Shown one piece after another: positions 1-64,000 of a DNA stretch of 64,000 bases. Numbering within the stretch: the stretch's first letter is position 1; every line of letters begins with the position of its first letter. The notes beneath the pieces are model-generated. The model was not told the origin of the DNA. It was given only the letters and a program-made list of their open reading frames with translations, and made no database searches. The stretch comes from Rubripirellula reticaptiva (lineage in GTDB: Bacteria > Planctomycetota > Planctomycetia > Pirellulales > Pirellulaceae): contig NZ_SJPX01000002.1 in the NCBI RefSeq assembly GCF_007860175.1, positions 1,488,001 to 1,552,000 of the forward strand. The letters are read 5' to 3'. The translations under genes and the position numbers were made by a program.

Positions 1-1
1 G

Positions 2-163
2 CGCGTTCGCGGCGAAACGACCGGTCCCTGGGTCAATATCCAAAGCGAGACCGCGGAATCAAAATCCAAACCGCTGCCGCCACTTGGCATCAAACGCAAA
101 ACCATCCTCCCAACCATTACCGCAGTCGATCCTGCGGTTGCCCCTGAAAAGGAAGACTCTTGA
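2..163 (+). CDS. C-terminal fragment of an unidentified protein
   Basis: An open frame enters from the left edge and ends at the TGA at 161-163. The roughly 53 visible residues are polar and rich in proline, lysine and glutamate, with no recognisable domain, so this is probably a disordered C-terminus. The stop overlaps the TTG start of the MoxR gene (TTGA arrangement), which suggests translational coupling and one operon. The family cannot be named from this tail. Confidence 0.5.
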   Translation, partial: RVRGETTGPWVNIQSETAESKSKPLPPLGIKRKTILPTITAVDPAVAPEKEDS

Positions 164-1206
164 ACGATCCTTTGCTGCCCTCGTCTGACTCCGAAACCGT
201 TGCCGCATCCCCTGCGCCGACGTCGCCGAGCGCCCGCCAAACGTCAGAAAAATTTCTGCCTATTCGAAAACTGTACGAACAAATTGCCGGGGAAATCGCC
301 AAGCTCTACGTTGGGCAAGACGAGCTGGTGCTGGGCACGTTAACGGCGTTATTTTCGGGTGGTCACGTGCTGATCGAATCGGTCCCGGGTTTAGGAAAAA
401 CCTTGTTCGTGCGAACGCTAGGCCGAACACTGGGGTGCGAGTTTGGTCGCATCCAGTTCACCGCCGACTTGATGCCGTCGGACATCACCGGTGCGCCGGT
501 TTACGACATGCAAAAAAGCGAGTTCCGGTTTCGCCCTGGCCCCGTCTTTACTCAATTCTTGTTGGCTGACGAAATCAACCGTTCGCCCGCCAAGACTCAC
601 GCGGCGCTGCTTGAAATCATGCAGGAGTACCGCGTCACCGTTGACGGCACCAGCCACCAAGTGCCGCGGCCATTCTTGGTGATGGCAACTCAAAACCCAC
701 TGGAAAGTGAAGGCACGTATAACCTGCCCGAAGCCCAGCTGGACCGGTTCATGTTCAAATTGCGTGTCGACTACCCGAGCGCCGAACAAGAGTCTGAAAT
801 TCTAAAGATGCACAGCCAACAAGTTGACCTGAACGAGCGACTTCGAAAGGAAGTGCAAGCGGTTACGAATCCTGAGCAAGTCTTGCAAGTCATGCAGATG
901 TGCGCCAGTGTCCGGGTCGAAGACAGCTTAGTGGACTATATCAACAAGATTGTCCGAGCCACTCGGACTTGGCCGGCATTCCATATCGGTGCCTCACCGC
1001 GAGCAGGATTGGCGCTGATGCAATCGGCGCGAACGTTGGCCGCGTTTGGTGGCCGCGACTACGCAGTCCCGGACGACGTGGTCGAAATTGCGATCCCAGC
1101 GATGCGACACCGCGTTCAATTGACCGCTGAATCAGAAATCGAAGGGCGGACCGCCGACGAGGAACTGAGCACGCTGATTCGAGGCATTGAGGTTCCGCGC
1201 GATTGA
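160..1206 (+). CDS. MoxR-family AAA+ ATPase
   Basis: This is a 348-residue MoxR-type AAA+ ATPase, a family of cytoplasmic chaperone-like ATPases that usually help mature metalloenzymes or von Willebrand factor-A proteins. A Walker A motif (VPGLGKT) lies near residues 75-81 and a Walker B region (LLADEIN) near 133-139. Sensor-type NP and arginine-finger motifs follow (ATQNPLE; PEAQLDRF), then the C-terminal lid. The start is TTG at 160, with GGAAG upstream and overlap with the preceding stop; the next in-frame Met would remove Walker A. The first 30 residues are Ser/Pro-rich. Many MoxR genes precede a DUF58 gene, but here a methyltransferase follows, so any partner may lie upstream of the window. 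Confidence 0.93.
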   Translation: MNDPLLPSSDSETVAASPAPTSPSARQTSEKFLPIRKLYEQIAGEIAKLYVGQDELVLGTLTALFSGGHVLIESVPGLGKTLFVRTLGRTLGCEFGRIQFTADLMPSDITGAPVYDMQKSEFRFRPGPVFTQFLLADEINRSPAKTHAALLEIMQEYRVTVDGTSHQVPRPFLVMATQNPLESEGTYNLPEAQLDRFMFKLRVDYPSAEQESEILKMHSQQVDLNERLRKEVQAVTNPEQVLQVMQMCASVRVEDSLVDYINKIVRATRTWPAFHIGASPRAGLALMQSARTLAAFGGRDYAVPDDVVEIAIPAMRHRVQLTAESEIEGRTADEELSTLIRGIEVPRD

Positions 1207-1290
1207 TCAAAGTTGTCGGTGGGCAGTTGCTTGCCGCACCGCTAAAATCAACGGACCTCTCGGAAATGTACTCAATTGTGATCGCCAAAC

Positions 1291-2007
1291 ATGCCTCAAA
1301 CGGCCGACCCTTTTTTTGAACCCTACGACCGCAAGGATATCGCCTACGGTGACGCGCCAACGGCAGCGATCGCGGCGTTTCTGGATCAAATCGAATGCGG
1401 GGGCACCGCAATTGACTTGGGTGCCGGTGCCGGACGAGACACGATCGCGTTGGCATCAGCCGGTTTTCAAGTCACGGCGGTAGATCTAAGCAGTCGTGGC
1501 CTCAAACGAGTCCGCGAACGGGCCGAGGCAGCGGGCGTCGAGAAATTGGTCACGACCAAGGAAGCAGATGTTCGCGAGGTTGATCTGCCACAAAACAGCA
1601 TTGACGCCCTGATCGCGACGACCGTGCTCGATCACATTCCCGCCGCCGATGCGAAACGGGTTTGGCAGCGGATGACTGAGGCATTGACCGATACCGGCAT
1701 GCTGTTTGTCGAAGTCCACACGACCGAAGATCCGGGCAGCGATCAAAAGCCGGGCTGTGACAGCGACGCGCCGATCAGCGAGACGGCCGGCGCCGTGGTG
1801 AACTATTTTCGGCCGAACCAATTGGCGAGGTGGGCAGTCGATCCAAGTTCGCGATTGCGAGTACTACGGTACGAAGAACGCCAGGAATGGGATTGCACTC
1901 ATGGCCCCGAACACCTGCACGGCAAAGCGATTTTGCTGGCCGTTCGCGAAGGATTCTATCCGCCTTGGTTTGGCCAACCGGCGGCTTTCCCAAGGGTCGA
2001 CTCTTAG
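1291..2007 (+). CDS. Class I SAM-dependent methyltransferase
   Basis: The 238-residue protein has a Rossmann-type methyltransferase fold. Motif I is IDLGAGAGRD near residues 48-57, followed by the acidic end of strand 2 (VTAVDLSS) and a motif IV-like segment (NSIDALIATTVLDHIP). The family resembles TehB/UbiE-like small-molecule methyltransferases, but the substrate cannot be read from sequence. It lies 84 bp after the MoxR gene and one base before the DUF202 gene, so co-transcription is likely. The C-terminal third (about 150-238) has no recognised motif and may bind substrate. Confidence 0.85.
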   Translation: MPQTADPFFEPYDRKDIAYGDAPTAAIAAFLDQIECGGTAIDLGAGAGRDTIALASAGFQVTAVDLSSRGLKRVRERAEAAGVEKLVTTKEADVREVDLPQNSIDALIATTVLDHIPAADAKRVWQRMTEALTDTGMLFVEVHTTEDPGSDQKPGCDSDAPISETAGAVVNYFRPNQLARWAVDPSSRLRVLRYEERQEWDCTHGPEHLHGKAILLAVREGFYPPWFGQPAAFPRVDS

Positions 2008-2008
2008 G

Positions 2009-2263
2009 ATGGCTGACAAGAAAGCGGTGAGTTCCCGCGGCGACGATCTCGCTCTCGCTCGTACTCACTTGGCAAACGAGCGGACGTTGTTAGCCTATGG
2101 TCGAACGGCTTTGATGGTCGCTGCGACCGGAGTCACGCTGATCAAATTCTTTGCCGATACCGTTCCCATCCGAACGATGGGACTGATTCTGATCGGCTTG
2201 GGTTTGATCGTTGGGCTAGTCGGAATCCAGAGGTTCGTTTCTCTGAAAAGACGCTTGAACTAA
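2009..2263 (+). CDS. DUF202 (YidH-type) small membrane protein
   Basis: The open frame begins upstream, but the natural start is the ATG at 2009, one base after the methyltransferase stop, giving 84 residues. The N-terminal part contains the DUF202 signature (LANERTLLAYGRTALM), followed by two hydrophobic segments near residues 32-48 and 53-72 and a basic tail. DUF202 proteins are inner-membrane proteins of unknown function, also found fused to SPX or VTC-like modules elsewhere. No regulatory site is visible. Confidence 0.85.
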   Translation: MADKKAVSSRGDDLALARTHLANERTLLAYGRTALMVAATGVTLIKFFADTVPIRTMGLILIGLGLIVGLVGIQRFVSLKRRLN

Positions 2264-2286
2264 CAACGACTTTCGAATTCGATGCT

Positions 2287-2865
2287 TTATCGCAAACCCG
2301 AACCAAAGTCACCGCGAGGCTTGAAGATTTGGCGAGATCGGCTGGGCGCGTAAGCTCGCGTCGGAGTGCTTTCGATGTATTCGGTCGGCGGCATCATTTC
2401 GTCACCGCTGATGTAGACGGAATCCTGGCCACCGCACGAGTCGCAACCGCCATCACATCCACAGCCGGAATCACAATCGCCAGGGCCACCGCCCAGTGCT
2501 CCGCCGCTGATCGGTGGACAGCATCCGCCGCCACATGATGCGCTGCCGCAGGAATCGCATCCGCCATTGCAACGGTATCCCCACAGGCTTTCGAAGCCGC
2601 TGAACACCGAACGGCACTTTCCGCACGACTGGCCGTTGTGGTTTCCGCACTTGTCACATGGATCGACACAATTGGCCGGTTCATTGATCCACGGATCGAT
2701 GTAAAGCTCGCCGCAACCTTCACAGTCGCCGCATCCGCCACAAGAATTGATCGCCAAAGGTCCGCGGGCGCCGTTTGGCCCACAAGCCATGGGTCCGACA
2801 CATCCGGTCATCCAAAGCAAAGCCGAGCAAGCAATGACGGCCGCGAATCGTTTCTGCAAATACAT
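2287..2865 (-). CDS. Cysteine-rich secreted lipoprotein
   Basis: The frame is open from 2988, but the ATG at 2865 starts a classical lipoprotein signal peptide (MYLQKRFAAVIACSALLWMTGC), so I use that start (192 residues). The mature protein has about 22 cysteines in CxxC, CGGC and CDSC clusters, is very glycine-rich, and ends with a polar tail (SRQIFKPRGDFGSGLR). The pattern suggests a heavily disulfide-bonded or metal-binding envelope protein. Similar Cys/Gly-rich lipoproteins are common in planctomycetes, whose cell walls contain crosslinked protein, but no function is established. It is convergent with the DUF202 gene. Confidence 0.7.
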   Translation of the reverse strand: MYLQKRFAAVIACSALLWMTGCVGPMACGPNGARGPLAINSCGGCGDCEGCGELYIDPWINEPANCVDPCDKCGNHNGQSCGKCRSVFSGFESLWGYRCNGGCDSCGSASCGGGCCPPISGGALGGGPGDCDSGCGCDGGCDSCGGQDSVYISGDEMMPPTEYIESTPTRAYAPSRSRQIFKPRGDFGSGLR

Positions 2866-3005
2866 AGTCGGAAGCCCTGTGGCAGTCTCATACGTGGATA
2901 GATATCCACAACATCGACCAACACAACCGTCACAATTGAATCTTTTTACCCATTCGTTAAGGTCGATCGCTAAGCGAGTTTCACGCAACCATGCTGCACG
3001 CGTCC

Positions 3006-4166
3006 CTACCCCAAAAAGCGGGACGCGACCGTATCGGCAAACAGCACACCGCGATCAGTCAGCCGCATTCGACCGCCGGCTTCTTCCAGCAACCCTTCGG
3101 CAAACGAACCAGCGATTGCGTCGGAGCATGCTTCGCGGATCGGAATCCCTGTCTCGCGTCCGATCGCATCAATATCGACACCGTCGATCAGGCGAACTCC
3201 AAACGCCGCCCGCTCGCGCGCACACTGCAGCGGCGAGATCAATTCGGACTCGGCCGTTGGCGTTTGGCCCGATTCCATTCGCTTGATGTAGGTCGTCGTG
3301 CTGCGATGATTGACTTCACGCCGACCGCCAACAAACCGAGCCGCGCCGGGGCCGGCCGCATACCAACCTTGCCCATCCCAATATGCCAAGTTGTGACGGC
3401 AACGATGACCAGCCCGAGCAAAATTGGAAATCTCGTAGTGCGAAAGACCAGCCTCGGCGGTCATCCGGCGACCAGCTTGATACATTTCGACTTCGATCGC
3501 TTCGTCGGTGGTCGACAAATCGCCGCGAGACAAACGCGACCAAAACGACGTGCCTTTTTCGAACGTCAACGCATAGGTCGAAATGTGCTGGATCGGCAGC
3601 GACAAAGCGGTGCTTAGGTCTTGCTGCCACTGCTCGGTTGTTTCACCGGGTGCCGCGAAAATCAGGTCAATTGAAACGTTGGGAATCCGCGACGCGGCCA
3701 ACTCAATCATCGCGGCGGCACGCCCGCCGGTATGGCCCCGTTCAAGCAAACGCAACTTGTCGTCATTGAATGATTGAACGCCAAGACTGATTCGATTGAC
3801 GCCATGGTGAACCAGGCAATCGAGTTTCTCGGCCGTGATGTCTTCCGGGTTCGCCTCGGTGCTGAACTCGACATCACCTTCAAACTGAAACCGCTGCTTT
3901 GCGATCGCCAGCAGTTTTGAAAGGGCCACGGGTGGCAAATGTGTCGGTGTACCACCACCAATGAACACGGTATTCACGACAGGACGGTCGAGCGATGCTA
4001 ACTCGCAATCGATCGCATCCAAGTACCGATCGATCAGGTCGTCTCGATCCGCCACGACGCTAAAGTTACAGTACCCGCAGCGGTGCCTGCAAAATGGCAC
4101 ATGAAGGTAAACCGATCGAGGTGTCGGCCAAACAAACGACGCTGCCGCCATCGCCTCTACAGCCAT
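3006..4166 (-). CDS. hemW: HemW-like radical SAM protein
   Basis: HemW belongs to the coproporphyrinogen dehydrogenase-like radical SAM family and acts as a heme chaperone. The cluster motif CxxxCxxC is at residues 26-33 of the chosen product (CRHRCGYC), preceded by VYLHVPF. The GGGTPTHL segment and the HemN-type C-terminal domain follow. The 386-residue length is normal. The open frame extends to 4301, but those extra residues overlap the upstream hydrolase gene. ATG 4166 overlaps its stop by 10 bp; ATG 4151 is an alternative. HemN of heme synthesis normally has a further cysteine after CxxC (CxxxCxxCxC); here the next residues are NF, which favours HemW. Confidence 0.85.
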   Translation of the reverse strand: MAVEAMAAASFVWPTPRSVYLHVPFCRHRCGYCNFSVVADRDDLIDRYLDAIDCELASLDRPVVNTVFIGGGTPTHLPPVALSKLLAIAKQRFQFEGDVEFSTEANPEDITAEKLDCLVHHGVNRISLGVQSFNDDKLRLLERGHTGGRAAAMIELAASRIPNVSIDLIFAAPGETTEQWQQDLSTALSLPIQHISTYALTFEKGTSFWSRLSRGDLSTTDEAIEVEMYQAGRRMTAEAGLSHYEISNFARAGHRCRHNLAYWDGQGWYAAGPGAARFVGGRREVNHRSTTTYIKRMESGQTPTAESELISPLQCARERAAFGVRLIDGVDIDAIGRETGIPIREACSDAIAGSFAEGLLEEAGGRMRLTDRGVLFADTVASRFLG

Positions 4167-4996
4167 AGCTTCAAACGGCCGTCCATTTTGTCGGGGAACA
4201 CTTTGTCGACGAACCGTTTCACTTGGCTCTCGTTGTACCGAGTGCTTAAGTGGCCGGCGATCAGCAGTTCGTTGTTGAAACGATCGGCGCGTTTTCGCCA
4301 ATCGTCAATGTGCATGTGACCATGTTTGTGAATCTTGTCTTTTCGATGTTCCGGCGCGACAAAGGTCATCTCGTTGATCAACACTTTCGCTTCATAGAAA
4401 ACCGGATTGTCATCCAGCCCCTTCGGCGCCGTATCACCAGAATACGCAACGATCGGAATCCTCGACTCGGTCGTGATTTCCGTGCCACTTGTTTTCAGAT
4501 CACGAATTTGTTCACCCGTTAGATCAACAAATTCAGGTTTCAGTTTGTGACGCCGCTGATGAACCACAAACCCAAGCGAATCGATGGTATGAGTCGTGGG
4601 CAACGCGGTCACGATGTACTCGCGACTGATATGAGTTTCATCGCCTGGCAACAATCCAACCAGTTCGCAGGGCATCGCACCGCGATCGAGTTTGCGAAAA
4701 CACTGCAACATGTCCCAGGCCGTATCGACCGCCGAGTCGGGCATATAAATCACCGGCGGATCCATCTTCATCATGCGCCGACGTGACACGTAAGCGGGTA
4801 GGGCAGCAATGTGATCCAGGTGCGCATGCGAGATAAACATGGTTGGCGTGCCCATGAATTCCCAAGGCTGGACGCCGACGTCGAACAACAGCTTCAGTTC
4901 ATTGATCCGCCAGCACGTTTGGACGGCGGCGCGCGAATAGCCATCGATCGTCAGACCGTGATGAACATGCGAAATGAGGGGGACGTTATCGACCAT
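4157..4996 (-). CDS. Metallo-beta-lactamase fold hydrolase (RNase Z-like)
   Basis: The 279-residue product has the metal-binding HxHxDH motif (SHAHLDH, residues 56-62), a later SGDT segment and GHLSTRY near the C-terminus. These are typical of the RNase Z/ElaC group of metallo-beta-lactamase fold enzymes. The frame is open to 5092, but the first 32 codons encode an atypical hydrophobic stretch, and ATG 4996 gives a normal family N-terminus. It overlaps the start of hemW. tRNA 3'-end processing is plausible, but the exosite arm of true RNase Z is not obvious, so the substrate is left open. Confidence 0.8.
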   Translation of the reverse strand: MVDNVPLISHVHHGLTIDGYSRAAVQTCWRINELKLLFDVGVQPWEFMGTPTMFISHAHLDHIAALPAYVSRRRMMKMDPPVIYMPDSAVDTAWDMLQCFRKLDRGAMPCELVGLLPGDETHISREYIVTALPTTHTIDSLGFVVHQRRHKLKPEFVDLTGEQIRDLKTSGTEITTESRIPIVAYSGDTAPKGLDDNPVFYEAKVLINEMTFVAPEHRKDKIHKHGHMHIDDWRKRADRFNNELLIAGHLSTRYNESQVKRFVDKVFPDKMDGRLKLWL

Positions 4997-5101
4997 GAAT
5001 CCAGTGATGCAAATGATTAAATAAAGGTTCGGCAGCCAGGCGGTGATAACAACGACTCGCAGAACAGTCGGCGTTAAAGGCCGAACTGACACACACCAAG
5101 A

Positions 5102-5905
5102 CTACCGAGGCATCCCGGGCATGTTGGCAGCCTTGAACTCTTCGGCGCCGTAGTTGTCGACTTCGTTGACACTTAAGTCGTCGGTATAGCTTGCGGTGCG
5201 AACCACAAAGATGTCGCCGGTGTCAGACTGTTCGACCGCCGCACCGTGGTGGCGGGTCAATTCCAACGTTGCCAAGAACCACCCAATGACGGCTGATTTG
5301 TGAATTCCACCTTCCACCAAATCGAACAGCGGCAATCGTTCAGACTTGCCCAGCTTGGCATGAATTCGCTGCATATAAACATGGATCGGGGTGTCGTCGT
5401 AGATGACCTCGGTTTGGGGTGGTCCACCAGCTTCCCGCATGATCCGGCCAAACGCACTGACCAAGTCCCAAATCTCCAAATCAACGATCGGCTGATCTCC
5501 CAAATCGACTCGCCGAGCCGGCAAATCGTCCGTCATCCTTTCGTACCGCTGCTGCCATCGGCCGCCCATTTCGTCCAAAACAGCCGCCGCGTCTCGGATT
5601 TCTTTGTACTGCAACAGCCGTTCGACCAGTTCGGTTTGCGGGTCCTCGATGGCACTTTCTTCGGTTTCATCGACAATTTTCGGCAAAACCGACTGACTTT
5701 TCAGCTCCACCAGCGTGCTGGCCAGATCGATAAAGTCCCCCACATCCGTCAAATCCATCTCCTGCAGCACTTCGATGTAGGAAACGTACTGGTCGACGAT
5801 CTTAGCCAACGACATCTCGGCCAAGTCGACCTCGTGCCGCCGTACCAGGTACAGCAGCAGGTCGATGGGGCCTCGATAAGCCGGTAAATCGATACGGAAA
5901 GACAT
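5102..5905 (-). CDS. scpA: Segregation and condensation protein A
   Basis: ScpA is the kleisin subunit of the SMC-ScpA-ScpB condensin. The 267-residue product begins with the family signature (YRGPIDLLLYLVRRHEVDL) and contains the helical SMC-binding N-terminus (DVGDFIDLASTLVELKS) and the winged-helix C-terminus (GIHKSAVIGWFLATLEL). ATG 5905 is chosen because it places the signature at the normal distance; the frame is open 16 codons further. No scpB or smc gene is in the window. The gene heads a minus-strand run with the hydrolase and hemW. Confidence 0.92.
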   Translation of the reverse strand: MSFRIDLPAYRGPIDLLLYLVRRHEVDLAEMSLAKIVDQYVSYIEVLQEMDLTDVGDFIDLASTLVELKSQSVLPKIVDETEESAIEDPQTELVERLLQYKEIRDAAAVLDEMGGRWQQRYERMTDDLPARRVDLGDQPIVDLEIWDLVSAFGRIMREAGGPPQTEVIYDDTPIHVYMQRIHAKLGKSERLPLFDLVEGGIHKSAVIGWFLATLELTRHHGAAVEQSDTGDIFVVRTASYTDDLSVNEVDNYGAEEFKAANMPGMPR

Positions 5906-6109
5906 GTTTAGCGCGTCTGAGGTGACGCGTCCCAGAAATTGAAACCAGTTCACAAAACCATGAAAAGGGACCGGCCGGAAGTCTATCGTAAGCTGACCGG
6001 TCCCAAATCGCAGCCCTTGTTGGATTTAGAGGCCAAAATTATGATGCCACGCTTCGGACGGTTCCCCGACCGACTCCATTCGTCCCCCGAACCCATTTTC
6101 CGCCCGCTG

Positions 6110-6649
6110 ATGTCTCAATCCAACCAGCGTCATGTTCTATCCGCCCTGGTCCAGAATGTCCCCGGCGTTCTGGCCCACATTTCGGGCATGCTCGCGTCAC
6201 GCGGCTTCAATATCGACTCGCTGGCCGTTGGCGAAACGGACGACGTACTTCTGTCCAGAATGACTTTCGTGGTCGTCGGCGACGATCAAGTCTTGGAACA
6301 AGTCGGCAAACAACTGGAAAAGATTGTCACGGTTGTGAAGGTGCTGGACGTCAGCAGCAGTGATTTCGTTGAACGCGATCTACTGTTGCTGAAGGTAAAG
6401 GCGCCAGCCGGATCCGCTCGCAGCGAAATTCGAGAACTGGTCGACATTTTCCGCGGGCAAATCGTCGATGTTGGCCCCGAAGAAGTCATGATCGAAATCA
6501 GCGGACGCGAAACGAAGGTTCAAGCGTTCATCGAACGTATGCGATCCTACGGCATCACCGAATTGGTCCGCACGGGCCGAATTGCGATGGTCCGCAGCGG
6601 CAACGAAAGTTCAGCAATCGACGAAAGCGAATCTCGATTCGCCTCCTAA
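6110..6649 (+). CDS. ilvH: Acetolactate synthase small (regulatory) subunit
   Basis: This is the ACT-domain regulatory subunit of acetohydroxyacid synthase in branched-chain amino acid synthesis. The ACT domain starts at residue 6 (HVLSALVQNVPGVLAHISGMLASRGFNI is the region at about residues 6-33), and the C-terminal small-subunit domain runs to residue 179. The frame extends to 5939, but the extra 57 residues are outside the family, so ATG 6110 is used. The catalytic subunit ilvB is not adjacent. ilvC follows 81 bp downstream, so the two probably share a transcript. Confidence 0.93.
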   Translation: MSQSNQRHVLSALVQNVPGVLAHISGMLASRGFNIDSLAVGETDDVLLSRMTFVVVGDDQVLEQVGKQLEKIVTVVKVLDVSSSDFVERDLLLLKVKAPAGSARSEIRELVDIFRGQIVDVGPEEVMIEISGRETKVQAFIERMRSYGITELVRTGRIAMVRSGNESSAIDESESRFAS

Positions 6650-6730
6650 CGGACTGACGAAGACGACGGATCGCCGGAAACTCTTAATCTTTAAAACCCT
6701 CTCCCCGATACTCGAACCGATATTCCTGAC

Positions 6731-7735
6731 ATGGCTGCAACGATTTACTACGAAAACGACGCTGACCTTTCGCACCTCAAGGGCAAGAAGGTCGCGATCC
6801 TAGGTTACGGCTCGCAAGGCCACGCTCAAGCTCAAAACCTTCGCGACAGCGGCGTCGAAGTCTTGATCGGTCAACGCCCCGGTTCGCCCAACTACGACTT
6901 GGCCGTCTCGCACGGTTTCAAGCCAATGTCGATCGCTGACGCTTGCAAAGCAGCCGATGTCATCAACGTCTTGCTTCCCGACGAAGTTCAAGGCGACATC
7001 TACAAGAGCGACATTCGCGACAACTTGTCCAAGGGCAACGTGTTGATGTGCTCGCACGGCTTCAACATTCACTTCGGCCAAATCGAACCACCCGCCGGTA
7101 TCGACACTCTGTTGGTCGCGCCCAAGGGACCTGGCCACTTGGTTCGCAGCGAGTACGAAAAGGGCGGTGGCGTTCCTTGCTTGATCGCACTCGGTGAAGA
7201 CGCATCGGACACTACCAAGCAAATCGGCTTGGCCTACGCCAAGGGCATCGGCGGAACCCGCGGTGGTGTGATCGAAACCACCTTCGCCGAAGAAACCGAA
7301 ACCGACCTATTCGGCGAACAAGTCGTTCTCTGCGGTGGCGTCAGCGAGTTGGTCAAAGCTGGTTTCGAAACTCTCGTCGAAGCTGGCTATCAGCCCGAAA
7401 TGGCTTACTTCGAATGCATGCACGAACTGAAGCTGATTGTCGACCTGCTTTACCAAGGTGGACTCAGCTACATGCGTTACAGTATCTCGAACACAGCCGA
7501 GTACGGTGACTATGTCAGCGGCCCACGCATCATCACGCCTGAAACCAAAGTTGAGATGAAGAAGATTCTGACCGAAATTCAAACCGGCGAATTCGCTCGC
7601 AAGTGGATCTCGGAAAACCGTGCCGGTGCACCGTTCTTTAAGGCAACTCGTCGTTTGGAACGACAACATGGTGTCGAGCAAATCGGCATCGGACTTCGTC
7701 GCATGATGAACTGGATCGAAGAAAAGGAAGTTTGA
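6731..7735 (+). CDS. ilvC: Ketol-acid reductoisomerase
   Basis: IlvC converts acetolactate to dihydroxyisovalerate using NAD(P)H and Mg2+. The 334-residue length matches the short class I enzyme. The Rossmann GYGSQG motif is at residues 25-30, and the acidic metal-binding residues of the knotted domain are in [10 protein letters not shown] and FECMHELK. The gene is strongly biased to a narrow codon set (GGC, AAG, GAA, CTC/TTG), consistent with high expression. It lies between ilvH and a DUF4254 gene that begins three bases after its stop. Confidence 0.97.
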
Positions 7736-7738
7736 TCG

Positions 7739-8347
7739 ATGCCGAATGCTTTATCCTTTCCCGCCATAGCTGAATTGACTCAGTTGCAGATCGACACGGT
7801 CGATCTTTGGCACCGCGAGCCGATCGAAAATCCCTACGAAGGGATCAAGTCGCTTGTCTGCCAACAACATGAATTCAATTATCGGCTGTGGCACGAAGAA
7901 GATAAAGCACGAAGCCCATCTGCGACTGATCAAGAGATCGCGACGGTCAAACGGGCGATCGACGGTTTCAACCAAGCTCGAAACGACATGATCGAAAAGG
8001 TCGACGATGCGTTGACCATAATCCTGTGTGACGCGGGCGTGTCGGCGGCGGGCGGTCCGATCAACACGGAAACACCTGGCAGCGCGATCGACCGCCTGTC
8101 GATCATGTCGCTGCGACTGTATCACTATCGCGAACAAGCCGACCGCGCCGACGCGGACGAATCGCACCGCGCAAAAGTGAACGAACGAATCGCGCTGTGC
8201 GAGCAGCAGCACACGGACCTGTCCACGTCGCTACAGCAGCTTCTCGACGACATCTTTGCCGGGCGAAAACAGCATCGAACGTACCGGCAAATGAAGATGT
8301 ACAATGACCCGACACTGAACCCGTCGATTTACGACGCGAAGAAATAA
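7739..8347 (+). CDS. DUF4254 family protein
   Basis: The 202-residue cytoplasmic protein matches the DUF4254 pattern: an N-terminal segment about binding or orienting short helices (LWHREDPxx-like LWHREPIENPYEG), a conserved LWHEEDKAR region near residues 49-57, and a predominantly helical remainder (QARNDMIEKVDDAL). No signal peptide or membrane segment is visible. Its start is three bases after ilvC, so co-transcription is very likely. In other bacteria DUF4254 genes sit near cell-envelope sugar genes, but its function is unknown and the ilv linkage may simply be positional. Confidence 0.75.
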   Translation: MPNALSFPAIAELTQLQIDTVDLWHREPIENPYEGIKSLVCQQHEFNYRLWHEEDKARSPSATDQEIATVKRAIDGFNQARNDMIEKVDDALTIILCDAGVSAAGGPINTETPGSAIDRLSIMSLRLYHYREQADRADADESHRAKVNERIALCEQQHTDLSTSLQQLLDDIFAGRKQHRTYRQMKMYNDPTLNPSIYDAKK

Positions 8348-8517
8348 CTCGGGCAGTGACGTCCGGAGTTATGGTGAACAACACCGTGAACAGCCCGGCG
8401 AAACTGGTGAATTTCAGGTGGCTCGATTCTTAGCCATTTGGTTTGTATGCGTGCTGCGAGATCGCTAAGCTTTGAGTACCGCGTTTCCCTTCGCTACTCT
8501 TCCCGAGGTCTCGTTTC

Positions 8518-9714
8518 ATGCTGCGTTTCTTTCGATCGCCGATTGCGTTCTCTGTGGCGATTTCATTCGCCAGTTGCATGATTCTGCCTAGCGCCGAGTC
8601 GCAAGATTCCGTCACTGCGGATGCTGACAAACCTGCTGCAACCGAAACCGAGGACGCCGAAGAGGCGGATCCCTATCAGATCCCCGAAAACGCAACCGCC
8701 GAAGAACTGGTCGCCCACATGCGCGCCGTCACTCGGCTACGAGGACGAACCCTCGAGACAATGTCAAAGTCCGCGACCGTTGTGGCGGACACCGTCGACG
8801 AGATTCGCAGGCTCGATGACGTCGATGTTGAACTGCTCACTGGTGCCCTGCAGGAGCAGATTTCGGTGTTAACGTTCCTATCCCGCTACGAAAAATTAGC
8901 AGCCGCGCGTCTCGAAAAGCTAGTGGACGAACTGGCTAACGATGACCGCCCGGCCATTCGCAAATTAGCTGTGGCCGAACAGTTGAAACAGCGAATCGAA
9001 AAGGCAAGTAACGCGAGCCCAGAAGACCAGCGAGCACTGATTGGCGAAATCGAAACGATGGTTTCCGAATCATCGTTCGACCGCAGTGTCTTTGCACTTT
9101 CATATCGATTGGCAGAATCGATCGCCCAATCCGGCAACACTGAAATCGCCGCCAATTTCTATCGACAGATGGGCGACTGGATGAAGGCTTCCGACGATGA
9201 AGCCATGCAGGAACGGGCTCCTAAAATGATCGGCGCGGCCAGACGAATCCAGTTGCCAGGCAATCCAATCGAGCTGGTTGGAAAAACAACCGAAGGCGAA
9301 GAATTTGACTGGGAAAGCTATCGCGGCAAAGTAGTCTTGGTCGACTTTTGGGCTTCGTGGTGTGGACCTTGTCGTGGTGAAGTGCCCAACATGAAACGCA
9401 ATCTCGACCTCTACGGCGACCTAGGGTTCGCCGTCGTTGGAATCAATTTAGATCGCACGCTGGAAGCTTGCCAAGAATATGTCGAGCAAGAAGAACTGGC
9501 GTGGACCAATTTGATCAGCGACAAGGAAGACGAAATGGGATGGGACAACCCAGTCGCCACTTACTACGGAATCTCCGGAATCCCGACCGCAATCTTAGTG
9601 GACAAAGAAGGTAAGGTTGTTTCGATGCGAGCACGCGGTAAAGAACTGGACCGATTGCTCGAAGAACAACTCGGCGCCCCGCCTGAAAAAGTTGATGCTG
9701 ACGACGCTGAATAG
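8518..9714 (+). CDS. Secreted TlpA-like thioredoxin-fold protein
   Basis: The 398-residue protein has an N-terminal signal-like hydrophobic segment (about residues 10-27), an acidic linker, a roughly 180-residue helical region, and a C-terminal thioredoxin-fold domain of the TlpA/redoxin family. The redox motif is WCGPC at residues 281-285, and the cis-proline region is GISGIPTAILVD. Such proteins reduce or isomerise disulfides outside the cytoplasm. The long helical N-terminal region before a TlpA domain is common in planctomycete versions and has no assigned role. The DUF1080 gene follows after 39 bp. Confidence 0.88.
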   Translation: MLRFFRSPIAFSVAISFASCMILPSAESQDSVTADADKPAATETEDAEEADPYQIPENATAEELVAHMRAVTRLRGRTLETMSKSATVVADTVDEIRRLDDVDVELLTGALQEQISVLTFLSRYEKLAAARLEKLVDELANDDRPAIRKLAVAEQLKQRIEKASNASPEDQRALIGEIETMVSESSFDRSVFALSYRLAESIAQSGNTEIAANFYRQMGDWMKASDDEAMQERAPKMIGAARRIQLPGNPIELVGKTTEGEEFDWESYRGKVVLVDFWASWCGPCRGEVPNMKRNLDLYGDLGFAVVGINLDRTLEACQEYVEQEELAWTNLISDKEDEMGWDNPVATYYGISGIPTAILVDKEGKVVSMRARGKELDRLLEEQLGAPPEKVDADDAE

Positions 9715-9753
9715 TCTCCTACGCTGCCTCCTACGCCACCGAAAGACAACTTG

Positions 9754-10458
9754 ATGATTCGATCTCTATGCTTGATGGTTGGACTGCTTACCTTCACCAT
9801 TTCAGCGCGAGCTGAATCATGGCCAACGCAAGTTGGTGATGGGCCGGGGTGGATCACGCTTGGCGAAGACGATTTTGTTCGCGTCAACGGCGACGACAAA
9901 ACGTTGACCTGGAAGGACGGCATCGCGATTGGCAGCGGCACACCAATCGGTGTCACGCGAACTAAAAAATCTTACAAGAACTTTGAGTTGTCGATCGAGT
10001 GGCAACACCAAACGCACGGCGGTAACTCGGGTGTATTCGCTTGGGTCCCCATCTCGGCGCTCGAAAAACTGAAACCCGATACGCTGCCCAACGGTGGAAT
10101 CGAAATCCAGATGCTCGACCATGGCTACACCGAGCTGTACGAAAAACGAAGCGGAAAACCGGGCGACTGGTTCTCGACCAACGGTGATATTTTCGCGGTC
10201 GGAAAATCAACGATGAAACCATTCCCACCACTTTCGCCCAACGGAAGTCGTAGCTTTCCGTCAAAGAATCTCAGTAACGGATTCGGGGAATGGAATCACT
10301 ACTACGTTCGGGGGATCAACGGCGAAGTCCGACTGTGGGTCAACGGCGTAGAAGTATCAGGCGGCAAGGACAGCCAACCGAACGAAGGCTACCTGTGCCT
10401 TGAATCCGAAGGTGCCCCGATTCACTTCCGAAATATTCGCGTCCGCGAACTGCCGTAG
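9754..10458 (+). CDS. Secreted DUF1080 (3-keto-disaccharide hydrolase family) protein
   Basis: The product has a signal peptide (residues 1-20, cleaving after ARA) and a single concanavalin-like DUF1080 domain: NFELSIEWQ, GGNSGVFAW, GIEIQMLDHG, WNHYYVR and a C-terminal FRNIRVREL strand. The family includes 3-keto-glucoside hydrolases and is greatly expanded in planctomycetes. A TTG at 9751 directly precedes the ATG at 9754; I use the ATG. It ends 70 bp before the convergent thymidine kinase gene. Confidence 0.88.
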   Translation: MIRSLCLMVGLLTFTISARAESWPTQVGDGPGWITLGEDDFVRVNGDDKTLTWKDGIAIGSGTPIGVTRTKKSYKNFELSIEWQHQTHGGNSGVFAWVPISALEKLKPDTLPNGGIEIQMLDHGYTELYEKRSGKPGDWFSTNGDIFAVGKSTMKPFPPLSPNGSRSFPSKNLSNGFGEWNHYYVRGINGEVRLWVNGVEVSGGKDSQPNEGYLCLESEGAPIHFRNIRVRELP

Positions 10459-10528
10459 CCTGCGTCGAGCGAACTCTAGATGCAGCACTCTGCTTCGGCA
10501 TCGTGAGCCGACCGACGTACAGGATAAA

Positions 10529-11134
10529 CTACAGCAGCGGCAATTGAGGATCGCCGCCTTGGGCAATTCCTTCTTTGAAATGCTTTCGACAAACCGGCAC
10601 GTATCGTTCGTTGCCACCGATCTGGACCTGCTGGCCCTCTTTGACAACACGCCCTGAATTGTCCATCCGCAGCACCATCGTTGCCTTGCTGCCGCAGTGG
10701 CAGATCGTCTTGATTTCGGACAACGTATCGGCCCAGGCGAGCAGTGCGTCACTGCCTTCGAACAAGTTGCCCTGAAAATCGGTCCGCAGCCCATAGGCGA
10801 GCACAGGGATTTCTAAGTTGTCGCAAACATCACTCAACTGATGAACTTGCCGCTTCGTCAGAAACTGAGCCTCGTCGATCAAGACACAGTGAATCGGCGC
10901 TCGATTATGCTCGTGATCGACGATCACAAACAAGTTATCGGCGGTGTTGAAAACCTCGGCTTCCGCATTGATTCCGATCCGCGACGATACCTTTCCGGCC
11001 CCCATTCGATTATCGATTTCAGGCGCTAACAACAGCGTGTTCATGCCACGCTCGCGATAGTTGTAACTGGACTGCAACAGGACCGTTGACTTCCCCGCGT
11101 TCATCGTTGAATAGTAGAAATAGAGCTTGGCCAT
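10529..11134 (-). CDS. tdk: Thymidine kinase (type II)
   Basis: Type II thymidine kinase phosphorylates thymidine for nucleotide salvage. The 201-residue product has the P-loop MNAGKST at residues 11-17, the Walker B DEAQF motif, the lasso-region tyrosine segment near the C-terminus, and zinc-binding cysteines (CHCGSK and CRKHF). The frame is open to 11188, but ATG 11134 puts the P-loop at the usual distance. It is last in a long minus-strand series, separated by 141 bp from the DUF2238 gene. Confidence 0.95.
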
Positions 11135-11275
11135 GGCATCAGAATTGAGAGTCACGAGAGTCCGTTTTCTACGCGGAACGATCTTCAATAGAAAATCGAC
11201 CTCGCGAACAGCTCAATGTAATCAAAATCTCAGACCCGTCGCCAATGGAAAGTTCGTTGTCACTCGTCGATTCTT

Positions 11276-11908
11276 CTATGACGAAACACTCTGTCCTTTG
11301 ATCGGATCAAATGAACAGCGAAACACAATGACGGCTGCGATAACGGCGCCAAACCACGCCAAAGCCATATCCTTTTGTGGATCCCAGACGTCGCCTTGCT
11401 GACCGTTGTAGGACTCGGCTGCCGCTGGCGAGAAAAAGGTCGCGATCTGCCATTCAAGGATTTCGTAAATCGCACCGACCGCCAACACAACCGCAATGCT
11501 CGTGACCGCCGCTGCGCACGGTCGCATACGACCAGCACGCTGTACCAATTCTGACGCAGGAGGCGTCAGCAGCAGGCCTGATGCAAAGTGTACCAGTCGA
11601 TCGTAGTGATTTCGTTGCCATCCGAAATGCTGGGTCAACTCGATCCCGAACAACGTATCCGTCCACTTGTCGTAAGGCACGAATGAATAGATCCACCGCG
11701 CCCCAATGATGTGCAGCATCAAAAATGCGATGATGCACGTGAACGACAGGTTCGACATCCGAAACCAAACCGACGACGACGCCATCCCAACCAGAATCAG
11801 CAACGTCGGTCCATGCTGCAATTTCAGTTCTTCTGGATAGGGAGCGTCCCAAAACGACGCAGCCGCCGTGATTGCCGTTACAAACAGAACCGCAAACTGA
11901 AACTTCAC
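11276..11908 (-). CDS. DUF2238 integral membrane protein
   Basis: The 210-residue protein has about five to six transmembrane segments and the DUF2238 (YjdF-like) signatures YDRLVHFASGLLLTPP and AIYEILEWQIATF, with charged residues conserved in the membrane. The function of this family is unknown. It starts four bases downstream of the LRR lipoprotein stop, so it is probably in that transcript. Confidence 0.85.
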   Translation of the reverse strand: MKFQFAVLFVTAITAAASFWDAPYPEELKLQHGPTLLILVGMASSSVWFRMSNLSFTCIIAFLMLHIIGARWIYSFVPYDKWTDTLFGIELTQHFGWQRNHYDRLVHFASGLLLTPPASELVQRAGRMRPCAAAVTSIAVVLAVGAIYEILEWQIATFFSPAAAESYNGQQGDVWDPQKDMALAWFGAVIAAVIVFRCSFDPIKGQSVSS

Positions 11909-11911
11909 GGA

Positions 11912-12946
11912 TCATTCGCCGCCCAAATACAACAGTTGAATCTTCGTGTTCGGCAGCGACTTCTTCAGTTCATCAACGCCGGCCTGTGTTACGCCGGTAC
12001 GCGTCACGATCAAGTCTTTTAGAGCCGTCAAGTTTTTCAAATGCGTAAGTCCTGCGTCCGAAATCGCGGTCGAACCGAGATGCAAGAACGTCAACTTGGT
12101 CAGCCCGCTTAACAGCGGCAACCCTTCGTCGCTCAAACGTGTGTTGTCCAAATTCAAGTTTTCCAGATTCGTCAAACCAGCCAGTGGTTCAATGCCTTCA
12201 TCCGACAAGTTCACTCGCCAGAGATTTAGTTTCTTCAGCGACTTCATTTCACTAAGCGGTCCCATCGCGGAATCCGAAATCTGAGCACATTCGCTGAGAT
12301 CGAGTTCTTCTAACTTTGACAACTTTGGCAGTGAAGCCAAGGCTGCTTCACCGATCCGTGTGCGTGCGACTCGCAGCTTTTTCAGGTTCAAAAAACCTGC
12401 CATCACGTCGATCGCTTCATCGGCGATCGTTGTTTCAGCCATGTACAACTCTTGCAGATTCTTTAGCGCCGACAACTCGCCTAATCCATCTTCACTGATC
12501 CACAGATAGTCAATAGCGAGCACTTTCAGGCTGGTCAGCTTGCCAACTGCGACCATTCCGTCGTCGCTGACACTGCAGTCGCCTTCCTTACCGGAAAGCC
12601 GCAGCGCCTTCAACTTAGTTAGCGAAGTTAGATGCTCCAGCCCTGCGTCGCTGATCCCGCACTCTCGCAAATCTAGTTGCTCGAGCGAAGCCAATTTACC
12701 AACGGCCACCAGCGTTTCGTCCGACGCATCGGTTCCACGCAAATCAACATGAGTGATCGAGCCGTCTGCGTTTCGCCGCAGGTTCTCAGTCAGTGCTTCG
12801 ATTTTCGCAACCGCCTCGGCATCATCAGCTACCGCAACGACTTTCGCCGCCTCCGCTTTGGCAGGTGGCGTGACTGTAGCGGGTGTCGACGATCCACAAC
12901 CGGTTAGAGCGACCAGTCCAATTGACAGGAAGATTTTCCGTGACAA
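11912..12946 (-). CDS. Leucine-rich repeat lipoprotein
   Basis: The 344-residue protein starts with a lipoprotein signal peptide and lipobox LTGC (Cys17). After a short Ala/Pro linker come about eleven leucine-rich repeats of 23-26 residues, with the pattern LxxLxxLxLxxTxIxDxGL (for example LTNLENLNLDNTRLSDEGL). The repeats belong to the cysteine-containing/GALA-like class that is very common in planctomycetes. A role in binding other surface macromolecules is likely, but no ligand can be read. DUF2238 follows immediately. Confidence 0.9.
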   Translation of the reverse strand: MSRKIFLSIGLVALTGCGSSTPATVTPPAKAEAAKVVAVADDAEAVAKIEALTENLRRNADGSITHVDLRGTDASDETLVAVGKLASLEQLDLRECGISDAGLEHLTSLTKLKALRLSGKEGDCSVSDDGMVAVGKLTSLKVLAIDYLWISEDGLGELSALKNLQELYMAETTIADEAIDVMAGFLNLKKLRVARTRIGEAALASLPKLSKLEELDLSECAQISDSAMGPLSEMKSLKKLNLWRVNLSDEGIEPLAGLTNLENLNLDNTRLSDEGLPLLSGLTKLTFLHLGSTAISDAGLTHLKNLTALKDLIVTRTGVTQAGVDELKKSLPNTKIQLLYLGGE

Positions 12947-13022
12947 GTGAGTTCTCCGTTAAATGATTGATGGATCGAGTGAGGCGCCCGGTGCAGGGCG
13001 TTCAAAGTGCAAGGCAGGTACG

Positions 13023-14342
13023 TTACTGACCAGCTTCGGCCAACACTAGCGGTTCGACTTCCCATCCAGCGCGATAATCTTTGTGGATCAGTGCGTCGGC
13101 TTCGGGGCAATTGGTCGCCTTCAATTCGGCGGCGTTCCAATCCAGCTTCTTTCCGGTTCGGTAGGCGACGTTGCCCAACAGCACCGATTCAGACAATGCA
13201 CCGGAGTAATCAAAGTTGCACGTCGTCGGCGTGCCGTCTTTGCAAGCGGCGATCCACTCTGCGTGGTGCCCAATCGATTTCGGAATCGTTTGAGGCGGTG
13301 GCTGAAAGTCTGCGAACTTTTCTTTCGGAAACAATTTATAGTTGGTGTAGCTGGCAAATAGATTACCTTCGCTGCCCACAAACATCACGCCGCTGCCAGG
13401 AACTCGTTCGCCGGCGACTTCTTTGGGACATTGGTCGCCGTCGTACCACGTCAAGTCAACGGCCGCCAAATCACCTCGCTTCGGATACTTGTAACGAACG
13501 GTCAGACCGAGTGGGCAAGTTTCGGGATGGACCTCGGGGCCTTCGGCCTCGCAAGAAACCGGATGACGTAGATCTAACGCCCAGAACGGCAAATCCATGT
13601 AGTGACATCCCATATCGCCAAGTGTTCCCTGACCGAAATCCCACCAACGACGCCACTGCGCAGGATGATAACGACCGATTGCGAATGGGCGCTCGGGTGC
13701 TGGGCCAAGCCACAGATCCCAGTCAAGGTGCGCCGGTACGGGATCCCCCTTTTCCGGCCGATCACCGCCGCCCCATCCTTTGCCGACCCAAACGTGAACT
13801 TCGCCAACGTCACCGATCGCGCCGGACTTGACCAACTCGACCACGCGTCGGTAGTTGTCCTCGGCATGAATTTGGGTGCCCATTTGCGTCGCGACACCAG
13901 CCACCTTGGCAGCTTCGGCAATCATGCGTGCTTCGGCCACGGTGTGAGTCAACGGCTTTTCACAGTACACGTGCAACCCCGCTTGGATAGCTCGCATGGT
14001 GGCAGGTGCGTGATGATGGTCAGTCGTTCCGATCACGATTGCATCAGCGCGGTCAGATTCAGCCGCGATCATTTCGCGATAGTCGGCATAGGTTTTTGCG
14101 GTAGGAAACTTTGCCGAAACACGATCCAGATAATTCTTGTCGACATCGCACAAACCAACGATGTCTTCGCCTTCGACTCCCCTGATGTCTTCCGCGGCTC
14201 GATTGGCAGTACCAACACAAAGAATTTTCAGTTTCTGGTTTGCCGAGTTGGTCCCCTGTGCCTTGGTTTCGCTAAAGAAACCTCCGGCGATCGTGGCCGC
14301 CGTGGTCGATTGAATAAAACGGCGTCGATTGAGAGCATTCAT
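13023..14342 (-). CDS. Tat-exported Gfo/Idh/MocA family oxidoreductase
   Basis: The product (439 residues) starts with a twin-arginine signal (NRRRFIQSTTAA). An NAD(P)-binding Rossmann domain follows (ILCVGTANRA...GLCDVDKNYL), then EKPLTH, the catalytic-lysine motif, near residues 145-150, and a C-terminal alpha/beta substrate domain. The frame is open to 14453, but ATG 14342 starts the Tat signal. These exported oxidoreductases likely act on sugars or cyclitols, with the cofactor bound before export. It lies downstream of a sulfatase on the same strand, suggesting use of sulfated polysaccharides. Confidence 0.92.
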   Translation of the reverse strand: MNALNRRRFIQSTTAATIAGGFFSETKAQGTNSANQKLKILCVGTANRAAEDIRGVEGEDIVGLCDVDKNYLDRVSAKFPTAKTYADYREMIAAESDRADAIVIGTTDHHHAPATMRAIQAGLHVYCEKPLTHTVAEARMIAEAAKVAGVATQMGTQIHAEDNYRRVVELVKSGAIGDVGEVHVWVGKGWGGGDRPEKGDPVPAHLDWDLWLGPAPERPFAIGRYHPAQWRRWWDFGQGTLGDMGCHYMDLPFWALDLRHPVSCEAEGPEVHPETCPLGLTVRYKYPKRGDLAAVDLTWYDGDQCPKEVAGERVPGSGVMFVGSEGNLFASYTNYKLFPKEKFADFQPPPQTIPKSIGHHAEWIAACKDGTPTTCNFDYSGALSESVLLGNVAYRTGKKLDWNAAELKATNCPEADALIHKDYRAGWEVEPLVLAEAGQ

Positions 14343-14415
14343 GAATTTGCGTCCGGGTAACGTAGAGTTGGCCGTTGCGGGTAACGGCATTGTATTTAAT
14401 GACTTAAAAGAATTG

Positions 14416-15987
14416 CTAGTCTTTTGTGACCGCGCTTCCCCACCAATCGGCATTGGGTTGCCAATCTGGATTCAACAATTCGGCATGCTGTCGTTCCAGC
14501 TTTGCTTTACCGACCGTGCGTGCGTTTTCAAAGCGTGCCTCCGACTTTGCTGGATCGAACCGAGGGTTAGACTCAGGAAACAACGCGCCAACGGATCTTA
14601 GCCAATCATCTAATTGCGCTGCCATTCGCTGGGTGCGAACCGAATGCGTCAACGCTAGATCGCTTGTCTCGGTCGGGTCTGCTTCCAAATTATAGAGTTC
14701 ATTTCGCCCATCCTCGTAATAATGGATCAGCTTCCAATCGCCGTCTCGCAGCAACGAACTGGGCTCGCCGCCTTGGTTGTCGTATTGCGGGTAGTGCCAA
14801 TACAGCGGGCGAGGTGAAATTGAACCGCCATCGAGCAGCGGAACCAGACTGACGCCATCGACGTGTTGGTCACGCTTGGCCGGCAACCCGCACAGTTCCA
14901 TGATCGTAGGATAGAAGTCGGCACCGGTGACTGGCACATCGCAAGTCGATTCAGCTTTGATCTTGGCCGGAAAACAAATGTAATAGGGTTCTCGAACTCC
15001 GCCTTCCCATTGCCGTCCCTTTCCACCACGCAGCGGCAGATTACTGGTCGCGTAACCGTCACCCGACGAGACTCCGCCGTTGTCGCTGGTGAAAATCACG
15101 ATGGTGTTCTCACTCAAACCATTTTTCTTGAGCGTTTCCATCACCATGCCGACGGCATCGTCCATCGTTTCGATCATGCCGGCATAAACTGGATTATCTT
15201 GGACTTGGCGAACCGGCAGCGTGCGATCCACTTTGAAACGCTGATCAACCGCAGGTTTCTCCGCTGCAATCCTTTGATACTTAGACCATCGATCGGGCGA
15301 CGTTTGCAGTGGCCCGTGAACGGTATAGAACGACAACATCGCAAAGAACGGTTTGTCCTGATTGGATGCGATGAAGTCCGAAGTCTCGCGAGCAAGTCGC
15401 AGCGTCAACGATTCTCCGTCGGGGCCATTTTTCATTTCTGGATTTTTGTACGGTGCAAAGTATCCACCGGGCGGGCTGCCAGCGTGGTGACCACCGACGT
15501 TGATGTCGAAACCATGGTCGGTGGGCAACGAACCTTCGCCACCCAAGTGCCACTTGCCCGCAAAAAAGGTTTTGTAGCCGCCTTCTTTCATGGATTCGGC
15601 AAGTGTGATGTCATCCGCAGGAAGTGCATGCAGATAATCGGCAGGTAGCAGCCGGTCGCCACGCTTCCAATCCTTCCCTGATGCTGCACCGATCCACTGG
15701 GTGATTCCGTGACGTGCGGTGAACTTCCCCAATTGGATGCTGGCTCGCGACGGGCTGCATACTCGGCAGGTCGCGTAACCCTGGGTGAAACGCATTCCGC
15801 CGCGAGCGAGCGCGTCGATGTTCGGGCTTTGATAAAACGTGCTACCTTCAACTGATAAATCATGCAGCCCTAAATCGTCCGCCAAAATCATGACGACATT
15901 GGGGCGGTCGAGCGACGCAGCACGAGCGGCAAAGGCGGACAGCGTGACCAAACACAGGACGGCGAAGACGCGAGAGACGTGCATCAT
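14416..15987 (-). CDS. Secreted sulfatase
   Basis: The 523-residue enzyme has a signal peptide (1-24), the metal-binding DDLG motif at residues 37-40 and the sulfatase signature CSPSR at 77-81. Cys77 would be converted to formylglycine by a separate maturase not in this window. Further conserved parts are GKWHLGG, TSDNGG and the C-terminal strand domain (WKLIHYYEDG). Planctomycetes encode many such sulfatases for algal polysaccharides; the exact sulfated sugar is unknown. It lies 27 bp after the glycosyltransferase gene and 73 bp before the Gfo/Idh/MocA gene. Confidence 0.95.
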   Translation of the reverse strand: MMHVSRVFAVLCLVTLSAFAARAASLDRPNVVMILADDLGLHDLSVEGSTFYQSPNIDALARGGMRFTQGYATCRVCSPSRASIQLGKFTARHGITQWIGAASGKDWKRGDRLLPADYLHALPADDITLAESMKEGGYKTFFAGKWHLGGEGSLPTDHGFDINVGGHHAGSPPGGYFAPYKNPEMKNGPDGESLTLRLARETSDFIASNQDKPFFAMLSFYTVHGPLQTSPDRWSKYQRIAAEKPAVDQRFKVDRTLPVRQVQDNPVYAGMIETMDDAVGMVMETLKKNGLSENTIVIFTSDNGGVSSGDGYATSNLPLRGGKGRQWEGGVREPYYICFPAKIKAESTCDVPVTGADFYPTIMELCGLPAKRDQHVDGVSLVPLLDGGSISPRPLYWHYPQYDNQGGEPSSLLRDGDWKLIHYYEDGRNELYNLEADPTETSDLALTHSVRTQRMAAQLDDWLRSVGALFPESNPRFDPAKSEARFENARTVGKAKLERQHAELLNPDWQPNADWWGSAVTKD

Positions 15988-16014
15988 GGTTTCAAATTTT
16001 GGTTTCTGATTTGG

Positions 16015-17247
16015 CTATTGAGTCGCATTGGGATTGAAGATCAGCGAGTGGATTTCACTTGCGGCACGCTCGACGGCATCACGTTGGATGCGTTGACTGA
16101 TGTGGTGGGACGATCGAGCAATCGCAGGATCCCGCAAGACGGCATCCAGTGTTTCGGCGAGATGCCGATCGTTTCTCAGCCAGCGTCCACAGTTTAACCG
16201 CTCGACACGTGCCGTGTTGTCAAACTGGTCGAACGCCATCGGCCGAATGATTTGCGGGACGCCGGCGGCAAAACATTGGGACGTCGTTCCAATCCCACCA
16301 TGGTGAATGACCGCGGATGCAATAGGAAATAGATTCGCGAACGAGACGTAGCCGGTCGTCGCGACTTGAGGCGGCAATCGATCGGGGAAATTTTTTGTGT
16401 GAGTCGAAACCAACAGTCCGGGGCGATCCAGACGCTGGCAAGCAGCGACTGCCGCACTGAAGAATTTGCCACAGTGATGGTGAGCCGTGCCAGCGGTGAA
16501 CACGATCGGACGGTTGCCCGGCAGACCAGACACGTCACCGGAAACCGCGTCATGAAGCGGAAACCCACAATGCACCAATCGGGGCGCAAACGATGCGGTT
16601 GCCGGTGCGTACCACTGCGGATACATGGCCAAAATACGATCGGGCGACAACCACCAATCGTGAATCACGCGACTGATCGGTGCCAGACCATGTTCGGCGC
16701 GAACTTGATTGACTTTACTCGCGATTATCGGATCGACCGCGATCTTGTCGGCCAACCAATACGCCGACCGAAGTAACCACTGCGGACGCCGCAACTCGAA
16801 CGGCCAAGGAGTCATTCGTGGCGGATCATCAAATGTGCGTAGCATCGACGGCGCCAAATGAACATCGACCAGCGGCGTCGCCTGATCCACTTCGCGATGA
16901 ATCCGCGACGCCAGGTCGAGCGGATGCGAAACAAGAATCGTTTCGCCCGGTACATGGTGGCGCCGAATGACCTTGGCGTGTCTTGGCAAAAAATCACCGG
17001 CAACTTCACGAAAGATAGCCCGCGCACCACGAATCGGCTTCCAGACGGCTGGATTGGACAGCAATTCGTCGAACCGAGCAGTATCGATGACGGGCTCGAC
17101 GATCAGTCCAGCGTCTTCGGCAACTTTTGCGTAGGGCTCGGCGAGAGAGATGACGACTTCGAATCCACGACGTTTCAGTGCCGCGCCGATGGCGACCATT
17201 GGATTGACGTCGCCTCGTGAGCCCGGCGCGGACAGAATCGCTCGCAT
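16015..17247 (-). CDS. GT1-family glycosyltransferase
   Basis: The 410-residue GT-B glycosyltransferase has an N-terminal nucleotide-sugar-independent Rossmann domain beginning SAPGSRGDVNPMVAIG. The C-terminal donor-binding region is conserved (AVIHHGGIGTTSQCFAAGVPQ about residues 325-345, then PMAFDQFDNT). This is the family of UDP-glycosyl- and rhamnosyltransferases that decorate lipids, macrolides and sterols. Acceptor and donor are not readable. It starts 13 bases downstream of the sigma54 activator stop and so is probably co-transcribed with it. Confidence 0.9.
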   Translation of the reverse strand: MRAILSAPGSRGDVNPMVAIGAALKRRGFEVVISLAEPYAKVAEDAGLIVEPVIDTARFDELLSNPAVWKPIRGARAIFREVAGDFLPRHAKVIRRHHVPGETILVSHPLDLASRIHREVDQATPLVDVHLAPSMLRTFDDPPRMTPWPFELRRPQWLLRSAYWLADKIAVDPIIASKVNQVRAEHGLAPISRVIHDWWLSPDRILAMYPQWYAPATASFAPRLVHCGFPLHDAVSGDVSGLPGNRPIVFTAGTAHHHCGKFFSAAVAACQRLDRPGLLVSTHTKNFPDRLPPQVATTGYVSFANLFPIASAVIHHGGIGTTSQCFAAGVPQIIRPMAFDQFDNTARVERLNCGRWLRNDRHLAETLDAVLRDPAIARSSHHISQRIQRDAVERAASEIHSLIFNPNATQ

Positions 17248-17259
17248 GCATTTCGCTCG

Positions 17260-19098
17260 TTAGCGATTGATTTCGTATTCAGTAATCTTTCGATAAGCCG
17301 TTGCTCGACTGATCCCCAACAACTTGGCCGCGTCGGGAACACTGCCCGCCGATCGTTCTAGCGCTTTGGTGATCAGCCTTCGTTCCCATTCGTCAATTCG
17401 CAGCGTATCGAGCTGGCTAAGACCAGCGTCACGCAAACCTAAATCGTCGACCTCGATGGTCGGTTCATCGGCCATCACGACCGCGCTGTCGATCACATTG
17501 CGAAGTTGCCGAACATTTCCCGGCCAGGCGTATTCGCATAATCGAGATCGCGCAGCGTCCGAAAGTTTTAGAGCAGCCCGGCCATGTTGGCGGCGGAAAT
17601 GATCAAGAAAGTGATCGATCAAAATGTCAATGTCGTCGCCACGATCACGCAGCGGAGGCACCAGCAGCTCGAACACGCTCAAACGATAGAATAAGTCTTC
17701 GCGGAACTTCTTTTCACGAACGAACTCTGCCAAGTCGCGATTGGTCGCCGCTAAAACGCGTACATCGACCAGCACTTCCTCGGTCGCCCCGACCGGTAAG
17801 AAAGGATGTCCTTCGAGAATCCGCAATAGCTTGGCTTGCCCTTCGAGTGTCAACTCACCGATCTCGTCCAAGAACAGTGTTCCGGTATGCGATTGCTGGA
17901 ACCAACCCACGTGATCATTGTCCGCGCCGGTGAACGAACCCTTTTTGTGTCCGAACAATTGGCTCTCGATCAGCTCGCTGGGAATCGCAGCGCAGTTGAC
18001 CGTCAACATCGGCCGGCGCGAACGTTGGCTGGCGCGATGAACCGCGCGAGCAACCAATTCCTTGCCCGCGCCACTCTCGCCACGAATCAACACCGACCCG
18101 CTCGCGTTTCCCACTCGCTCGATCTTGGCCTTTAACTTCATCACCGACGGACTGGAACCAATGAAGTCATCGGAGTCCGCGTTGCGATCGGCGATGCGAC
18201 GACTCTCGACTCGCAAGACATCATTTTCGATCGCGCGAGCTAAACCGACGGCCAAGAGTCGCCCAGCGGCGACGGACAACTCAAAGTGTCGTTCTTGAAA
18301 TCGGGGCGTAGAACGGTACAGATGCAAGACGCCCAACTTTTGATCACCGTTATCGAGCGGCACATAGATCACATCGGACCAAGGGCCGTCGATCTTCAAG
18401 CCATCTAAATTGGGTCCATTCAGATCGGTTTGGGTTTCCTCGTTGATCAACAAAGCTTCGCCGTGCCGTACCACTCGCCGAACCAGCGCCCGACTGATTG
18501 AAACCGCGTCGGCTTGTTCGGGTGGGAAAACACGAAGCGGCTTCAACCGGCCGTCGCCAGTATCGAACGACACGGCAACAACGTCCGCATCGGTTCGGTC
18601 TCGCAGCAGTTCCAGAACCGTTTCGATGACTTCACTGGATCCCTCACTCTTCAGCAATTGCAGGCTAAGTGTGTACAAGTCGATCAGGTGGCCAGCCTTG
18701 GCAACGCCCTCGACCGGATCGTCCAGATCGTTTCGCCAGCTTCGCCGAGTCGGCGCATCCTGGACCATCGTTTGGGTGTGGATCGTCTCGTCATTGGAAT
18801 CCATATCGGGCTCGACCAATTGCAGGTCCGTACTGCCGATCGAAACGACGGACTCGTCCAGCAGTCGAGCATGGTCAGTTTTTTGGCCATTCACGCGAGT
18901 CCCGTTTCGGCTGCTGGTGTCACGAAGGTGCCAATTACCGTCTTCGAAATAGACGACGGCGTGAAATCGCGAACTGACCGGATCACTCAACATGATCTCA
19001 CAAGACGAACCTCGTCCGATATGCAACGGACGCGATCGATCCAGGGGAAACTGCTTCCCTTTCTCGGGACCACTGCGAACCGCTAAGTAGGCGACCAT
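17260..19098 (-). CDS. FHA-GAF-AAA+-Fis sigma54-dependent transcriptional activator
   Basis: The 612-residue regulator has four parts: an FHA phosphothreonine-binding domain (about 5-95, with GRGSSCEI and SRFHAVV), a GAF domain (about 140-290), a sigma54-interacting AAA+ domain (Walker A GESGAGKE near 340; Walker B LFLDEIGELT near 415) and a Fis-type helix-turn-helix at the C-terminus (AAKLLGISRATAYRKI). The sigma54-contacting loop reads GSFTGA instead of the usual GAFTGA. The FHA domain implies input from Ser/Thr kinases, which are abundant in planctomycetes. It heads a same-strand run toward the glycosyltransferase and sulfatase. Confidence 0.95.
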   Translation of the reverse strand: MVAYLAVRSGPEKGKQFPLDRSRPLHIGRGSSCEIMLSDPVSSRFHAVVYFEDGNWHLRDTSSRNGTRVNGQKTDHARLLDESVVSIGSTDLQLVEPDMDSNDETIHTQTMVQDAPTRRSWRNDLDDPVEGVAKAGHLIDLYTLSLQLLKSEGSSEVIETVLELLRDRTDADVVAVSFDTGDGRLKPLRVFPPEQADAVSISRALVRRVVRHGEALLINEETQTDLNGPNLDGLKIDGPWSDVIYVPLDNGDQKLGVLHLYRSTPRFQERHFELSVAAGRLLAVGLARAIENDVLRVESRRIADRNADSDDFIGSSPSVMKLKAKIERVGNASGSVLIRGESGAGKELVARAVHRASQRSRRPMLTVNCAAIPSELIESQLFGHKKGSFTGADNDHVGWFQQSHTGTLFLDEIGELTLEGQAKLLRILEGHPFLPVGATEEVLVDVRVLAATNRDLAEFVREKKFREDLFYRLSVFELLVPPLRDRGDDIDILIDHFLDHFRRQHGRAALKLSDAARSRLCEYAWPGNVRQLRNVIDSAVVMADEPTIEVDDLGLRDAGLSQLDTLRIDEWERRLITKALERSAGSVPDAAKLLGISRATAYRKITEYEINR

Positions 19099-19414
19099 GA
19101 ATCATTCTGGCTCATTTACGGGGACTGCGATGCTGCCAGCGACAATCTCGCGTTCGTCTCATTTTAAGGCGCGATCGAATTGCATGCGACCAGTGGTCGT
19201 GATTCCACGCCCTGGCGTGCTGCAATGGTTTTGGTGTTGGTTTTGACCGTCCTTTTGTTCAGGTTCGCGAATTTCGCACCTGCCCGTGATTACCATTGTT
19301 CGGTACGGTATTAGCTAATTGGTATTATCAATTGACGGGTACCGCAGCGTGCATGTGTCGTAACTTCGATCGGCAGCACTCTGGTTTTGACCACAATACG
19401 ACTGAACGGGCCCT
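19099..19414. other. 316-bp divergent intergenic region
   Basis: The region separates the minus-strand sigma54 activator from the plus-strand type III PKS, so it should contain both promoters. It is AT-richer near 19300-19345. There I see inverted repeats CGGTAC (19301-19306)/GTACCG (19339-19344) and AATTG (19317-19321)/CAATT (19329-19333). No convincing -35/-10 pair or sigma54 GG-N10-GC element was found, and no gene. Confidence 0.4.
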
Positions 19415-20581
19415 ATGAAGCCGAACGCCACCACTGTCGACCTCTCCGCCGACACGATCGAGTCCGCCATCCGAGGGATGGGCATCGCGATTCCGAAGTT
19501 CCGAGCTGGTCATCTAGCGAGTGCCAATTTCGCCGACAAAATGTCGTGCACCACGTCAAGCCAGTCTCGAAAGGTCGCTGCGCTCTACCGGCGCACCGGA
19601 ATCGAGCACAGGGGCAGTGTCTTGCTGGAAGAGAACCACGATTTAGAAATCGTCAACGAATTCTACCCACCGCTGATTTCGCCCGAAGATCGTGGCCCGA
19701 CCACCCAACAACGAAGCGATCGATACGCTCTCGAAGCGCCTCAATTAGCGACTCAAGCGTCATTGAAAGCTCTGAAATCCAGCGGCACAACGGCAGATCA
19801 AATCACTCACCTGGTGACCGTTTCATGCACCGGATTTAGCGCCCCCGGCGTCGACATTGAATTGATCGATCGTTTAGGTTTACCGCCGACGACCCAGCGC
19901 GTTCAAGTTGGATTCATGGGATGCCACGGTGCCATCAACGGTCTGCGCGCCGCGTCCGGTTTGGTCGCAGCCTCGCCAGACGCCAACGTGCTGATGTGCA
20001 GTGTCGAACTTTGCAGCCTGCACTACCAATACGGATACGACCCCGATCGCATTGTTAGCGGAGCGTTGTTTGCTGATGGTGCAGCAGCCGTCGTGCTCAA
20101 TCGCGCCCACACCGACGCCGCCCTTTCGGACGACACGAATGACTCGGCATTCGGGTCCATCGGATCCGTGGCTGCAACAGGTTCCTACTTGGTCGCCGAC
20201 AGCCGGGATGCGATGACTTGGTTGATTGGCGACAACGGCTTTGAAATGACGCTGTCCGCCAAAGTCCCTGGGCTGATCGAAAAGTACCTAAAATCATTCA
20301 TGGTGGATTGGCTTGCTGGCCAAGGCGAAACGATTGAATCGGTTCAGGGCTGGGCTGTTCATCCGGGCGGATCGCGAATCTTGACTGCGGCCGAAACTAG
20401 CTTGAAACTGGATGCCGACGCTCTCAGCGTTTCTCGCAAAGTTCTGTCGGATCACGGCAACATGTCATCAGCGACGATGCTGTTCATTTTGCAACGTTTC
20501 GCAGAACAGGGTCGCCCGAAACCATGGGTAATGCTGGGCTTTGGCCCTGGGCTTGAAATCGAGGTCGCACTGATCCGATAG
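19415..20581 (+). CDS. Type III polyketide synthase (chalcone/stilbene synthase family)
   Basis: This 388-residue homodimer-type enzyme condenses malonyl-CoA onto a starter CoA. The Cys-His-Asn triad is complete: Cys170 in GFMGCHG, His316 in WAVHPGG and Asn349 in DHGNMSSATM. The C-terminal GFGPGLEIE motif is also present. Length and motifs match bacterial type III PKSs that make alkylpyrones, alkylresorcinols or tetrahydroxynaphthalene. A methyltransferase is encoded convergently 33 bp downstream and may tailor the product. Starter unit and chain length cannot be predicted from what is visible. Confidence 0.95.
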   Translation: MKPNATTVDLSADTIESAIRGMGIAIPKFRAGHLASANFADKMSCTTSSQSRKVAALYRRTGIEHRGSVLLEENHDLEIVNEFYPPLISPEDRGPTTQQRSDRYALEAPQLATQASLKALKSSGTTADQITHLVTVSCTGFSAPGVDIELIDRLGLPPTTQRVQVGFMGCHGAINGLRAASGLVAASPDANVLMCSVELCSLHYQYGYDPDRIVSGALFADGAAAVVLNRAHTDAALSDDTNDSAFGSIGSVAATGSYLVADSRDAMTWLIGDNGFEMTLSAKVPGLIEKYLKSFMVDWLAGQGETIESVQGWAVHPGGSRILTAAETSLKLDADALSVSRKVLSDHGNMSSATMLFILQRFAEQGRPKPWVMLGFGPGLEIEVALIR

Positions 20582-20614
20582 GCGCTAGTTCGATAGACGT
20601 TGATTAATAGTTGC

Positions 20615-21484
20615 CTAGCTCGACGGCAGCCAGATCTTTCCGCCGTCGCTCGTGGATGCCTGCGTCGCGCCAACGCGTTTGGCTTTGATTCGAACATACG
20701 GGGGAATAAATTTGGCACGGTGGCCAAACGAGCCGACCTCGGCATCCGCTTTGGCGTGCAGCGGTTCAGTCAGATCCTCGATCACGAACCCAGATCGACA
20801 CATCCCGCCGACGATCTCTTCCCATCGATGCAAGTATTCCACGGCTCCCGACTCTCGCAGTCGCTTTGTCGCGCTGCGGGTCACCGCGTGCGTCGAAGCA
20901 GGCGGAGCCGGAATCGGTTGGTTAGGTTGGCTGGACGATTTTGTTTGGCGATAGTAGGGATGCAGATTCGAATAGCCGCCGCTTGAATTTGGCTCGACTG
21001 AGCTTTGCAAACTGCCCGGCTGCTTGTGCTGGCTGATGTAGAGTGCTCCGGACCGCGAGACTCTTGCGACCTCAGCAAAAACGCGTGCGATGTTGGGCAC
21101 ATAACAAGTGCTGACTGGCTGGATCACAATGTCGAATTCACCGCCCGCGAACATCGACAAATCGTCCATCGAGGTCTCAAAAAGCCGCAACGAGTAGCCA
21201 CGTTCGGCCGCCACGCGGCGGTCGAGTTCTAGCATCGCGCCGCTCAAATCAACCACCGTGACGTCAGCTCCGGCGGCCGCATAGAGCGAACTCTGGCGAC
21301 CACCGCCTGCGGCCAAGCACAGCAAACGGCGGCCCTGGATCGACTTTCCCAACCAGCCGGCGGCATCGACCGTCCTTAGTGGATCTGCCAGCTCGCAGTC
21401 TTTCGCCGGCCGGCACAGCGGATCGCCAGCCGCCGCCATCGAGTCGTAAACCTTTCGGTTGGTTCGCAAATAGTCGTCAGACAT
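20615..21484 (-). CDS. SAM-dependent methyltransferase next to type III PKS
   Basis: The 289-residue protein has a class I methyltransferase core: motif I LLCLAAGGGRQSSLYAAAGA near residues 53-72, VTVVDLSGAML, and a motif IV-like VIQPVSTCYVPN. A low-complexity Pro/Ser-rich insertion lies around residues 165-200, after which the C-terminal part resumes. It is convergent with the type III PKS, an arrangement seen in small polyketide clusters, where it could O- or C-methylate a pyrone or resorcinol. That pairing is inference; it could equally be independent. Confidence 0.8.
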   Translation of the reverse strand: MSDDYLRTNRKVYDSMAAAGDPLCRPAKDCELADPLRTVDAAGWLGKSIQGRRLLCLAAGGGRQSSLYAAAGADVTVVDLSGAMLELDRRVAAERGYSLRLFETSMDDLSMFAGGEFDIVIQPVSTCYVPNIARVFAEVARVSRSGALYISQHKQPGSLQSSVEPNSSGGYSNLHPYYRQTKSSSQPNQPIPAPPASTHAVTRSATKRLRESGAVEYLHRWEEIVGGMCRSGFVIEDLTEPLHAKADAEVGSFGHRAKFIPPYVRIKAKRVGATQASTSDGGKIWLPSS

Positions 21485-21813
21485 CCCATAAACCGTTGTT
21501 CTGTAGTTGCAGCAATGAAGGTGAACGTCTGAGCGCTATTGAGAATTCCCGACGCCGATTTGCTGTGCATGTTGCCACCGGGTGTACCCAAAAAAATGTC
21601 GAAAAAAACGGCTTCATCCAGTTTTGACGACACGACAGGGAACTTTGGCCCTCGTTTGGGCATCACAACAGGGTCGAAAGCAATGACTGCTTTCCATTAC
21701 CGCTATCATGCCAAGCCAGACGATGATTCTGAATAGCAGCCAAGCGGGCGGTGGGCGAGTCGGGAAACGCAACCTCGATCGAGCCCCAATTATTGACCCA
21801 CGGTTTTAACGCG
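21485..21813. other. 329-bp intergenic region before the anti-sigma-like gene
   Basis: The region lies between the divergent methyltransferase and the anti-sigma-like gene and should carry promoters for both. A 65-codon open frame (21539-21736, plus) has no recognised similarity or ribosome binding site and is not called. There is no sigma factor gene here. No repeat or terminator was seen. Confidence 0.35.
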
Positions 21814-23001
21814 ATGACATTCTCTCAAGCACACGTCGACCACCTACTGAGCGGCTATTTGGATGAAGCCCTCACATCCGACGAGCAAGCCGAGGTCGAA
21901 AACTGGCTTCGTACTGACCCGACGATCGGCGCACAATTGAACAAGCTTCGCGAAATGCGTAAGTCGCTTCGACTGATTGCTTCGATCGACCGTACGCATC
22001 AACTCGACAAAGGGTTTGCCGGCCGAGTCGTCGAAGCCGCTGTGGCTCGAGCCCGCGCCGAAGGACTAGCCGAAGACCATCCGTTGGTACGCGTTTCGGA
22101 ACATCCCACGTCGCTGCATCAGCCCGGTGATTCGGTATCGTGGTTGCGGATGGCCGGCGTGATTGGCGGAATCGCCGCCAGCGTCGGAATCGCGGTCCTG
22201 GCTTTCGGTCCAGACGCTGATGACGCTGCCTTGAAGTCACCACCACCAACCCACGCGATCGCCAAGCTTGAACCGGCCAAGACTCCCGAAACGGTCGCGA
22301 TGGATATCGCCATTTCGGATTCGATTCCGACGCACCCATCGGCAGCCCTCCAATCGCCCGATTTGATGACTGCCAACATTGCGGCCGCGACTGACCAATC
22401 GCCTGCGGTTACCCCGCGTGAACCATCAACAACTGGATCGATGCCAACGGGATCGCAATCGAATCTACTGCAAACCGACCTATCGCTGGCTAGCAATCTG
22501 CAATTGTCAAACTCGCCATTGATGGTCGTTAACATTCGCGAAACCGAACTAGGCCGCGCACGCGGTGCATTTCGAAAGTCGCTTCGATCCGCCGGCATCG
22601 CTCAGCTAGAGCCCCAAGACGTCCAAGCGTCTCTTCAAGATGCCGCGGTCAAGGCAGCGACCCAGGGCAATGCCGACGACCGAGTCTCGGTGATGTACCT
22701 GCGAACAACAGGAAAGAAATTCGACCAATTGCACGTCCAACTTTTGGCCGACGAACAGGGCATCGAGTCATTGCAATTGTCGGTGACGGACGACGTCAAG
22801 CTGCTGCAGAAGTTCCAGGACGCAGCAAACGAACCTCACGCGATCCGGCATTCAAATCTGGTTTGGCTGGCCAGCGATTCAGATGCGACCCAAGCGGTTT
22901 CTCGCGATTTGGGTAACTTGCAGTTCCTTCCGATGCCGGCTGGATCTGTCGGCGATTCGGGAAGCGACATCGACGTGCAAATCATCGTGCTGATCCGCTG
23001 A
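21814..23001 (+). CDS. Anti-sigma-factor-like single-pass membrane protein
   Basis: The 395-residue protein has an N-terminal helical segment typical of anti-sigma factors (HVDHLLSGYLDEALTSDEQ, residues 6-24, then a helix with EVENWLRTDP). It lacks the Cys/His residues of the zinc version. A single membrane span follows near residues 111-131 (VIGGIAASVGIAVLAFG), then a long Thr/Ser/Pro-rich extracytoplasmic linker and a C-terminal folded domain (about 240-395). ATG 21814 is used because the upstream 21 codons are atypical. ECF sigma factors usually lie next to such genes, but none is present here, so its partner is unknown. Confidence 0.65.
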   Translation: MTFSQAHVDHLLSGYLDEALTSDEQAEVENWLRTDPTIGAQLNKLREMRKSLRLIASIDRTHQLDKGFAGRVVEAAVARARAEGLAEDHPLVRVSEHPTSLHQPGDSVSWLRMAGVIGGIAASVGIAVLAFGPDADDAALKSPPPTHAIAKLEPAKTPETVAMDIAISDSIPTHPSAALQSPDLMTANIAAATDQSPAVTPREPSTTGSMPTGSQSNLLQTDLSLASNLQLSNSPLMVVNIRETELGRARGAFRKSLRSAGIAQLEPQDVQASLQDAAVKAATQGNADDRVSVMYLRTTGKKFDQLHVQLLADEQGIESLQLSVTDDVKLLQKFQDAANEPHAIRHSNLVWLASDSDATQAVSRDLGNLQFLPMPAGSVGDSGSDIDVQIIVLIR

Positions 23002-23066
23002 CACACACGATGCGGCGAGATCGAGGCGAAACCTGCAAGCTCGAAATTCGTTCCCCGTCCGCAACT

Positions 23067-23203
23067 CTTGAGATCTCGCATGGCGACTCAAGTCGCAATG
23101 TGTGGCTAAGAAATCGATGCCCCGAAAGGGAGACACAGGAAAAGTTAGTACACAGCCGTTAAAATGTGACTTCGAAAACCTGTGCACCCCGTTTCGAGGC
23201 ATC
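23067..23203. other. Nested inverted repeats; candidate structured RNA or bidirectional terminator
   Basis: Between the anti-sigma-like gene and the dehydrogenase gene lie nested complementary segments: GATGCCCCGAAA (23116-23127) with TTTCGAGGCATC (23192-23203; 11 of 12 pair), CACAGG (23134-23139) with CCTGTG (23179-23184), and CACA (23151-23154) with TGTG (23165-23168). A separate hairpin GCGAC-TCAA-GTCGC lies at 23083-23096. No U-tract follows on the plus strand, so a simple intrinsic terminator is doubtful. I could not fold it computationally. Confidence 0.4.
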
Positions 23204-23245
23204 GGCTGCCTCTAAAGTAATCAAACACAGAGCTTTGACGAGACC

Positions 23246-24181
23246 CTAACCAACCCGGGGCAGGACAATCTCGAGAGTTTTTCGTAAAGCCGCGCCGCTT
23301 GCACGAATCCCCTGAACTTCTTTGGGCCAAAGATCAATTTCCAAACGATCAATCACGCCCTTTCTTCCCACCACAGTGGGTACTGATAACGCGACGTCAC
23401 GAATGCCATAGCAGCCTGATTGGACGCTGCTGACGGGCAGAATCTTGTGCTGGTCCAGGACAATTGCGTCGATGACGTCACGAATCGCAATCCCGACGGC
23501 AAAACCAGCGCCGCCCTTTCGCTTGATCACTTCGGCACCACTGCCGCGTGTTCGCGTGAACAGTTGGTTGGCCAAATTGGCGTTCCAACCTGGATACTTG
23601 TCCAGCGGCAAACCGGCGATTGTCGCGCTACTCCAGATCGGCACCATCGAATCCCCGTGCTCGCCAAGGATCAGTGCTTTGGTTTGAGTAGGCGGCGCTT
23701 TCAGTTCGGCTGCGATCAACGAACAGAACCGGATCGTGTCCAACTGTGTTCCCAACCCGATCACTTGGTTGACGGGCAACCCAAGCGTTTGGGCAGCAAC
23801 GTAAGTCAGAATATCAACAGGATTGCTGACCACCAATACGATCGCCGAGGGCTTAGGACCAGCCGCTTTGACGTCACGCAAGATTTGCACGAACAAGTCC
23901 GTGTTGCGATTGATCAAGTCCAAACGCGACTCGTCCGGCTTGCGTCGCAGTCCCGCCGTGATGCAGATCACATCGCTGGAAGGAATGTGTTCATAGCCGC
24001 CGCCCGAGATCACTTGATCAGCGACACTGGGGCTGCCGTGTTGTAAGTCGAGCGCTTGCCCAACAGCCATTTCTTGGTTGACGTCCAGCAACGCAATCTC
24101 GCTGGCGATGCCGCCACACTGCAGCGCGTAGGCCGCACAAGAGCCAACCAATCCGCCGGCGCCGATGATGGATACTTTCAT
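23246..24181 (-). CDS. BMC-associated L-lactate/malate-type dehydrogenase
   Basis: This 311-residue NAD-dependent 2-hydroxyacid dehydrogenase is the last gene of the microcompartment operon. It has GAGGLVG (residues 7-13), NAD-selecting Asp33, mobile-loop Arg86, NPVDILT and the catalytic His in GEHGDS. The specificity position is Arg80 (AGLRRKPDESR), as in malate dehydrogenases; lactate dehydrogenases have Gln. In the planctomycete BMC pathway a dehydrogenase is expected to reoxidise NADH. ATG 24181 is used because the open frame to 24244 adds residues before the Rossmann strand. It lacks an obvious encapsulation peptide, so it may act outside the shell. Confidence 0.88.
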   Translation of the reverse strand: MKVSIIGAGGLVGSCAAYALQCGGIASEIALLDVNQEMAVGQALDLQHGSPSVADQVISGGGYEHIPSSDVICITAGLRRKPDESRLDLINRNTDLFVQILRDVKAAGPKPSAIVLVVSNPVDILTYVAAQTLGLPVNQVIGLGTQLDTIRFCSLIAAELKAPPTQTKALILGEHGDSMVPIWSSATIAGLPLDKYPGWNANLANQLFTRTRGSGAEVIKRKGGAGFAVGIAIRDVIDAIVLDQHKILPVSSVQSGCYGIRDVALSVPTVVGRKGVIDRLEIDLWPKEVQGIRASGAALRKTLEIVLPRVG

Positions 24182-24291
24182 GATTTCAAATCGTGTTGGG
24201 AGTAGATCGTTGAGGTGCTGAATACCAGCGGCGATGTCTGCCAAGGCGTTGGCGACGACCGCGCGGCGTTTTCCAGTTGCGAATAGAGTTT

Positions 24292-24319
24292 GCGGTTACG
24301 AATACAGTTCGTTTGCCGC
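24292..24319 (-). other. Intercistronic hairpin downstream of the aldolase gene
   Basis: Immediately after the aldolase stop (minus strand) an imperfect stem can form: GCGG (24292-24295) with CCGC (24316-24319) and ACGAA (24298-24302) with TTCGT (24308-24312). It has no U-tract and could be an mRNA-stabilising or partially terminating hairpin in the 138-bp gap before the dehydrogenase gene. Confidence 0.3.
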
Positions 24320-25189
24320 CTAGTTTTGGCGCATTTGACGCATCACTTCATCAGTGATCGCTTTGACTAGCGCTTCTTCGGTGACGCCTGCTGGCATGCC
24401 ATTCTTGGCACCCACATCAGCCGACGGCTTCAGTGACGGCGGTGCAGGGAAGGCACGACGAGCAACGCCCGAATCGGCCCACGAATCGCGGAAGATATCG
24501 TTTGCACAGATGTCACAGTTTTCATACTCAGGCGTATTGCGTGGATCCTTGTAGCCCCACTGTTCCTTCAGGTCCAACAACTCTTGTGACTTCTCGCCAC
24601 TGAGGTAAGAGACCCCACCTAGTTGCTTGGCAAGAATCAGCATGCGGCAATAAGCGTCAAGAATCTCAGTCCACCAATATGCTTGTTCAACCGTTTCGCC
24701 GTAACTGACCGTACCGTGATTGGCGAGGATCATGACGTTAGTGCGATTGACGAATGGAATGATCGTATCAGCAAAGCTCTGCCCGCCTGGTGTTTCGTAC
24801 TTGGTGATCGGCACGTCACCCAGGAATACTTCAACTTCGGGAAGGATGCACTGTGGAATCGGCTCGCGAGCGATCGCGAAAGCAGTTGCGTGCGGCGGGT
24901 GGCAGTGCACGACACTCTTGATGTCTTCGCGTTGGCGATAGATTTCTAGGTGCAAAAGAGCTTCGCTTGACCGTTTCTTGCGACCCGACAATTGCTTGCC
25001 AGTCATGTCGACGAGCGAAATATCGTCAGGCGTCAAAAACCCTTTACAGTGCAATGTCGGCGTGCAAAGTACTTCGTTTTCGCTAACCCGAACGGTGATG
25101 TTGCCATCGTTAGCCGCAGCGAATTGACGGTCGTAGATGCGACGACCGATGTCGCACATGTCTTGCTTGATCTTATGAAGGTTTTGCAT
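24320..25189 (-). CDS. Class II aldolase (fuculose/rhamnulose-1-phosphate type) with C-terminal encapsulation-like helix
   Basis: The 289-residue enzyme has a class II aldolase/adducin fold: N-terminal NDGNITVR, phosphate-binding SSEALLH, zinc ligands in VVHCHPPH, the catalytic Glu in PEVEVFLG and a third ligand in NHGTVSY. The family cleaves L-fuculose-1-phosphate or L-rhamnulose-1-phosphate to DHAP and L-lactaldehyde. Beyond the catalytic domain is a Cys pair (CDIC), a Pro/Gly-rich linker and a terminal amphipathic helix (TEEALVKAITDEVMRQM) resembling a BMC encapsulation peptide. ATG 25189 replaces the longer open frame to 25243, which overlaps the preceding shell gene. Confidence 0.92.
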   Translation of the reverse strand: MQNLHKIKQDMCDIGRRIYDRQFAAANDGNITVRVSENEVLCTPTLHCKGFLTPDDISLVDMTGKQLSGRKKRSSEALLHLEIYRQREDIKSVVHCHPPHATAFAIAREPIPQCILPEVEVFLGDVPITKYETPGGQSFADTIIPFVNRTNVMILANHGTVSYGETVEQAYWWTEILDAYCRMLILAKQLGGVSYLSGEKSQELLDLKEQWGYKDPRNTPEYENCDICANDIFRDSWADSGVARRAFPAPPSLKPSADVGAKNGMPAGVTEEALVKAITDEVMRQMRQN

Positions 25190-25239
25190 ATCAGTTTTTT
25201 CGTTTGAGTATCTGACTAAGGGTTCTTTTTCGCTTGGCG

Positions 25240-25521
25240 TCAATCCAAGTCCACTTCATCCAGTAACGCCACGATGGACGCATCAATCGGTTTCACATCC
25301 GGCCGAAACGGCTGCGCCGCTTCCGGGCCTTCTGCGATCGCCACCAAGTCTCCAATACCGGTGCCGCATAAATCCCAAGCAACGACAGTTTCGCCACCAA
25401 GCGGAAACGTGTCGATTTGTTCAATCGACTCTACCACTTCAACACAACGAAGCTTCGCACCAGCCATGGCTGGATGAGCTTTCGACAATGTCACCGATCC
25501 AATCGTTCGGGCCATTTTCAT
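25240..25521 (-). CDS. BMC-P shell vertex protein (EutN/CcmL family)
   Basis: The 93-residue protein is a pentameric EutN/CcmL/CsoS4-type vertex protein. It shows the beta-barrel pattern beginning ARTIGSVTLSKAHPAMAGAKLRCV, the central AWDLCGTGIGDLVAIAEG and a C-terminal DASIVALLDEVDL. Met1 (25521) overlaps the upstream gene's stop by four bases (ATGA); Met3 is an alternative. It is one of three different BMC-P genes in this locus; sequences differ strongly, so they probably occupy different vertices or tasks. Confidence 0.9.
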   Translation of the reverse strand: MKMARTIGSVTLSKAHPAMAGAKLRCVEVVESIEQIDTFPLGGETVVAWDLCGTGIGDLVAIAEGPEAAQPFRPDVKPIDASIVALLDEVDLD

Positions 25522-26102
25522 TTGCTCACGCTCCTAAATCGAGTGATCGCTGATATCACGTTCACCGCTGCGATCAAATTCAATCGTTTCATATCCAAAA
25601 CCCACACCTGAGGATCAACTTCGCGTCCAAAACGATTGACATCATCGAGAGAACCGATCATGACCGCTCGCTTTCCACTGCCGAACTGACTGGCAACTTC
25701 AAGCGCCGGTGCATCGCTTAGCACCACGCTGGCCGCAGCCAAATTGATACCGCGACGGACCAACTGTGCCTCGACGGATTCCGCCCTTTGATGGTCGGAA
25801 TCCATGATTTTGACAGAGCAGGATGGCTTGCCGATCGATTCCTGGGTGATGACCGCGTCACGCGTGATCGTGATGTTTCGTTGTTTTGCCTCGTCCTTTG
25901 CCGCCGGTGTCACAATGGCTCTTGCAGCAATCGTGATCGTGGCACCAACCGCGTACTGTCCAATCGTCTTGGCGTCAATGATTTTGGATTCAACCACAAC
26001 GGATTGACTCGCTTTCAACCGCGCAATCACCTCGCCGACGATCCGAGCCAAGACGGCTGAATCGATCGCAGAGAGAATCGTAGGGTTGGGTCGGGTCGGC
26101 AT
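25518..26102 (-). CDS. Uncharacterised BMC-associated protein with N-terminal encapsulation-like helix
   Basis: The 194-residue protein sits among shell and enzyme genes of the microcompartment operon. Residues 10-29 form an amphipathic helix (SAIDSAVLARIVGEVIARLK) reminiscent of encapsulation peptides and of the PduM N-terminus. A short middle motif, IVTPAAKDEAKQRNI near residues 62-76, resembles one in PduM and EutQ-related BMC proteins. The C-terminal half (about 105-190) alternates strands and helices around a VMIGS turn. No catalytic motif is seen. It could be a structural or assembly factor like PduM; homology is my reading by eye. It begins six bases after the preceding BMC-P gene. Confidence 0.6.
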   Translation of the reverse strand: MPTRPNPTILSAIDSAVLARIVGEVIARLKASQSVVVESKIIDAKTIGQYAVGATITIAARAIVTPAAKDEAKQRNITITRDAVITQESIGKPSCSVKIMDSDHQRAESVEAQLVRRGINLAAASVVLSDAPALEVASQFGSGKRAVMIGSLDDVNRFGREVDPQVWVLDMKRLNLIAAVNVISAITRFRSVSK

Positions 26103-26108
26103 TGCGGG

Positions 26109-26363
26109 CTAGTCCAAAATTCCCATCACAGTCCAACGGGCAGGTGTATCTATATTTTTTGTAAATTCGCGTGCAAGTGTCCCGTCGCTGGTCAACATCA
26201 CGCGGTCACCGCGTCGACACCCCAGCACGTCCAGAGCAATCAAGGGTGGTCCGTCGGGCATCTCGTTCAAGAGCAACAACTGGACAATCACCAAACGTTG
26301 ACCTTGAAGACTTTTATCTTTGACGGTCGCACGAGTTGATCCTAGGACGCGGGCAGTTTGCAT
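26109..26363 (-). CDS. BMC-P shell vertex protein, short variant
   Basis: The 84-residue EutN/CcmL-type protein has the N-terminal strand pattern (MQTARVLGSTRATVKDKSL), IVQLLLLNE, LDVLGCRRGDRVMLTSDG and ends with a TVMGILD strand. It lacks the longer C-terminal tail seen in the BMC-P at 27889. ATG 26363 is favoured over the open frame to 26390 because the latter would overlap the aldehyde dehydrogenase gene. It starts four bases after that gene's stop. Confidence 0.88.
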   Translation of the reverse strand: MQTARVLGSTRATVKDKSLQGQRLVIVQLLLLNEMPDGPPLIALDVLGCRRGDRVMLTSDGTLAREFTKNIDTPARWTVMGILD

Positions 26364-26367
26364 CGGG

Positions 26368-27792
26368 TTAGACCACTCGCAATTCGTCAATCATGCTGCA
26401 GCGGCGTTCCCGAGTGAACGTGTTGGGCGTTGTGACGCCTTCGCCCGTCGGACCGGCAATCGAAAAGGACAGATAGCCTTCGCCACCAAGGCCCAGCGAC
26501 GCCATGCAAGGACCATTTTTGACGTACAGCGTTGTGTCCAATTCGCGTCCCATCTTCGTCATGTTGTGAACGTTGCGAGAGTGGATGATGGCGGTGTGCC
26601 GGAATCCGTGCTCGTAATGTTTCGCAAGTGCGATCGCATGATCAACGTCACGAGCACGCACGAATGGAATAAAAGGCATCATTTGCTCGACGGTAACGAA
26701 CGGATGATGCTCGTCCGTTTCGCCGAACAACAATTCAGTTCCCTCGGGAACACTGACGCCGGCTGCCTGGGCCAGAACGGACGCGTCGCGTCCGATGTAG
26801 TCTTTGCAAGCTGCATCGTGTTGGTCGTCGCCGACTTTTACGATCGCCTTGCTGGTCAGATTTGAAATTTGAATTGCATCAAGCTGAACGGCACCCGCAC
26901 GTCGCATGGCAGCCATCATCGCGTCGAAAACACTGTCGACGACAAAAACTTCCTTTTCTGCGATGCACAGCAAGTTGTTATCATACGCACCGCCCTGAAT
27001 GATGCAGCGTGCGGCATTGTCCAAATCGGCCGTTTCGTCGACAACCACAGGCGGGTTGCCAGGTCCAGCAACGATGGCTCGCTTGCCGCTGTTCAGTGCC
27101 GCGCGTCCAACTGCAGGTCCACCCGTCACACAGATCAGCGAGACTTGGCGATGCTTGAACAGAGCTTCGGCTGTTTCGAGAGTCGGTTCGGCGATCACAC
27201 AAATCAGATTGTCGATGCCAACTTCGGCAGCGATGGCTTCATTGAATCGTCGCACGCCTTCGGTTGCCACGCCTTTACCCGATGGATGCGGGTTGACCAC
27301 AACCGTGTTGCCACCGGCCAACATGCTGACGGCGTTGCCGGTGATCGTTGGCAAGCTATGAGTCACCGGCGTGATTGCACCAATCACACCAAACGGTGCT
27401 CGTTCGATGATCGCCAAACCGTGGTCGCCGCTGTAACACTTGGTTTCCAAGAACTCAGTCCCAGGTGACATTTCACCAAGAGCTCGCAGCTTTTCAATTT
27501 TGTGTTCCGGGCGACCGATCTTGGTTTCGGCCATTTCCATCAACCCGAGTTCTTCGCAATTCTCGATCGAAATGCGGCGAATGATGTCGATGACTTGTTT
27601 CCGAGTCGCCATCGACCGAGTGCGAAATTCTTCGAACGCAGCACGAGCAGCCGTGACCGCCGAGTCCGCATCATAGAAGACTCCGTTCTTGCCACCGGCC
27701 TGGGACGAAGCCCCATTGGACTTGGGCATCGGGCCAACTTCGGCCAAGACTTGAGCGACAACGCTGCGAATGGTGTTTTCGTCGAAATGCAT
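26368..27792 (-). CDS. CoA-acylating aldehyde dehydrogenase with N-terminal encapsulation peptide
   Basis: This 474-residue enzyme oxidises an aldehyde (here probably L-lactaldehyde) to the acyl-CoA with NAD+. Residues 4-18 form an amphipathic helix (DENTIRSVVAQVLAEVG) followed by a Ser/Gly-rich linker, the typical PduP/EutE encapsulation signal. The catalytic domain carries the nucleotide-binding PHPSGKGVA and CVTGGPAVG segments, then the catalytic Cys276 in NNLLCIAEK. The C-terminal GPTGEGVTTP motif is typical of PduP. It sits between BMC-P genes in the operon. Confidence 0.95.
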   Translation of the reverse strand: MHFDENTIRSVVAQVLAEVGPMPKSNGASSQAGGKNGVFYDADSAVTAARAAFEEFRTRSMATRKQVIDIIRRISIENCEELGLMEMAETKIGRPEHKIEKLRALGEMSPGTEFLETKCYSGDHGLAIIERAPFGVIGAITPVTHSLPTITGNAVSMLAGGNTVVVNPHPSGKGVATEGVRRFNEAIAAEVGIDNLICVIAEPTLETAEALFKHRQVSLICVTGGPAVGRAALNSGKRAIVAGPGNPPVVVDETADLDNAARCIIQGGAYDNNLLCIAEKEVFVVDSVFDAMMAAMRRAGAVQLDAIQISNLTSKAIVKVGDDQHDAACKDYIGRDASVLAQAAGVSVPEGTELLFGETDEHHPFVTVEQMMPFIPFVRARDVDHAIALAKHYEHGFRHTAIIHSRNVHNMTKMGRELDTTLYVKNGPCMASLGLGGEGYLSFSIAGPTGEGVTTPNTFTRERRCSMIDELRVV

Positions 27793-27846
27793 AGGATGAG
27801 ATACGTTGTTGGTTTATAGGAATCAGGAAATAGATTTTGCGGGCAA

Positions 27847-27869
27847 GCAAGCAATCCGGGATCGCTTGC
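27847..27869 (-). other. Intercistronic hairpin upstream of the aldehyde dehydrogenase gene
   Basis: GCAAGC (27847-27852) and GCTTGC (27864-27869) can pair across an 11-nt loop in the 96-bp gap between a shell gene and the aldehyde dehydrogenase gene. It could set the stoichiometry of shell versus enzyme by affecting mRNA decay or readthrough. There is no U-tract, and a 6-bp stem can occur by chance. Confidence 0.25.
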
Positions 27870-27888
27870 ACTGCGAAGTCAAGAAGAC

Positions 27889-28203
27889 CTAACTTCCATT
27901 TCTGTCGTAGACGTTTCGTTTTTCAATGTGAACGCTATCAACGATGCCGATCACGACCGCATCGATAGGTAGCTCTTTCGTTTCCGGTGTCAGGCGAGCA
28001 CTGCTGCCTTGGCACACCAACACATAATCGCCTTCACCGCTTCCGAGTGTGTCGACGGCAATGAACGTTCGTCCGGTCGAAACCATTGACGCACGTTTTT
28101 TGTCTTCCAGTCGGTAGGGTTCAACGACCAGCAATTTATGGCCGGTCATGGATCCGACTTTTTGCGTCGCGACAACCGAACCGGTAACTTTGGCAATGAA
28201 CAT
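27889..28203 (-). CDS. BMC-P shell vertex protein with C-terminal tail
   Basis: The 104-residue EutN/CcmL-type protein starts MFIAKVTGSVVATQKVGSM, contains LLVVEPYRL and FIAVDTLGSGEGDYVLVCQG, and has the PIDAVVIGIVDSV strand. A 12-residue polar tail extends past the usual end. It is the third and most canonical BMC-P of the locus. It starts 11 bases downstream of the acetate kinase stop on the same strand. Confidence 0.92.
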   Translation of the reverse strand: MFIAKVTGSVVATQKVGSMTGHKLLVVEPYRLEDKKRASMVSTGRTFIAVDTLGSGEGDYVLVCQGSSARLTPETKELPIDAVVIGIVDSVHIEKRNVYDRNGS

Positions 28204-28214
28204 TGAGGGAGTGC

Positions 28215-29501
28215 CTAAGCAGATTTATCGGTTTCTTGCAAAAGCTCGACACATTGCCGGGCGACGACCAGTTCTTCGTTGGTTGGGATCACCCACAATT
28301 CAGTCCGGCTATCGCCAGCGTGAAATGAACCTTCACCCTTGATCTTCTTGTTGGCTTCGCCATCGGCGACAATGCCAAGCTCTTCCAAGCCCGCCACAAT
28401 CGCAGCTCGCGTTTCCTTGCCCTTTTCACCGATTCCGCCGGTGAACACGATGGCATCGACCCCACCCATCGCGACAATCATTCCGCCCATGTGACGACGA
28501 ACTTCTTCGACAAACACATCCAGAGCGAGTTGTGATTTTTCGTCGCCATTGGCAGCGGCGAGTTCCAAATCTCGCATATCGCCACTCTTATCACTGAGCC
28601 CAAGTAAGCCGCCTTCGCTGGCGAGTTTCCCCAACACTTCGTCGAGTGTTAACCCAGTTTTTTCGATAATCAACGGCAACGCGAACGGATCAAAGTCACC
28701 GACGCGATTGTTCTGCGGCAAACCGGTTTGCGGCGTCATGCCCATCGTCGTCATCACACTTTCACCGCCAACAATCGCGGTCAACGAACTGCTGCCGCCA
28801 AGGTGACAAGAGATCACGCGTGCATCGCTGCGTCCCAACACTTCGGCCACGCGGCCGGCAATGAATCGGTGCGAGGCGCCGTGAAAGCCATATCGACGAA
28901 TATGTAGTCCGTCCGCCCAAGCACGCGGGATCGCGTATTCCCGTCGCGACGAAGGAATCGTGCGATGAAAGTTGGTTTCAAAGGCTGCCACCAACGGCAG
29001 ATCAGGGAACCGCTCTCGCAACAACTTCATTGCGGCGATGTAGGGTGGATTGTGGGCCGGTGCAGCAGCGTTCATTTCCGTCATTGCCGCAAGCACATCG
29101 TCATCCACAACGAACACACCCGACAATCGACCACCGTGAACCGCTTTGAATCCAATCGCTACGATCTCCGATGCATCCTTTAGGGCACCGTGATCTGGAT
29201 CGGTCAACTGTTCCAAACAAGCCGACACTGCCAAACCATGGTCTGGCACCGACATCGAACGTTCGTCTTTCCAGTCACCGATTTCGACCTCGCAGTGACT
29301 GACTTCTTCGCCAATTCGATCGACTGCACCTCGAGCCAAACATTGCCCGTTGGACATATCGAACAAACGATACTTGAAGCTGGTCGATCCTAGGTTCGCT
29401 ACAAGAACAAGCACTGACTTAACACTTTTCAGCTGGAGAAAGGTACAGGACGAAAGGCCAGCGGCCGAGCAATTCTGCGTTACGGTTTGGGTGCCAACCA
29501 T
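28215..29501 (-). CDS. ackA: Acetate kinase
   Basis: AckA-family kinases convert acetyl-phosphate (or propionyl- or lactoyl-phosphate) to the acid with ATP formation. The product carries NLGSTSFKYRLF, FGFHGASHR-like YGFHGASHR, the phosphate loop (ISCHLGGSSSLTAI) and the FTGGIGEKG adenosine motif. As called from ATG 29501 it is 428 residues, with a roughly 30-residue N-terminal extension. A GTG at 29414 would give the normal 399 residues, so the start is uncertain. Its place in the BMC operon points to lactoyl-phosphate as substrate, recovering ATP downstream of PduL. Confidence 0.92.
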   Translation of the reverse strand: MVGTQTVTQNCSAAGLSSCTFLQLKSVKSVLVLVANLGSTSFKYRLFDMSNGQCLARGAVDRIGEEVSHCEVEIGDWKDERSMSVPDHGLAVSACLEQLTDPDHGALKDASEIVAIGFKAVHGGRLSGVFVVDDDVLAAMTEMNAAAPAHNPPYIAAMKLLRERFPDLPLVAAFETNFHRTIPSSRREYAIPRAWADGLHIRRYGFHGASHRFIAGRVAEVLGRSDARVISCHLGGSSSLTAIVGGESVMTTMGMTPQTGLPQNNRVGDFDPFALPLIIEKTGLTLDEVLGKLASEGGLLGLSDKSGDMRDLELAAANGDEKSQLALDVFVEEVRRHMGGMIVAMGGVDAIVFTGGIGEKGKETRAAIVAGLEELGIVADGEANKKIKGEGSFHAGDSRTELWVIPTNEELVVARQCVELLQETDKSA

Positions 29502-29543
29502 GACACCGCCGAACGTTTGACAAGGCCGTCTACAGCACGCGTT

Positions 29544-29813
29544 TTACGACAACAATGCCGCAGCCAAGCCTTCGGCTGGACGCGGGATGATGTGGCTGCC
29601 AACCAGTTCACCTACTTGTGCCGCAGCTGCGGCACCCGCTTCGACTGCAGCACGAACACTGCCGACATCACCACTGACGACGGTCGTCACGTAGGCGCCA
29701 CCGATGTCAATTCGCTTGACGATTTTGACGTTGGCGGCTTTGGCCATTGCGTCGGTCGCTTCGATCAGGGGCAACAAACCTTTGGTTTCAATCAATCCGA
29801 TTGCATCATTCAT
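29544..29813 (-). CDS. BMC-H hexameric shell protein (89 aa)
   Basis: This is a single-domain Pfam00936-type shell protein. Recognisable parts are AIGLIETKGLLPLIEATDAM, KRIDIGGAYVTTVVSGDVGSV and AAAAAAQVGELVGSHIIPRP. The pore loop (the residues after IGGAY) is neutral. It is paired with a second BMC-H gene 60 bp upstream. Together these two would tile most facets of the shell; no BMC-T gene is visible in the window. Confidence 0.95.
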   Translation of the reverse strand: MNDAIGLIETKGLLPLIEATDAMAKAANVKIVKRIDIGGAYVTTVVSGDVGSVRAAVEAGAAAAAQVGELVGSHIIPRPAEGLAAALLS

Positions 29814-29873
29814 GAGAGAGCTTCTTCGCTGAGTTGATAGTGGAAAAATAGGTCACAGCAGTCGACGGTGCGA

Positions 29874-30167
29874 CTACTTTTTGGCGGTAGGGAACTTCAA
29901 AATGGAAGCCACGTCTTCGTGGGGACGAGCGATTACCTGAACGCTGGCAACTTCGCCGACGCGTCCAGCAGCCGCAGCACCCGCATCAACTGCGGCTTTG
30001 ACCGCGGCGACATCACCGGTCACGAATGCGCTACACAAGCCGCTGCCGACCTTGTCCCAGCCCATGAATTGAACGTTTGCTGCTTTCATCATTGCGTCAC
30101 ATGCTTCGACCAAGGCGATGAAGCCTTTGGTTTCAATCATGCCGAGCGCTTCGCTAACTTTTGCCAT
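29874..30167 (-). CDS. BMC-H hexameric shell protein (97 aa)
   Basis: The second BMC-H protein has [21 protein letters not shown], a pore-region segment [20 protein letters not shown] and [20 protein letters not shown]. The extra C-terminal residues ([10 protein letters not shown]) distinguish it from its neighbour. A cysteine close to the pore segment (GSGLCSAF) could alter permeability. A 170-bp gap separates it from the PduL gene upstream. Confidence 0.95.
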
Positions 30168-30337
30168 CGTTAAAACTGCCTTATTGGAAAGGGAAAGAGG
30201 TCTCGGTTATCAGATATCAAGGTTCTAAAATCTCTGGTCCAGTGTCACTGATCTAAAACCACTGACTTGGGACGCAGGGTTCGGCTAACGTCCGATGCAG
30301 GATCTCTCCCAAACATCAAACGCCTTTCACCGGGTAC

Positions 30338-31069
30338 TTACTTTTTCTCGCAGCCGCAGCCGCCTTTTTTCAAAGTCACTTCGGTTGCGGTGTCCAAGTT
30401 GCAAGCGTTGCCTTCATCGGTGTCGATGTGGACTTCCAACTTGGCTGCTTCGTCGGCGCGAACCAAAACGTCTTCGAAGGTGACGCTGCAATCCGGGCTA
30501 ACAATTTTTAGTTTCATCATGTCACCGTTCTGAACACCGTAATGATCGCAGTCGGCAAAATTCATGTGAACGTGACGAGCGGCGCGAATGACGCCTTGAG
30601 TCAGTTGCACACTGCCAGCCGGTCCGACCAGAACGCATCCGGGCGTGCCATCAATCTTGCCGCTGTGGCGGACGGGTGCGTCGATGCCCAGCGAGATCGA
30701 ATCTGTCAGTGCCAATTCAACTTGGCTGAATGGACGAGTGGGGCCTAGGACGCGAACGCTGCCGAGCATGCGCCGACGTGGACCGACAACCATCACGGTT
30801 TGTTCGGCGGCGTAGAAGCCGTCTTGATAGAGGTCTTTTTCGGGTTTGAGCACCGAACCGGCACCAAACAGAATCTCGACATGTTCGTCGGTCAAGTGAC
30901 AGTGGCGCGCTGAAATGCTGACACGCAAATTTGGCTTGCCATCGATCCAGCCAGGCGGGTTCGCGGCGCCACGTGCCGCAACAGGCGTGGACGCAGGACC
31001 ACCGGATTGGCGAATCGCGTTTCGGACTAGCTGCTCGATTACACTTCGATCGATCGTAGATGCAGTCAT
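30338..31069 (-). CDS. pduL: PduL-type phosphate acyltransferase
   Basis: PduL converts acyl-CoA to acyl-phosphate, regenerating CoA inside the microcompartment. Two zinc-binding sites are visible: ARHCHL near residues 54-59 and RHVHM near 165-169, with the conserved HIDTDEGNA near the C-terminus. The first about 20 residues ([15 protein letters not shown]) form an amphipathic helix followed by an Ala/Pro linker, as in encapsulated PduL proteins. The C-terminus ends GCGCEKK. It is the first catabolic gene after the DeoR regulator. The likely substrate here is lactoyl-CoA. Confidence 0.95.
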
Positions 31070-31100
31070 ATTTTTGTATGAGCCTTTAAAAATTGCTCGC

Positions 31101-31889
31101 TTAGATTTTTGATTCCGAGGCGGAAGCCAAGACTAGTTTGACGTCCGCAAATTCAAGATGCTCTTTCCAACTGTTTTCAATGCCCTCGTCGGATACGACC
31201 GTGTCTACTTCCTGTAATCCGCACAACCGACTCAGGCTGACCTTTCCGAACTTGGTGCTGTCTGCGACCACAATCGTTTGATCGGCCGACTCTAGCATCG
31301 CCTTCTCGCTCTCGACCAACATCATGTTGCTGTTGAAGAAACCACGTTCGGTGATTCCTGCAACCGACAAAAACACTTTTCCAACATTGATGCTTCGCAG
31401 CATCGAATCGGCCATCGGCCCAATCGTGACCGCCGTTCGCCCCCGCACGCATCCGCCAATCATCACCAAATCAATGGAGTCGCTGGTCGATAACAAGTGG
31501 GCGACCGGCAGGCTGTTGGTGACGACCTGCAGAGGTCGATTCACCAAGTGACGTGCCAGCTCGTAGGTCGTACTTCCGCCGCCAAGCAAAATCGTGTCAT
31601 GGTCTTCGATCATCGCCGCGGCCAATTCGCCAATCGCCACTTTGGCCGGCCACGAATCGTCGCGTCGGTTTTCGAAGATCTGCATCGTGTCCGGCTCACC
31701 GGTCCAAAATGCGCCGCCATGCGTTCGCCTTGCCTGACCCTCTTTTTCAAGCTGCTCTAAGTCTCGTCGGATCGTCGATTCGCTAACCTCTAGCGCCGCT
31801 GCCAGCTCGCCAAGCGATGCAAAACCGCGTGCTTGAACCATCTCTCGCAGCCGCTCGCGACGCGTTTCGCTCGTTAATTGGCCAGCCAC
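31101..31889 (-). CDS. DeoR-family transcriptional regulator of the BMC locus
   Basis: The 262-residue regulator has an N-terminal winged helix ([37 protein letters not shown] region, about residues 10-47) and a DeoR C-terminal effector domain of sugar-phosphate isomerase type ([31 protein letters not shown]). Sugar phosphates are typical ligands. The start is GTG at 31889 with an unusually good AGGAGG six bases upstream. Placement at the head of the BMC operon is the pattern known for planctomycete BMCs. It probably represses the operon and itself until a deoxysugar phosphate appears. Confidence 0.95.
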
Positions 31890-31893
31890 AGGG

Positions 31894-31906
31894 GACCTCC
31901 TAGGTC
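31894..31906 (-). promoter_or_regulatory. Strong ribosome binding site inside a small inverted repeat
   Basis: On the minus strand AGGAGG (complement of 31896-31901) sits six bases before the GTG start of the DeoR gene and decides that start. It lies within GACCT (31894-31898)-CCT-AGGTC (31902-31906), so a 5-bp hairpin could mask it. Confidence 0.55.
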
Positions 31907-31922
31907 ATCAACTTTCGACTGC

Positions 31923-31948
31923 TGACAGTTTTCTCTCACGAGTGACAG
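31923..31948. promoter_or_regulatory. Candidate DeoR operator: direct TGACAG repeats
   Basis: TGACAG occurs at 31923-31928 and again at 31943-31948, exactly 20 bp apart (about two helical turns), in the divergent region between the DeoR gene and the SDR gene. Direct repeats in this spacing suit DeoR-type regulators. This is inference from spacing and position only. Confidence 0.35.
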
Positions 31949-32089
31949 AAAGCAATCACCCGAACCAGGATTTGAGAGATTTTCTTCAAATTTTCGTTTG
32001 TTGCCCGCAATCGACCCACGCACATGGGGCAGGTACGCTAATTTCGACGTGACGAACTCCCAAATCTCGAGGGCGAAAAAGAGGCATCA

Positions 32090-32890
32090 ATGACGGTATT
32101 GAACGGAAAGCGGGCGATTGTCACCGGTTCATCACGAGGAATCGGGCGAGGAATTGCCCTGCAATTGGCTGCCCAAGGCGCCGAAGTCATCATTAATTTT
32201 CGCAGCCACCCGGACGAAGCGGCAGACGTGGTTGCCCAGTGCGAAGCGGTCGGTGGAAAAGCTCACATGATCGCGGCCGATCTTGGCATTCAATCCGAAG
32301 TCGAGCGTTTGGTGGCCGAATCGGCAGACTTGATGGGGGGACTGGATATCGTCGTCAGCAATGCCGCTTACAGCGATCGCCACTTGATGCTGGAATCGGA
32401 TTTGAATGAATTCCACAAGACGATCGACATCAGCATGTGGGGCGCGTTTTATCTGGTGCGAAGCAGCGCCAGATTGATGGTCGAAGCAGAAAACGGCGGC
32501 AACATCGTTGTCATCAGCAGCCCCCACGCTCACATGGCGATCCCCGGCGCGATGGCCTACAACATGGCCAAAGCCGCGAACGACCAAATGGGAAAAACCG
32601 CCGCCTGCGAACTGGCCCAGCACGGCATTCGCGTCAACATCATTCACCCAGGCTGGACGGACACTCCCGGCGAACGAAAGTTCTTTTCCGAAGAAACGCT
32701 GGCAACCGAAGCTGCAAAGCTGCCACTCGGACGACTTGGTGCTGCCGAAGAAATTGGCCGTGGCGTGGTGTTCCTTTGCGATCCGGCCAGCCAGTACATT
32801 ACTGGCAGCACATTGACCATCGACGGCGGAATTCAATTGCCGTGGCGAGAAATGTATCGCACAAAAGAGAGGCCATCGGGCGTTTCTTGA
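32090..32890 (+). CDS. SDR-family NAD(P)-dependent dehydrogenase
   Basis: The 266-residue short-chain dehydrogenase has the cofactor motif TGSSRGIG (residues 12-19), NAAYS, the catalytic Ser in VISSPH and the YxxxK motif (YNMAK). GSTLTIDGGI near the end is typical of classical SDRs such as glucose 1-dehydrogenase. AGAGG lies upstream of ATG 32090. It is divergent from the BMC operon and shares its intergenic region, so it may be co-regulated. A role oxidising a sugar is plausible but unproven. Confidence 0.9.
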   Translation: MTVLNGKRAIVTGSSRGIGRGIALQLAAQGAEVIINFRSHPDEAADVVAQCEAVGGKAHMIAADLGIQSEVERLVAESADLMGGLDIVVSNAAYSDRHLMLESDLNEFHKTIDISMWGAFYLVRSSARLMVEAENGGNIVVISSPHAHMAIPGAMAYNMAKAANDQMGKTAACELAQHGIRVNIIHPGWTDTPGERKFFSEETLATEAAKLPLGRLGAAEEIGRGVVFLCDPASQYITGSTLTIDGGIQLPWREMYRTKERPSGVS

Positions 32891-33029
32891 CCCACTTTCA
32901 ATGTTTTCTAAAACTACTTCAACGCGTGGCGCAATGCGACGCGCGTCGGAGTTTTTCAATACGAGGCCGAACCTTGCAAAGCAGCAGTTGGCCTACACAA
33001 CGCCTTAATGAACGCGGAACGAAGGTTGA

Positions 33030-33878
33030 ATGATGGAATCTTGGCCTCTTGGTGTATTTGCCTCGGTCGACGCCGGCCTCGGCGTCGCTTGGAATGTGAT
33101 CTCGGAATTGAAAGTTCCCACGATACAGCTCCATGCACCCAATCCTGACAAACGAAACACGGCATCAGCGCAATCGCTTGCCGACCAATTGGCCGACATG
33201 GGCGTTCGCTGCACGGCGGTTTTTGGTGGGTTTGACGGCGAAAGCTATGCAGACATCCCAACGGTTGTGAAGACGATCGGCTTGGTCCCTGAATCAACAC
33301 GTCCAGCGCGACTGCAGGAGATGAAAGACATCTCCGACTTCACGAAAGCACTCGGCTGCGACGCGATCGCACTGCACCTTGGCTTTGTCCCCGAAGGCCC
33401 TTCGGCCGATGGCTACGACGGCATCGTCGCTGTGACTCGCGACCTTTGTGACCACGCCGCTGCGAACGACCAGTTCCTGCACTTGGAAACCGGCCAAGAA
33501 ACGGCGGACGGCCTGCTAGAGTTCATTCATCATGTCGACCGAGCCAACTTGAAGATCAACTTCGACCCGGCCAACATGATTTTGTATGGAACCGGCGAAC
33601 CCATCGAAGCATTGCGAAAAGTCGCCAAGCACGTCCGCAGCATCCATTGCAAAGACGGCACCTGGAGCGACCAACCCGGCGTGACTTGGGGCAAGGAAGT
33701 GCCGCTGGGGCAGGGCGACGTCAACATGGAATCGTACCTTCGAACCCTCCGGGAAATTGGGTACGAAGGACCACTAACGATTGAACGCGAGATCCCTCAG
33801 GACCCCGCGCGACAGAAAGCCGAAATAGGTGCAGCAATCGAACTGCTGACCAAACTCAGACAGCAAACCTTGGCTTGA
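33030..33878 (+). CDS. TIM-barrel sugar phosphate isomerase/epimerase
   Basis: The 282-residue protein belongs to the xylose-isomerase-like TIM-barrel family (AP endonuclease 2 superfamily). Metal-binding residues appear in HLETGQET, the NFDPANM strand, SIHCKDGT and the late LTIEREI strand. Such enzymes isomerise or epimerise ketoses, tagatose or inositol derivatives. It follows the SDR gene on the same strand after 139 bp. Together the two could act on a deoxysugar feeding the BMC pathway, but no substrate motif fixes this. Confidence 0.85.
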   Translation: MMESWPLGVFASVDAGLGVAWNVISELKVPTIQLHAPNPDKRNTASAQSLADQLADMGVRCTAVFGGFDGESYADIPTVVKTIGLVPESTRPARLQEMKDISDFTKALGCDAIALHLGFVPEGPSADGYDGIVAVTRDLCDHAAANDQFLHLETGQETADGLLEFIHHVDRANLKINFDPANMILYGTGEPIEALRKVAKHVRSIHCKDGTWSDQPGVTWGKEVPLGQGDVNMESYLRTLREIGYEGPLTIEREIPQDPARQKAEIGAAIELLTKLRQQTLA

Positions 33879-33881
33879 TTG

Positions 33882-34604
33882 CTACGGCGTGGTGATCTTC
33901 ACGTCATCGACCAGGGCTTCGCGGTTGACCGCCAACCGCAACCGTCGTTTGGTCGGGTGACCGATGCCGGGCGACGAAAAATGGCCGACGTTCGCCCCGT
34001 CGATCGAGACGGTCATGGTGTCACCAGCGACCGCAACGGAAAGCTGGTGCCACGCATCGGCGTCTAGCTTAACCGGCACTGTTTTCGTGTCTGCTTTGAT
34101 CGCTTTCTTGTCCGCTTCGGTGGTCTCATTGGCTAGCCGCCGTGTGCGGATTCCCAAATCCATTCGGCCAGTTTTCAGGTCCGTCATTTCGACGCGATTG
34201 AGCCGAACTTTGGCCATGCAAATGTGGCCCGCATGAACAGACTTCTCGTTCATGTCGGCGATGTTGATGCCCAGATCATCCTTGGGCCCAATCTTAAAAC
34301 GCAGTGAAATGGTGGCATCGCGAAACTCAACATCTTGAGTCACTGAAACACCGTGATCGGCTTCGGCATGCTTAACGATAAAAATTGCGCCATCGACCAA
34401 ATCGACTTGCTTGTTTCCTTTGGCGCGACTCTTACTGTTGGTCCCCCAGCCATTGCCGACTTCTTCGAGTTCTGGCTTCGATTCGGTACGCTCAAAGTCG
34501 TCTGAAAACAAGACCTTGGACTCCGGCGTATCAGCATGCAACGACGAAACAAACGTGGCACTAGACAGACACACAAGAGCCGCGCAGCGGGAAACACGTT
34601 TCAT
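33882..34604 (-). CDS. Secreted concanavalin-like (LamG/DUF1080-like) protein
   Basis: The 240-residue product has a signal peptide (1-24, cleaving near LHA-D). A single beta-sandwich domain begins VLFSDDFER and ends LRLAVNREALVDDVKI. It resembles DUF1080/LamG-like planctomycete proteins that bind or trim glycans, but the hydrolase motifs are not clear. ATG 34604 is preferred over 34646 because it begins the signal peptide. It ends three bases from the convergent TIM-barrel gene. Confidence 0.75.
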   Translation of the reverse strand: MKRVSRCAALVCLSSATFVSSLHADTPESKVLFSDDFERTESKPELEEVGNGWGTNSKSRAKGNKQVDLVDGAIFIVKHAEADHGVSVTQDVEFRDATISLRFKIGPKDDLGINIADMNEKSVHAGHICMAKVRLNRVEMTDLKTGRMDLGIRTRRLANETTEADKKAIKADTKTVPVKLDADAWHQLSVAVAGDTMTVSIDGANVGHFSSPGIGHPTKRRLRLAVNREALVDDVKITTP

Positions 34605-34642
34605 AGAACAATTCCGTAAGAGAGAGAAACAGAGCTTGTCGA

Positions 34643-35674
34643 TCAACCGATTTCGCCGCGATCACCCGTCACACCGGCGGCAATGTCAGCGGCAAAGCAC
34701 TCGATCAATGTCGCCTGATTAGCGCTACGATCGACTTCGCGGAGGGCGCGGACGGATCGGTCCACGCGAGCCAGTATGATCGGCGAGACCGTGTTTTGGT
34801 GGGCACCAGATCTCATTTTCCGGCGAAAATGCTGGACCGACATGGCAAAGACGTCTCGCATTGCACCACGACGCTTGCCTGCATCTTTGCCAACACCGTC
34901 GACGTGAGTCGTGATGATCCGCGCCAAAGTGGCGGGGTCTGGGTAGTCCGCATCCAGTTGCCCAGCCAGCGCGCTGCGCAGGCTGTCGGATTCGCCACTG
35001 AGTAATCTCAAGGCGACTTCGACATCACCGCCGGCGACATCCATTGCGTTTTCAATCGCTTCATCGCTGGCCTCGACGCCGTGAACCTGGCGCAGCAGTT
35101 TCGCAGCATCCTGGTTCGATAGTGGACCGAGCCGAAGAATTTGACAGCGTGACCGAATCGTCGGCAATTGACGCTGTTCGCTGGTGCCGACCAGCATCAC
35201 GACAGCACCGGACGGGGGTTCTTCGAGCGTCTTCAAAAGGCAATTCGCGCCTTCTTCATTCAAGAAATCAGCATCCTCGAGAATCGCAACTTTGCGTTTG
35301 CCAACCATCGGACGCAGCCGAATGTCGCGGCAAAAACCTTCTTGCATCCGATTCTCGCGTGAACCGATCAACAGTTCGACCGGAATCAAACTCTTGTCAT
35401 CTGGCTTGCAGACCCTGACCACGTCTGGGTGCGTGCCCGCGTTGACCTGCAAGCACGACGGGCAAACACCGCAGGGTGACATTAGGCGTGGGTCGGACCG
35501 CTGGCACAGCAGTGTTCTAGCCAGCACGTTGGCTACCGTTCGCTTGCCGATCCCCGGTGATCCTACCAGCAAGAAGCTGCCGCCAAGACGGTTTTGCTTG
35601 ATCGCAGCGGCGAACCAACGTTGGGCTTTGTCGTGGCCGATTAACGTTGACCAATTTGTCATCTCGGCCGTCAT
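34643..35674 (-). CDS. holB: DNA polymerase III delta' subunit
   Basis: HolB is a subunit of the clamp loader. The 343-residue protein has a P-loop (GSPGIGKRT), a zinc module (CGVCPSC within about 80-90), the SRC-like sensor (TIRSRCQ) and a helical C-terminus. The start overlaps the rpiB stop by four bases, so translation is coupled. DnaX or DnaN is not in the window. It ends the sua5/phosphatase-rpiB-holB operon. Confidence 0.88.
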   Translation of the reverse strand: MTAEMTNWSTLIGHDKAQRWFAAAIKQNRLGGSFLLVGSPGIGKRTVANVLARTLLCQRSDPRLMSPCGVCPSCLQVNAGTHPDVVRVCKPDDKSLIPVELLIGSRENRMQEGFCRDIRLRPMVGKRKVAILEDADFLNEEGANCLLKTLEEPPSGAVVMLVGTSEQRQLPTIRSRCQILRLGPLSNQDAAKLLRQVHGVEASDEAIENAMDVAGGDVEVALRLLSGESDSLRSALAGQLDADYPDPATLARIITTHVDGVGKDAGKRRGAMRDVFAMSVQHFRRKMRSGAHQNTVSPIILARVDRSVRALREVDRSANQATLIECFAADIAAGVTGDRGEIG

Positions 35675-36171
35675 GACGATGGAGGACTAACCGCGTCGAC
35701 AGGGACAACGGGCTTGGAGCCCTGTTCGATGTTGCCAATTTTCTGGATTCGAACAGCGTGCCGGCCACCATCGAATTCGGTGTTCAACCACATTCGAATC
35801 AGATCGTCGATTGGGCGATCACCGATCATGTCACCTGGTAAGCACAGGATGTTAACGTCGTTGTGCCGGCGACTAATTTCGACCATGACTTCGTCATAGC
35901 ACGACGCGGCGCGGACGCCGGCAAACTTGTTTGCGGCGATCGACATACCGATCCCCGTGCCGCAAATCAAAATACCTCGATCAACGTCGCCATGACTGAC
36001 TTGCTGGGCAACGGCCTGGGCAATGTCGGGATAGTCCACAGCGGCATCGCCGTGGGTTCCCACGTCGATGACCGGAAAACCTGCCGCAGTCAGATTCTGA
36101 ACCAAGCGGTCTTTAATTTTGACGCCGCGGTGGTCGCTGCCGATTGCAATTTTTAACACGACGCCCTCCAT
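35671..36171 (-). CDS. rpiB: Ribose-5-phosphate isomerase B
   Basis: RpiB interconverts ribose 5-phosphate and ribulose 5-phosphate. The 166-residue protein has IAIGSDHRG at residues 8-16, DVGTHGDAAVDYPD, and the catalytic region CGTGIGMSIAANK, plus a C-terminal RHNDVNILCLPGD. It lies three bases after the Sua5-phosphatase stop and overlaps holB by four bases. In Bacillus the sua5, LMW phosphatase and rpiB genes are also neighbours, which supports a conserved grouping. Confidence 0.95.
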   Translation of the reverse strand: MEGVVLKIAIGSDHRGVKIKDRLVQNLTAAGFPVIDVGTHGDAAVDYPDIAQAVAQQVSHGDVDRGILICGTGIGMSIAANKFAGVRAASCYDEVMVEISRRHNDVNILCLPGDMIGDRPIDDLIRMWLNTEFDGGRHAVRIQKIGNIEQGSKPVVPVDAVSPPSS

Positions 36172-36173
36172 CT

Positions 36174-37340
36174 TTATGCCTGGTCAGTTGTTGAATCGGA
36201 TTCGGGATCGCTCGAGCCAATCGCTTGAGGGAAAAAATCGTCGCCCAAAGCTTCCGCCCACGCTTGCAGTTCACCTTCGATCTGGTCAGCACAGGCTTCA
36301 TAGACGTCCACAGGCATCCCGACCGGATCCCCGATGTCGCCCCCATCACGTCGCAGCGTGAAGACTCGATCGTGCAATCCTGGCCATGCCGCCAAGATCG
36401 CTGCACGGTGGCCTCGCGTCATCGTCAGCACCAGGTCAGCAACTCCCATCACCGATTCATCGAGCGTCCGACTGCTATGCCCGGTCAAATCCAGTCCACG
36501 GTTGCCCATCACCTCGATCGCTTGGGGCGTGGCACCGCAACCGGGATTGGCCGCGACGCCGGCCGACAAGACCCGCACAGCGTCTTCACAGCCATATTTC
36601 TTGCTCATTTGGTCGCGCAGCAATGTTTCTGCCATCGGGCTGCGGCACGTATTTCCGGTACAGACCAGAGCGATCACTGGTTTAACGAATTGATTCATGG
36701 CGGCTCGTTCGATGACGCCCTCGCGAAGGATTTCCATTTGATTGCCCTGAACGCGGGCGACCGTTGAAGCTCCACCATAACGGGTTGGACCGTCGTCGAG
36801 CAGCAGTGGAATTAAATCTCCGAGTTGCTGCTGAACTTGATCCGCCGTGGTAGCGACAGGTTGACCAGTCAGATTGGCGCTAGTCAACAACAAAGGAGCC
36901 GACAAAAAACGGTGAATATGCGTGATCACGCGGTGATTAACGACCCGAAAACCGACACAGCCAAACTCACCCCGAATGCGATCCTGAACCCCTTGGGGTA
37001 GCTGAGTCACCGCCGAATGGGGTGAATTGCAGGGAATCACCAGCGTCAACGGCCCCGGCCAGCATCGCGACGCTAACCGCCGCGCAAGCGGGCTGGTGCC
37101 GCAGTAGAAATCCTCGGCTGACTCGCGACTGCCCACAGAAATCGCGATCGGCATCCAATTGGCTCGGCCCTTGATCTCGCAAAGCCGCTCGACCGCACGC
37201 TCGGACAGGGCGCTGGCTGCAAGTCCGTAAACCGTATCAGTTGGGACTCCGACAACCTCGCCCTCGACGAGAGCTTGAACCGACCGATGAACGATGTCGC
37301 GCGGGTCATCCGTCGCTCGGAGGTCCAGGATTATTGACAT
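36174..37340 (-). CDS. Sua5/YrdC threonylcarbamoyl-AMP synthase fused to low-molecular-weight protein-tyrosine phosphatase
   Basis: The 388-residue protein is a fusion. The first about 200 residues are a Sua5/YciO/YrdC domain (GVPTDTVYGLAASAL; LLTSANLTGQP), which makes L-threonylcarbamoyladenylate for tRNA t6A. The last about 160 residues are a low-molecular-weight phosphatase with the P-loop CTGNTCRS and the general acid in DIGDPVGM. In Bacillus these are separate adjacent genes (ywlC and ywlE). The C-terminus is an acidic tail. It starts the operon with rpiB and holB. Confidence 0.93.
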   Translation of the reverse strand: MSIILDLRATDDPRDIVHRSVQALVEGEVVGVPTDTVYGLAASALSERAVERLCEIKGRANWMPIAISVGSRESAEDFYCGTSPLARRLASRCWPGPLTLVIPCNSPHSAVTQLPQGVQDRIRGEFGCVGFRVVNHRVITHIHRFLSAPLLLTSANLTGQPVATTADQVQQQLGDLIPLLLDDGPTRYGGASTVARVQGNQMEILREGVIERAAMNQFVKPVIALVCTGNTCRSPMAETLLRDQMSKKYGCEDAVRVLSAGVAANPGCGATPQAIEVMGNRGLDLTGHSSRTLDESVMGVADLVLTMTRGHRAAILAAWPGLHDRVFTLRRDGGDIGDPVGMPVDVYEACADQIEGELQAWAEALGDDFFPQAIGSSDPESDSTTDQA

Positions 37341-37443
37341 CGAAAAAGGATTCTGACCTTACGGCCAACCATCGGGTAAAATTCAAAGGCAAGAATCATT
37401 GTAATTCTCTCGCAATCGCCTTCACAAGTCGGCCAGCAACTTG

Positions 37444-38466
37444 ATGCCCCCCCCTACGTCGACTCGAATCACGTTCGAGCCCGTCAATCGCAGACATTTC
37501 GTACGTCAGTCCCTCGAAATGGCCTCGACCGGAATCGCCGCAATTTCGCTAGCCGGAACATCCGGGTGTGTTCCCGTCACCGATAGCGACGTGCCCGATC
37601 TGGTCTGGGGACGCCGCGGTTTAAGTTCGGGCAGGTTCTTAAAACCCCGCGCGATCACGATCGACGACGCGGACCAGTTGTACATTGTCGACACAACCGG
37701 ACGGATCCAGGTGTTTGACACCGACGGGAACTTTCTGCGTTTTTGGGAAACCCCAAAAACCGCCAACGGACGCCCGACGGGAATGTCATTCCAACCGGCG
37801 TCAGCTAGCCCTAGCGGACAATCGCGACTATTGGTTGCTGACACTCATTACTATCGAATGTTGGCTTACACACCCGACGGCAAATTGCTTGCTGACCAAC
37901 AAATCGGTGGAACCGCCGGCCATTTGCCGGGTGAATTTGCATTTGTTACCGATGCGGTCAGCGACAGCCAGGGATGCGTCTACATCGGCGAATACAACGC
38001 GTCAGATCGGATCCAGAAATTCGATCCCGACGGAATATTCATGACCCAGTGGGGCGGCACCGGCGACACGCCGGGCACGTTCGTTCGTCCGCAAAGCCTG
38101 ATCATTCGCGACGACGTGATGTGGGTGGCCGACGCGTGCAACCACCGCATTCAGCGATTCGATTTGAGCGAAGAAACGCCGCGACTGATCGACGTTTGGG
38201 GTGGACCGGGAACCCAACCGGGCCAGTACTATTATCCGTACGATTTGGCGTTGGCTAGCGACGGCAGCCTGCTGGTGGTCGAGTACAAGAACAACCGAGT
38301 CCAACGTCTATCGCCCGACGGAAAACCGATCGCCATGTGGGGCGGCCCTGGGTTCGAGCCCGGGATGCTGAACCAGCCCTGGGGCATCGTTGTCGACTCG
38401 CAGGACCGCGTCCACATTTTGGACAGCAACAATCACCGAGTTCAACGCATCCATTTGCCCGCATAA
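37444..38466 (+). CDS. NHL-repeat lipoprotein with Tat-like signal
   Basis: The 340-residue protein has an N-terminal twin-arginine-like segment (NRRHFVRQS), a hydrophobic stretch and a possible lipobox (TSGC). About six NHL repeats follow, with patterns such as LYIVDTTGRIQVFD, RIQKFDPDGIF and HRVQRI. NHL proteins form beta-propellers for protein or glycan binding. The cytosine run CCCCCCC just after ATG 37444 could cause start uncertainty; TTG 37441 is an alternative. It lies 104 bp from the divergent Sua5 fusion gene. Confidence 0.85.
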   Translation: MPPPTSTRITFEPVNRRHFVRQSLEMASTGIAAISLAGTSGCVPVTDSDVPDLVWGRRGLSSGRFLKPRAITIDDADQLYIVDTTGRIQVFDTDGNFLRFWETPKTANGRPTGMSFQPASASPSGQSRLLVADTHYYRMLAYTPDGKLLADQQIGGTAGHLPGEFAFVTDAVSDSQGCVYIGEYNASDRIQKFDPDGIFMTQWGGTGDTPGTFVRPQSLIIRDDVMWVADACNHRIQRFDLSEETPRLIDVWGGPGTQPGQYYYPYDLALASDGSLLVVEYKNNRVQRLSPDGKPIAMWGGPGFEPGMLNQPWGIVVDSQDRVHILDSNNHRVQRIHLPA

Positions 38467-38528
38467 ATCGCAGATTTGGCCGTTTTCCCCCATCCGTGAC
38501 CAGACGTGTCATGGACGTCACGCATATT

Positions 38529-38553
38529 AAAAGTGTCAGACCAAGACACTTTT
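38529..38553. terminator. Perfect 9-bp inverted repeat
   Basis: AAAAGTGTC (38529-38537) and GACACTTTT (38545-38553) are perfectly complementary around a 7-nt loop. It lies 63 bp after the NHL gene and 27 bp before the WYL-like gene. The symmetric A/T ends fit a bidirectional intrinsic terminator or an operator for the following gene. Confidence 0.5.
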
Positions 38554-38579
38554 GAAACAATTTTCCGGGGGGAAAACAA

Positions 38580-38843
38580 ATGAACCGAATTCTTCAACAA
38601 GCGATGAACGACTGCGAAAATTACGTCATTGAAATGGATTACGAAGATGCCAAGGGCAACCGCACGCACCGCGTTGTCAGCCCAATCCGATTGATGGGCA
38701 GCTACCGATTCTTGGGGCTATGCCTGTGTCGCGAACAGCCTCGCCAGTTCCAACTTTCACGCTGTCGCAACATCCGTTTGGTGGCTGCCGAAAACGTCAT
38801 GATGCCGGTCCCAATGGGGGCCGGATCATGCGAGCTGAACTAA
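38580..38843 (+). CDS. Small WYL-domain-like protein
   Basis: The 87-residue protein looks like a stand-alone WYL-type beta-sheet module: YVIEMDYEDAKGNRTHRVVSPIRLM, then YRFLGLCLCREQPRQFQLSRCRNIRLV. Such domains usually sit in transcription factors and sense nucleotides or ligands. Here there is no DNA-binding part. GGGG before ATG 38580 serves as ribosome binding site. An inverted repeat upstream may control it. The role is unknown. Confidence 0.65.
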   Translation: MNRILQQAMNDCENYVIEMDYEDAKGNRTHRVVSPIRLMGSYRFLGLCLCREQPRQFQLSRCRNIRLVAAENVMMPVPMGAGSCELN

Positions 38844-38850
38844 GATTGCA

Positions 38851-39999
38851 TCAGACCGACAACTGCACCAATTCTTTCGGTGGGTTGTGGGCCGCTTCGA
38901 TCGCCTTGCGTTCCAGGTCGGGCGACACGAGCTTATAAAACACATCGCGCTGGCGAGCTTCGAAACCGAGTTCTTCGATCGCCGCGCGAATCTGGTCGAG
39001 CGACAGGTAATGAACCGTGCCAGCTTCGGCGACGACGTTCTCCTCGATCATCAAACTGCCCATGTCGTTGGCGCCGAACAGCATCGCGAGCTGTCCGATC
39101 TTTAGCCCCTGGGTGACCCAACTGCTTTGAATGCTGGGGACGTTATCCAAATACAACCGCGACACCGCCAAGGTCTTCAAGTACTCGAATGATCCCACCG
39201 GCGGAATGTGCGACAAGTCGGTATTGTCGGGCTGGAATGTCCAACAAATGAACGCCGTGAATCCGTTGGTTTCATCCTGCAGGTCTCGCACTCGCTGCAG
39301 ATGTTCGACACGTTCGGCAAGCGTTTCAACGTGGCCAAACATCATCGTCGCCGTGCTGATGCCGCCCAGTTTGTGCCACGCTCGCATCACGCCGAGCCAG
39401 TCGTCCGACATCACTTTGCCGCGAGTCAATACATTGCGAACACGGTCAACCAAGATCTCCGCGCCGCCACCTGGAATGCTGCCAAGGCCGGCGGCTTTCA
39501 ACCGGGTCAGCACTTCTTCGATCGACAGTTTGTTGACCTTCGTGAAGTGGTGGAATTCGGGTGGGCTGAACCCGTGAATATTGACCTCAGGAAACGAAGA
39601 TTTGATGTCGCGCAGCAGTTCCTCATACCAATCAAGTTTAAATTTCGGATGCAGTCCGCCCTGCATCAAAATCTGATTGCCACCAAGGGCCACTGTTTCT
39701 TCGACCTTACTGAGGACTTCTTCGCGCGACAGCACATAGCCTTCGTCACTCTTTGGCCCACGATAAAACGCGCAAAAATGACAAACCGCCGAACAAACAT
39801 TGGTGTAGTTGATGTTCCGATCGACGTTGTAAGTCCGATACGGTTCGGGGTGCATACGGCGAGAAATCTGGTCAGCCGCAGAGCCGATCGCCGCCAAATC
39901 GTGGCTTTGCAAAAGCGCCAATCCATCCCCGAGCGTCAATCGCTCGCCGGCGAGGGCTTTGTCGAGGATGGGCCGAATGGTCGTGTCAGTGGAGATCAT
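38851..39999 (-). CDS. mqnC: Dehypoxanthine futalosine cyclase
   Basis: MqnC is a radical SAM enzyme that makes cyclic dehypoxanthine futalosine in the futalosine route to menaquinone. The product (382 residues) contains NVDRNINYTNVC, the CxxxCxxC cluster (CSAVCHFC near residues 59-66) and IPGGGAEILVDRVR, which match MqnC rather than MqnE. An in-frame TTG at 40017 precedes ATG 39999; I prefer the ATG. It overlaps the mqnA stop by 14 bases, giving one transcript. Confidence 0.93.
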   Translation of the reverse strand: MISTDTTIRPILDKALAGERLTLGDGLALLQSHDLAAIGSAADQISRRMHPEPYRTYNVDRNINYTNVCSAVCHFCAFYRGPKSDEGYVLSREEVLSKVEETVALGGNQILMQGGLHPKFKLDWYEELLRDIKSSFPEVNIHGFSPPEFHHFTKVNKLSIEEVLTRLKAAGLGSIPGGGAEILVDRVRNVLTRGKVMSDDWLGVMRAWHKLGGISTATMMFGHVETLAERVEHLQRVRDLQDETNGFTAFICWTFQPDNTDLSHIPPVGSFEYLKTLAVSRLYLDNVPSIQSSWVTQGLKIGQLAMLFGANDMGSLMIEENVVAEAGTVHYLSLDQIRAAIEELGFEARQRDVFYKLVSPDLERKAIEAAHNPPKELVQLSV

Positions 40000-40825
40000 G
40001 ATCGTTGTCGCTGCCAAGGGATCTTTTGTAAGCGGTTGTGGTTACGTTGAGATCGGGCACCAATCCGATCGCGGTCGCTCGCTGGCGGAACGATTCCAGG
40101 CCCCGCCGCTCGCCCGGTCCAAGTTGAAAGTGCAGGTTCTCTGCAAAATAACGGTGCAGGTCTTCTTTCGTCAGCCCGTGCGTGGCGGCGTGTGCGGCGG
40201 CGATCGACTCGAAGTGCTCAATTCCAACGTCGCGACTCGATTCCAAAATCTCGCTCAACCCCGTCACTTCGACGCCCGGACGGGCCACCCACATTGCGAA
40301 CACAAAGGGCAATTCTGTCCATCGGCACCATCGATCACCGAGATCCCAGATCTCATGATAAACGCCCGAGGCCGGATGCATCGCCCGGTCACCAATCATC
40401 AAAATCGCGTCGGCGTCCACGTCGTCAACCGTTTGATCAATTTCCATGGGTACCGTCGAGGGTCGCAATCCATGCATTTCGTGCAGCAAGACCTGCACCA
40501 TCGCGGCACTCGTCCGACTTCCTTCGTCGAGCGCGAGGGTGCGGATTTCTGGAACCGGCACGCGGCTGAGCAACCGGACGCTCCAAACCGGGCCACGGCA
40601 ACCGATCGCAGCGTCGGACACGATCTGGTAGCCCTGACCGCGGAAGTACTCGACCGACGGAATTAGAGCCACATCAAGTCTGCCCGCTGCCAAGTCGCTG
40701 GCTAGCCTGCTGGGCAAATCCACCGACAAAGTTCCTTTCGAACCCAGTTGCTCGGCAAGCGTGTGAATCAGCGGCTTGGTATTCAGGTAAGAAACTGCGC
40801 CGAGGCGTAACATGGTCAGACTCAT
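39986..40825 (-). CDS. mqnA: Chorismate dehydratase (futalosine pathway)
   Basis: MqnA makes 3-[(1-carboxyvinyl)oxy]benzoate from chorismate, the first futalosine-pathway step. The product of about 279 residues has LRLGAVSYLNTKPL, LDVALIPSVEYF and the ILMIGDRAM and WTELPFVFAMW segments typical of the family. Met 40825 is used; ATG 40813 is equally possible, and the open frame runs to 40870. It is followed by the overlapping mqnC. Confidence 0.92.
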   Translation of the reverse strand: MSLTMLRLGAVSYLNTKPLIHTLAEQLGSKGTLSVDLPSRLASDLAAGRLDVALIPSVEYFRGQGYQIVSDAAIGCRGPVWSVRLLSRVPVPEIRTLALDEGSRTSAAMVQVLLHEMHGLRPSTVPMEIDQTVDDVDADAILMIGDRAMHPASGVYHEIWDLGDRWCRWTELPFVFAMWVARPGVEVTGLSEILESSRDVGIEHFESIAAAHAATHGLTKEDLHRYFAENLHFQLGPGERRGLESFRQRATAIGLVPDLNVTTTAYKRSLGSDNDHDLH

Positions 40826-40893
40826 TTTTTGGTAGCACGGCGATGACGCGCCGTGAAGCGTTTCGGTCACGGGGGGACACCATGCCGATTTTG

Positions 40894-41565
40894 TTAACCG
40901 AAGGCTTCGCTTGAAGGCAACGCGGGTCCGCGGACGGTTCGCAGTTTCCCGTTTTTGGGATCGTGAAATACGATCGATTCGGCTCGTAGCAACAGAGTTC
41001 CTTGTTCCGAACCATCGCCCGAACTCGCTCCGCCGTACAATTCATCACCAACGATCGGATGCCCGCGATGGGCCGCCTGGATCCGTAATTGATGCATTCG
41101 CCCGGTGTGGGGATACATGCGGATGAGAGTCCGGTCGGTCGCAGCGTCATATCCGACCACATCGATTCGAGTCTCTGCTTCTTTGGCGCCTTCGTCACCG
41201 CCCGAGCAAATTTCGGCTTTGGGCTGATCAGCGATCTTGCGGATTTGATCAACCCAAACGATGTCCGATTCACTCGGCGCGATCTTGCCCTGAACGATCG
41301 CGGCGTACTGTTTGATCACCTTTCGGCTGGAAAACTGGTCCGACAACAACCGAGCTTCCTTCTTTCGAAGGGCCACCAGCACCACACCGCCAACCGGCCG
41401 GTCCAGTCGGTGGATGATCGCAAAGTACTCGGCCCGATCGGCGAGTTGGGCCTTCAACTGACTTTCCAAGCTCTCGCCCCCCGGCGGCGCCTGAGTCGAA
41501 AGGCCGGGCGGCTTGTCGACGGCGATCAAATGACCGCCGTCCCATAGGATCGAAAGTTCGTTCAC
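40894..41565 (-). CDS. RluA-family RNA pseudouridine synthase
   Basis: The 223-residue protein has the pseudouridine synthase catalytic motif HRLDRPVGG, with its catalytic Asp, preceded by AVDKPPGLSTQAP. TGRMHQLRIQAA and the hydrophobic QYAAIVQG strand agree with the RluA family. There is no S4 domain, as in TruC or RluA-type enzymes. The target (rRNA or tRNA site) cannot be read. It lies 68 bp before mqnA. Confidence 0.93.
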   Translation of the reverse strand: MNELSILWDGGHLIAVDKPPGLSTQAPPGGESLESQLKAQLADRAEYFAIIHRLDRPVGGVVLVALRKKEARLLSDQFSSRKVIKQYAAIVQGKIAPSESDIVWVDQIRKIADQPKAEICSGGDEGAKEAETRIDVVGYDAATDRTLIRMYPHTGRMHQLRIQAAHRGHPIVGDELYGGASSGDGSEQGTLLLRAESIVFHDPKNGKLRTVRGPALPSSEAFG

Positions 41566-41943
41566 GTTGAAAAATCAGCTTGCAGTGATGGGGAATTGCC
41601 TGCACACAGACACGAAACCACGAAAACTTGGCCCTGTCCTAGAGATGCGGCCCTTCGTGCAATCATCCCTTCGGTGCAATCATCCTGGACAACTTCGATA
41701 CAATTGCCCCATGACGCAAGCGGACATCTTTCCGCCACAGGTCAGAAAACCGAATTCCCCACCCAAAATCAACCCGAACAGGCCGGCAGCGAGCATTGCC
41801 GTCCGCCGTCAAAAGATGGCTGGTCGGCGAGCGGAGCCGGTTGTTGTACGGTGTTGGCTGGCCACTCCCAGGCCCGGTCGCTGCCACCAGGCTGGACGAT
41901 CTGGCAAACTACTCAATCCATATTACTTTCCCTTTGAGTTTTC
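41566..41943. other. 378-bp divergent intergenic region with a tandem 16-bp repeat
   Basis: The region separates the RluA-family gene and the phytoene-dehydrogenase-like gene and should carry both promoters. CCCTTCGTGCAATCAT (41651-41666) is repeated with one inserted base as CCCTTCGGTGCAATCAT (41667-41683), immediately adjacent. This could be an operator. A small open frame here lacks coding character. Confidence 0.4.
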
Positions 41944-43374
41944 ATGTCACGCGATTTTTTGAAAGGTGCCGCCGACGAGTATGACGTCGTCGTGATCGGC
42001 AGCGGGCTTGCCGGAATGACTTCGGCCAACATCCTCGGCCGCGCCGGTCACCGCGTCTTACTGCTTGAACAACACTATAAGCTCGGCGGACTAGCGACTT
42101 GGTTTTTGCGTCCCGGCGGACACACCTTCGATATCTCGCTTCACGGGTTTCCGCACGGCATGATCAAGTCATGTCGCAGGTACTGGAACAAAGACATTTC
42201 CGACCGAATCGTGCAACTGAAAAACATTCGGTTCGACAATCCCCAGTTCTCGCTGACCACCACGTTCAATCGCGAAGACTTCACAAAGCTTTTGACGACG
42301 AAGTTCGGCATCGAACACCAAACGGTATCCGATTTTTTCGACACCGCCCGCAGCATGAACTTCTATGACGATCAGGCGCTGACGACGCGACAATTGTTCG
42401 ACAAGTTCTTTCCCGGTCGCGACGACGTGGTAAGACTGCTGATGGAACCGATCACGTATGCCAACGGATCGACGCTGGAAGACCCCGCGATCACCTACGG
42501 CATCGTGTTCAGCAACTTCATGAGCAAGGGTGTCTTCATCTACGAAGGCGGAACCGACGACTTGGTCGCCCGAATGAAGAAGGAACTACTGTCCAACAAC
42601 GTCGACATCCGAATCAATTGCGGCGTTGACCAAATCCACGTCGAAAATGGCCACGTTGCGGCCGTTGAAACCAACGGTCGCAAAATCAAATGCCGCGCCG
42701 TGGTCAGCAACGCAAACCTGCGCACGACGGTGCTGAAGATGATCGGCCCGGATGCACTGGACAAATCATTTGTCGAAAAGACCGAAGCCGTAAGGCTGAA
42801 TAACAGTAGCACCCAGGTCTATATGGCGCTAAAGGCAGGAGAAGAAATCGACGAATCCAGCGGTGACCTGTTCTTCACCAGCACGTCAAAAGAATTTCGC
42901 ACCGACCTGCTGCTTAGCCGTGACATCACCAGCCGCACGTTTAGTTTCTATTACCCACGAACACGGCCCACCAAGAAAGAACGTTACGCAATCGTCAGCA
43001 GCACCAACGCAAACTGGTCGGACTGGGCCGATTTGAACGAAACCGATTACCAAGCCAGCAAAGCCGACTTGGTCGAAACGACCATCGATGCGCTCGAAAA
43101 ATACATCCCCGGCATCCGCAACAAAATCGACCGCGCCGAAGCCGCCACGCCGCGAACATTTCAGCACTATACTCGCCACGAATCGGGTGCCAGTTTCGGA
43201 ACCAAATTTGAAGGTCTGGGGGTCAGCCGCGAACTGCCATCGCAAGTCGGCGGCATGTACCACGCCGGCAGCGTTGGCATCATCATGAGCGGCTGGTTGG
43301 GCGCGATCAATTACGGCGTCATTGTCAGCAACGAGGTTGACCAGCAACTGATCCGCGAAAGCTCGCACGTCTAG
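41944..43374 (+). CDS. FAD-dependent phytoene-dehydrogenase-like oxidoreductase
   Basis: The 476-residue protein has the N-terminal dinucleotide-binding motif ([22 protein letters not shown] from about residue 15) and [10 protein letters not shown], as in the CrtI/phytoene desaturase and carotenoid isomerase family. A C-terminal segment ([18 protein letters not shown]) is also typical of the FAD-binding domain. Carotenoid or other isoprenoid desaturation is likely, but no crt genes are adjacent, so the substrate is open. It begins a few bases after an AT-rich stretch. Confidence 0.85.
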
Positions 43375-43401
43375 GTTGAGCAGTCAGCGAGCATCACTCG
43401 C

Positions 43402-45651
43402 CTATTCAAGTGCCATCCCACCGGCACTGTCGACGAACAACAGACGCGGCAAGTCACCGGCGAGTTCTTCCATTCGCCGGTAAAGCTCCATTTCTTTGCC
43501 TTCGTCGGGAGTCTGGAAACCCAGCAAGACGATCGCCGCAGATGCTGATGCCTGGGCGATCACCTCGGATGCAGGCCGGTTGGACACCACGACCTCGGGG
43601 ATGACTTTGATACGCGAAGACGCGCCAAGTTCAACCAAGTGCTTGCGGACTTCCTCTTTGGCCTCCTCGTTTTCAACAACCCGCATCAACCGAATCGGGT
43701 TGTCACGCCATCCCGAATTACGATTCAAAAGGTGTGCCAGCAACATCATCAGAGCGCCGTTTTCCATACCACGCCACCAAACGTCAATCGTGCCGGCAGG
43801 AATCTTCCAGTGCTCGTCGACATTACTGTTGTCGTCCGATCCTGCTAACGCTTCGTCACCACGATGCGAAAGAAAACGCATCGTCAGGATGCTGCGGTTC
43901 ATCCGCGCGATCAAACGAATATTCGCACCAAACGCTTCGGCTTTCGATTCATCGCGCGGCCAGCCCAGCAAGACTGTATTGGGGCGCAGGCCGCCGATCC
44001 CCGAACACTGCATTAGAGATTCGATGCCGTCAGACAGCAACGCGTTGCAAGTCACCGCCGGGAAGGCTTCGAGTTGTTCTTTGGCAATGAAGTTGCGGAG
44101 CACCTTTTCGTAACGGTCTCGAAGCTCGGCATGATCTTCGATGTCGCCCGAAATGACATGAGCAAGCGTCATCATGCCATGCCCCGACGTCAACCAGTGA
44201 CCATAAATGGGAATGTGACTGCGCGTCCAACCCGTCCCGCTGAGCGCCATGATGATGGGACGCCAGTTTTTCGGATGATAGGCTTCGGTTTCCAAACGCA
44301 ACAACGATTTACGGGCACGTTCAAAGATCACGCCACTTTGCAGGTCACCCCAGCGGGCCTCGATTTCGCGCGACCGGATAAACCAGTGCAATCCGCCAAT
44401 GAACAGAATCGAAGCGGTGGCCCACTTCCAATTGACCAAGAACATCACGCCTAAACAGCCGATCGTTCCTGCTAGCGACGTCAGCCAGTGGCTGAACCTG
44501 AACGTCGGCCGATAACTAGGGTTCTTTGTGATGGCTTCATAAAACGTTGCCAAGTTCAACAAACCATAAGTGATCATGAAGAACATCGTGATGATCGGCG
44601 CAATCGCGTTCAAGTCACCAAGAACGATGCAGATCTGCGCGATCGCAAACGTCAACACCGTCGCTCGGCGCGGTTCATTCGTAAGCCCGCTGCCAGCTCC
44701 AAAAAAGCTTAGCGAGCTAAAGATTTCATCACGTGCGAACGCTTGCAAGATTCGCGGTGCCCCCATCATGCTGCCGAGCGCCGACGACAACGTGGCTGCA
44801 AAAACACCTGCCGTGATCGCAATCGGCCAAATCGACAGATCACGAATCACCATGGTATTGTTGATCAGTTCATCAGCCGGACGAGCACATCCAAGCAAGA
44901 AAGCTTGTGAAAGATAGACAATCGCTGTCACGGCGATCGCCAACAACGTGCCGCGTGGGATCGACTTGGACGGATTAGCCAAATCGCCAGACATGTTGGC
45001 GCCCGCCATGATTCCGGTCACCGCGGGAAAAAACAGTGCAAACATCGTGAACCAATTTTCACCGCCGATGTAATGCGAAGTCAGGTTTTCCTGCAGATAG
45101 ACAGGATTAAAATCAGCAATCGCGCCCGCGTAAAACGAACCTAACGCGGCGACCAGAATCGCCAGAATGAAGTACTGGACTTTGATCGTCCATCCGGCGC
45201 CGATGTAAACGCAAACGAAGGTAATCAGGTTAACCGTGCTTGCGATCGCAATGAAATGGCCAGACCACTGAGGGAACGTTTCGGCAAACGCTTCGGTGAA
45301 ACCGATGATGTACATCGCCACCGAAATCGCTTGGGCCGAGAAAAACAGAATCCCAATCGCGCCGCCAAACTCAACCCCCAACGAGCGGCTGATCAGATAG
45401 TACGCGCCGCCGCCTTTGACACGCGTATTGGTGGCGATTGCCGAAAGCGACAACGTGGTTAACGTCGTGATCGCTTTGGCCGCCAAAACGATCAGCACCG
45501 CGTTGATGATCCCCGATTGGCCAACCACTTGGCCGAACCTCAGGAACATGATCACGCCAAGGATCGTCAGCGTACAGGGCGTGAACACACCCGCGAACAT
45601 GCCAAACTTAGCAGGACCTGCGGGCAATGAATCTGCGGCTCGATTCGACAA
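43402..45651 (-). CDS. SLC12-type cation-chloride cotransporter
   Basis: The 749-residue protein has about 12 transmembrane helices of the amino acid-polyamine-organocation superfamily (beginning FGMFAGVFTPCTLTILGVIMFLRFG, roughly residues 16-40). It then has a large cytosolic C-terminal domain with SLC12-like segments (IGGLRPNTVLLGW; IDVWWRGMENGALMMLLAHLL). It resembles the eukaryotic Na-K-Cl cotransporter (NKCC/KCC) architecture and is known from several bacteria. It could balance ions or osmotic pressure in a marine organism. It is convergent with the phytoene-dehydrogenase-like gene, 27 bp apart. Confidence 0.88.
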   Translation of the reverse strand: MSNRAADSLPAGPAKFGMFAGVFTPCTLTILGVIMFLRFGQVVGQSGIINAVLIVLAAKAITTLTTLSLSAIATNTRVKGGGAYYLISRSLGVEFGGAIGILFFSAQAISVAMYIIGFTEAFAETFPQWSGHFIAIASTVNLITFVCVYIGAGWTIKVQYFILAILVAALGSFYAGAIADFNPVYLQENLTSHYIGGENWFTMFALFFPAVTGIMAGANMSGDLANPSKSIPRGTLLAIAVTAIVYLSQAFLLGCARPADELINNTMVIRDLSIWPIAITAGVFAATLSSALGSMMGAPRILQAFARDEIFSSLSFFGAGSGLTNEPRRATVLTFAIAQICIVLGDLNAIAPIITMFFMITYGLLNLATFYEAITKNPSYRPTFRFSHWLTSLAGTIGCLGVMFLVNWKWATASILFIGGLHWFIRSREIEARWGDLQSGVIFERARKSLLRLETEAYHPKNWRPIIMALSGTGWTRSHIPIYGHWLTSGHGMMTLAHVISGDIEDHAELRDRYEKVLRNFIAKEQLEAFPAVTCNALLSDGIESLMQCSGIGGLRPNTVLLGWPRDESKAEAFGANIRLIARMNRSILTMRFLSHRGDEALAGSDDNSNVDEHWKIPAGTIDVWWRGMENGALMMLLAHLLNRNSGWRDNPIRLMRVVENEEAKEEVRKHLVELGASSRIKVIPEVVVSNRPASEVIAQASASAAIVLLGFQTPDEGKEMELYRRMEELAGDLPRLLFVDSAGGMALE

Positions 45652-45707
45652 AACCTATTTCCGTCCGGTGAATGAGCGGTTCAGTGGAAGACGCCACAGC
45701 AATGTCG

Positions 45708-46415
45708 CTAGTTCTGACGTGGCAGATAAACGTCGATCTTGCCGTCTTCAAAAATGCGATACTTGACACCGTGGCTCCACAATTGGAAGTACGGTTCGAA
45801 CGGATCCGCGAGACCAGCCGCGCTGGCGTACAGCGGCCACATCAAATAGTCACGAAGGATCGCATCACACGCGATGAAGTAGTAAGCGGGCCGCAAAACA
45901 GCGGGGAACGGACCGACGTCAAGCTGTTCCACCAGCATCGGCAGATTCTGCTGGATGGCCTTCAGCAGCCCCGATTTTTCGTCATCTTTTTTGGGATGCT
46001 TCGGCGGTATGCCTTCGAGCACTCGAACCGCGGGAGTTGGATCGAGCGATTCGACGAGCTCTAAATCGCCGACGGAAATCGCCAAATCTCGGACACTCGA
46101 GAGCCAGTCCTGGGTCCAAGCTTCCGCCTGCTCAGGATCCAGCGGCCGTGGATTTCGGACCACAAAATAAGCGTCACGTCCTCCCTTCGGCCGTCGATCG
46201 TCGCCAGCGAATTTGAACAGCGATTCCAAACGCTGGGCAAGAGCCGCAGTGACGTCGAATTCGCCCACTTCGAGGCCGTCATACAGATCAACAAGCGCAC
46301 GCCCATCGGGACGAAACGCCTGAAAAAAACCAATCAAGGAATCGGGATCCAGCGGCTGTTCGGGCGATTGACCGGAACGGTCGTGAAATCGTTGAAAAAG
46401 GGACTCGGTATTCAT
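45708..46415 (-). CDS. Hypothetical cytoplasmic protein
   Basis: The 235-residue soluble protein shows no signal peptide or membrane segment and no motif that I recognise. It is acidic and mostly helical with a C-terminal strand pair (KYRIFEDGKIDVYLPR). A PKHPKKDDEKS linker lies near the middle (about 145-155). It sits between the transporter and TolC-like genes on the same strand; a functional tie is not visible. Confidence 0.65.
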   Translation of the reverse strand: MNTESLFQRFHDRSGQSPEQPLDPDSLIGFFQAFRPDGRALVDLYDGLEVGEFDVTAALAQRLESLFKFAGDDRRPKGGRDAYFVVRNPRPLDPEQAEAWTQDWLSSVRDLAISVGDLELVESLDPTPAVRVLEGIPPKHPKKDDEKSGLLKAIQQNLPMLVEQLDVGPFPAVLRPAYYFIACDAILRDYLMWPLYASAAGLADPFEPYFQLWSHGVKYRIFEDGKIDVYLPRQN

Positions 46416-46472
46416 ACCAACAGTCTAGGTGAAACGGAGTGTCGGATTCGAGTGACGTCCCCCACTTTACCG

Positions 46473-48302
46473 CTAAGGCAATTCCATGATCATCAAGTTG
46501 GCTGATTCCAGCAGCGTGCCTTTCTCGAATTGCACGTTTTTGGTTGAAATCGTGTATTCGGCAATCGCTGAATAATAACGACTCTGAGCTTCGCTGACTC
46601 GTCGCTGGGCATCGAGGAGTTGTTCCAAGTTGACGGGCAGCCCGGCTTTACGGTTGGCTTCCAGAACGTCCATTGCCTCGCTAGCGGCCAAAAACCGATT
46701 TATGTTCGTCTGCATCTGAGCGAATGATCGATCAACATCCGCGACGACCGCAGTCAAGTCGTGCAGGATTTGTCGTTCCTGTTCTCGTAAAATTGCTTTC
46801 TCGCGTGCGATCTGCATTTGCGCGTTTCGGACCGCCAAATGACCTTGCCGGAAACCAACCGGCATTCGAAGTTCCAAACTGGCCTCGTATTCCTGATAGT
46901 CGAGCGAACCGAGTTCATTCCACGCACTGCCGTCACCCGCCAAGTCTTTCCCGAGTCCTCGCAGTCGATAAATCGACACCAAATCGAGCGAGGGCATTAG
47001 GAAATTTTTGGCCGCCAACAATTCCATCTCGCGTTGTTTGACGGTCAATCGCTGCTGCTGTAACTCACTGCGAAGCTGAATCGCTTCGGCCGAAATGGAA
47101 TCCCAATCAAAGATCAACGGCGCATCGTTGGGCTCGTCCGATGGGCGAAGCAAGACACCGTCACTGATCGGTAGCCCAATCAACAATCGCAACCGACGTT
47201 CGGCCGCTTGAACGCCACCGACGCCCGCAAACGTGCCTCCCGAACTGGAATTATCAACCTGAGTTCGCTGAGTCAACTTGCCCGCGATCGCATCCTGCAG
47301 CTCCGACTTGAATCGATAGTACTGCTCGCGAGCCAGCGCTTCGGCGGCACCTGATTTTCGATTGCTTGTTTTCTGGGCCTGGAAACTTTCCCAGGTCTGC
47401 CGCGCCCGATCCAGCGCATCGCGTTTCGCATCGAGATCACGATACGCAAAGTACAAGTCCCAATAGGCGTTCATCACGTCGCTGACAAAGTCACGCGTCT
47501 GACTGCGGAACTTCGACGCAGTGATATCATTATTGACTTTTGCGATCAGGATGCCGTGGTACACACCAGGCTCAGCCGCCGGACCGGCAATCCGGTTGAA
47601 CGTCAAACCACCGCCTTGCAACAACGGCTGGCGTGCTTCGGCTTGCAACTGAGTTTGCCAAGCACTGTTGAAAAGATTGCCGGTCGCGTTGTTGGCGTCA
47701 TAGTCGGTCACACTGCGAACCGCAAACTGAGCGCCGGTGGCGGTTCGCTTTGACAACTGCGCCACATAGTCGTGCGTGTCTTGCTTGAACGCAGTTGAGC
47801 CACCACCGAAAAACCGGTTATTGAACCGTCGGTCGTTGTTTTGCCATTTTCCGAATGCATAGAGCTGGGCGTCGTAGGCCGATAAAGCCGCTTCGATGCT
47901 GGCTTGAGGATCAGTCTGGATCAAACCAAGGGCTTCGGTCGTGACGACTTGGCTTGGCGAGCGCAGCACAGTCGCACCCAAGTCTCGTAACACCTGCGCG
48001 TTACCAACCGCCGATTCGATCGCCTGAGCAAGCGATATCTCGCGGTACTGTGCGTTTTCAAAATCATCCGGCGTCCGCAAGGTCATCGGCTCGATTACCG
48101 AATGCGAGACTGTCGCGACCGATGCGTCCGACGCCGGCGCGCCCGCATCGACTTGTCGCATGATCGAATCAACGTAGTCGGTATTGTTGCCGATCGTCTG
48201 CGGCAGATTACGATAGGACTGGCATCCGGTCGGCGACACAACCACGAGCGCGCACAGCAGAATCTTTGCCCATTGGGCAAGTCCGAGTGTTGGTCGCTTC
48301 AT
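46473..48302 (-). CDS. TolC-like outer-membrane efflux lipoprotein
   Basis: The product (609 residues) has a lipoprotein signal with lipobox SPTGC. It is followed by the outer membrane efflux protein fold: two repeats of long amphipathic helices (for example NAQMQIAREKAILREQERQILHDL region) and beta-barrel segments. Such proteins form a trimeric exit channel for type I secretion or efflux. The open frame extends to 48524; ATG 48302 starts the signal peptide and ATG 48371 is another option. It is divergent from HlyD-type adaptor genes with which it probably forms a tripartite exporter. Confidence 0.88.
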   Translation of the reverse strand: MKRPTLGLAQWAKILLCALVVVSPTGCQSYRNLPQTIGNNTDYVDSIMRQVDAGAPASDASVATVSHSVIEPMTLRTPDDFENAQYREISLAQAIESAVGNAQVLRDLGATVLRSPSQVVTTEALGLIQTDPQASIEAALSAYDAQLYAFGKWQNNDRRFNNRFFGGGSTAFKQDTHDYVAQLSKRTATGAQFAVRSVTDYDANNATGNLFNSAWQTQLQAEARQPLLQGGGLTFNRIAGPAAEPGVYHGILIAKVNNDITASKFRSQTRDFVSDVMNAYWDLYFAYRDLDAKRDALDRARQTWESFQAQKTSNRKSGAAEALAREQYYRFKSELQDAIAGKLTQRTQVDNSSSGGTFAGVGGVQAAERRLRLLIGLPISDGVLLRPSDEPNDAPLIFDWDSISAEAIQLRSELQQQRLTVKQREMELLAAKNFLMPSLDLVSIYRLRGLGKDLAGDGSAWNELGSLDYQEYEASLELRMPVGFRQGHLAVRNAQMQIAREKAILREQERQILHDLTAVVADVDRSFAQMQTNINRFLAASEAMDVLEANRKAGLPVNLEQLLDAQRRVSEAQSRYYSAIAEYTISTKNVQFEKGTLLESANLMIMELP

Positions 48303-48649
48303 TCGATTGATTAGCCGCACAATTGCCAACGTTTTCGCCAATAGCGTCTGTAAAATCGTTCTTTGAGTCATCAAGTCCGATCTCTCTGGCGATGCGAAAC
48401 TCACAGGCCGGCAATGAGTTACCATCGCAGGCGCAGCATGCCCATTTTCGCCGACATAACCGGTACCATTGGCATAGATCGTACGACCGGCCCCAACCCG
48501 TCCACTCAATCCGAACAAATTCACATGGCTGTCAAAACATTGCCGTGAAACACACGTGTTTTGTGCGATATTGATGACACGGATGTTAAAATGCGAGGTC
48601 TAGCAAAGCCCTCTTTTCCACATCCTTGTCTGTCCACTGGTTCGATCTC
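48303..48649. other. 347-bp divergent region between the TolC-like and GAF-HlyD genes
   Basis: Depending on the start, part of this region may code for the N-terminus of the TolC-like protein. It contains no further gene. The two divergent promoters of the export locus should lie here; no clear -35/-10 pair or repeat was recognised. Confidence 0.35.
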
Positions 48650-50539
48650 ATGACCGACCGCCAACGCACCGTCGACGATCGACTATCGGGCGACAAGTTT
48701 TGGGATGAATGTCAGCGGTTGATCGACCGAATCGAACAACTCGCTAAGCAAACCACAGGTCGAGAACATCGACCTAGCGGCGAAGCCAGCGAAACGAGCA
48801 ACCGGCTCTATCAGCGAATCGCGTCAGACTTGTTAACGACCATCGGTGCTGGTGCGGTTCGGATTCGCACTTGCCATAGTGGCGTTTGGATCAATCTGGC
48901 CAATCAGGGCCTCGCACTATTGCATCACACCGAAGATACTGCAGTGACGAGTGATACCTCGGAATCGGTCATCGCTTCGGCGCCGCTTGCCGACAACGAC
49001 ACGCTCGAAATCGAAGTCCGATTCGGTGATCCGCTTCCACTGGCCCGCCGAGCCCCCGTCGAGCAATTGCTGACGGTGCTGGTGGATCTGGCGGCACCGA
49101 TCGAATTACGAAACAGTGTCGAGTTGCTGAGGTCGCGTCTGAACCAACAGTCCAACCGAGATCGCTTCATCGCCGATCTGCACCGCGGCAATAGTTTGTC
49201 TGAAACATTAGCAGCAATCGCCGCTGCTTCGGCCGAGGCGGTCTCGATCGATCGAGTCAGCCTGATGCGATACCGCGAAGGTCGTTATCAATTGAGCGCC
49301 TCGTCCGCGTCCCATTCGGTCGACCGACGTGCCGACCACGTTCGATCACTGCAACAATTGGCCAAACGTTGCTTGTCCGACTCATCACGATTCGCGTTTG
49401 CTATCGGCGATGGACCGCCCAAGAACACGTCGACCGCCGACGAGGTGCTACGTTACATCGACGAAGCTGGATGCCGCGAAGTCCACTTCGAAACCATCAT
49501 CGATCCGGAATCAAAAAAAACCGTTGCCGCTGTCGTCCTTGAACGATTCCAGTATCCACTCGATGCACCCGAGCATCTTTGCGACGCTTGGAATCCTGTC
49601 CGCATCCCAGTCGCCTCGGCCGTCCGTGCCGCAATCGATCGCCAAGCCTCACTGCTGCCGTCTGCAATCCGTCATCTAATATCGACCGATGGCCGGCGCA
49701 CGCGAATCGCATCGGCCGTTGCAGTCCTAACGCTTGCACTACTTGCTTGGATTCCAGTCCAATTTGCCATTCCCGCCGAAGGCAAAATAACCGCGGTGAA
49801 TCAGTCACGCATTTATTCGCCTGCGGAAGCCGTCGTGTCCGACGTCTTAGTATCCGACGGAGACGCGGTCACAGCGGGCCAACCGCTCGTGATTTTGCGC
49901 AGCCCTGACCTTGAATTGCGATACCAATCACTCATGGCCGCGATGGAAACCGCCAAGGCAAAGCTAGCGTCGCTGTCGGCCCGTCGCGGCGTCACACGAG
50001 ATTCGCAGATCTCAGCCGACGAACAAGTCCTGGAGGCTGAAATTGCTGGACTAGACCGCCAAATTGCCGCCATTAACTGGCAACTTGAAGGACTGACGTT
50101 GACCAGCCCCATCGACGGAACGGTCGACCAATGGGACGTGACTGGCATGTTGGCGTCCCGGCCCGTTTCGCACGGCCAGTATCTCGTCAGCGTAGTATCG
50201 AAGACTGACGGCTGGAATGCAGAACTTGAGATTGCCGACCAATCGATTGGTTACGTGCTCGAATCGCAGTCGCGGCGCCCGACGCCTTGCTCATTGAAAC
50301 TGCGTTCAAGTCCAACGATCGTGTTGCATGGCCAAGTTGACCGAGTCGCGAACGTGGCCGACATGAACATGGCCGGCCAATCGGTCGTCAAGGTTCACGT
50401 CCCGATCGAAATCGACGCCGATGCTTCGATGCGACAAGGAGCAACCGTGGTCGCGAAATTGCATTGCGGTCGACGTGCAGCCGGCTTCGTTTATTTGCGA
50501 AGTCTGATCCAGTGGTATCGTCAAGTGAGTTGGTTTTAA
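48650..50539 (+). CDS. GAF-domain HlyD-type membrane fusion protein
   Basis: The 629-residue protein has a soluble N-terminal region of about 340 residues, including a GAF-like part (about 165-325), a single membrane span near residues 352-370 (AVAVLTLALLAWIPVQFA) and a C-terminal HlyD-type adaptor domain. The adaptor shows lipoyl-like strands (AEAVVSDVLVSDGDAV), a coiled coil (about 425-475) and a beta-barrel. A GAF sensor fused to a periplasmic adaptor suggests signal-controlled export. TTG 48626 could extend it by eight codons. An HlyD gene starts nine bases after its stop. Confidence 0.88.
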   Translation: MTDRQRTVDDRLSGDKFWDECQRLIDRIEQLAKQTTGREHRPSGEASETSNRLYQRIASDLLTTIGAGAVRIRTCHSGVWINLANQGLALLHHTEDTAVTSDTSESVIASAPLADNDTLEIEVRFGDPLPLARRAPVEQLLTVLVDLAAPIELRNSVELLRSRLNQQSNRDRFIADLHRGNSLSETLAAIAAASAEAVSIDRVSLMRYREGRYQLSASSASHSVDRRADHVRSLQQLAKRCLSDSSRFAFAIGDGPPKNTSTADEVLRYIDEAGCREVHFETIIDPESKKTVAAVVLERFQYPLDAPEHLCDAWNPVRIPVASAVRAAIDRQASLLPSAIRHLISTDGRRTRIASAVAVLTLALLAWIPVQFAIPAEGKITAVNQSRIYSPAEAVVSDVLVSDGDAVTAGQPLVILRSPDLELRYQSLMAAMETAKAKLASLSARRGVTRDSQISADEQVLEAEIAGLDRQIAAINWQLEGLTLTSPIDGTVDQWDVTGMLASRPVSHGQYLVSVVSKTDGWNAELEIADQSIGYVLESQSRRPTPCSLKLRSSPTIVLHGQVDRVANVADMNMAGQSVVKVHVPIEIDADASMRQGATVVAKLHCGRRAAGFVYLRSLIQWYRQVSWF

Positions 50540-50547
50540 GAATAGCT

Positions 50548-51636
50548 ATGATGCCCTTTTCGAGAACATTTTCGGCCGCGATGGTCTTCTTTTCCCTTTC
50601 CACAGGAACGGGTTCCGCTTGCGCCGATGATTTGATTCAATTCGAAAACCTTGTCGTGACGGTGATTGATTCGGTGGAAGTCCCTTCGGCCGCGACCGGT
50701 GTAATTTCGAAACTCGCGGTGCGAGAAGGCCAGTCGATTTCCGCAGGCGACTTGATTGCATCCACGGACGACCGCGAGTCTCGCGTTCGGGCGGCGATCG
50801 CCAAGACTCAATTGGAAATTCTCCAGCAAGCGGTCGATGATTGTCTTGCGACTGAACAAGCCGAAGCAGAGCTTGGTGCCCAACGGCAAACTGCCAAAGA
50901 ACACTTAGTCCGTCAACAAATCGCGCAGCGAATGGCTAAGAACAGCGTTCGCATCGAGGCTGCGGAAAAGTCAGCAGCTGTCGCGAAGAACGAGCTCGAC
51001 CGCGCACTGCGTTCTCGCGCCGAGTATGCAGAGAGCATTTCAAAGTCAGAAATTGATGGGCTGCGACTGGTATTCGAAAAATCTCTCCTGGATACCACTC
51101 AGGCTAAAGTTGAACATGACATTGACCAGTTGAAAGCCGATGCCGAAGCCGAGACCGCAGAAGGCCATCTATGGAGCATCCAGCAATCGAAGCTTGCCCT
51201 GCAACAATCACGCGTTAACAAAATCGTCGACGGGCTAAAACTGACTCTGGGTGATCATCAAAAAGAACTCGCAAATTTGGAAAGCCAACGACACCTCATC
51301 AAGTCGCCGCTTGACGGTGTTGTCGTTGAAATTCATCGCAAACCCGGTGATTGGGTCGTCGAAGGCGAACCGATCGCGCGAGTGATTCGCCTAGATCGAC
51401 TAAGGGCCGAAGGTTACGCCAGCGCCGACCAGATTCAAGACCTGCGAAATCGCCCTATGGTCGAACTCTCCATTCGGATTGGAAGCGACGAAGTCATCAC
51501 GCGGACTGGCGAGGTGGTTTTCGTCAGCCCCGAAATTGATCCCGTCAACAACGAAGCAAAATTCTGGATCGAGTTCGACAATCCGAATCGCGATGTGTTG
51601 CCCGGCATGCACTTAACCGCGAGCCGGTCGCCGTGA
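50548..51636 (+). CDS. HlyD-family periplasmic adaptor
   Basis: The 362-residue protein has a signal peptide (residues 1-25). It is followed by an HlyD/RND adaptor with lipoyl halves (VPSAATGVISKLAVREGQSI and LIKSPLDGVVVEIH), a long coiled-coil hairpin (about 85-250) and a final beta-barrel. It would bridge the inner-membrane component and the TolC-like channel. The open frame begins at 50464, but ATG 50548 begins the signal peptide. Its stop overlaps the next start (GTGA), so translation is coupled. Confidence 0.9.
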   Translation: MMPFSRTFSAAMVFFSLSTGTGSACADDLIQFENLVVTVIDSVEVPSAATGVISKLAVREGQSISAGDLIASTDDRESRVRAAIAKTQLEILQQAVDDCLATEQAEAELGAQRQTAKEHLVRQQIAQRMAKNSVRIEAAEKSAAVAKNELDRALRSRAEYAESISKSEIDGLRLVFEKSLLDTTQAKVEHDIDQLKADAEAETAEGHLWSIQQSKLALQQSRVNKIVDGLKLTLGDHQKELANLESQRHLIKSPLDGVVVEIHRKPGDWVVEGEPIARVIRLDRLRAEGYASADQIQDLRNRPMVELSIRIGSDEVITRTGEVVFVSPEIDPVNNEAKFWIEFDNPNRDVLPGMHLTASRSP

Positions 51637-53777
51637 CATCGCATCCGACAACCGTGCGGTTGCGGGCGGACTTGATCCATCGCCAAATCAGGTCGGGCGG
51701 CCAAAAGATTTGGGTGGTCAAAGATCCGCTTGTCCGATCGTACTTTCACTTTACCGATCAAGAGCACGCGATGTTGATGTTGGCCGATGGCCGTCGATCT
51801 TTCAAGCAATTGTCTGCCGACGCAGCATCGTTGTTCTTGCCGCTACACTTGTCGCCCCAACAAGTCCTCCAGTTCTTCGCTGGTGCCAGCCACAACGGTC
51901 TTGTCGCAACCCGAAACACGTCAACGCCATCACTTGCGAAGCGATCCCGCCGGTGGTCAAACCCACTCGCCATTCGATTGCCCGGCATCGATCCCACCCA
52001 AGGACTTGCCAAACTCGATTTCGTTTCGCGTCTGCTCTTTTCAGTGCCGGCAATGACCGTGATCGCGACACTAGTCATTGCCGCCGTCTTGACGGTCATC
52101 ACTCGGTGGTCTTCGTTTGCCAGCGATGTAGCAACGGCGGCCTCGCGGTTGGACAACTGGATCATTCTGGCCCTCGTGATTGGAACAACCAAAATCACTC
52201 ACGAGCTTGCCCATGCAATGGCATGCCAAAAACTGGGTGCCCGATGTAGCGAAATCGGTGTGATGTTTTTGGTTGGCGTTCCCTGTTTGTACTGCGACGT
52301 CTCGGACGCTTGGATGCTGGACCGGCCTTGGAAACGAATTCTGGTGTCGGCAGCCGGAATGATCGCCGAACTTTCGATCGCTGCCGTTGCAACCGTGGCT
52401 TGGGTCGCAGCCAACGACGGCCCGCTGCGCGACATTTGCGTCACCGTGATGGTAGTCTGTTCGGTTTCGACCCTACTGTTCAATGGCAACCCGTTGATGA
52501 AGTACGACGGCTATTACATTCTGTCGGACGTGATCGGAATGCCTAATCTTGCTAGTCGTGCGAGAACTGCGTTTCAGCGTCGGTTCACGAACACGATTTG
52601 GGGTGCACCGTCGAATTCTGGATCCGGATCGATTCACGATCCGGCGCACTACGAAATCGGCCTGATCGGATTTGCAATCGCCAGCGGAATCTACCGAACT
52701 CTGGTTTACTCCGTGATCGCGATGACCTTCTATCAGTGGGCCAAATTGCACGGATTTGCCGATACGGTTTTTGCGGTGGGCCTAGCGGCGGGATCATTTG
52801 CTGTGGGCCGAAGGATTTACCATCTTTTGACACAGCCGAAACATGCCCGATCGCCACACGGGCGTTCACAGATTCGAGTTGGCACGGCCACCGGGATTGC
52901 CGCGGCGTTAACTGTCATCGCAGTAACGTTCCCCTTGCCTCGTTCGGTCACCGCGGTGTCGATCACCGAACCACAGTCCGCCAAATCAATCGTCGTCTCG
53001 GCCCCAGGCCAAATTCGTCACGCCGTATTGTCGGGTGCCACGGTCCGGCCCAACGACATCGTGGCAAGCCTGATCGATGACGACGCCGATCGAGAACGCA
53101 TAGCGATTGCGACTCACCGAGACCAACTGGAATCCGAGTTGGCGGGATTGCAGAATCGCCGCGGCGTTGACGCCGGCGCATCGGCAGCGATCCCGATGAC
53201 CCGAAAGTCTCTGGATCAAACGAACAAGCAACTCAGCCTGATCGATCGCGAACTCGACCGTCGAACCCTGCGGTCCGACGTCAACGGTGTTGCCTTTCCG
53301 CCCGAGCGGATCACAGAATCACAAACGCCGGATTGGCAACCTCGCGGTTGGAAAGGCACACCGCTGGACGTCAGCAATCGCGGCGCGCAGCTTGATGAAG
53401 GCACGCAAGTTTGTGTGATTGGTGACGCCGTCCGGCGAGACGCGATCGTTTACTTGAGCCAGAATGACGTTGAATTGGTTCGGATCGGCCAACAAGCGAT
53501 TCTGCGAGTTGCCGACCGACCGCGAGGCAGCGTGACCGGACACATCACCGAAATCGCAACGTCTCCGGCCAACGAAATACCAGCGAGTCTAATCCAGTCC
53601 GGGCGAATTCAACAATCGTCAGTCGACTCGCAACCGCAACCTTACTATCAGGCCCGAATCCGAATCGATCATCAACCGATCACGCTACCGGTTCGAATGA
53701 TCGCAGCGGCCCAAATCAAAGTGGATTCAGCATCCTTTTGGACGCGGCTGAATCGCTGGGCAAGTGACGCGTTTTGA
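51633..53777 (+). CDS. PqqD-like/M50 metalloprotease/HlyD-like fusion protein
   Basis: The 714-residue protein begins with about 90 residues that resemble a PqqD/RiPP recognition element-like winged helix (WVVKDPLVRSYFHF; LADGRRSFKQL). A multi-pass M50-type site-2 protease core follows, with HELAH at residues 190-194 and the second metal motif NPLMKYDG at 286-293. The last third (about 440-714) is a HlyD-like adaptor (VVSAPGQIRHAVLSGATVRP). GTG 51633 overlaps the previous stop. It may be the inner-membrane part of this exporter, cleaving or guiding a peptide substrate. No substrate gene was seen. Confidence 0.88.
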   Translation: MTSHPTTVRLRADLIHRQIRSGGQKIWVVKDPLVRSYFHFTDQEHAMLMLADGRRSFKQLSADAASLFLPLHLSPQQVLQFFAGASHNGLVATRNTSTPSLAKRSRRWSNPLAIRLPGIDPTQGLAKLDFVSRLLFSVPAMTVIATLVIAAVLTVITRWSSFASDVATAASRLDNWIILALVIGTTKITHELAHAMACQKLGARCSEIGVMFLVGVPCLYCDVSDAWMLDRPWKRILVSAAGMIAELSIAAVATVAWVAANDGPLRDICVTVMVVCSVSTLLFNGNPLMKYDGYYILSDVIGMPNLASRARTAFQRRFTNTIWGAPSNSGSGSIHDPAHYEIGLIGFAIASGIYRTLVYSVIAMTFYQWAKLHGFADTVFAVGLAAGSFAVGRRIYHLLTQPKHARSPHGRSQIRVGTATGIAAALTVIAVTFPLPRSVTAVSITEPQSAKSIVVSAPGQIRHAVLSGATVRPNDIVASLIDDDADRERIAIATHRDQLESELAGLQNRRGVDAGASAAIPMTRKSLDQTNKQLSLIDRELDRRTLRSDVNGVAFPPERITESQTPDWQPRGWKGTPLDVSNRGAQLDEGTQVCVIGDAVRRDAIVYLSQNDVELVRIGQQAILRVADRPRGSVTGHITEIATSPANEIPASLIQSGRIQQSSVDSQPQPYYQARIRIDHQPITLPVRMIAAAQIKVDSASFWTRLNRWASDAF

Positions 53778-53810
53778 TCAACCACGCAAAACGCTTAAGT
53801 TCAACCGTCG

Positions 53811-54569
53811 CTATAACCGAAATCGAATCGGCAGTACTTCCACCGACTCAGTTGCTCGCCCGAAACGCCGCGCAGGTTGTCCGTGCCATTGACTCACTGC
53901 CGCGACGGCTGCGCGATCAAGAGTCGTGTGGCCGCTGGATTCGACAACTTTAACTTCGGCAACGCGCCCGACCGAGTCGATTTTTAATCGCAGCATGACC
54001 GTTCCCTCCAAACCGTCACGCACAGCTTCGACCGGATACTCCGGTGGTGGACTGAATGAAAAGTCCACCGCGATTTTTTCCGCGAGCCCGACCACTTGCT
54101 CAAGTGGCGATAGATCGACCGATGGCGGTTTGGATTGGCGGGCGACCGATCGCCTCGGCCTTGGCTCGGCAGTGAACTCAATCGTTGGCATGTCCACGAC
54201 CGCAATCGACGTTCGCGAAATTATCGGTTCGCGTTCAGATTGACATTCATCCCACTCGGGCAGTGATCGGTCGGCGACATTAGTCGGATCGACGGGCGAT
54301 TTGTCGACCAGAGATTTCAAGTCCCGATCGATCGCTTCGACGGGCGTCGGCTGACGAATCGCAATCGGTTCAGCCGCTAAGCTGACCATCGTCATCGCAA
54401 CCGACTCGGTCGACGTTGCACTGGCGATGCTGATCTCGATCGAAACAGCATTCTGGTGACCAGAGGTTTTGAATCGATTGACCACTGAAATCGGTAACGC
54501 GCAGATCGCCCCCATCACGCTCGCATGAACGGCAACGGAGATCAGAGTCGAACGGACAAACGATTTCAA
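53811..54569 (-). CDS. tonB: TonB energy transducer
   Basis: The 252-residue protein has an N-terminal membrane anchor (about 8-30), a polar linker with fewer Pro-rich repeats than E. coli TonB, and the C-terminal TonB domain (about 170-252: PPPEYPVEAVRDGLEGTVML, VVESSGHTTLDRAAVAAV). TonB transmits the proton motive force to outer-membrane receptors. It lies 31 bp after hemP on the same strand and is divergent from the receptor gene. No exbB or exbD is in the window. Confidence 0.92.
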   Translation of the reverse strand: MKSFVRSTLISVAVHASVMGAICALPISVVNRFKTSGHQNAVSIEISIASATSTESVAMTMVSLAAEPIAIRQPTPVEAIDRDLKSLVDKSPVDPTNVADRSLPEWDECQSEREPIISRTSIAVVDMPTIEFTAEPRPRRSVARQSKPPSVDLSPLEQVVGLAEKIAVDFSFSPPPEYPVEAVRDGLEGTVMLRLKIDSVGRVAEVKVVESSGHTTLDRAAVAAVSQWHGQPARRFGRATESVEVLPIRFRL

Positions 54570-54600
54570 AATGAATTCCAGTACTCGGCCGCGAAAGCGA

Positions 54601-54816
54601 CTATTTACTTAAGTATAATTTTCCCGATGAAGTCAGCCGCAAACGGTAAACATCGCCTGCGTGATCGATCCATACCTCTCGTCGACCACGTAGTATTTCT
54701 TGCGAGGAGATGAACAACGGATCCTGACCAGAATGGTCCGACCGCCCACTGCAGTCGAGCGTTTTGCTCGACTCTTCGATTTTGCACGGATCATCGGGTT
54801 TTTCAGATTCAGGCAT
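54601..54816 (-). CDS. hemP: Hemin uptake protein HemP
   Basis: The 71-residue protein has the HemP C-terminal signature: ISSQEILRGRREVWIDH, then GDVYRLRLTSSGKLYLSK. HemP proteins accompany heme uptake genes in many bacteria and are linked to receptor expression. The first about 30 residues are polar and variable. ATG 54816 is used. With tonB downstream and a TonB-dependent receptor divergent, it defines a heme or hemoprotein uptake locus. No Fur box was clear in the intergenic region. Confidence 0.9.
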   Translation of the reverse strand: MPESEKPDDPCKIEESSKTLDCSGRSDHSGQDPLFISSQEILRGRREVWIDHAGDVYRLRLTSSGKLYLSK

Positions 54817-55127
54817 CCTACTTCCCTAATGCAGATGTCGTGCCGCCCCAGTCGACTTTTGCTTCGCATGGCCTTTTTCCCACTTTGAAGCCGGTGAAAT
54901 GGACCCGAGCGACGCAAAATCCGCCCGCGACGGCGAAACGAACGCCACGAAATCGAAGATCGTTGTTCCCATTATTCGCGTTGAGGCAACTTTGCCGGTG
55001 CCGGATGCAACGGGCAAAGCGTTCAAGCCGCTTGCGCCGATGACAACCAATGAACCAACCAGAACGATTACGCTAGCCTAGCCCTGTTGCGACGGCTGAA
55101 ATTCGTTCGGATTAAAAGTCAGCTACT
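54817..55127. other. 311-bp divergent region between hemP-tonB and the receptor
   Basis: Promoters for both transcripts should lie here. I looked for the 19-bp Fur consensus and found no good match. Two short open frames (54826-55050 minus and 54899-55081 plus) overlap each other and lack family features, so they are not called. Confidence 0.35.
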
Positions 55128-57584
55128 GTGAAACTGCATTCCATTCTCGGCCTGACGCTGGCGACTGCACTTGGATCGAGCGTCCTTGTTTCTAGCGTCT
55201 GCGCCCAAATCGTGACCGACAGCAACGTCAGCCTGGCAACGCTGCTGCAACAAAACGAGTCGGCGACGTTACCAGAGATCGAAGTCCGCCCACCCGCCGC
55301 AGAGCCACCGATCGCCCCGATCGACACACCACCGGATACCGTCGTTACACCAGCGCCAATGCTGGCACCAAATTCCACTCCTATCGAGCCAGCATTTGCA
55401 CCGCCAGAGTTCCCGACGAATGGATCATCGGTCGCCTCGCCCTCACCGGCAAACGTTGCAAGCCGCGCGCCCGCGTCACCATCGAATGGCGCCACCGCAA
55501 ACTCACCCTTCAGCGACTCGTTCCCTTCGCTTAGCGAACAAATTTTCGGCTCAATCGCGAGCAACCCCACCGGACTCAACAGTGCTTTTCGTGGCGAGTC
55601 GGATCTGTTTGATTCGCCCCAACTGGGCACCATCGTCGACCGATCTGACTTGGATAGGCGTCAGGCCACGACGATGTTTCGCGCCCTTCAAAACGAAGTC
55701 GGCGTGACGTTGCAACAGACCGGCAACGGCCAATTGTCGCCGTTCATTCGCGGATTGACGGGGCAACAGATCCTGGTGCTGGTCGACGGAATTCGGATGA
55801 ATACCAGCATCCTGCGTCCTGGTCCTAATCAATATGCCGCGACGATTGATCCAGGAACCATCCAGCGGATCGAAGTCATTCGCGGAGCCGAATCGGCTCT
55901 GTGGGGAAGCGACGCGATTGGCGGTGTCATCAACGTGGTCACTCGGTCGGCTGATCCGCTGCGTGGCAACTATTCGAGCCCCGAATTCAGTCAGATCTAC
56001 AGCTCGGCCGAAGCTTCATCCTACACACGCACCGGCTTCAGCGGATGGTACGGCGCCACCGGAATCGTCGGTGGCATTTCGTACCTGGACGTCGGGAATG
56101 TCGATCGCGGAGGCGATCTTGGACGCCAATTTGCGACGGACTACCAGCAGTACGCCGGCGACGTGAAACTGCAACGAATGTTGACCAAAGATCATCTGCT
56201 GACAGTGGCACTGCAACATTTTGAACAGCAAGACCTGAAACGCAGCGACCGATTTTTGCCGTTTGTCCTGGGGCCGGCCCCGGACGGAAGCGTGCCCACA
56301 CAGCGCCCCACCATTTATGATCCGCAGCAACGGGATCTGATCTACGCACGACTGGAAGGCTTGCTGCCCGACGACGTGTTCTTTGCCGACGCTTATTCAG
56401 TCACGTTCTCGGGAACGCGAACCAAAGAAGGCTCCATCGTTGATCGTTACACCGACAATTCGGCGGCTGCCACGATCACTCGCCGCGAAATCAGCGAGTT
56501 CGACGACCTCGGTTGGGGCACGGTGCTGTCGGCGGTGAAGAATATGGGCGACTTTGGCAGATTGACTTACGGCACCGACTTCTATGCCGAATCGATCAAC
56601 GCCGAGCGGATTCGAATCAACGATCCCGCGAACCCGGTCTCGACGCCCGCCAACGTGGATCCCCAGTATCCGGACGACAGCGCAGCCGATCGAGTCGGCG
56701 CTTACTTGTCATGGAACGTCCCCGTGACCGATCGGCTTGATGCAACGACCAGTGTTCGATACGAAAACATCAACGTTTCGGGCACGCCCAACTTTACCGG
56801 CCTGGGTGAAACCTACTTTCAACGTTCTTACCAAGACTGGATCGCCAGCATCGGCTTGTCTTACGAGTTGACCGAGAACATGCGTTTGATCGGCGGTGTA
56901 TACGAAGGATTTCGAGCACCCACGATTGACGATTTGACGGCCAACAAGACTTCGCTGCAAAATAATGTCTCGGTTCCATTGGTTGGAAACTTGGCGGCTG
57001 AGCCCGAACATAGCTACACGTATGAAGTCGGATTGAAGTTCAATTACGACCGACTGCGATTGCAGGCAGTCGAATACTGGACGGACTTCGATAGTTTTCT
57101 GTCGCGTGAAACGATTGGCGGCGTTGACTTCTTGACGAACCAAACGGCGTACCTGAACGGTACCGAAATCAACGGCGAATACTTGCTAACGACAAACCTT
57201 TCGCTGTACGGAAACTTTGCTTACACGTATGGCCAGATCACATCGAGTGACGAACCGATCACCCGCATTCCGCCCATTCAGAGCATCCTTGGACTGCGTC
57301 TGACGGAACCTAACGCGAACGCCTTTGTCGATGTCTACACATGGATGGTGGGGCGATCGGATCGTTACAACCAACTGAATCTCAGCGACGTGCGATTTAT
57401 ACCGGGCGGCACGCCGGGCTATGCGACCTTGAACGTTCGAACAGGGCGAAGCTTTGGCGACAAACGCCAACATCAACTGTCCTTGTCGCTGGAAAACCTA
57501 ACCGACAAGGGATACCGAGTGCTTGGCAGTGGCGTCGATGGTACCGGGTTCAACGCAATCTTTGGGTACCAGTGGCGACTATAG
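55128..57584 (+). CDS. TonB-dependent heme-type outer-membrane receptor
   Basis: The 818-residue receptor starts with GTG 55128 and a signal peptide (1-27), then a Pro/Ala-rich segment of about 110 residues. The plug domain (about 163-274, with IRGLTGQQILVLVDGIRMN and GAESALWGSDAIGGVINVVTR) and a 22-strand barrel follow. The FRAPTIDDLT motif and the following NL/PE segment are like the FRAP/NPNL boxes of heme receptors. With hemP and tonB next door, heme or hemoglobin uptake is the best call. The Pro-rich N-terminal extension is unusual. Confidence 0.9.
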   Translation: MKLHSILGLTLATALGSSVLVSSVCAQIVTDSNVSLATLLQQNESATLPEIEVRPPAAEPPIAPIDTPPDTVVTPAPMLAPNSTPIEPAFAPPEFPTNGSSVASPSPANVASRAPASPSNGATANSPFSDSFPSLSEQIFGSIASNPTGLNSAFRGESDLFDSPQLGTIVDRSDLDRRQATTMFRALQNEVGVTLQQTGNGQLSPFIRGLTGQQILVLVDGIRMNTSILRPGPNQYAATIDPGTIQRIEVIRGAESALWGSDAIGGVINVVTRSADPLRGNYSSPEFSQIYSSAEASSYTRTGFSGWYGATGIVGGISYLDVGNVDRGGDLGRQFATDYQQYAGDVKLQRMLTKDHLLTVALQHFEQQDLKRSDRFLPFVLGPAPDGSVPTQRPTIYDPQQRDLIYARLEGLLPDDVFFADAYSVTFSGTRTKEGSIVDRYTDNSAAATITRREISEFDDLGWGTVLSAVKNMGDFGRLTYGTDFYAESINAERIRINDPANPVSTPANVDPQYPDDSAADRVGAYLSWNVPVTDRLDATTSVRYENINVSGTPNFTGLGETYFQRSYQDWIASIGLSYELTENMRLIGGVYEGFRAPTIDDLTANKTSLQNNVSVPLVGNLAAEPEHSYTYEVGLKFNYDRLRLQAVEYWTDFDSFLSRETIGGVDFLTNQTAYLNGTEINGEYLLTTNLSLYGNFAYTYGQITSSDEPITRIPPIQSILGLRLTEPNANAFVDVYTWMVGRSDRYNQLNLSDVRFIPGGTPGYATLNVRTGRSFGDKRQHQLSLSLENLTDKGYRVLGSGVDGTGFNAIFGYQWRL

Positions 57585-57689
57585 CATGTCACTGAGACGC
57601 CCCCTGAGACTTCCCCAGGAACTATGCCCAGTCGGTGCCAGGCGAGTCGCCTATGGTCCCTATCCGATCAGACGTTATCGTTTACCGTC

Positions 57690-58076
57690 ATGAACCGATT
57701 ATCCCAACCGCCTCGAACGGCCAGACCCGACTACTCGGCCAGCACCCGCCCGCCCGCCGATCCGCGCCGCGTCTTGGTATTACTGATCGCGATTGTGCTG
57801 TTGGTCGTTTGTGGCGTGGTGACTTGGAAATTCGGCAGCGACGGATCGGCTCGGTTTCTGTCGGCCGCGACGGGCCGAGTCGGCTTGTTGATGGGGGCTC
57901 TGTGGTTGGCTTGGCCATCACTTAAGAAACCCGCACGATGGTTGCCCCCCGGGATCGCGGTTGCAGGTGTTGCAGGTTTGGCAGTGATCGCCGTCCGGCC
58001 TCAATTGGCCTTGGTCGTTTTTCCAGCAATCGGCACGATCGCCGCGATCACAGTTTTCATGCGTGGGCTGCGATAG
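57690..58076 (+). CDS. Small integral membrane protein
   Basis: The 128-residue protein has a polar N-terminus (about 27 residues) and four hydrophobic spans near residues 29-48, 60-78, 88-104 and 106-122 (RVLVLLIAIVLLVVCGVVTW is the first). No family was recognised. ATG 57690 is preferred to the upstream frame start at 57624. It lies 105 bp after the receptor gene. Confidence 0.6.
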   Translation: MNRLSQPPRTARPDYSASTRPPADPRRVLVLLIAIVLLVVCGVVTWKFGSDGSARFLSAATGRVGLLMGALWLAWPSLKKPARWLPPGIAVAGVAGLAVIAVRPQLALVVFPAIGTIAAITVFMRGLR

Positions 58077-58342
58077 ACGGTGTCGTTCGTTGCGTTCTAA
58101 GTGCTGTGAAACTGCGACAGTGTTAAAATTTGCGGGCGCTGCAAACGGAATCAGCGACAAAATCAGAAAAAACCTACCTTGCACCTCCCTAACAAGCCGA
58201 AACTACCAGCAACACCAGTCTGGTATTACCGCCTGAACCACCAAGTCCCCACGACTGGGCGACTTGCCCATCGACATCGTGTCGGCGGAACTTGTAGTGG
58301 AACAGGCCCAGACGGATCTAGGACTGCAGGGAGGCATATTCA

Positions 58343-59524
58343 ATGCGACGCAAGTATTTCGGATTGGCGATTGCCGCGCTCGCTACCCTCGGGCCAATGC
58401 AGGCCTGGGGTGGCGACCGCGAAATCGCGGAACAGATCATCTCGCGATTAAAGACGAATCGTGATTCAGGAGCTCTCAAGGACTTCACCCTCGACATGAA
58501 AGTCGACGATGGCGTGGTGTTGTTCCGAGGCAGCGTAAGCAAAGCGGCTCAGAAGGACTTGGTCCTTGACGCCGCCGACGGCATCGAAGGCATCGCAAAG
58601 ATTGTTGACGAAGTCAGCGTGATCGCAGCTCAAGTTGCTGCGACTGAGACAGCCGAAAAGGCATCGATCGTGAAACCCTCGACCGAAGTTGCAACGGCCG
58701 AGGAAATCGAACTTCAACAAGTTCCTTTGGAACTAGCAACCGAAGCTCAACCCGCCAGCGACTTTTCGTTCCGAGAAGCTCTGGCTGCTCAAGCTCGGGC
58801 GATTCAACCAAGCTCAGTGATGCCCGGCGAAATTCGCCCTGCATCGGCGGTTGAACCACTCGATGATGATGCGGTTGTCAGCAGCGTGGTCAACGCGCTC
58901 AGTCAAGCGAAAGATGCCGGCCAATTGAAGGGCTTTGGCGTCGACGTGAAGAGCAACAACGGCGTTTTGCAACTGACCGGCCGTGCCGCCAGTGCCGAAC
59001 AACGCGTTGAAATTCTTCGCATTGCTGAATCGGTGCCCGGTGTTTCAGGGATTCGCGAAGCGATCTCGGTTGCCTCGACACAACCTGCGAGTTTGGCCCG
59101 TCTGCCACAATCTGGAACACCAGCTCAATTGGCATCGGCTCCGAGCTATCCGCAGCAACAAATGGCACCCCAACAAGCGATGACGGCTCCTTACCGCACG
59201 CAAAATGGTCAGCCACAACAAGGCCAAATGCGAACCGTTGGCATGCACGGTGCACCAGTGATGGGACAGCCTGTCCCAATGGCACCGTACTCGTCCGGCG
59301 GCGGAGCACCACGGTACGATTCGCCCAACCTGCCTAACTATGCTTGGCCAGGCTACGCGGCTCACCCCAACTATGCGGCGGTCACGTACCCACAACAGTA
59401 CAGCCCATCGGCATGGCCATACATCGGCCCGTTCTATCCTTATCCACAAGTCCCACTGGGATGGCGTAAGGTCAGCTTGGAATGGGACGACGGTTGGTGG
59501 TTCTTGGACTTCACAGACCGCTGA
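58343..59524 (+). CDS. Periplasmic protein with two BON domains
   Basis: The 393-residue protein has a signal peptide (1-24) and two BON (OsmY-like) domains. The first is about 28-92 (IISRLKTNRDSGALKDF; GVVLFRGSV). The second is about 176-238 (VVNALSQAKDAGQLKGFGVDV; GVLQLTGRA). A Gln/Pro/Tyr-rich tail (about 255-370) and a conserved end (SLEWDDGWWFLDF) follow. BON domains bind phospholipids or other envelope parts. GGGAGG lies before ATG 58343. A strong terminator follows at 59570. Confidence 0.9.
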   Translation: MRRKYFGLAIAALATLGPMQAWGGDREIAEQIISRLKTNRDSGALKDFTLDMKVDDGVVLFRGSVSKAAQKDLVLDAADGIEGIAKIVDEVSVIAAQVAATETAEKASIVKPSTEVATAEEIELQQVPLELATEAQPASDFSFREALAAQARAIQPSSVMPGEIRPASAVEPLDDDAVVSSVVNALSQAKDAGQLKGFGVDVKSNNGVLQLTGRAASAEQRVEILRIAESVPGVSGIREAISVASTQPASLARLPQSGTPAQLASAPSYPQQQMAPQQAMTAPYRTQNGQPQQGQMRTVGMHGAPVMGQPVPMAPYSSGGGAPRYDSPNLPNYAWPGYAAHPNYAAVTYPQQYSPSAWPYIGPFYPYPQVPLGWRKVSLEWDDGWWFLDFTDR

Positions 59525-59863
59525 TCCATAGCTGGTTGTTAAACTAGCCAAAGCTTTAGCGTGAAACAGAAGCCCGTCCGCGACACTTGTCGCAGGCGGG
59601 CTTTTTTCGTGCGTGGGCGTCGACTTCGTGGAAGAAGCTTCTTTCGTGATTCACGCAGGCAGCTGCGGCGGCAGACGTGCCCGCACACGGCCATGCCCAG
59701 CAAACACGGACCAGTGAAGACGGCCTCGGCCAAAGTCCAATCACCAAATCGAACGATTCTTCGGAATTACCCGCAAGATCGGCACAGGTTCACACGATAC
59801 TACTGGTACGCAAGAGGTGCCGAAGCCTCTCGCACATGGAACGAACCACGGAAGGTTTCTCGG
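59525..59863. other. 339-bp intergenic region with terminator and palindrome
   Basis: After the BON gene there is an intrinsic terminator (59570-59607) and a 12-bp palindrome AAGAAGCTTCTT (59632-59643). The promoter of the lipoprotein gene should lie in the remainder. The open frame through this region before 59864 lacks coding features. Confidence 0.5.
59570..59607 (+). terminator. Intrinsic terminator after the BON gene
   Basis: AAGCCCGTCCGCGAC pairs with GTCGCAGGCGGGCTT (imperfect 15-bp stem, 4-nt loop) and is followed by TTTTTT. It lies 45 bp after the stop codon. Confidence 0.85.
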
Positions 59864-60520
59864 ATGACCAGCTCGAATTGCCGTCGCACTCACGAAACGA
59901 GTAACGCGACCCACGATTCAATTTCGCCTAAACGCACGTGCGTCGGGCAACATCGCATCTTGGGCCGAATCGCCCTGGGGACGTTGGCCTTGATGGCCAT
60001 TTCGACCACCGGGTGTTTTGGTACGGGTGGCGGATTCAATCTCGGATTCCTCGGATATCCGATTCCCGTCAGCCCCTACTATCAACACAAGCAAGAAGAA
60101 AAGTTCTGGAAGCACGAGCGTTATGAACGCGTGCCGATCCTGGCGCCGACCACGTCGGGCGGTACCGTCAAGGCACTTGACCCACCAAGTGATGACGAAG
60201 TTATCCATGCCCTGGAAACCGCTCGCCCGGTCCAAGGTGGCATTCCGTTGATCTATGAAAAGCAACGGAACAACGTTCGCATCATCAAAGAAAAGATCGC
60301 CGACTACATCGATCCGCCGCGTTTCTATCCTTTGATCGGCCCGGCACAATTGCACCACGCTCACTACAAGTGCACGATTTACTTCGACGAAAAGACTACC
60401 GTCGGCTACCCAGTGCCTCATACACTGCATGACCGCGAAGCAATCGAAGTAGTGTACATCGACCACAACCACTTCCACATGGTTGGCGACGTCGAACCGT
60501 ACACGACGCCGAACCTGTAA
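59864..60520 (+). CDS. Lipoprotein of unknown function
   Basis: The frame is open upstream, but ATG 59864 begins the plausible protein (218 residues): a polar N-terminus, a hydrophobic segment and lipobox STTGC near residue 49. After the lipobox the region is Gly/Pro-rich (FGTGGGFNLGFLGYPIPV), then a polar C-terminal domain with conserved-looking HHAHYKCTIYFDEKT and YIDHNHFHM. His residues are abundant. I do not recognise the family. A second terminator follows. Confidence 0.65.
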   Translation: MTSSNCRRTHETSNATHDSISPKRTCVGQHRILGRIALGTLALMAISTTGCFGTGGGFNLGFLGYPIPVSPYYQHKQEEKFWKHERYERVPILAPTTSGGTVKALDPPSDDEVIHALETARPVQGGIPLIYEKQRNNVRIIKEKIADYIDPPRFYPLIGPAQLHHAHYKCTIYFDEKTTVGYPVPHTLHDREAIEVVYIDHNHFHMVGDVEPYTTPNL

Positions 60521-60604
60521 ACGGAACCGATCACCGCTTAGCGGTCGCTCGTTCCCGATCGCTGGCGACTTGATCGCCGCAACGTTTAACAGCCACGAAC
60601 TACC

Positions 60605-60638
60605 AAGCCAGCTTGATTCAATCAGGCTGGCTTTTTTT
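60605..60638. terminator. Bidirectional terminator between convergent genes
   Basis: AAGCCAGCTTGATT can pair with AATCAGGCTGGCTT (60605-60633, one mismatch) and is followed by a run of seven T (60632-60638). The last bases of the minus-strand gene (stop at 60637-60639) lie within the T-run. Confidence 0.85.
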
Positions 60639-61626
60639 ATGCACCTTCAAGTGGTTTAGAATTCAAAGTTGCCTGACGTCGCAAACGCGAACGTCGACCC
60701 AAGAACCATGCCAGCGCCCCAGCACCGATTCCCCACGGCAACAATTGTTTCAGATTGTTCCAGTTCATCGTCGGAGTGATCGGATCACCGGAAATTGAAA
60801 AACGCTGGTCTTCATTCGCAAGATCACCGCTCAAGATGCTGCGGTGCACCAGCAGATCCGGTTGCAGCAACCCCGCCGAATCAGCCGTCGCCATGAACTG
60901 CTTGGCCGGGCGATTGGAACGTACAAATCCAGTGGCTTGGTCTCGCACGTCACTGTTCACGTAGCCATCGACGATGCTATCCCAAGCCGCATGCTGCAAA
61001 TACAACGCATGGTCAAATCGTTCGACCGAGTGCACTTCACCGTCGTGAATGTGCACCGTGGGAAAGAACACTTCCGCAGGCCAGCGTGTCGCAAACTCCA
61101 TCGCCATCGGATGAGGCTTTCCCGACAATTTCTTGAGCTGAAAAACAGCGAATCCAAAGTCGTGGTAAAGCGGCAATTGATCCCAGACCGACGAGGCAAT
61201 CGAAAACTGAGGATCAAGCCGATCAAAGTCCTGCAGCGAGGGAACGTATGAAGCGATGTAGTCGCCAATCTCTTGAACCTCGATCATTGCCGCCGATGAG
61301 CTCGTGATCAGTTCGTTGGTTGAACAACCAATCGACACACCAGGGATGAACGGAAACCCACGTTCAAAATGCGAGAAGAAATCGGGGTACCCTTCCAACG
61401 AAATGAATCGCAGTGGCCTACCGCCAGCCAATGAATCATTCGCCGCTGAATCATGGGTGTCTCCATCACGGACAGCCAAATCAATCGGCAGCGGCAATAT
61501 CATCGCTGTGGGCGATTCGGACTCGTACTCCATCTCGTACGCCAAGAACTGAGTCCCCGATGCGGCCAAGCGACCAAAGATTCGCGTGTTCCCCACATGC
61601 GAAACGGGCTGACTGAAACAACACAT
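60637..61626 (-). CDS. Unrecognised protein with C-terminal membrane anchor
   Basis: The product (329 residues) starts MCCFSQPVSHVGNTRIFGRL. A conserved N-terminal Cys pair and many aromatic and charged residues follow, with a histidine-rich central part (VHIHDGEVHSVERFDH). A single hydrophobic segment near residues 290-306 (WGIGAGALAWFLGRR) could be a C-terminal anchor. I do not recognise a family. ATG 61626 is used rather than 61665 because the shorter N-terminus looks conserved-like. It faces the lipoprotein gene. Confidence 0.6.
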   Translation of the reverse strand: MCCFSQPVSHVGNTRIFGRLAASGTQFLAYEMEYESESPTAMILPLPIDLAVRDGDTHDSAANDSLAGGRPLRFISLEGYPDFFSHFERGFPFIPGVSIGCSTNELITSSSAAMIEVQEIGDYIASYVPSLQDFDRLDPQFSIASSVWDQLPLYHDFGFAVFQLKKLSGKPHPMAMEFATRWPAEVFFPTVHIHDGEVHSVERFDHALYLQHAAWDSIVDGYVNSDVRDQATGFVRSNRPAKQFMATADSAGLLQPDLLVHRSILSGDLANEDQRFSISGDPITPTMNWNNLKQLLPWGIGAGALAWFLGRRSRLRRQATLNSKPLEGA

Positions 61627-61759
61627 ACCAATGCCCTCTTCTTCGTTTGAACGCCAGTAATCCAAATATACGGTATCATCAGCGGCATCAAATTGCTGGA
61701 TGGGGACGCTAGATTTGCGTCTTTGTCTCCGTTTGCCTCATTGATCCAGGATCTTCGCG

Positions 61760-63073
61760 ATGACCATACCTCCCTCTGCCGTTTCTGTGATCTTGATCGG
61801 GATGATTTTGACGGCGATGACTTCGCCAGGTCCAGCAAACGCTCAATCGACCGGCACGGCGGCAAAAGCATGGCGTGCCGATCCGGCGATCGTGGCCAAG
61901 CTTTCCCAAAAGCGATCGGAATTCAATTACGACGAATCGAAGGTGCCCAAGTATTCAATTCCCGATCCGCTGGTGATGCAAAATGGCGATCCAGTCACCT
62001 CTGCCGACCAATGGTTCGACCAGCGCCGACCTGAACTGCTCGATTCGTTCCGGAAACTCGTTTACGGCCAGCGCCCCGACACACAGTATTCGCTTTCTTT
62101 CGCGACAGTTTCCGAAGCAACCATCCTGGATGGCACCGCAATCGGGAAAACAATCACGGCCACGCTGCAAATCGATGACCACACGTTTTCGTTCCCCTTT
62201 GTGTTGTTCACTCCGACCAATGCCGGTAATGACCTGCCTGCGGTCATTCTCATCAACAACCGATCGTTTCCATCGGTTGATGAAGTGAACAGCAAGTACG
62301 ATTCGTTTTTCCCGGTCAAAGACCTGATCGATCGTGGATACGCGGCGGCCGCGTTCTTTACATCCGATGTCGATCCCGATCGCGCGGACGGTTTTGCCGA
62401 TGGCATTCGCGGATTCTTCGCTCAGGGTAAACCACTGGCCGACGACGCTTGGCGAAGTCTGTCGGCTTGGGGATTTGCTGCCAGTCGTGTGCTGGACTAC
62501 CTCGAACGACTGCCGGAAATTGACTCGTCGCGAGTTGCTGTCGTCGGCCATTCTCGGGGCGGAAAAACTTCGCTGTGGGCGGCTGCCGAAGACCCTCGAT
62601 TTGCGGTCGCGTACAGCAACCATTCCGGATGCGGCGGCGCTGCCCTATCGCGTCGAGCCTTTGGTGAAACCGTCGATCGAATCACGTCCGCATTTCCGCA
62701 TTGGTTCAGTCCCAATTTTGCAAAGTATGCTGGCCGAGAAAACGAATTGCCGATCGATCAACACGAATTATTTTCGCTGATCGCTCCGCGTCCCGTCTAT
62801 GTAGCCAGCGCTGACGAAGACTTGTGGGCTGACCCGCGAGGCGAATATTTATCGCTCGTGCTATCCGCACCGGTGTATCAATTGCTTGGCAAACGATCGA
62901 TCGGCGATGAAGTCATCGCAGACTCTGATTTGACCAACTCCGCCTACCCGCCACCGCTGGATCACCCCGTCATCGTGGGCCAAACGGGCTATCACATCGG
63001 TTCCGGTGGCCACGGATTGACCCATGTGGATTGGAAGAACTTCCTAGATTTTTTCGGTAGGCTGCCGAAGTGA
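61760..63073 (+). CDS. Secreted alpha/beta-hydrolase, CE15-like glucuronoyl esterase
   Basis: The 437-residue protein has a signal peptide (about 1-28). The nucleophile motif is GHSRGGKT with Ser265 (positions 263-270). Further CE15-like parts are NHSGCGGAA and the catalytic His in GHGLTHVDW near the C-terminus. CE15 enzymes cleave glucuronoyl esters between lignin and xylan; marine versions act on algal polymers. Its start is 15 bases after an AT-poor stretch; GTG 63070 of the next gene overlaps its stop by four bases. Confidence 0.8.
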   Translation: MTIPPSAVSVILIGMILTAMTSPGPANAQSTGTAAKAWRADPAIVAKLSQKRSEFNYDESKVPKYSIPDPLVMQNGDPVTSADQWFDQRRPELLDSFRKLVYGQRPDTQYSLSFATVSEATILDGTAIGKTITATLQIDDHTFSFPFVLFTPTNAGNDLPAVILINNRSFPSVDEVNSKYDSFFPVKDLIDRGYAAAAFFTSDVDPDRADGFADGIRGFFAQGKPLADDAWRSLSAWGFAASRVLDYLERLPEIDSSRVAVVGHSRGGKTSLWAAAEDPRFAVAYSNHSGCGGAALSRRAFGETVDRITSAFPHWFSPNFAKYAGRENELPIDQHELFSLIAPRPVYVASADEDLWADPRGEYLSLVLSAPVYQLLGKRSIGDEVIADSDLTNSAYPPPLDHPVIVGQTGYHIGSGGHGLTHVDWKNFLDFFGRLPK

Positions 63074-64000
63074 GTTTGGCCGGAACCATTCTCGTAGGTG
63101 CCGGTGTCGTCGGACGATCGATCTTACGCGCCCACATCGACGCCCGGATATCGGTCCATCTGGTCGACATGAATCCATCTGCGATCGAGCTCGCGATCGA
63201 TTCACTAGACCTAAGCGACGACTGGCAGGTCATGCCACCAGCTCAAATCAGCGAGTCGTTGACCACCGTTCCAATTCGACATGGTAGAGACAGCGAGCCG
63301 CGACCGACAATTTTAATCGAATCCATTGCCGAGCGATTGGACGTCAAACAAAAGTTCTTTGCCGAAGCGGCGCAAGTCTTTGCTGATGAAACGGTTTTCT
63401 GCAGCAACACATCAACGCTGCGGATCACGACGATCGCGTCGTCGCTTCAATGCGCTAGCCGATTTGCAGGGATGCACTTCTTCATGCCGGTCGAACAGCG
63501 ACCGGCTGTTGAAATTGTTCGCGGCGAACGCACCAGCGAAGCAACCATCCAAGCCTGCAACCAACATGTCCTGCGTCTCGGAAAAGAACCGCTGGTGGTC
63601 AAAGACAGCCCCGGTTTTATCGTCAATCGGTTGTTATCACCGTATTTGAACCAAGCGATGCTGCTGCTGTGCCATGGTGTTGCCGCCGACCGGATCGAGC
63701 GTGCGGCGATCGCGTATGGAATGCCGATGTCGCCACTCGAATTGATTGACACCATCGGAACTCGCACAACGTTTGATGCTGGCCGCGTGTACTGGCAATC
63801 GTTTCCCAATCGGATCGCTCCAGCACCCATGCTAGGAAAAATGATCAAGACTGGACGACTAGGCAAGTCGGTCGGCGCAGGGTTCTACGATTACACGAAC
63901 GGCCAACGTTCCCAGGATCTAGCGCCGGAGACCATAAAACTTGCCGAGAGTTATTTTCGGCCCATCGCGGAACTAACCGATCTTGATCTAGTCGAGCTCC
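63070..64000 (+). CDS. 3-hydroxyacyl-CoA dehydrogenase (N-terminal part, cut by the window edge)
   Basis: The frame opens with GTG 63070, overlapping the previous stop, and runs to the window end with no stop. The Rossmann motif is GAGVVGRSI (residues 10-18), then SNTSTLRIT, GMHFFMPVEQRPAVEIV and KDSPGFIVNRLL as in FadB/HbdA-type dehydrogenases. An LGKSVGAGFYDY motif follows. A FadB/FadJ-type hydratase domain, if any, would lie beyond the edge. The domain begins with the dehydrogenase part, so a stand-alone or dehydrogenase-first protein is likely. Confidence 0.9.
   Translation, partial: MSLAGTILVGAGVVGRSILRAHIDARISVHLVDMNPSAIELAIDSLDLSDDWQVMPPAQISESLTTVPIRHGRDSEPRPTILIESIAERLDVKQKFFAEAAQVFADETVFCSNTSTLRITTIASSLQCASRFAGMHFFMPVEQRPAVEIVRGERTSEATIQACNQHVLRLGKEPLVVKDSPGFIVNRLLSPYLNQAMLLLCHGVAADRIERAAIAYGMPMSPLELIDTIGTRTTFDAGRVYWQSFPNRIAPAPMLGKMIKTGRLGKSVGAGFYDYTNGQRSQDLAPETIKLAESYFRPIAELTDLDLVEL

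Follow-up and report, generated by a model that had tools for sequence, protein, structure and literature searches.

A PVM-type microcompartment locus in Rubripirellula reticaptiva with a possible shell-cargo linker, PvmL, and a possibly malate-type dehydrogenase, PvmO

PvmL, an unnamed protein encoded in a bacterial microcompartment (BMC) locus of Rubripirellula reticaptiva, may be the linker of BMC-T-free PVM metabolosomes via a portable TP module, while PvmO, from the same locus, may be a malate-type 2-oxoacid dehydrogenase; we give this joint reading slightly less than an even chance. The locus itself, within a window of 64,000 nucleotides, is very probably a complete catabolic microcompartment of the known PVM kind for L-fucose and L-rhamnose, with the genes read here and the substrates, pathway, and induction taken by analogy from publications on Planctopirus limnophila and relatives. 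This locus type is known already, and the present case adds one further genome to a well-documented planctomycete BMC. Beyond the published descriptions that we found are the PvmL architecture and residues Arg102 and Ala246 of PvmO. The locus exposes two gaps: the means by which enzymes are retained in a shell that lacks BMC-T and therefore a PduB-type linker, and the route of NAD+ recycling when a metabolosome works aerobically.

Gene content, shell composition, and regulation

The locus comprises 12 open reading frames, all on the minus strand (23246-31889), as an earlier sequence-only reading had reported; its gene coordinates hold apart from the start of pvmO, most likely 24181 (Met22 of the listed ORF) instead of 24244. 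Eleven of the 12 proteins reach Pfam cut-offs for the families named then, and the exception, the 194-aa PvmL, listed in that reading as an unknown protein, has no Pfam match at an E value of 0.1.

The first gene, pvmA (31101..31889), encodes a DeoR-family regulator (PF00455, 2.2e-48; PF08220, 7.3e-16), and pvmB (30338..31069) a PduL phosphate acyltransferase (PF06130, 2.9e-70, residues 50-225). The shell genes are pvmD (29874..30167; PF00936, 2.2e-26) and pvmE (29544..29813; PF00936, 3.7e-26), encoding BMC-H hexamer proteins, and pvmH (27889..28203; PF03319, 8.1e-29), pvmK (26109..26390; PF03319, 5.5e-21), whose start overlaps the end of pvmJ, and pvmM (25240..25521; PF03319, 1.4e-17), encoding BMC-P pentamers, all five confirming the shell assignments that the earlier reading had left to profile searches. 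The remaining enzymes are an acetate/propionate kinase, PvmG (28215..29501, start codon uncertain; PF00871, 3.1e-100; TIGR00016, 337.9 bits, cut-off 293.4), a CoA-acylating aldehyde dehydrogenase (AldDH), PvmJ (26368..27792; PF00171, 1.8e-34; NCBIfam NF011927, 629 bits, cut-off 403), the signature class II aldolase, PvmN (24320..25243, start uncertain; PF00596, 2.9e-48), and a lactate/malate-dehydrogenase-family protein, PvmO (23246..24181; PF00056 and PF02866, Ldh_1_N 3e-37 and Ldh_1_C 2e-30). PvmL is encoded at 25518..26102. Outside this core, a divergent SDR oxidoreductase gene (32090..32890, plus strand; PF13561), matched at 13 of 80 named loci, possibly shares a regulatory region with the operon.

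Searches of the whole genome (7.85 Mb) with PF00936 and PF03319 return two BMC-H and three BMC-P genes, all within the locus, so the absence of BMC-T reported for the window extends to the assembly, within the reach of PF00936. Profile searches likewise find neither a diol dehydratase, as had been noted, nor a glycyl radical signature enzyme among the 12 locus genes. The missing BMC-T is ruled out as a defect, since PVM loci function without it (PMC4207490); it is normal for the type, because the locus fits the PVM composition published there and the P. limnophila gene order.

PvmA would control the operon, probably via TTTCTGTCACTCGTGAGAGAAA (31930..31951), a palindrome 40 bp upstream of pvmA and a candidate DeoR operator. 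In the window and 13 named loci the palindrome can be aligned ahead of deoR, in some imperfectly, and it has a single perfect copy in window and genome. Allowing up to three mismatches on both strands, the genome holds 10 matches, against 15 for a control pattern, and none lies at rhaA, fucI, or the rhamnulokinase gene; a wider PvmA regulon is unsupported at this tolerance, the other genome matches (two to three mismatches) not exceeding the control. Promoter and terminator scans gave fewer matches than shuffled sequences.

PVM assignment and the proposed pathway

PVM BMCs are defined by a PF00596 class II aldolase together with DeoR, PduL, AldDH, acetate kinase, and lactate/malate dehydrogenase (PMC4207490), with further sources on definition and function (PMC8217296, PMC11958385, PMC8857213, PMC6620236). 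All of these are found here in one locus. Twelve of the 13 genes of the P. limnophila cluster, pvmABDEGHIJKLMNO (PMC11958385; Erbilgin et al. 2014 via citing papers), are present in the same order, with pvmI missing, which upholds the earlier assignment to the Planctomycetes/Verrucomicrobia type. Of the 80 named loci, 50 extend far enough to include every gene, and all of these have the identical order, which argues against a chance arrangement. Aldolase relatives (E up to 1e-20), not all necessarily from PVM loci, occur in 248 of the 297 genomes of the class.

The upstream kinase and isomerases, which the sequence-only reading did not see in the window, are present elsewhere in the genome: RhaA (PRK01076, 692 bits, cut-off 572), FucI (PRK10991, 1009 bits, cut-off 775), whose gene adjoins that of a GH29 fucosidase, and a rhamnulokinase-like kinase (TIGR02627, 453.6 bits, its best model though below the 528 cut-off). 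We infer fuculose phosphorylation, because this kinase stays short of the rhamnulokinase cut-off and a dedicated fuculokinase was not recognised in the genome, three of whose four FGGY_C genes were classified. With these enzymes elsewhere and a content and order matching P. limnophila, the locus reads as a standard PVM metabolosome. Outside the shell, FucI and RhaA would isomerise L-fucose or L-rhamnose, and the rhamnulokinase-like kinase would phosphorylate the ketose to a 1-phosphate. The encapsulated aldolase would cleave this to DHAP and L-lactaldehyde, which the encapsulated AldDH would convert to lactyl-CoA and PduL to lactyl-phosphate, leaving PvmG to produce lactate and ATP; the BMC-T-free shell of BMC-H and BMC-P would keep lactaldehyde confined.

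Putative encapsulation peptides

An encapsulation peptide (EP) residue pattern, set post hoc from the AldDH, PvmL, and aldolase termini, occurs in 0-11% of shuffled termini. It is present at the N terminus of PvmJ (~27733-27792; 103 of 109 distinct homologues) and the C terminus of PvmN (~24323-24382; 118/121), as well as in PvmL (89 of 107 distinct proteins; shuffled, 6%). PduL carries it in only 9 of 93; the window copy, PvmB, does not match the strict pattern and has a helix-like N-terminal extension (~31004-31057), read from sequence, ahead of the PTAC domain. The pattern occurs at neither end of PvmG in 100 distinct homologues, and in none of the aldolase N termini or dehydrogenase C termini. 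Hydrophobic-moment statistics were dropped as an EP test, as they do not separate cargo from non-cargo ends: the median z was 0.61, 0.68, and 1.44 at the N termini of AldDH, PduL, and PvmL and 0.82 at the aldolase C terminus, yet 2.08 at the aldolase N terminus and 1.10 at the dehydrogenase C terminus, both pattern-free.

PvmL architecture

From sequence and model, we propose that PvmL is a shell-cargo linker composed of an encapsulation helix (residues 15-31, 26010-26060, minus strand), recognised by sequence pattern, a TP module (residues 34-84, 25851-26003, minus strand), drawn from weak profile matches, and a degenerate RpiB-fold domain (residues 95-194, 25521-25820, minus strand), seen in AlphaFold2 and Foldseek. 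The AlphaFold2 model has a mean pLDDT of 87.3, and its first seven Foldseek matches in the PDB are all RpiB (probability 0.96-0.99). Family members match RpiB, PduM, TIGR02536, and EutQ models, every match below curated cut-offs; TIGR04493 (PduM) is matched by 11 of 36 members (best 2.4e-5), and the window PvmL has weak TIGR02536 (0.0044) and PduM (0.0069) matches and none to RpiB. The curated PduM cut-off (TIGR04493, 50 bits) is passed in none of the 297 class genomes, the window PvmL reaching 14.2 bits. A profile of the PvmL TP module hits residues 2-49 of E. coli EutQ at an E value of 0.0023, against 0.77 for the best of 2000 shuffles, and the TP motif occurs in 112 of 113 PvmL proteins, a set that counts some genomes twice.

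A single-sequence search with the window PvmL matches 6 of 294 phylum genomes, its own included, because PvmL diverges fast; homologues were therefore located by position between two BMC-P genes in place of sequence search. The model of a short PvmL, low in confidence (mean pLDDT 65.9), has the same order of strands and helices as the window model. The EP helix would engage the cargo and the TP module the shell, tying the enzyme core to it, and the RpiB-like domain would be catalytically degenerate and dispensable. No mention of PvmL was found in the open-access papers searched; Erbilgin et al. 2014 or supplements might describe it.

PvmO residues

All 114 distinct PvmO proteins, the window copy among them, carry Arg102 and Ala246, named by LDH numbering and corresponding to residues 80 and 225, and Arg109, Asp168, Arg171, and His195, the 2-hydroxyacid-dehydrogenase residues, are equally invariant. 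Its loop carries Asp/Glu106 (111/114) and Glu107, unlike the RKPGM of the genome's other LDH/MDH-family protein. We take Gln102 and Thr246 to mark L-lactate dehydrogenase and Arg102 to mark malate dehydrogenase. By these residues PvmO is not an L-lactate dehydrogenase, nor is it one by TIGR01771 (276.4 bits, cut-off 303.55); malate dehydrogenase models also stay below cut-off (TIGR01763, 216.1 of 351.85 bits; PRK06223, 270.6 of 283).

Competing explanations

Instead of a linker, PvmL could be an RpiB-like enzyme that isomerises or epimerises sugar phosphates within the shell, given its fold, the RpiB models matched by up to 12 of 36 members, and the RpiB-type enzymes contained in SPU BMCs (PMC8217296). 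We consider this improbable. Homologues are just 17-43% identical to the window copy, and 15 of the 70 named PvmL that can be read lack the domain; the tree has five changes, three of them forced by starred branches, and judged from sequences the domain has been lost or gained repeatedly. The motif CGTG, which we take to be the RpiB active-site motif, is present in 0 of 113 PvmL, and an ANR/ANQ remnant persists in 36 of 95 long ones.

For PvmO, the literature proposal is reduction of lactaldehyde to 1,2-propanediol, recycling NAD+ within the shell; on this rival reading, the unusual loop would be adapted to the aldehyde. Against this role stand Arg102 and Ala246, together with the four other invariant residues; in the LDH/MDH family, Arg171 binds a carboxylate, which lactaldehyde lacks. 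The EP pattern is also found in 0 of 115 PvmO proteins. On the other side, pvmO is, besides the AldDH gene, the sole one that could regenerate NAD+ (PMC4207490), and its product is listed among metabolosome alcohol dehydrogenases (PMC6620236). We regard lactaldehyde reduction as rather unlikely and a malate-type activity as possible. The substrate could differ too: a second class II aldolase, a separate 252-aa gene directly after fucI, might cleave fucose outside the BMC, with the same metabolosome mainly serving another ketose 1-phosphate, for example a pentose-derived one. PvmN falls below the cut-off of every FucA/RhaD model among the matches listed (25 of 33 families), and class II aldolases are promiscuous (PMC4207490). 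We find this very improbable, as deoxysugars suit both the type and gene order of the locus and the RhaA, FucI, and GH29 found in the genome, and P. limnophila, whose genes stand in the same order, uses its BMC for both fucose and rhamnose (PMC11958385).

Implications and comparison with known microcompartments

If the linker reading of PvmL is true, one shell-anchoring TP module would be common to different metabolosomes, at the end of PduM, the start of EutQ, and in TIGR02536 proteins and PvmL; short PvmL would consist entirely of EP helix and TP module, and enzyme-derived domains, the degenerate RpiB in PvmL and the cupin kinase in EutQ, would be interchangeable passengers. A single module in PduM, EutQ, and PvmL would supply a small building block with which cargo attachment could be engineered. 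Were PvmO malate-type, NADH from the AldDH step would exit through oxaloacetate and malate, not 1,2-propanediol.

The genome compared, which we take to be that of Planctopirus limnophila DSM 3776, has all 12 genes in identical order, with the same families and shell composition, and differs in a 171-aa gene between BMC-P and AldDH (pvmI by position), missing here, and in a PvmL of 286 aa instead of 194. GRM5 BMCs, which use fucose and rhamnose (PMC4207490), and PVM-like BMCs share the class II aldolase and DeoR with this locus, which differs from them in lacking both a glycyl radical enzyme and BMC-T and in having three BMC-P against two BMC-H.

The linker proposal draws on data for EutQ and PduM (PMC12487888, PMC4827028, PMC9132943, PMC12108088). 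In the Eut BMC, the residues matched by the PvmL TP profile lie in the EutQ N terminus (residues 1-99) and overlap H1/H2 (9-41 in Salmonella), reported as shell-binding, and EutQ's further domain is reported as unneeded for assembly (PMC12487888); the parts come in a different order, the last being a cupin kinase in EutQ and, in PvmL, a degenerate RpiB fold or no further domain. The Pdu BMC protein PduM resembles PvmL in its N-terminal signal helix (PMC12108088) and in a C-terminal segment matching the TP module, whereas its middle part is unmatched, PvmL lies far below the PduM cut-off, and PvmL occurs in a genome where no BMC-T, and so no PduB-type partner, was found.

A complete PVM-type metabolosome locus

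The twelve genes at 23246–31889 (minus strand) form an ordinary, complete metabolosome of the Planctomycetes/Verrucomicrobia (PVM) type, a kind already known. The sequence-only reading of a PVM-type metabolosome is borne out: all twelve genes lie on one strand, and Pfam and NCBIfam profile matches agree with the families it named. The absence of BMC-T, noted there for the window, extends to the whole assembly (7.85 Mb in 13 contigs, the window being 1488001–1552000 of contig 2) within reach of PF00936. Genome-wide, the two BMC-H genes of the locus are the only matches to PF00936 (1.6e-25 and 3.8e-25), and its three BMC-P genes are all that PF03319 matches, so these searches found neither a BMC-T nor a satellite BMC locus.

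Gene order was compared in two overlapping samples, some named and unnamed loci coming from the same genome (e.g., L141 and L100). The first comprises 48 planctomycete regions fetched around aldolase matches, two of which (L077 and L109) carry the aldolase alone; L103 is cut by the limits of the fetched region. Order was read out for 35 and is constant except in L077 and in L096, which is partial, being cut by its contig end: DeoR, PduL, BMC-H, BMC-H, kinase, BMC-P, AldDH, BMC-P, [PvmL], BMC-P, aldolase, dehydrogenase. No dehydrogenase was found in four of these 35 (L073, L078, L079 and L080). Twelve regions (L099–L110) were examined for gaps and missing genes rather than for order. Of the 45 regions holding both flanking BMC-P genes, 43 have a PvmL in the interval (at least 100 aa in 41, 81–84 aa in two); none was found in L071 and L096.

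The second sample consists of 80 named loci, the best 80 of 573 confirmed by PvmO similarity, which leaves loci without PvmO unrepresented. All eleven annotated genes are visible in 50, with the order kept in every one; in the remaining 30 it is invariably the upstream-most genes that are missing, the pattern that contig ends would produce. In a tree of PvmO and aldolase (70 rows; built by a quick method under a simple model), the window copy falls among Rubripirellula, Rhodopirellula and Planctomycetaceae MAGs.

A palindrome at 31930–31951, 40 bp upstream of deoR, is a likely candidate for the operator of the DeoR regulator PvmA. Counterparts could be aligned in 14 loci in all, some of them imperfect; the genome contains this single perfect copy and no other good one. 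Diverging from deoR (32090–33878, plus strand) are an SDR oxidoreductase and a xylose-isomerase-like TIM barrel; a divergent SDR match is retained in 13 of the 80 named loci. At 19415–21484, a type III polyketide synthase (chalcone synthase family) adjoins a methyltransferase.

Cargo signals and upstream sugar steps

The published rationale of the BMC, in the available text of PMC8857213 and PMC11958385, is the confinement of lactaldehyde. By a pattern chosen post hoc and matched by 0–11% of shuffled termini, encapsulation peptide (EP)-like tails occur at the N-terminus of AldDH (103/109 distinct proteins), the C-terminus of the aldolase (118/121) and the N-terminus of PvmL (89/107); PduL carries the pattern in 9/93, and dehydrogenases (0/115) and kinases (0/100) carry it at neither end.

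Outside the locus, the same genome encodes RhaA (C3:738708), a rhamnulokinase-like FGGY kinase (C5:848283) and FucI (C6:332202). Three of its four FGGY_C genes are nearest rhamnulokinase, xylulokinase and ribulokinase, with no dedicated fuculokinase identified among these three; the fourth (C1:1087643) neighbours an ORF for glycerol-3-phosphate dehydrogenase. Directly after fucI and upstream of a GH29 fucosidase lies another class II aldolase, of 252 aa (L054:9888–10646, on contig 6), for which the closest models are bifunctional aldolase/SDR ones, in their aldolase half. Through this enzyme, fucose may also be cleaved outside the BMC.

Conserved residues of PvmO

Family models slightly favour LDH over MDH for PvmO, with no cut-off reached. 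The catalytic residues Arg109, Asp168, Arg171 and His195 are intact in all 114 distinct proteins. In LDH residue numbering, position 102 is Arg and position 246 Ala in 114/114; five aligned LDH-family PDB sequences have Gln102 in four (Arg in 1y6j) and Thr246 in all. Position 106 is Asp/Glu in 111, Asn in two and Gly in one. In the sole other LDH/MDH-family member of the genome, the loop is the canonical one of MDH, RKPGM. The PvmO residues suggest as its putative substrate a 2-oxoacid carrying an additional negative group, for example oxaloacetate, a reading that the acidic residue at 106 keeps tentative. The published PvmO step, in the portion of PMC6620236 available, is lactaldehyde to 1,2-propanediol.

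Fold and short forms of PvmL

The 194-aa PvmL of the window has no Pfam match. Across 36 homologues including it, matches were obtained to Pfam LacAB_rpiB (12; best 7.5e-7) and PDU_like (4; 9e-4) and to NCBIfam TIGR02536 (18; 7.2e-6), PduM TIGR04493 (11; 2.4e-5), RpiB/LacAB TIGR00689 (7; 3.5e-6) and EutQ (6; 6.7e-4), none of the scores listed reaching a curated cut-off and the members not being independent. Run against the PDB, the 36-member profile matches RpiB with a best E of 0.0023. The AlphaFold2 model (mean pLDDT 87.3) comprises a helix (15–31), a small module (34–81; hereafter TP), a poorly predicted linker (85–94) and an alpha/beta domain. The first seven Foldseek hits of this model in the PDB are RpiB (probability 0.96–0.99, E 0.0035–0.018, never under 0.001); their global rmsd is poor, which we attribute to the two-domain query. 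The CGTG motif occurs in 0/113 PvmL.

Among 71 named PvmL, 15 are at most 119 aa long, including that of L139, which runs into Ns; L140 PvmL (145 aa) likewise stops after the TP module. Since the unreadable L139 is left out and L140 added, 15 of the 70 readable proteins consist of EP and TP only. Nine short PvmL scanned at E up to 0.5 matched a PduM model (six), TIGR02536 (five) or nothing (two); the short PvmL of L141 weakly matches EutT 18–45. On the tree, the EP and TP only state changes five times, be it by gain or by loss; starred branches force three of these changes, and as low a number was reached in 0/500 shuffles.

Comparison with PduM, EutQ and Planctopirus limnophila

At E up to 0.1, the PduM model had a single match in each of 17 of the 297 class genomes searched; no match exceeded the cut-off, and the genome of the window was not among the 17. 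Eleven align to the C-terminal end of the model (position 100 on), all at PvmL, as placed by coordinates (six), by aldolase distance (genome G194) or by regions fetched (four). Five of the other six lie away from their own genome's aldolase locus (genome G048 being outside this check), and stops interrupt two of these six. E. coli EutQ (L193:3803–4504) matches the TP profile over residues 2–49 (14.6 bits at E 0.0023, against 6.5 bits at E 0.77 for the strongest of 2000 EutQ shuffles), TIGR02536 weakly (0.025) and, over residues 6–92, the N-terminal end of the EutA model (1.6e-9). Eut proteins may commonly carry the TP module.

The available text of PMC12487888 describes Salmonella EutQ contacting the shell via residues 9–41 (H1/H2) and cargo via 62–99, its C-terminal domain being dispensable for assembly, and that of PMC4827028 a EutM pull-down requiring the first 100 EutQ residues. 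For PduM, excerpts of PMC9132943 and PMC12108088 report an N-terminal signal sequence and partial separation of core and shell upon PduM loss, the second paper disputing the PduB-PduM link of the first. By analogy, and from such weak similarities, we propose that PvmL would link shell and cargo. The PvmL and PvmO leads are worth bench tests.

Genome G354, which we take to be Planctopirus limnophila DSM 3776, has the same order as the window plus a 171-aa gene between BMC-P and AldDH. This pvmI candidate (L097:8751–9266) is hydrophobic-looking, without a Pfam match, and absent from the window; in family f3, 13 of 14 loci with both genes have a 560–700 bp gap between BMC-P and AldDH. The P. limnophila letters are pvmABDEGHIJKLMNO in the available text of PMC11958385, and that of PMC6620236 identifies PvmJ as AldDH, PvmG as the kinase, PvmB as PduL and PvmO as the dehydrogenase; we gave all other letters by position. 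Except for pvmI, every P. limnophila pvm gene is held by the window.
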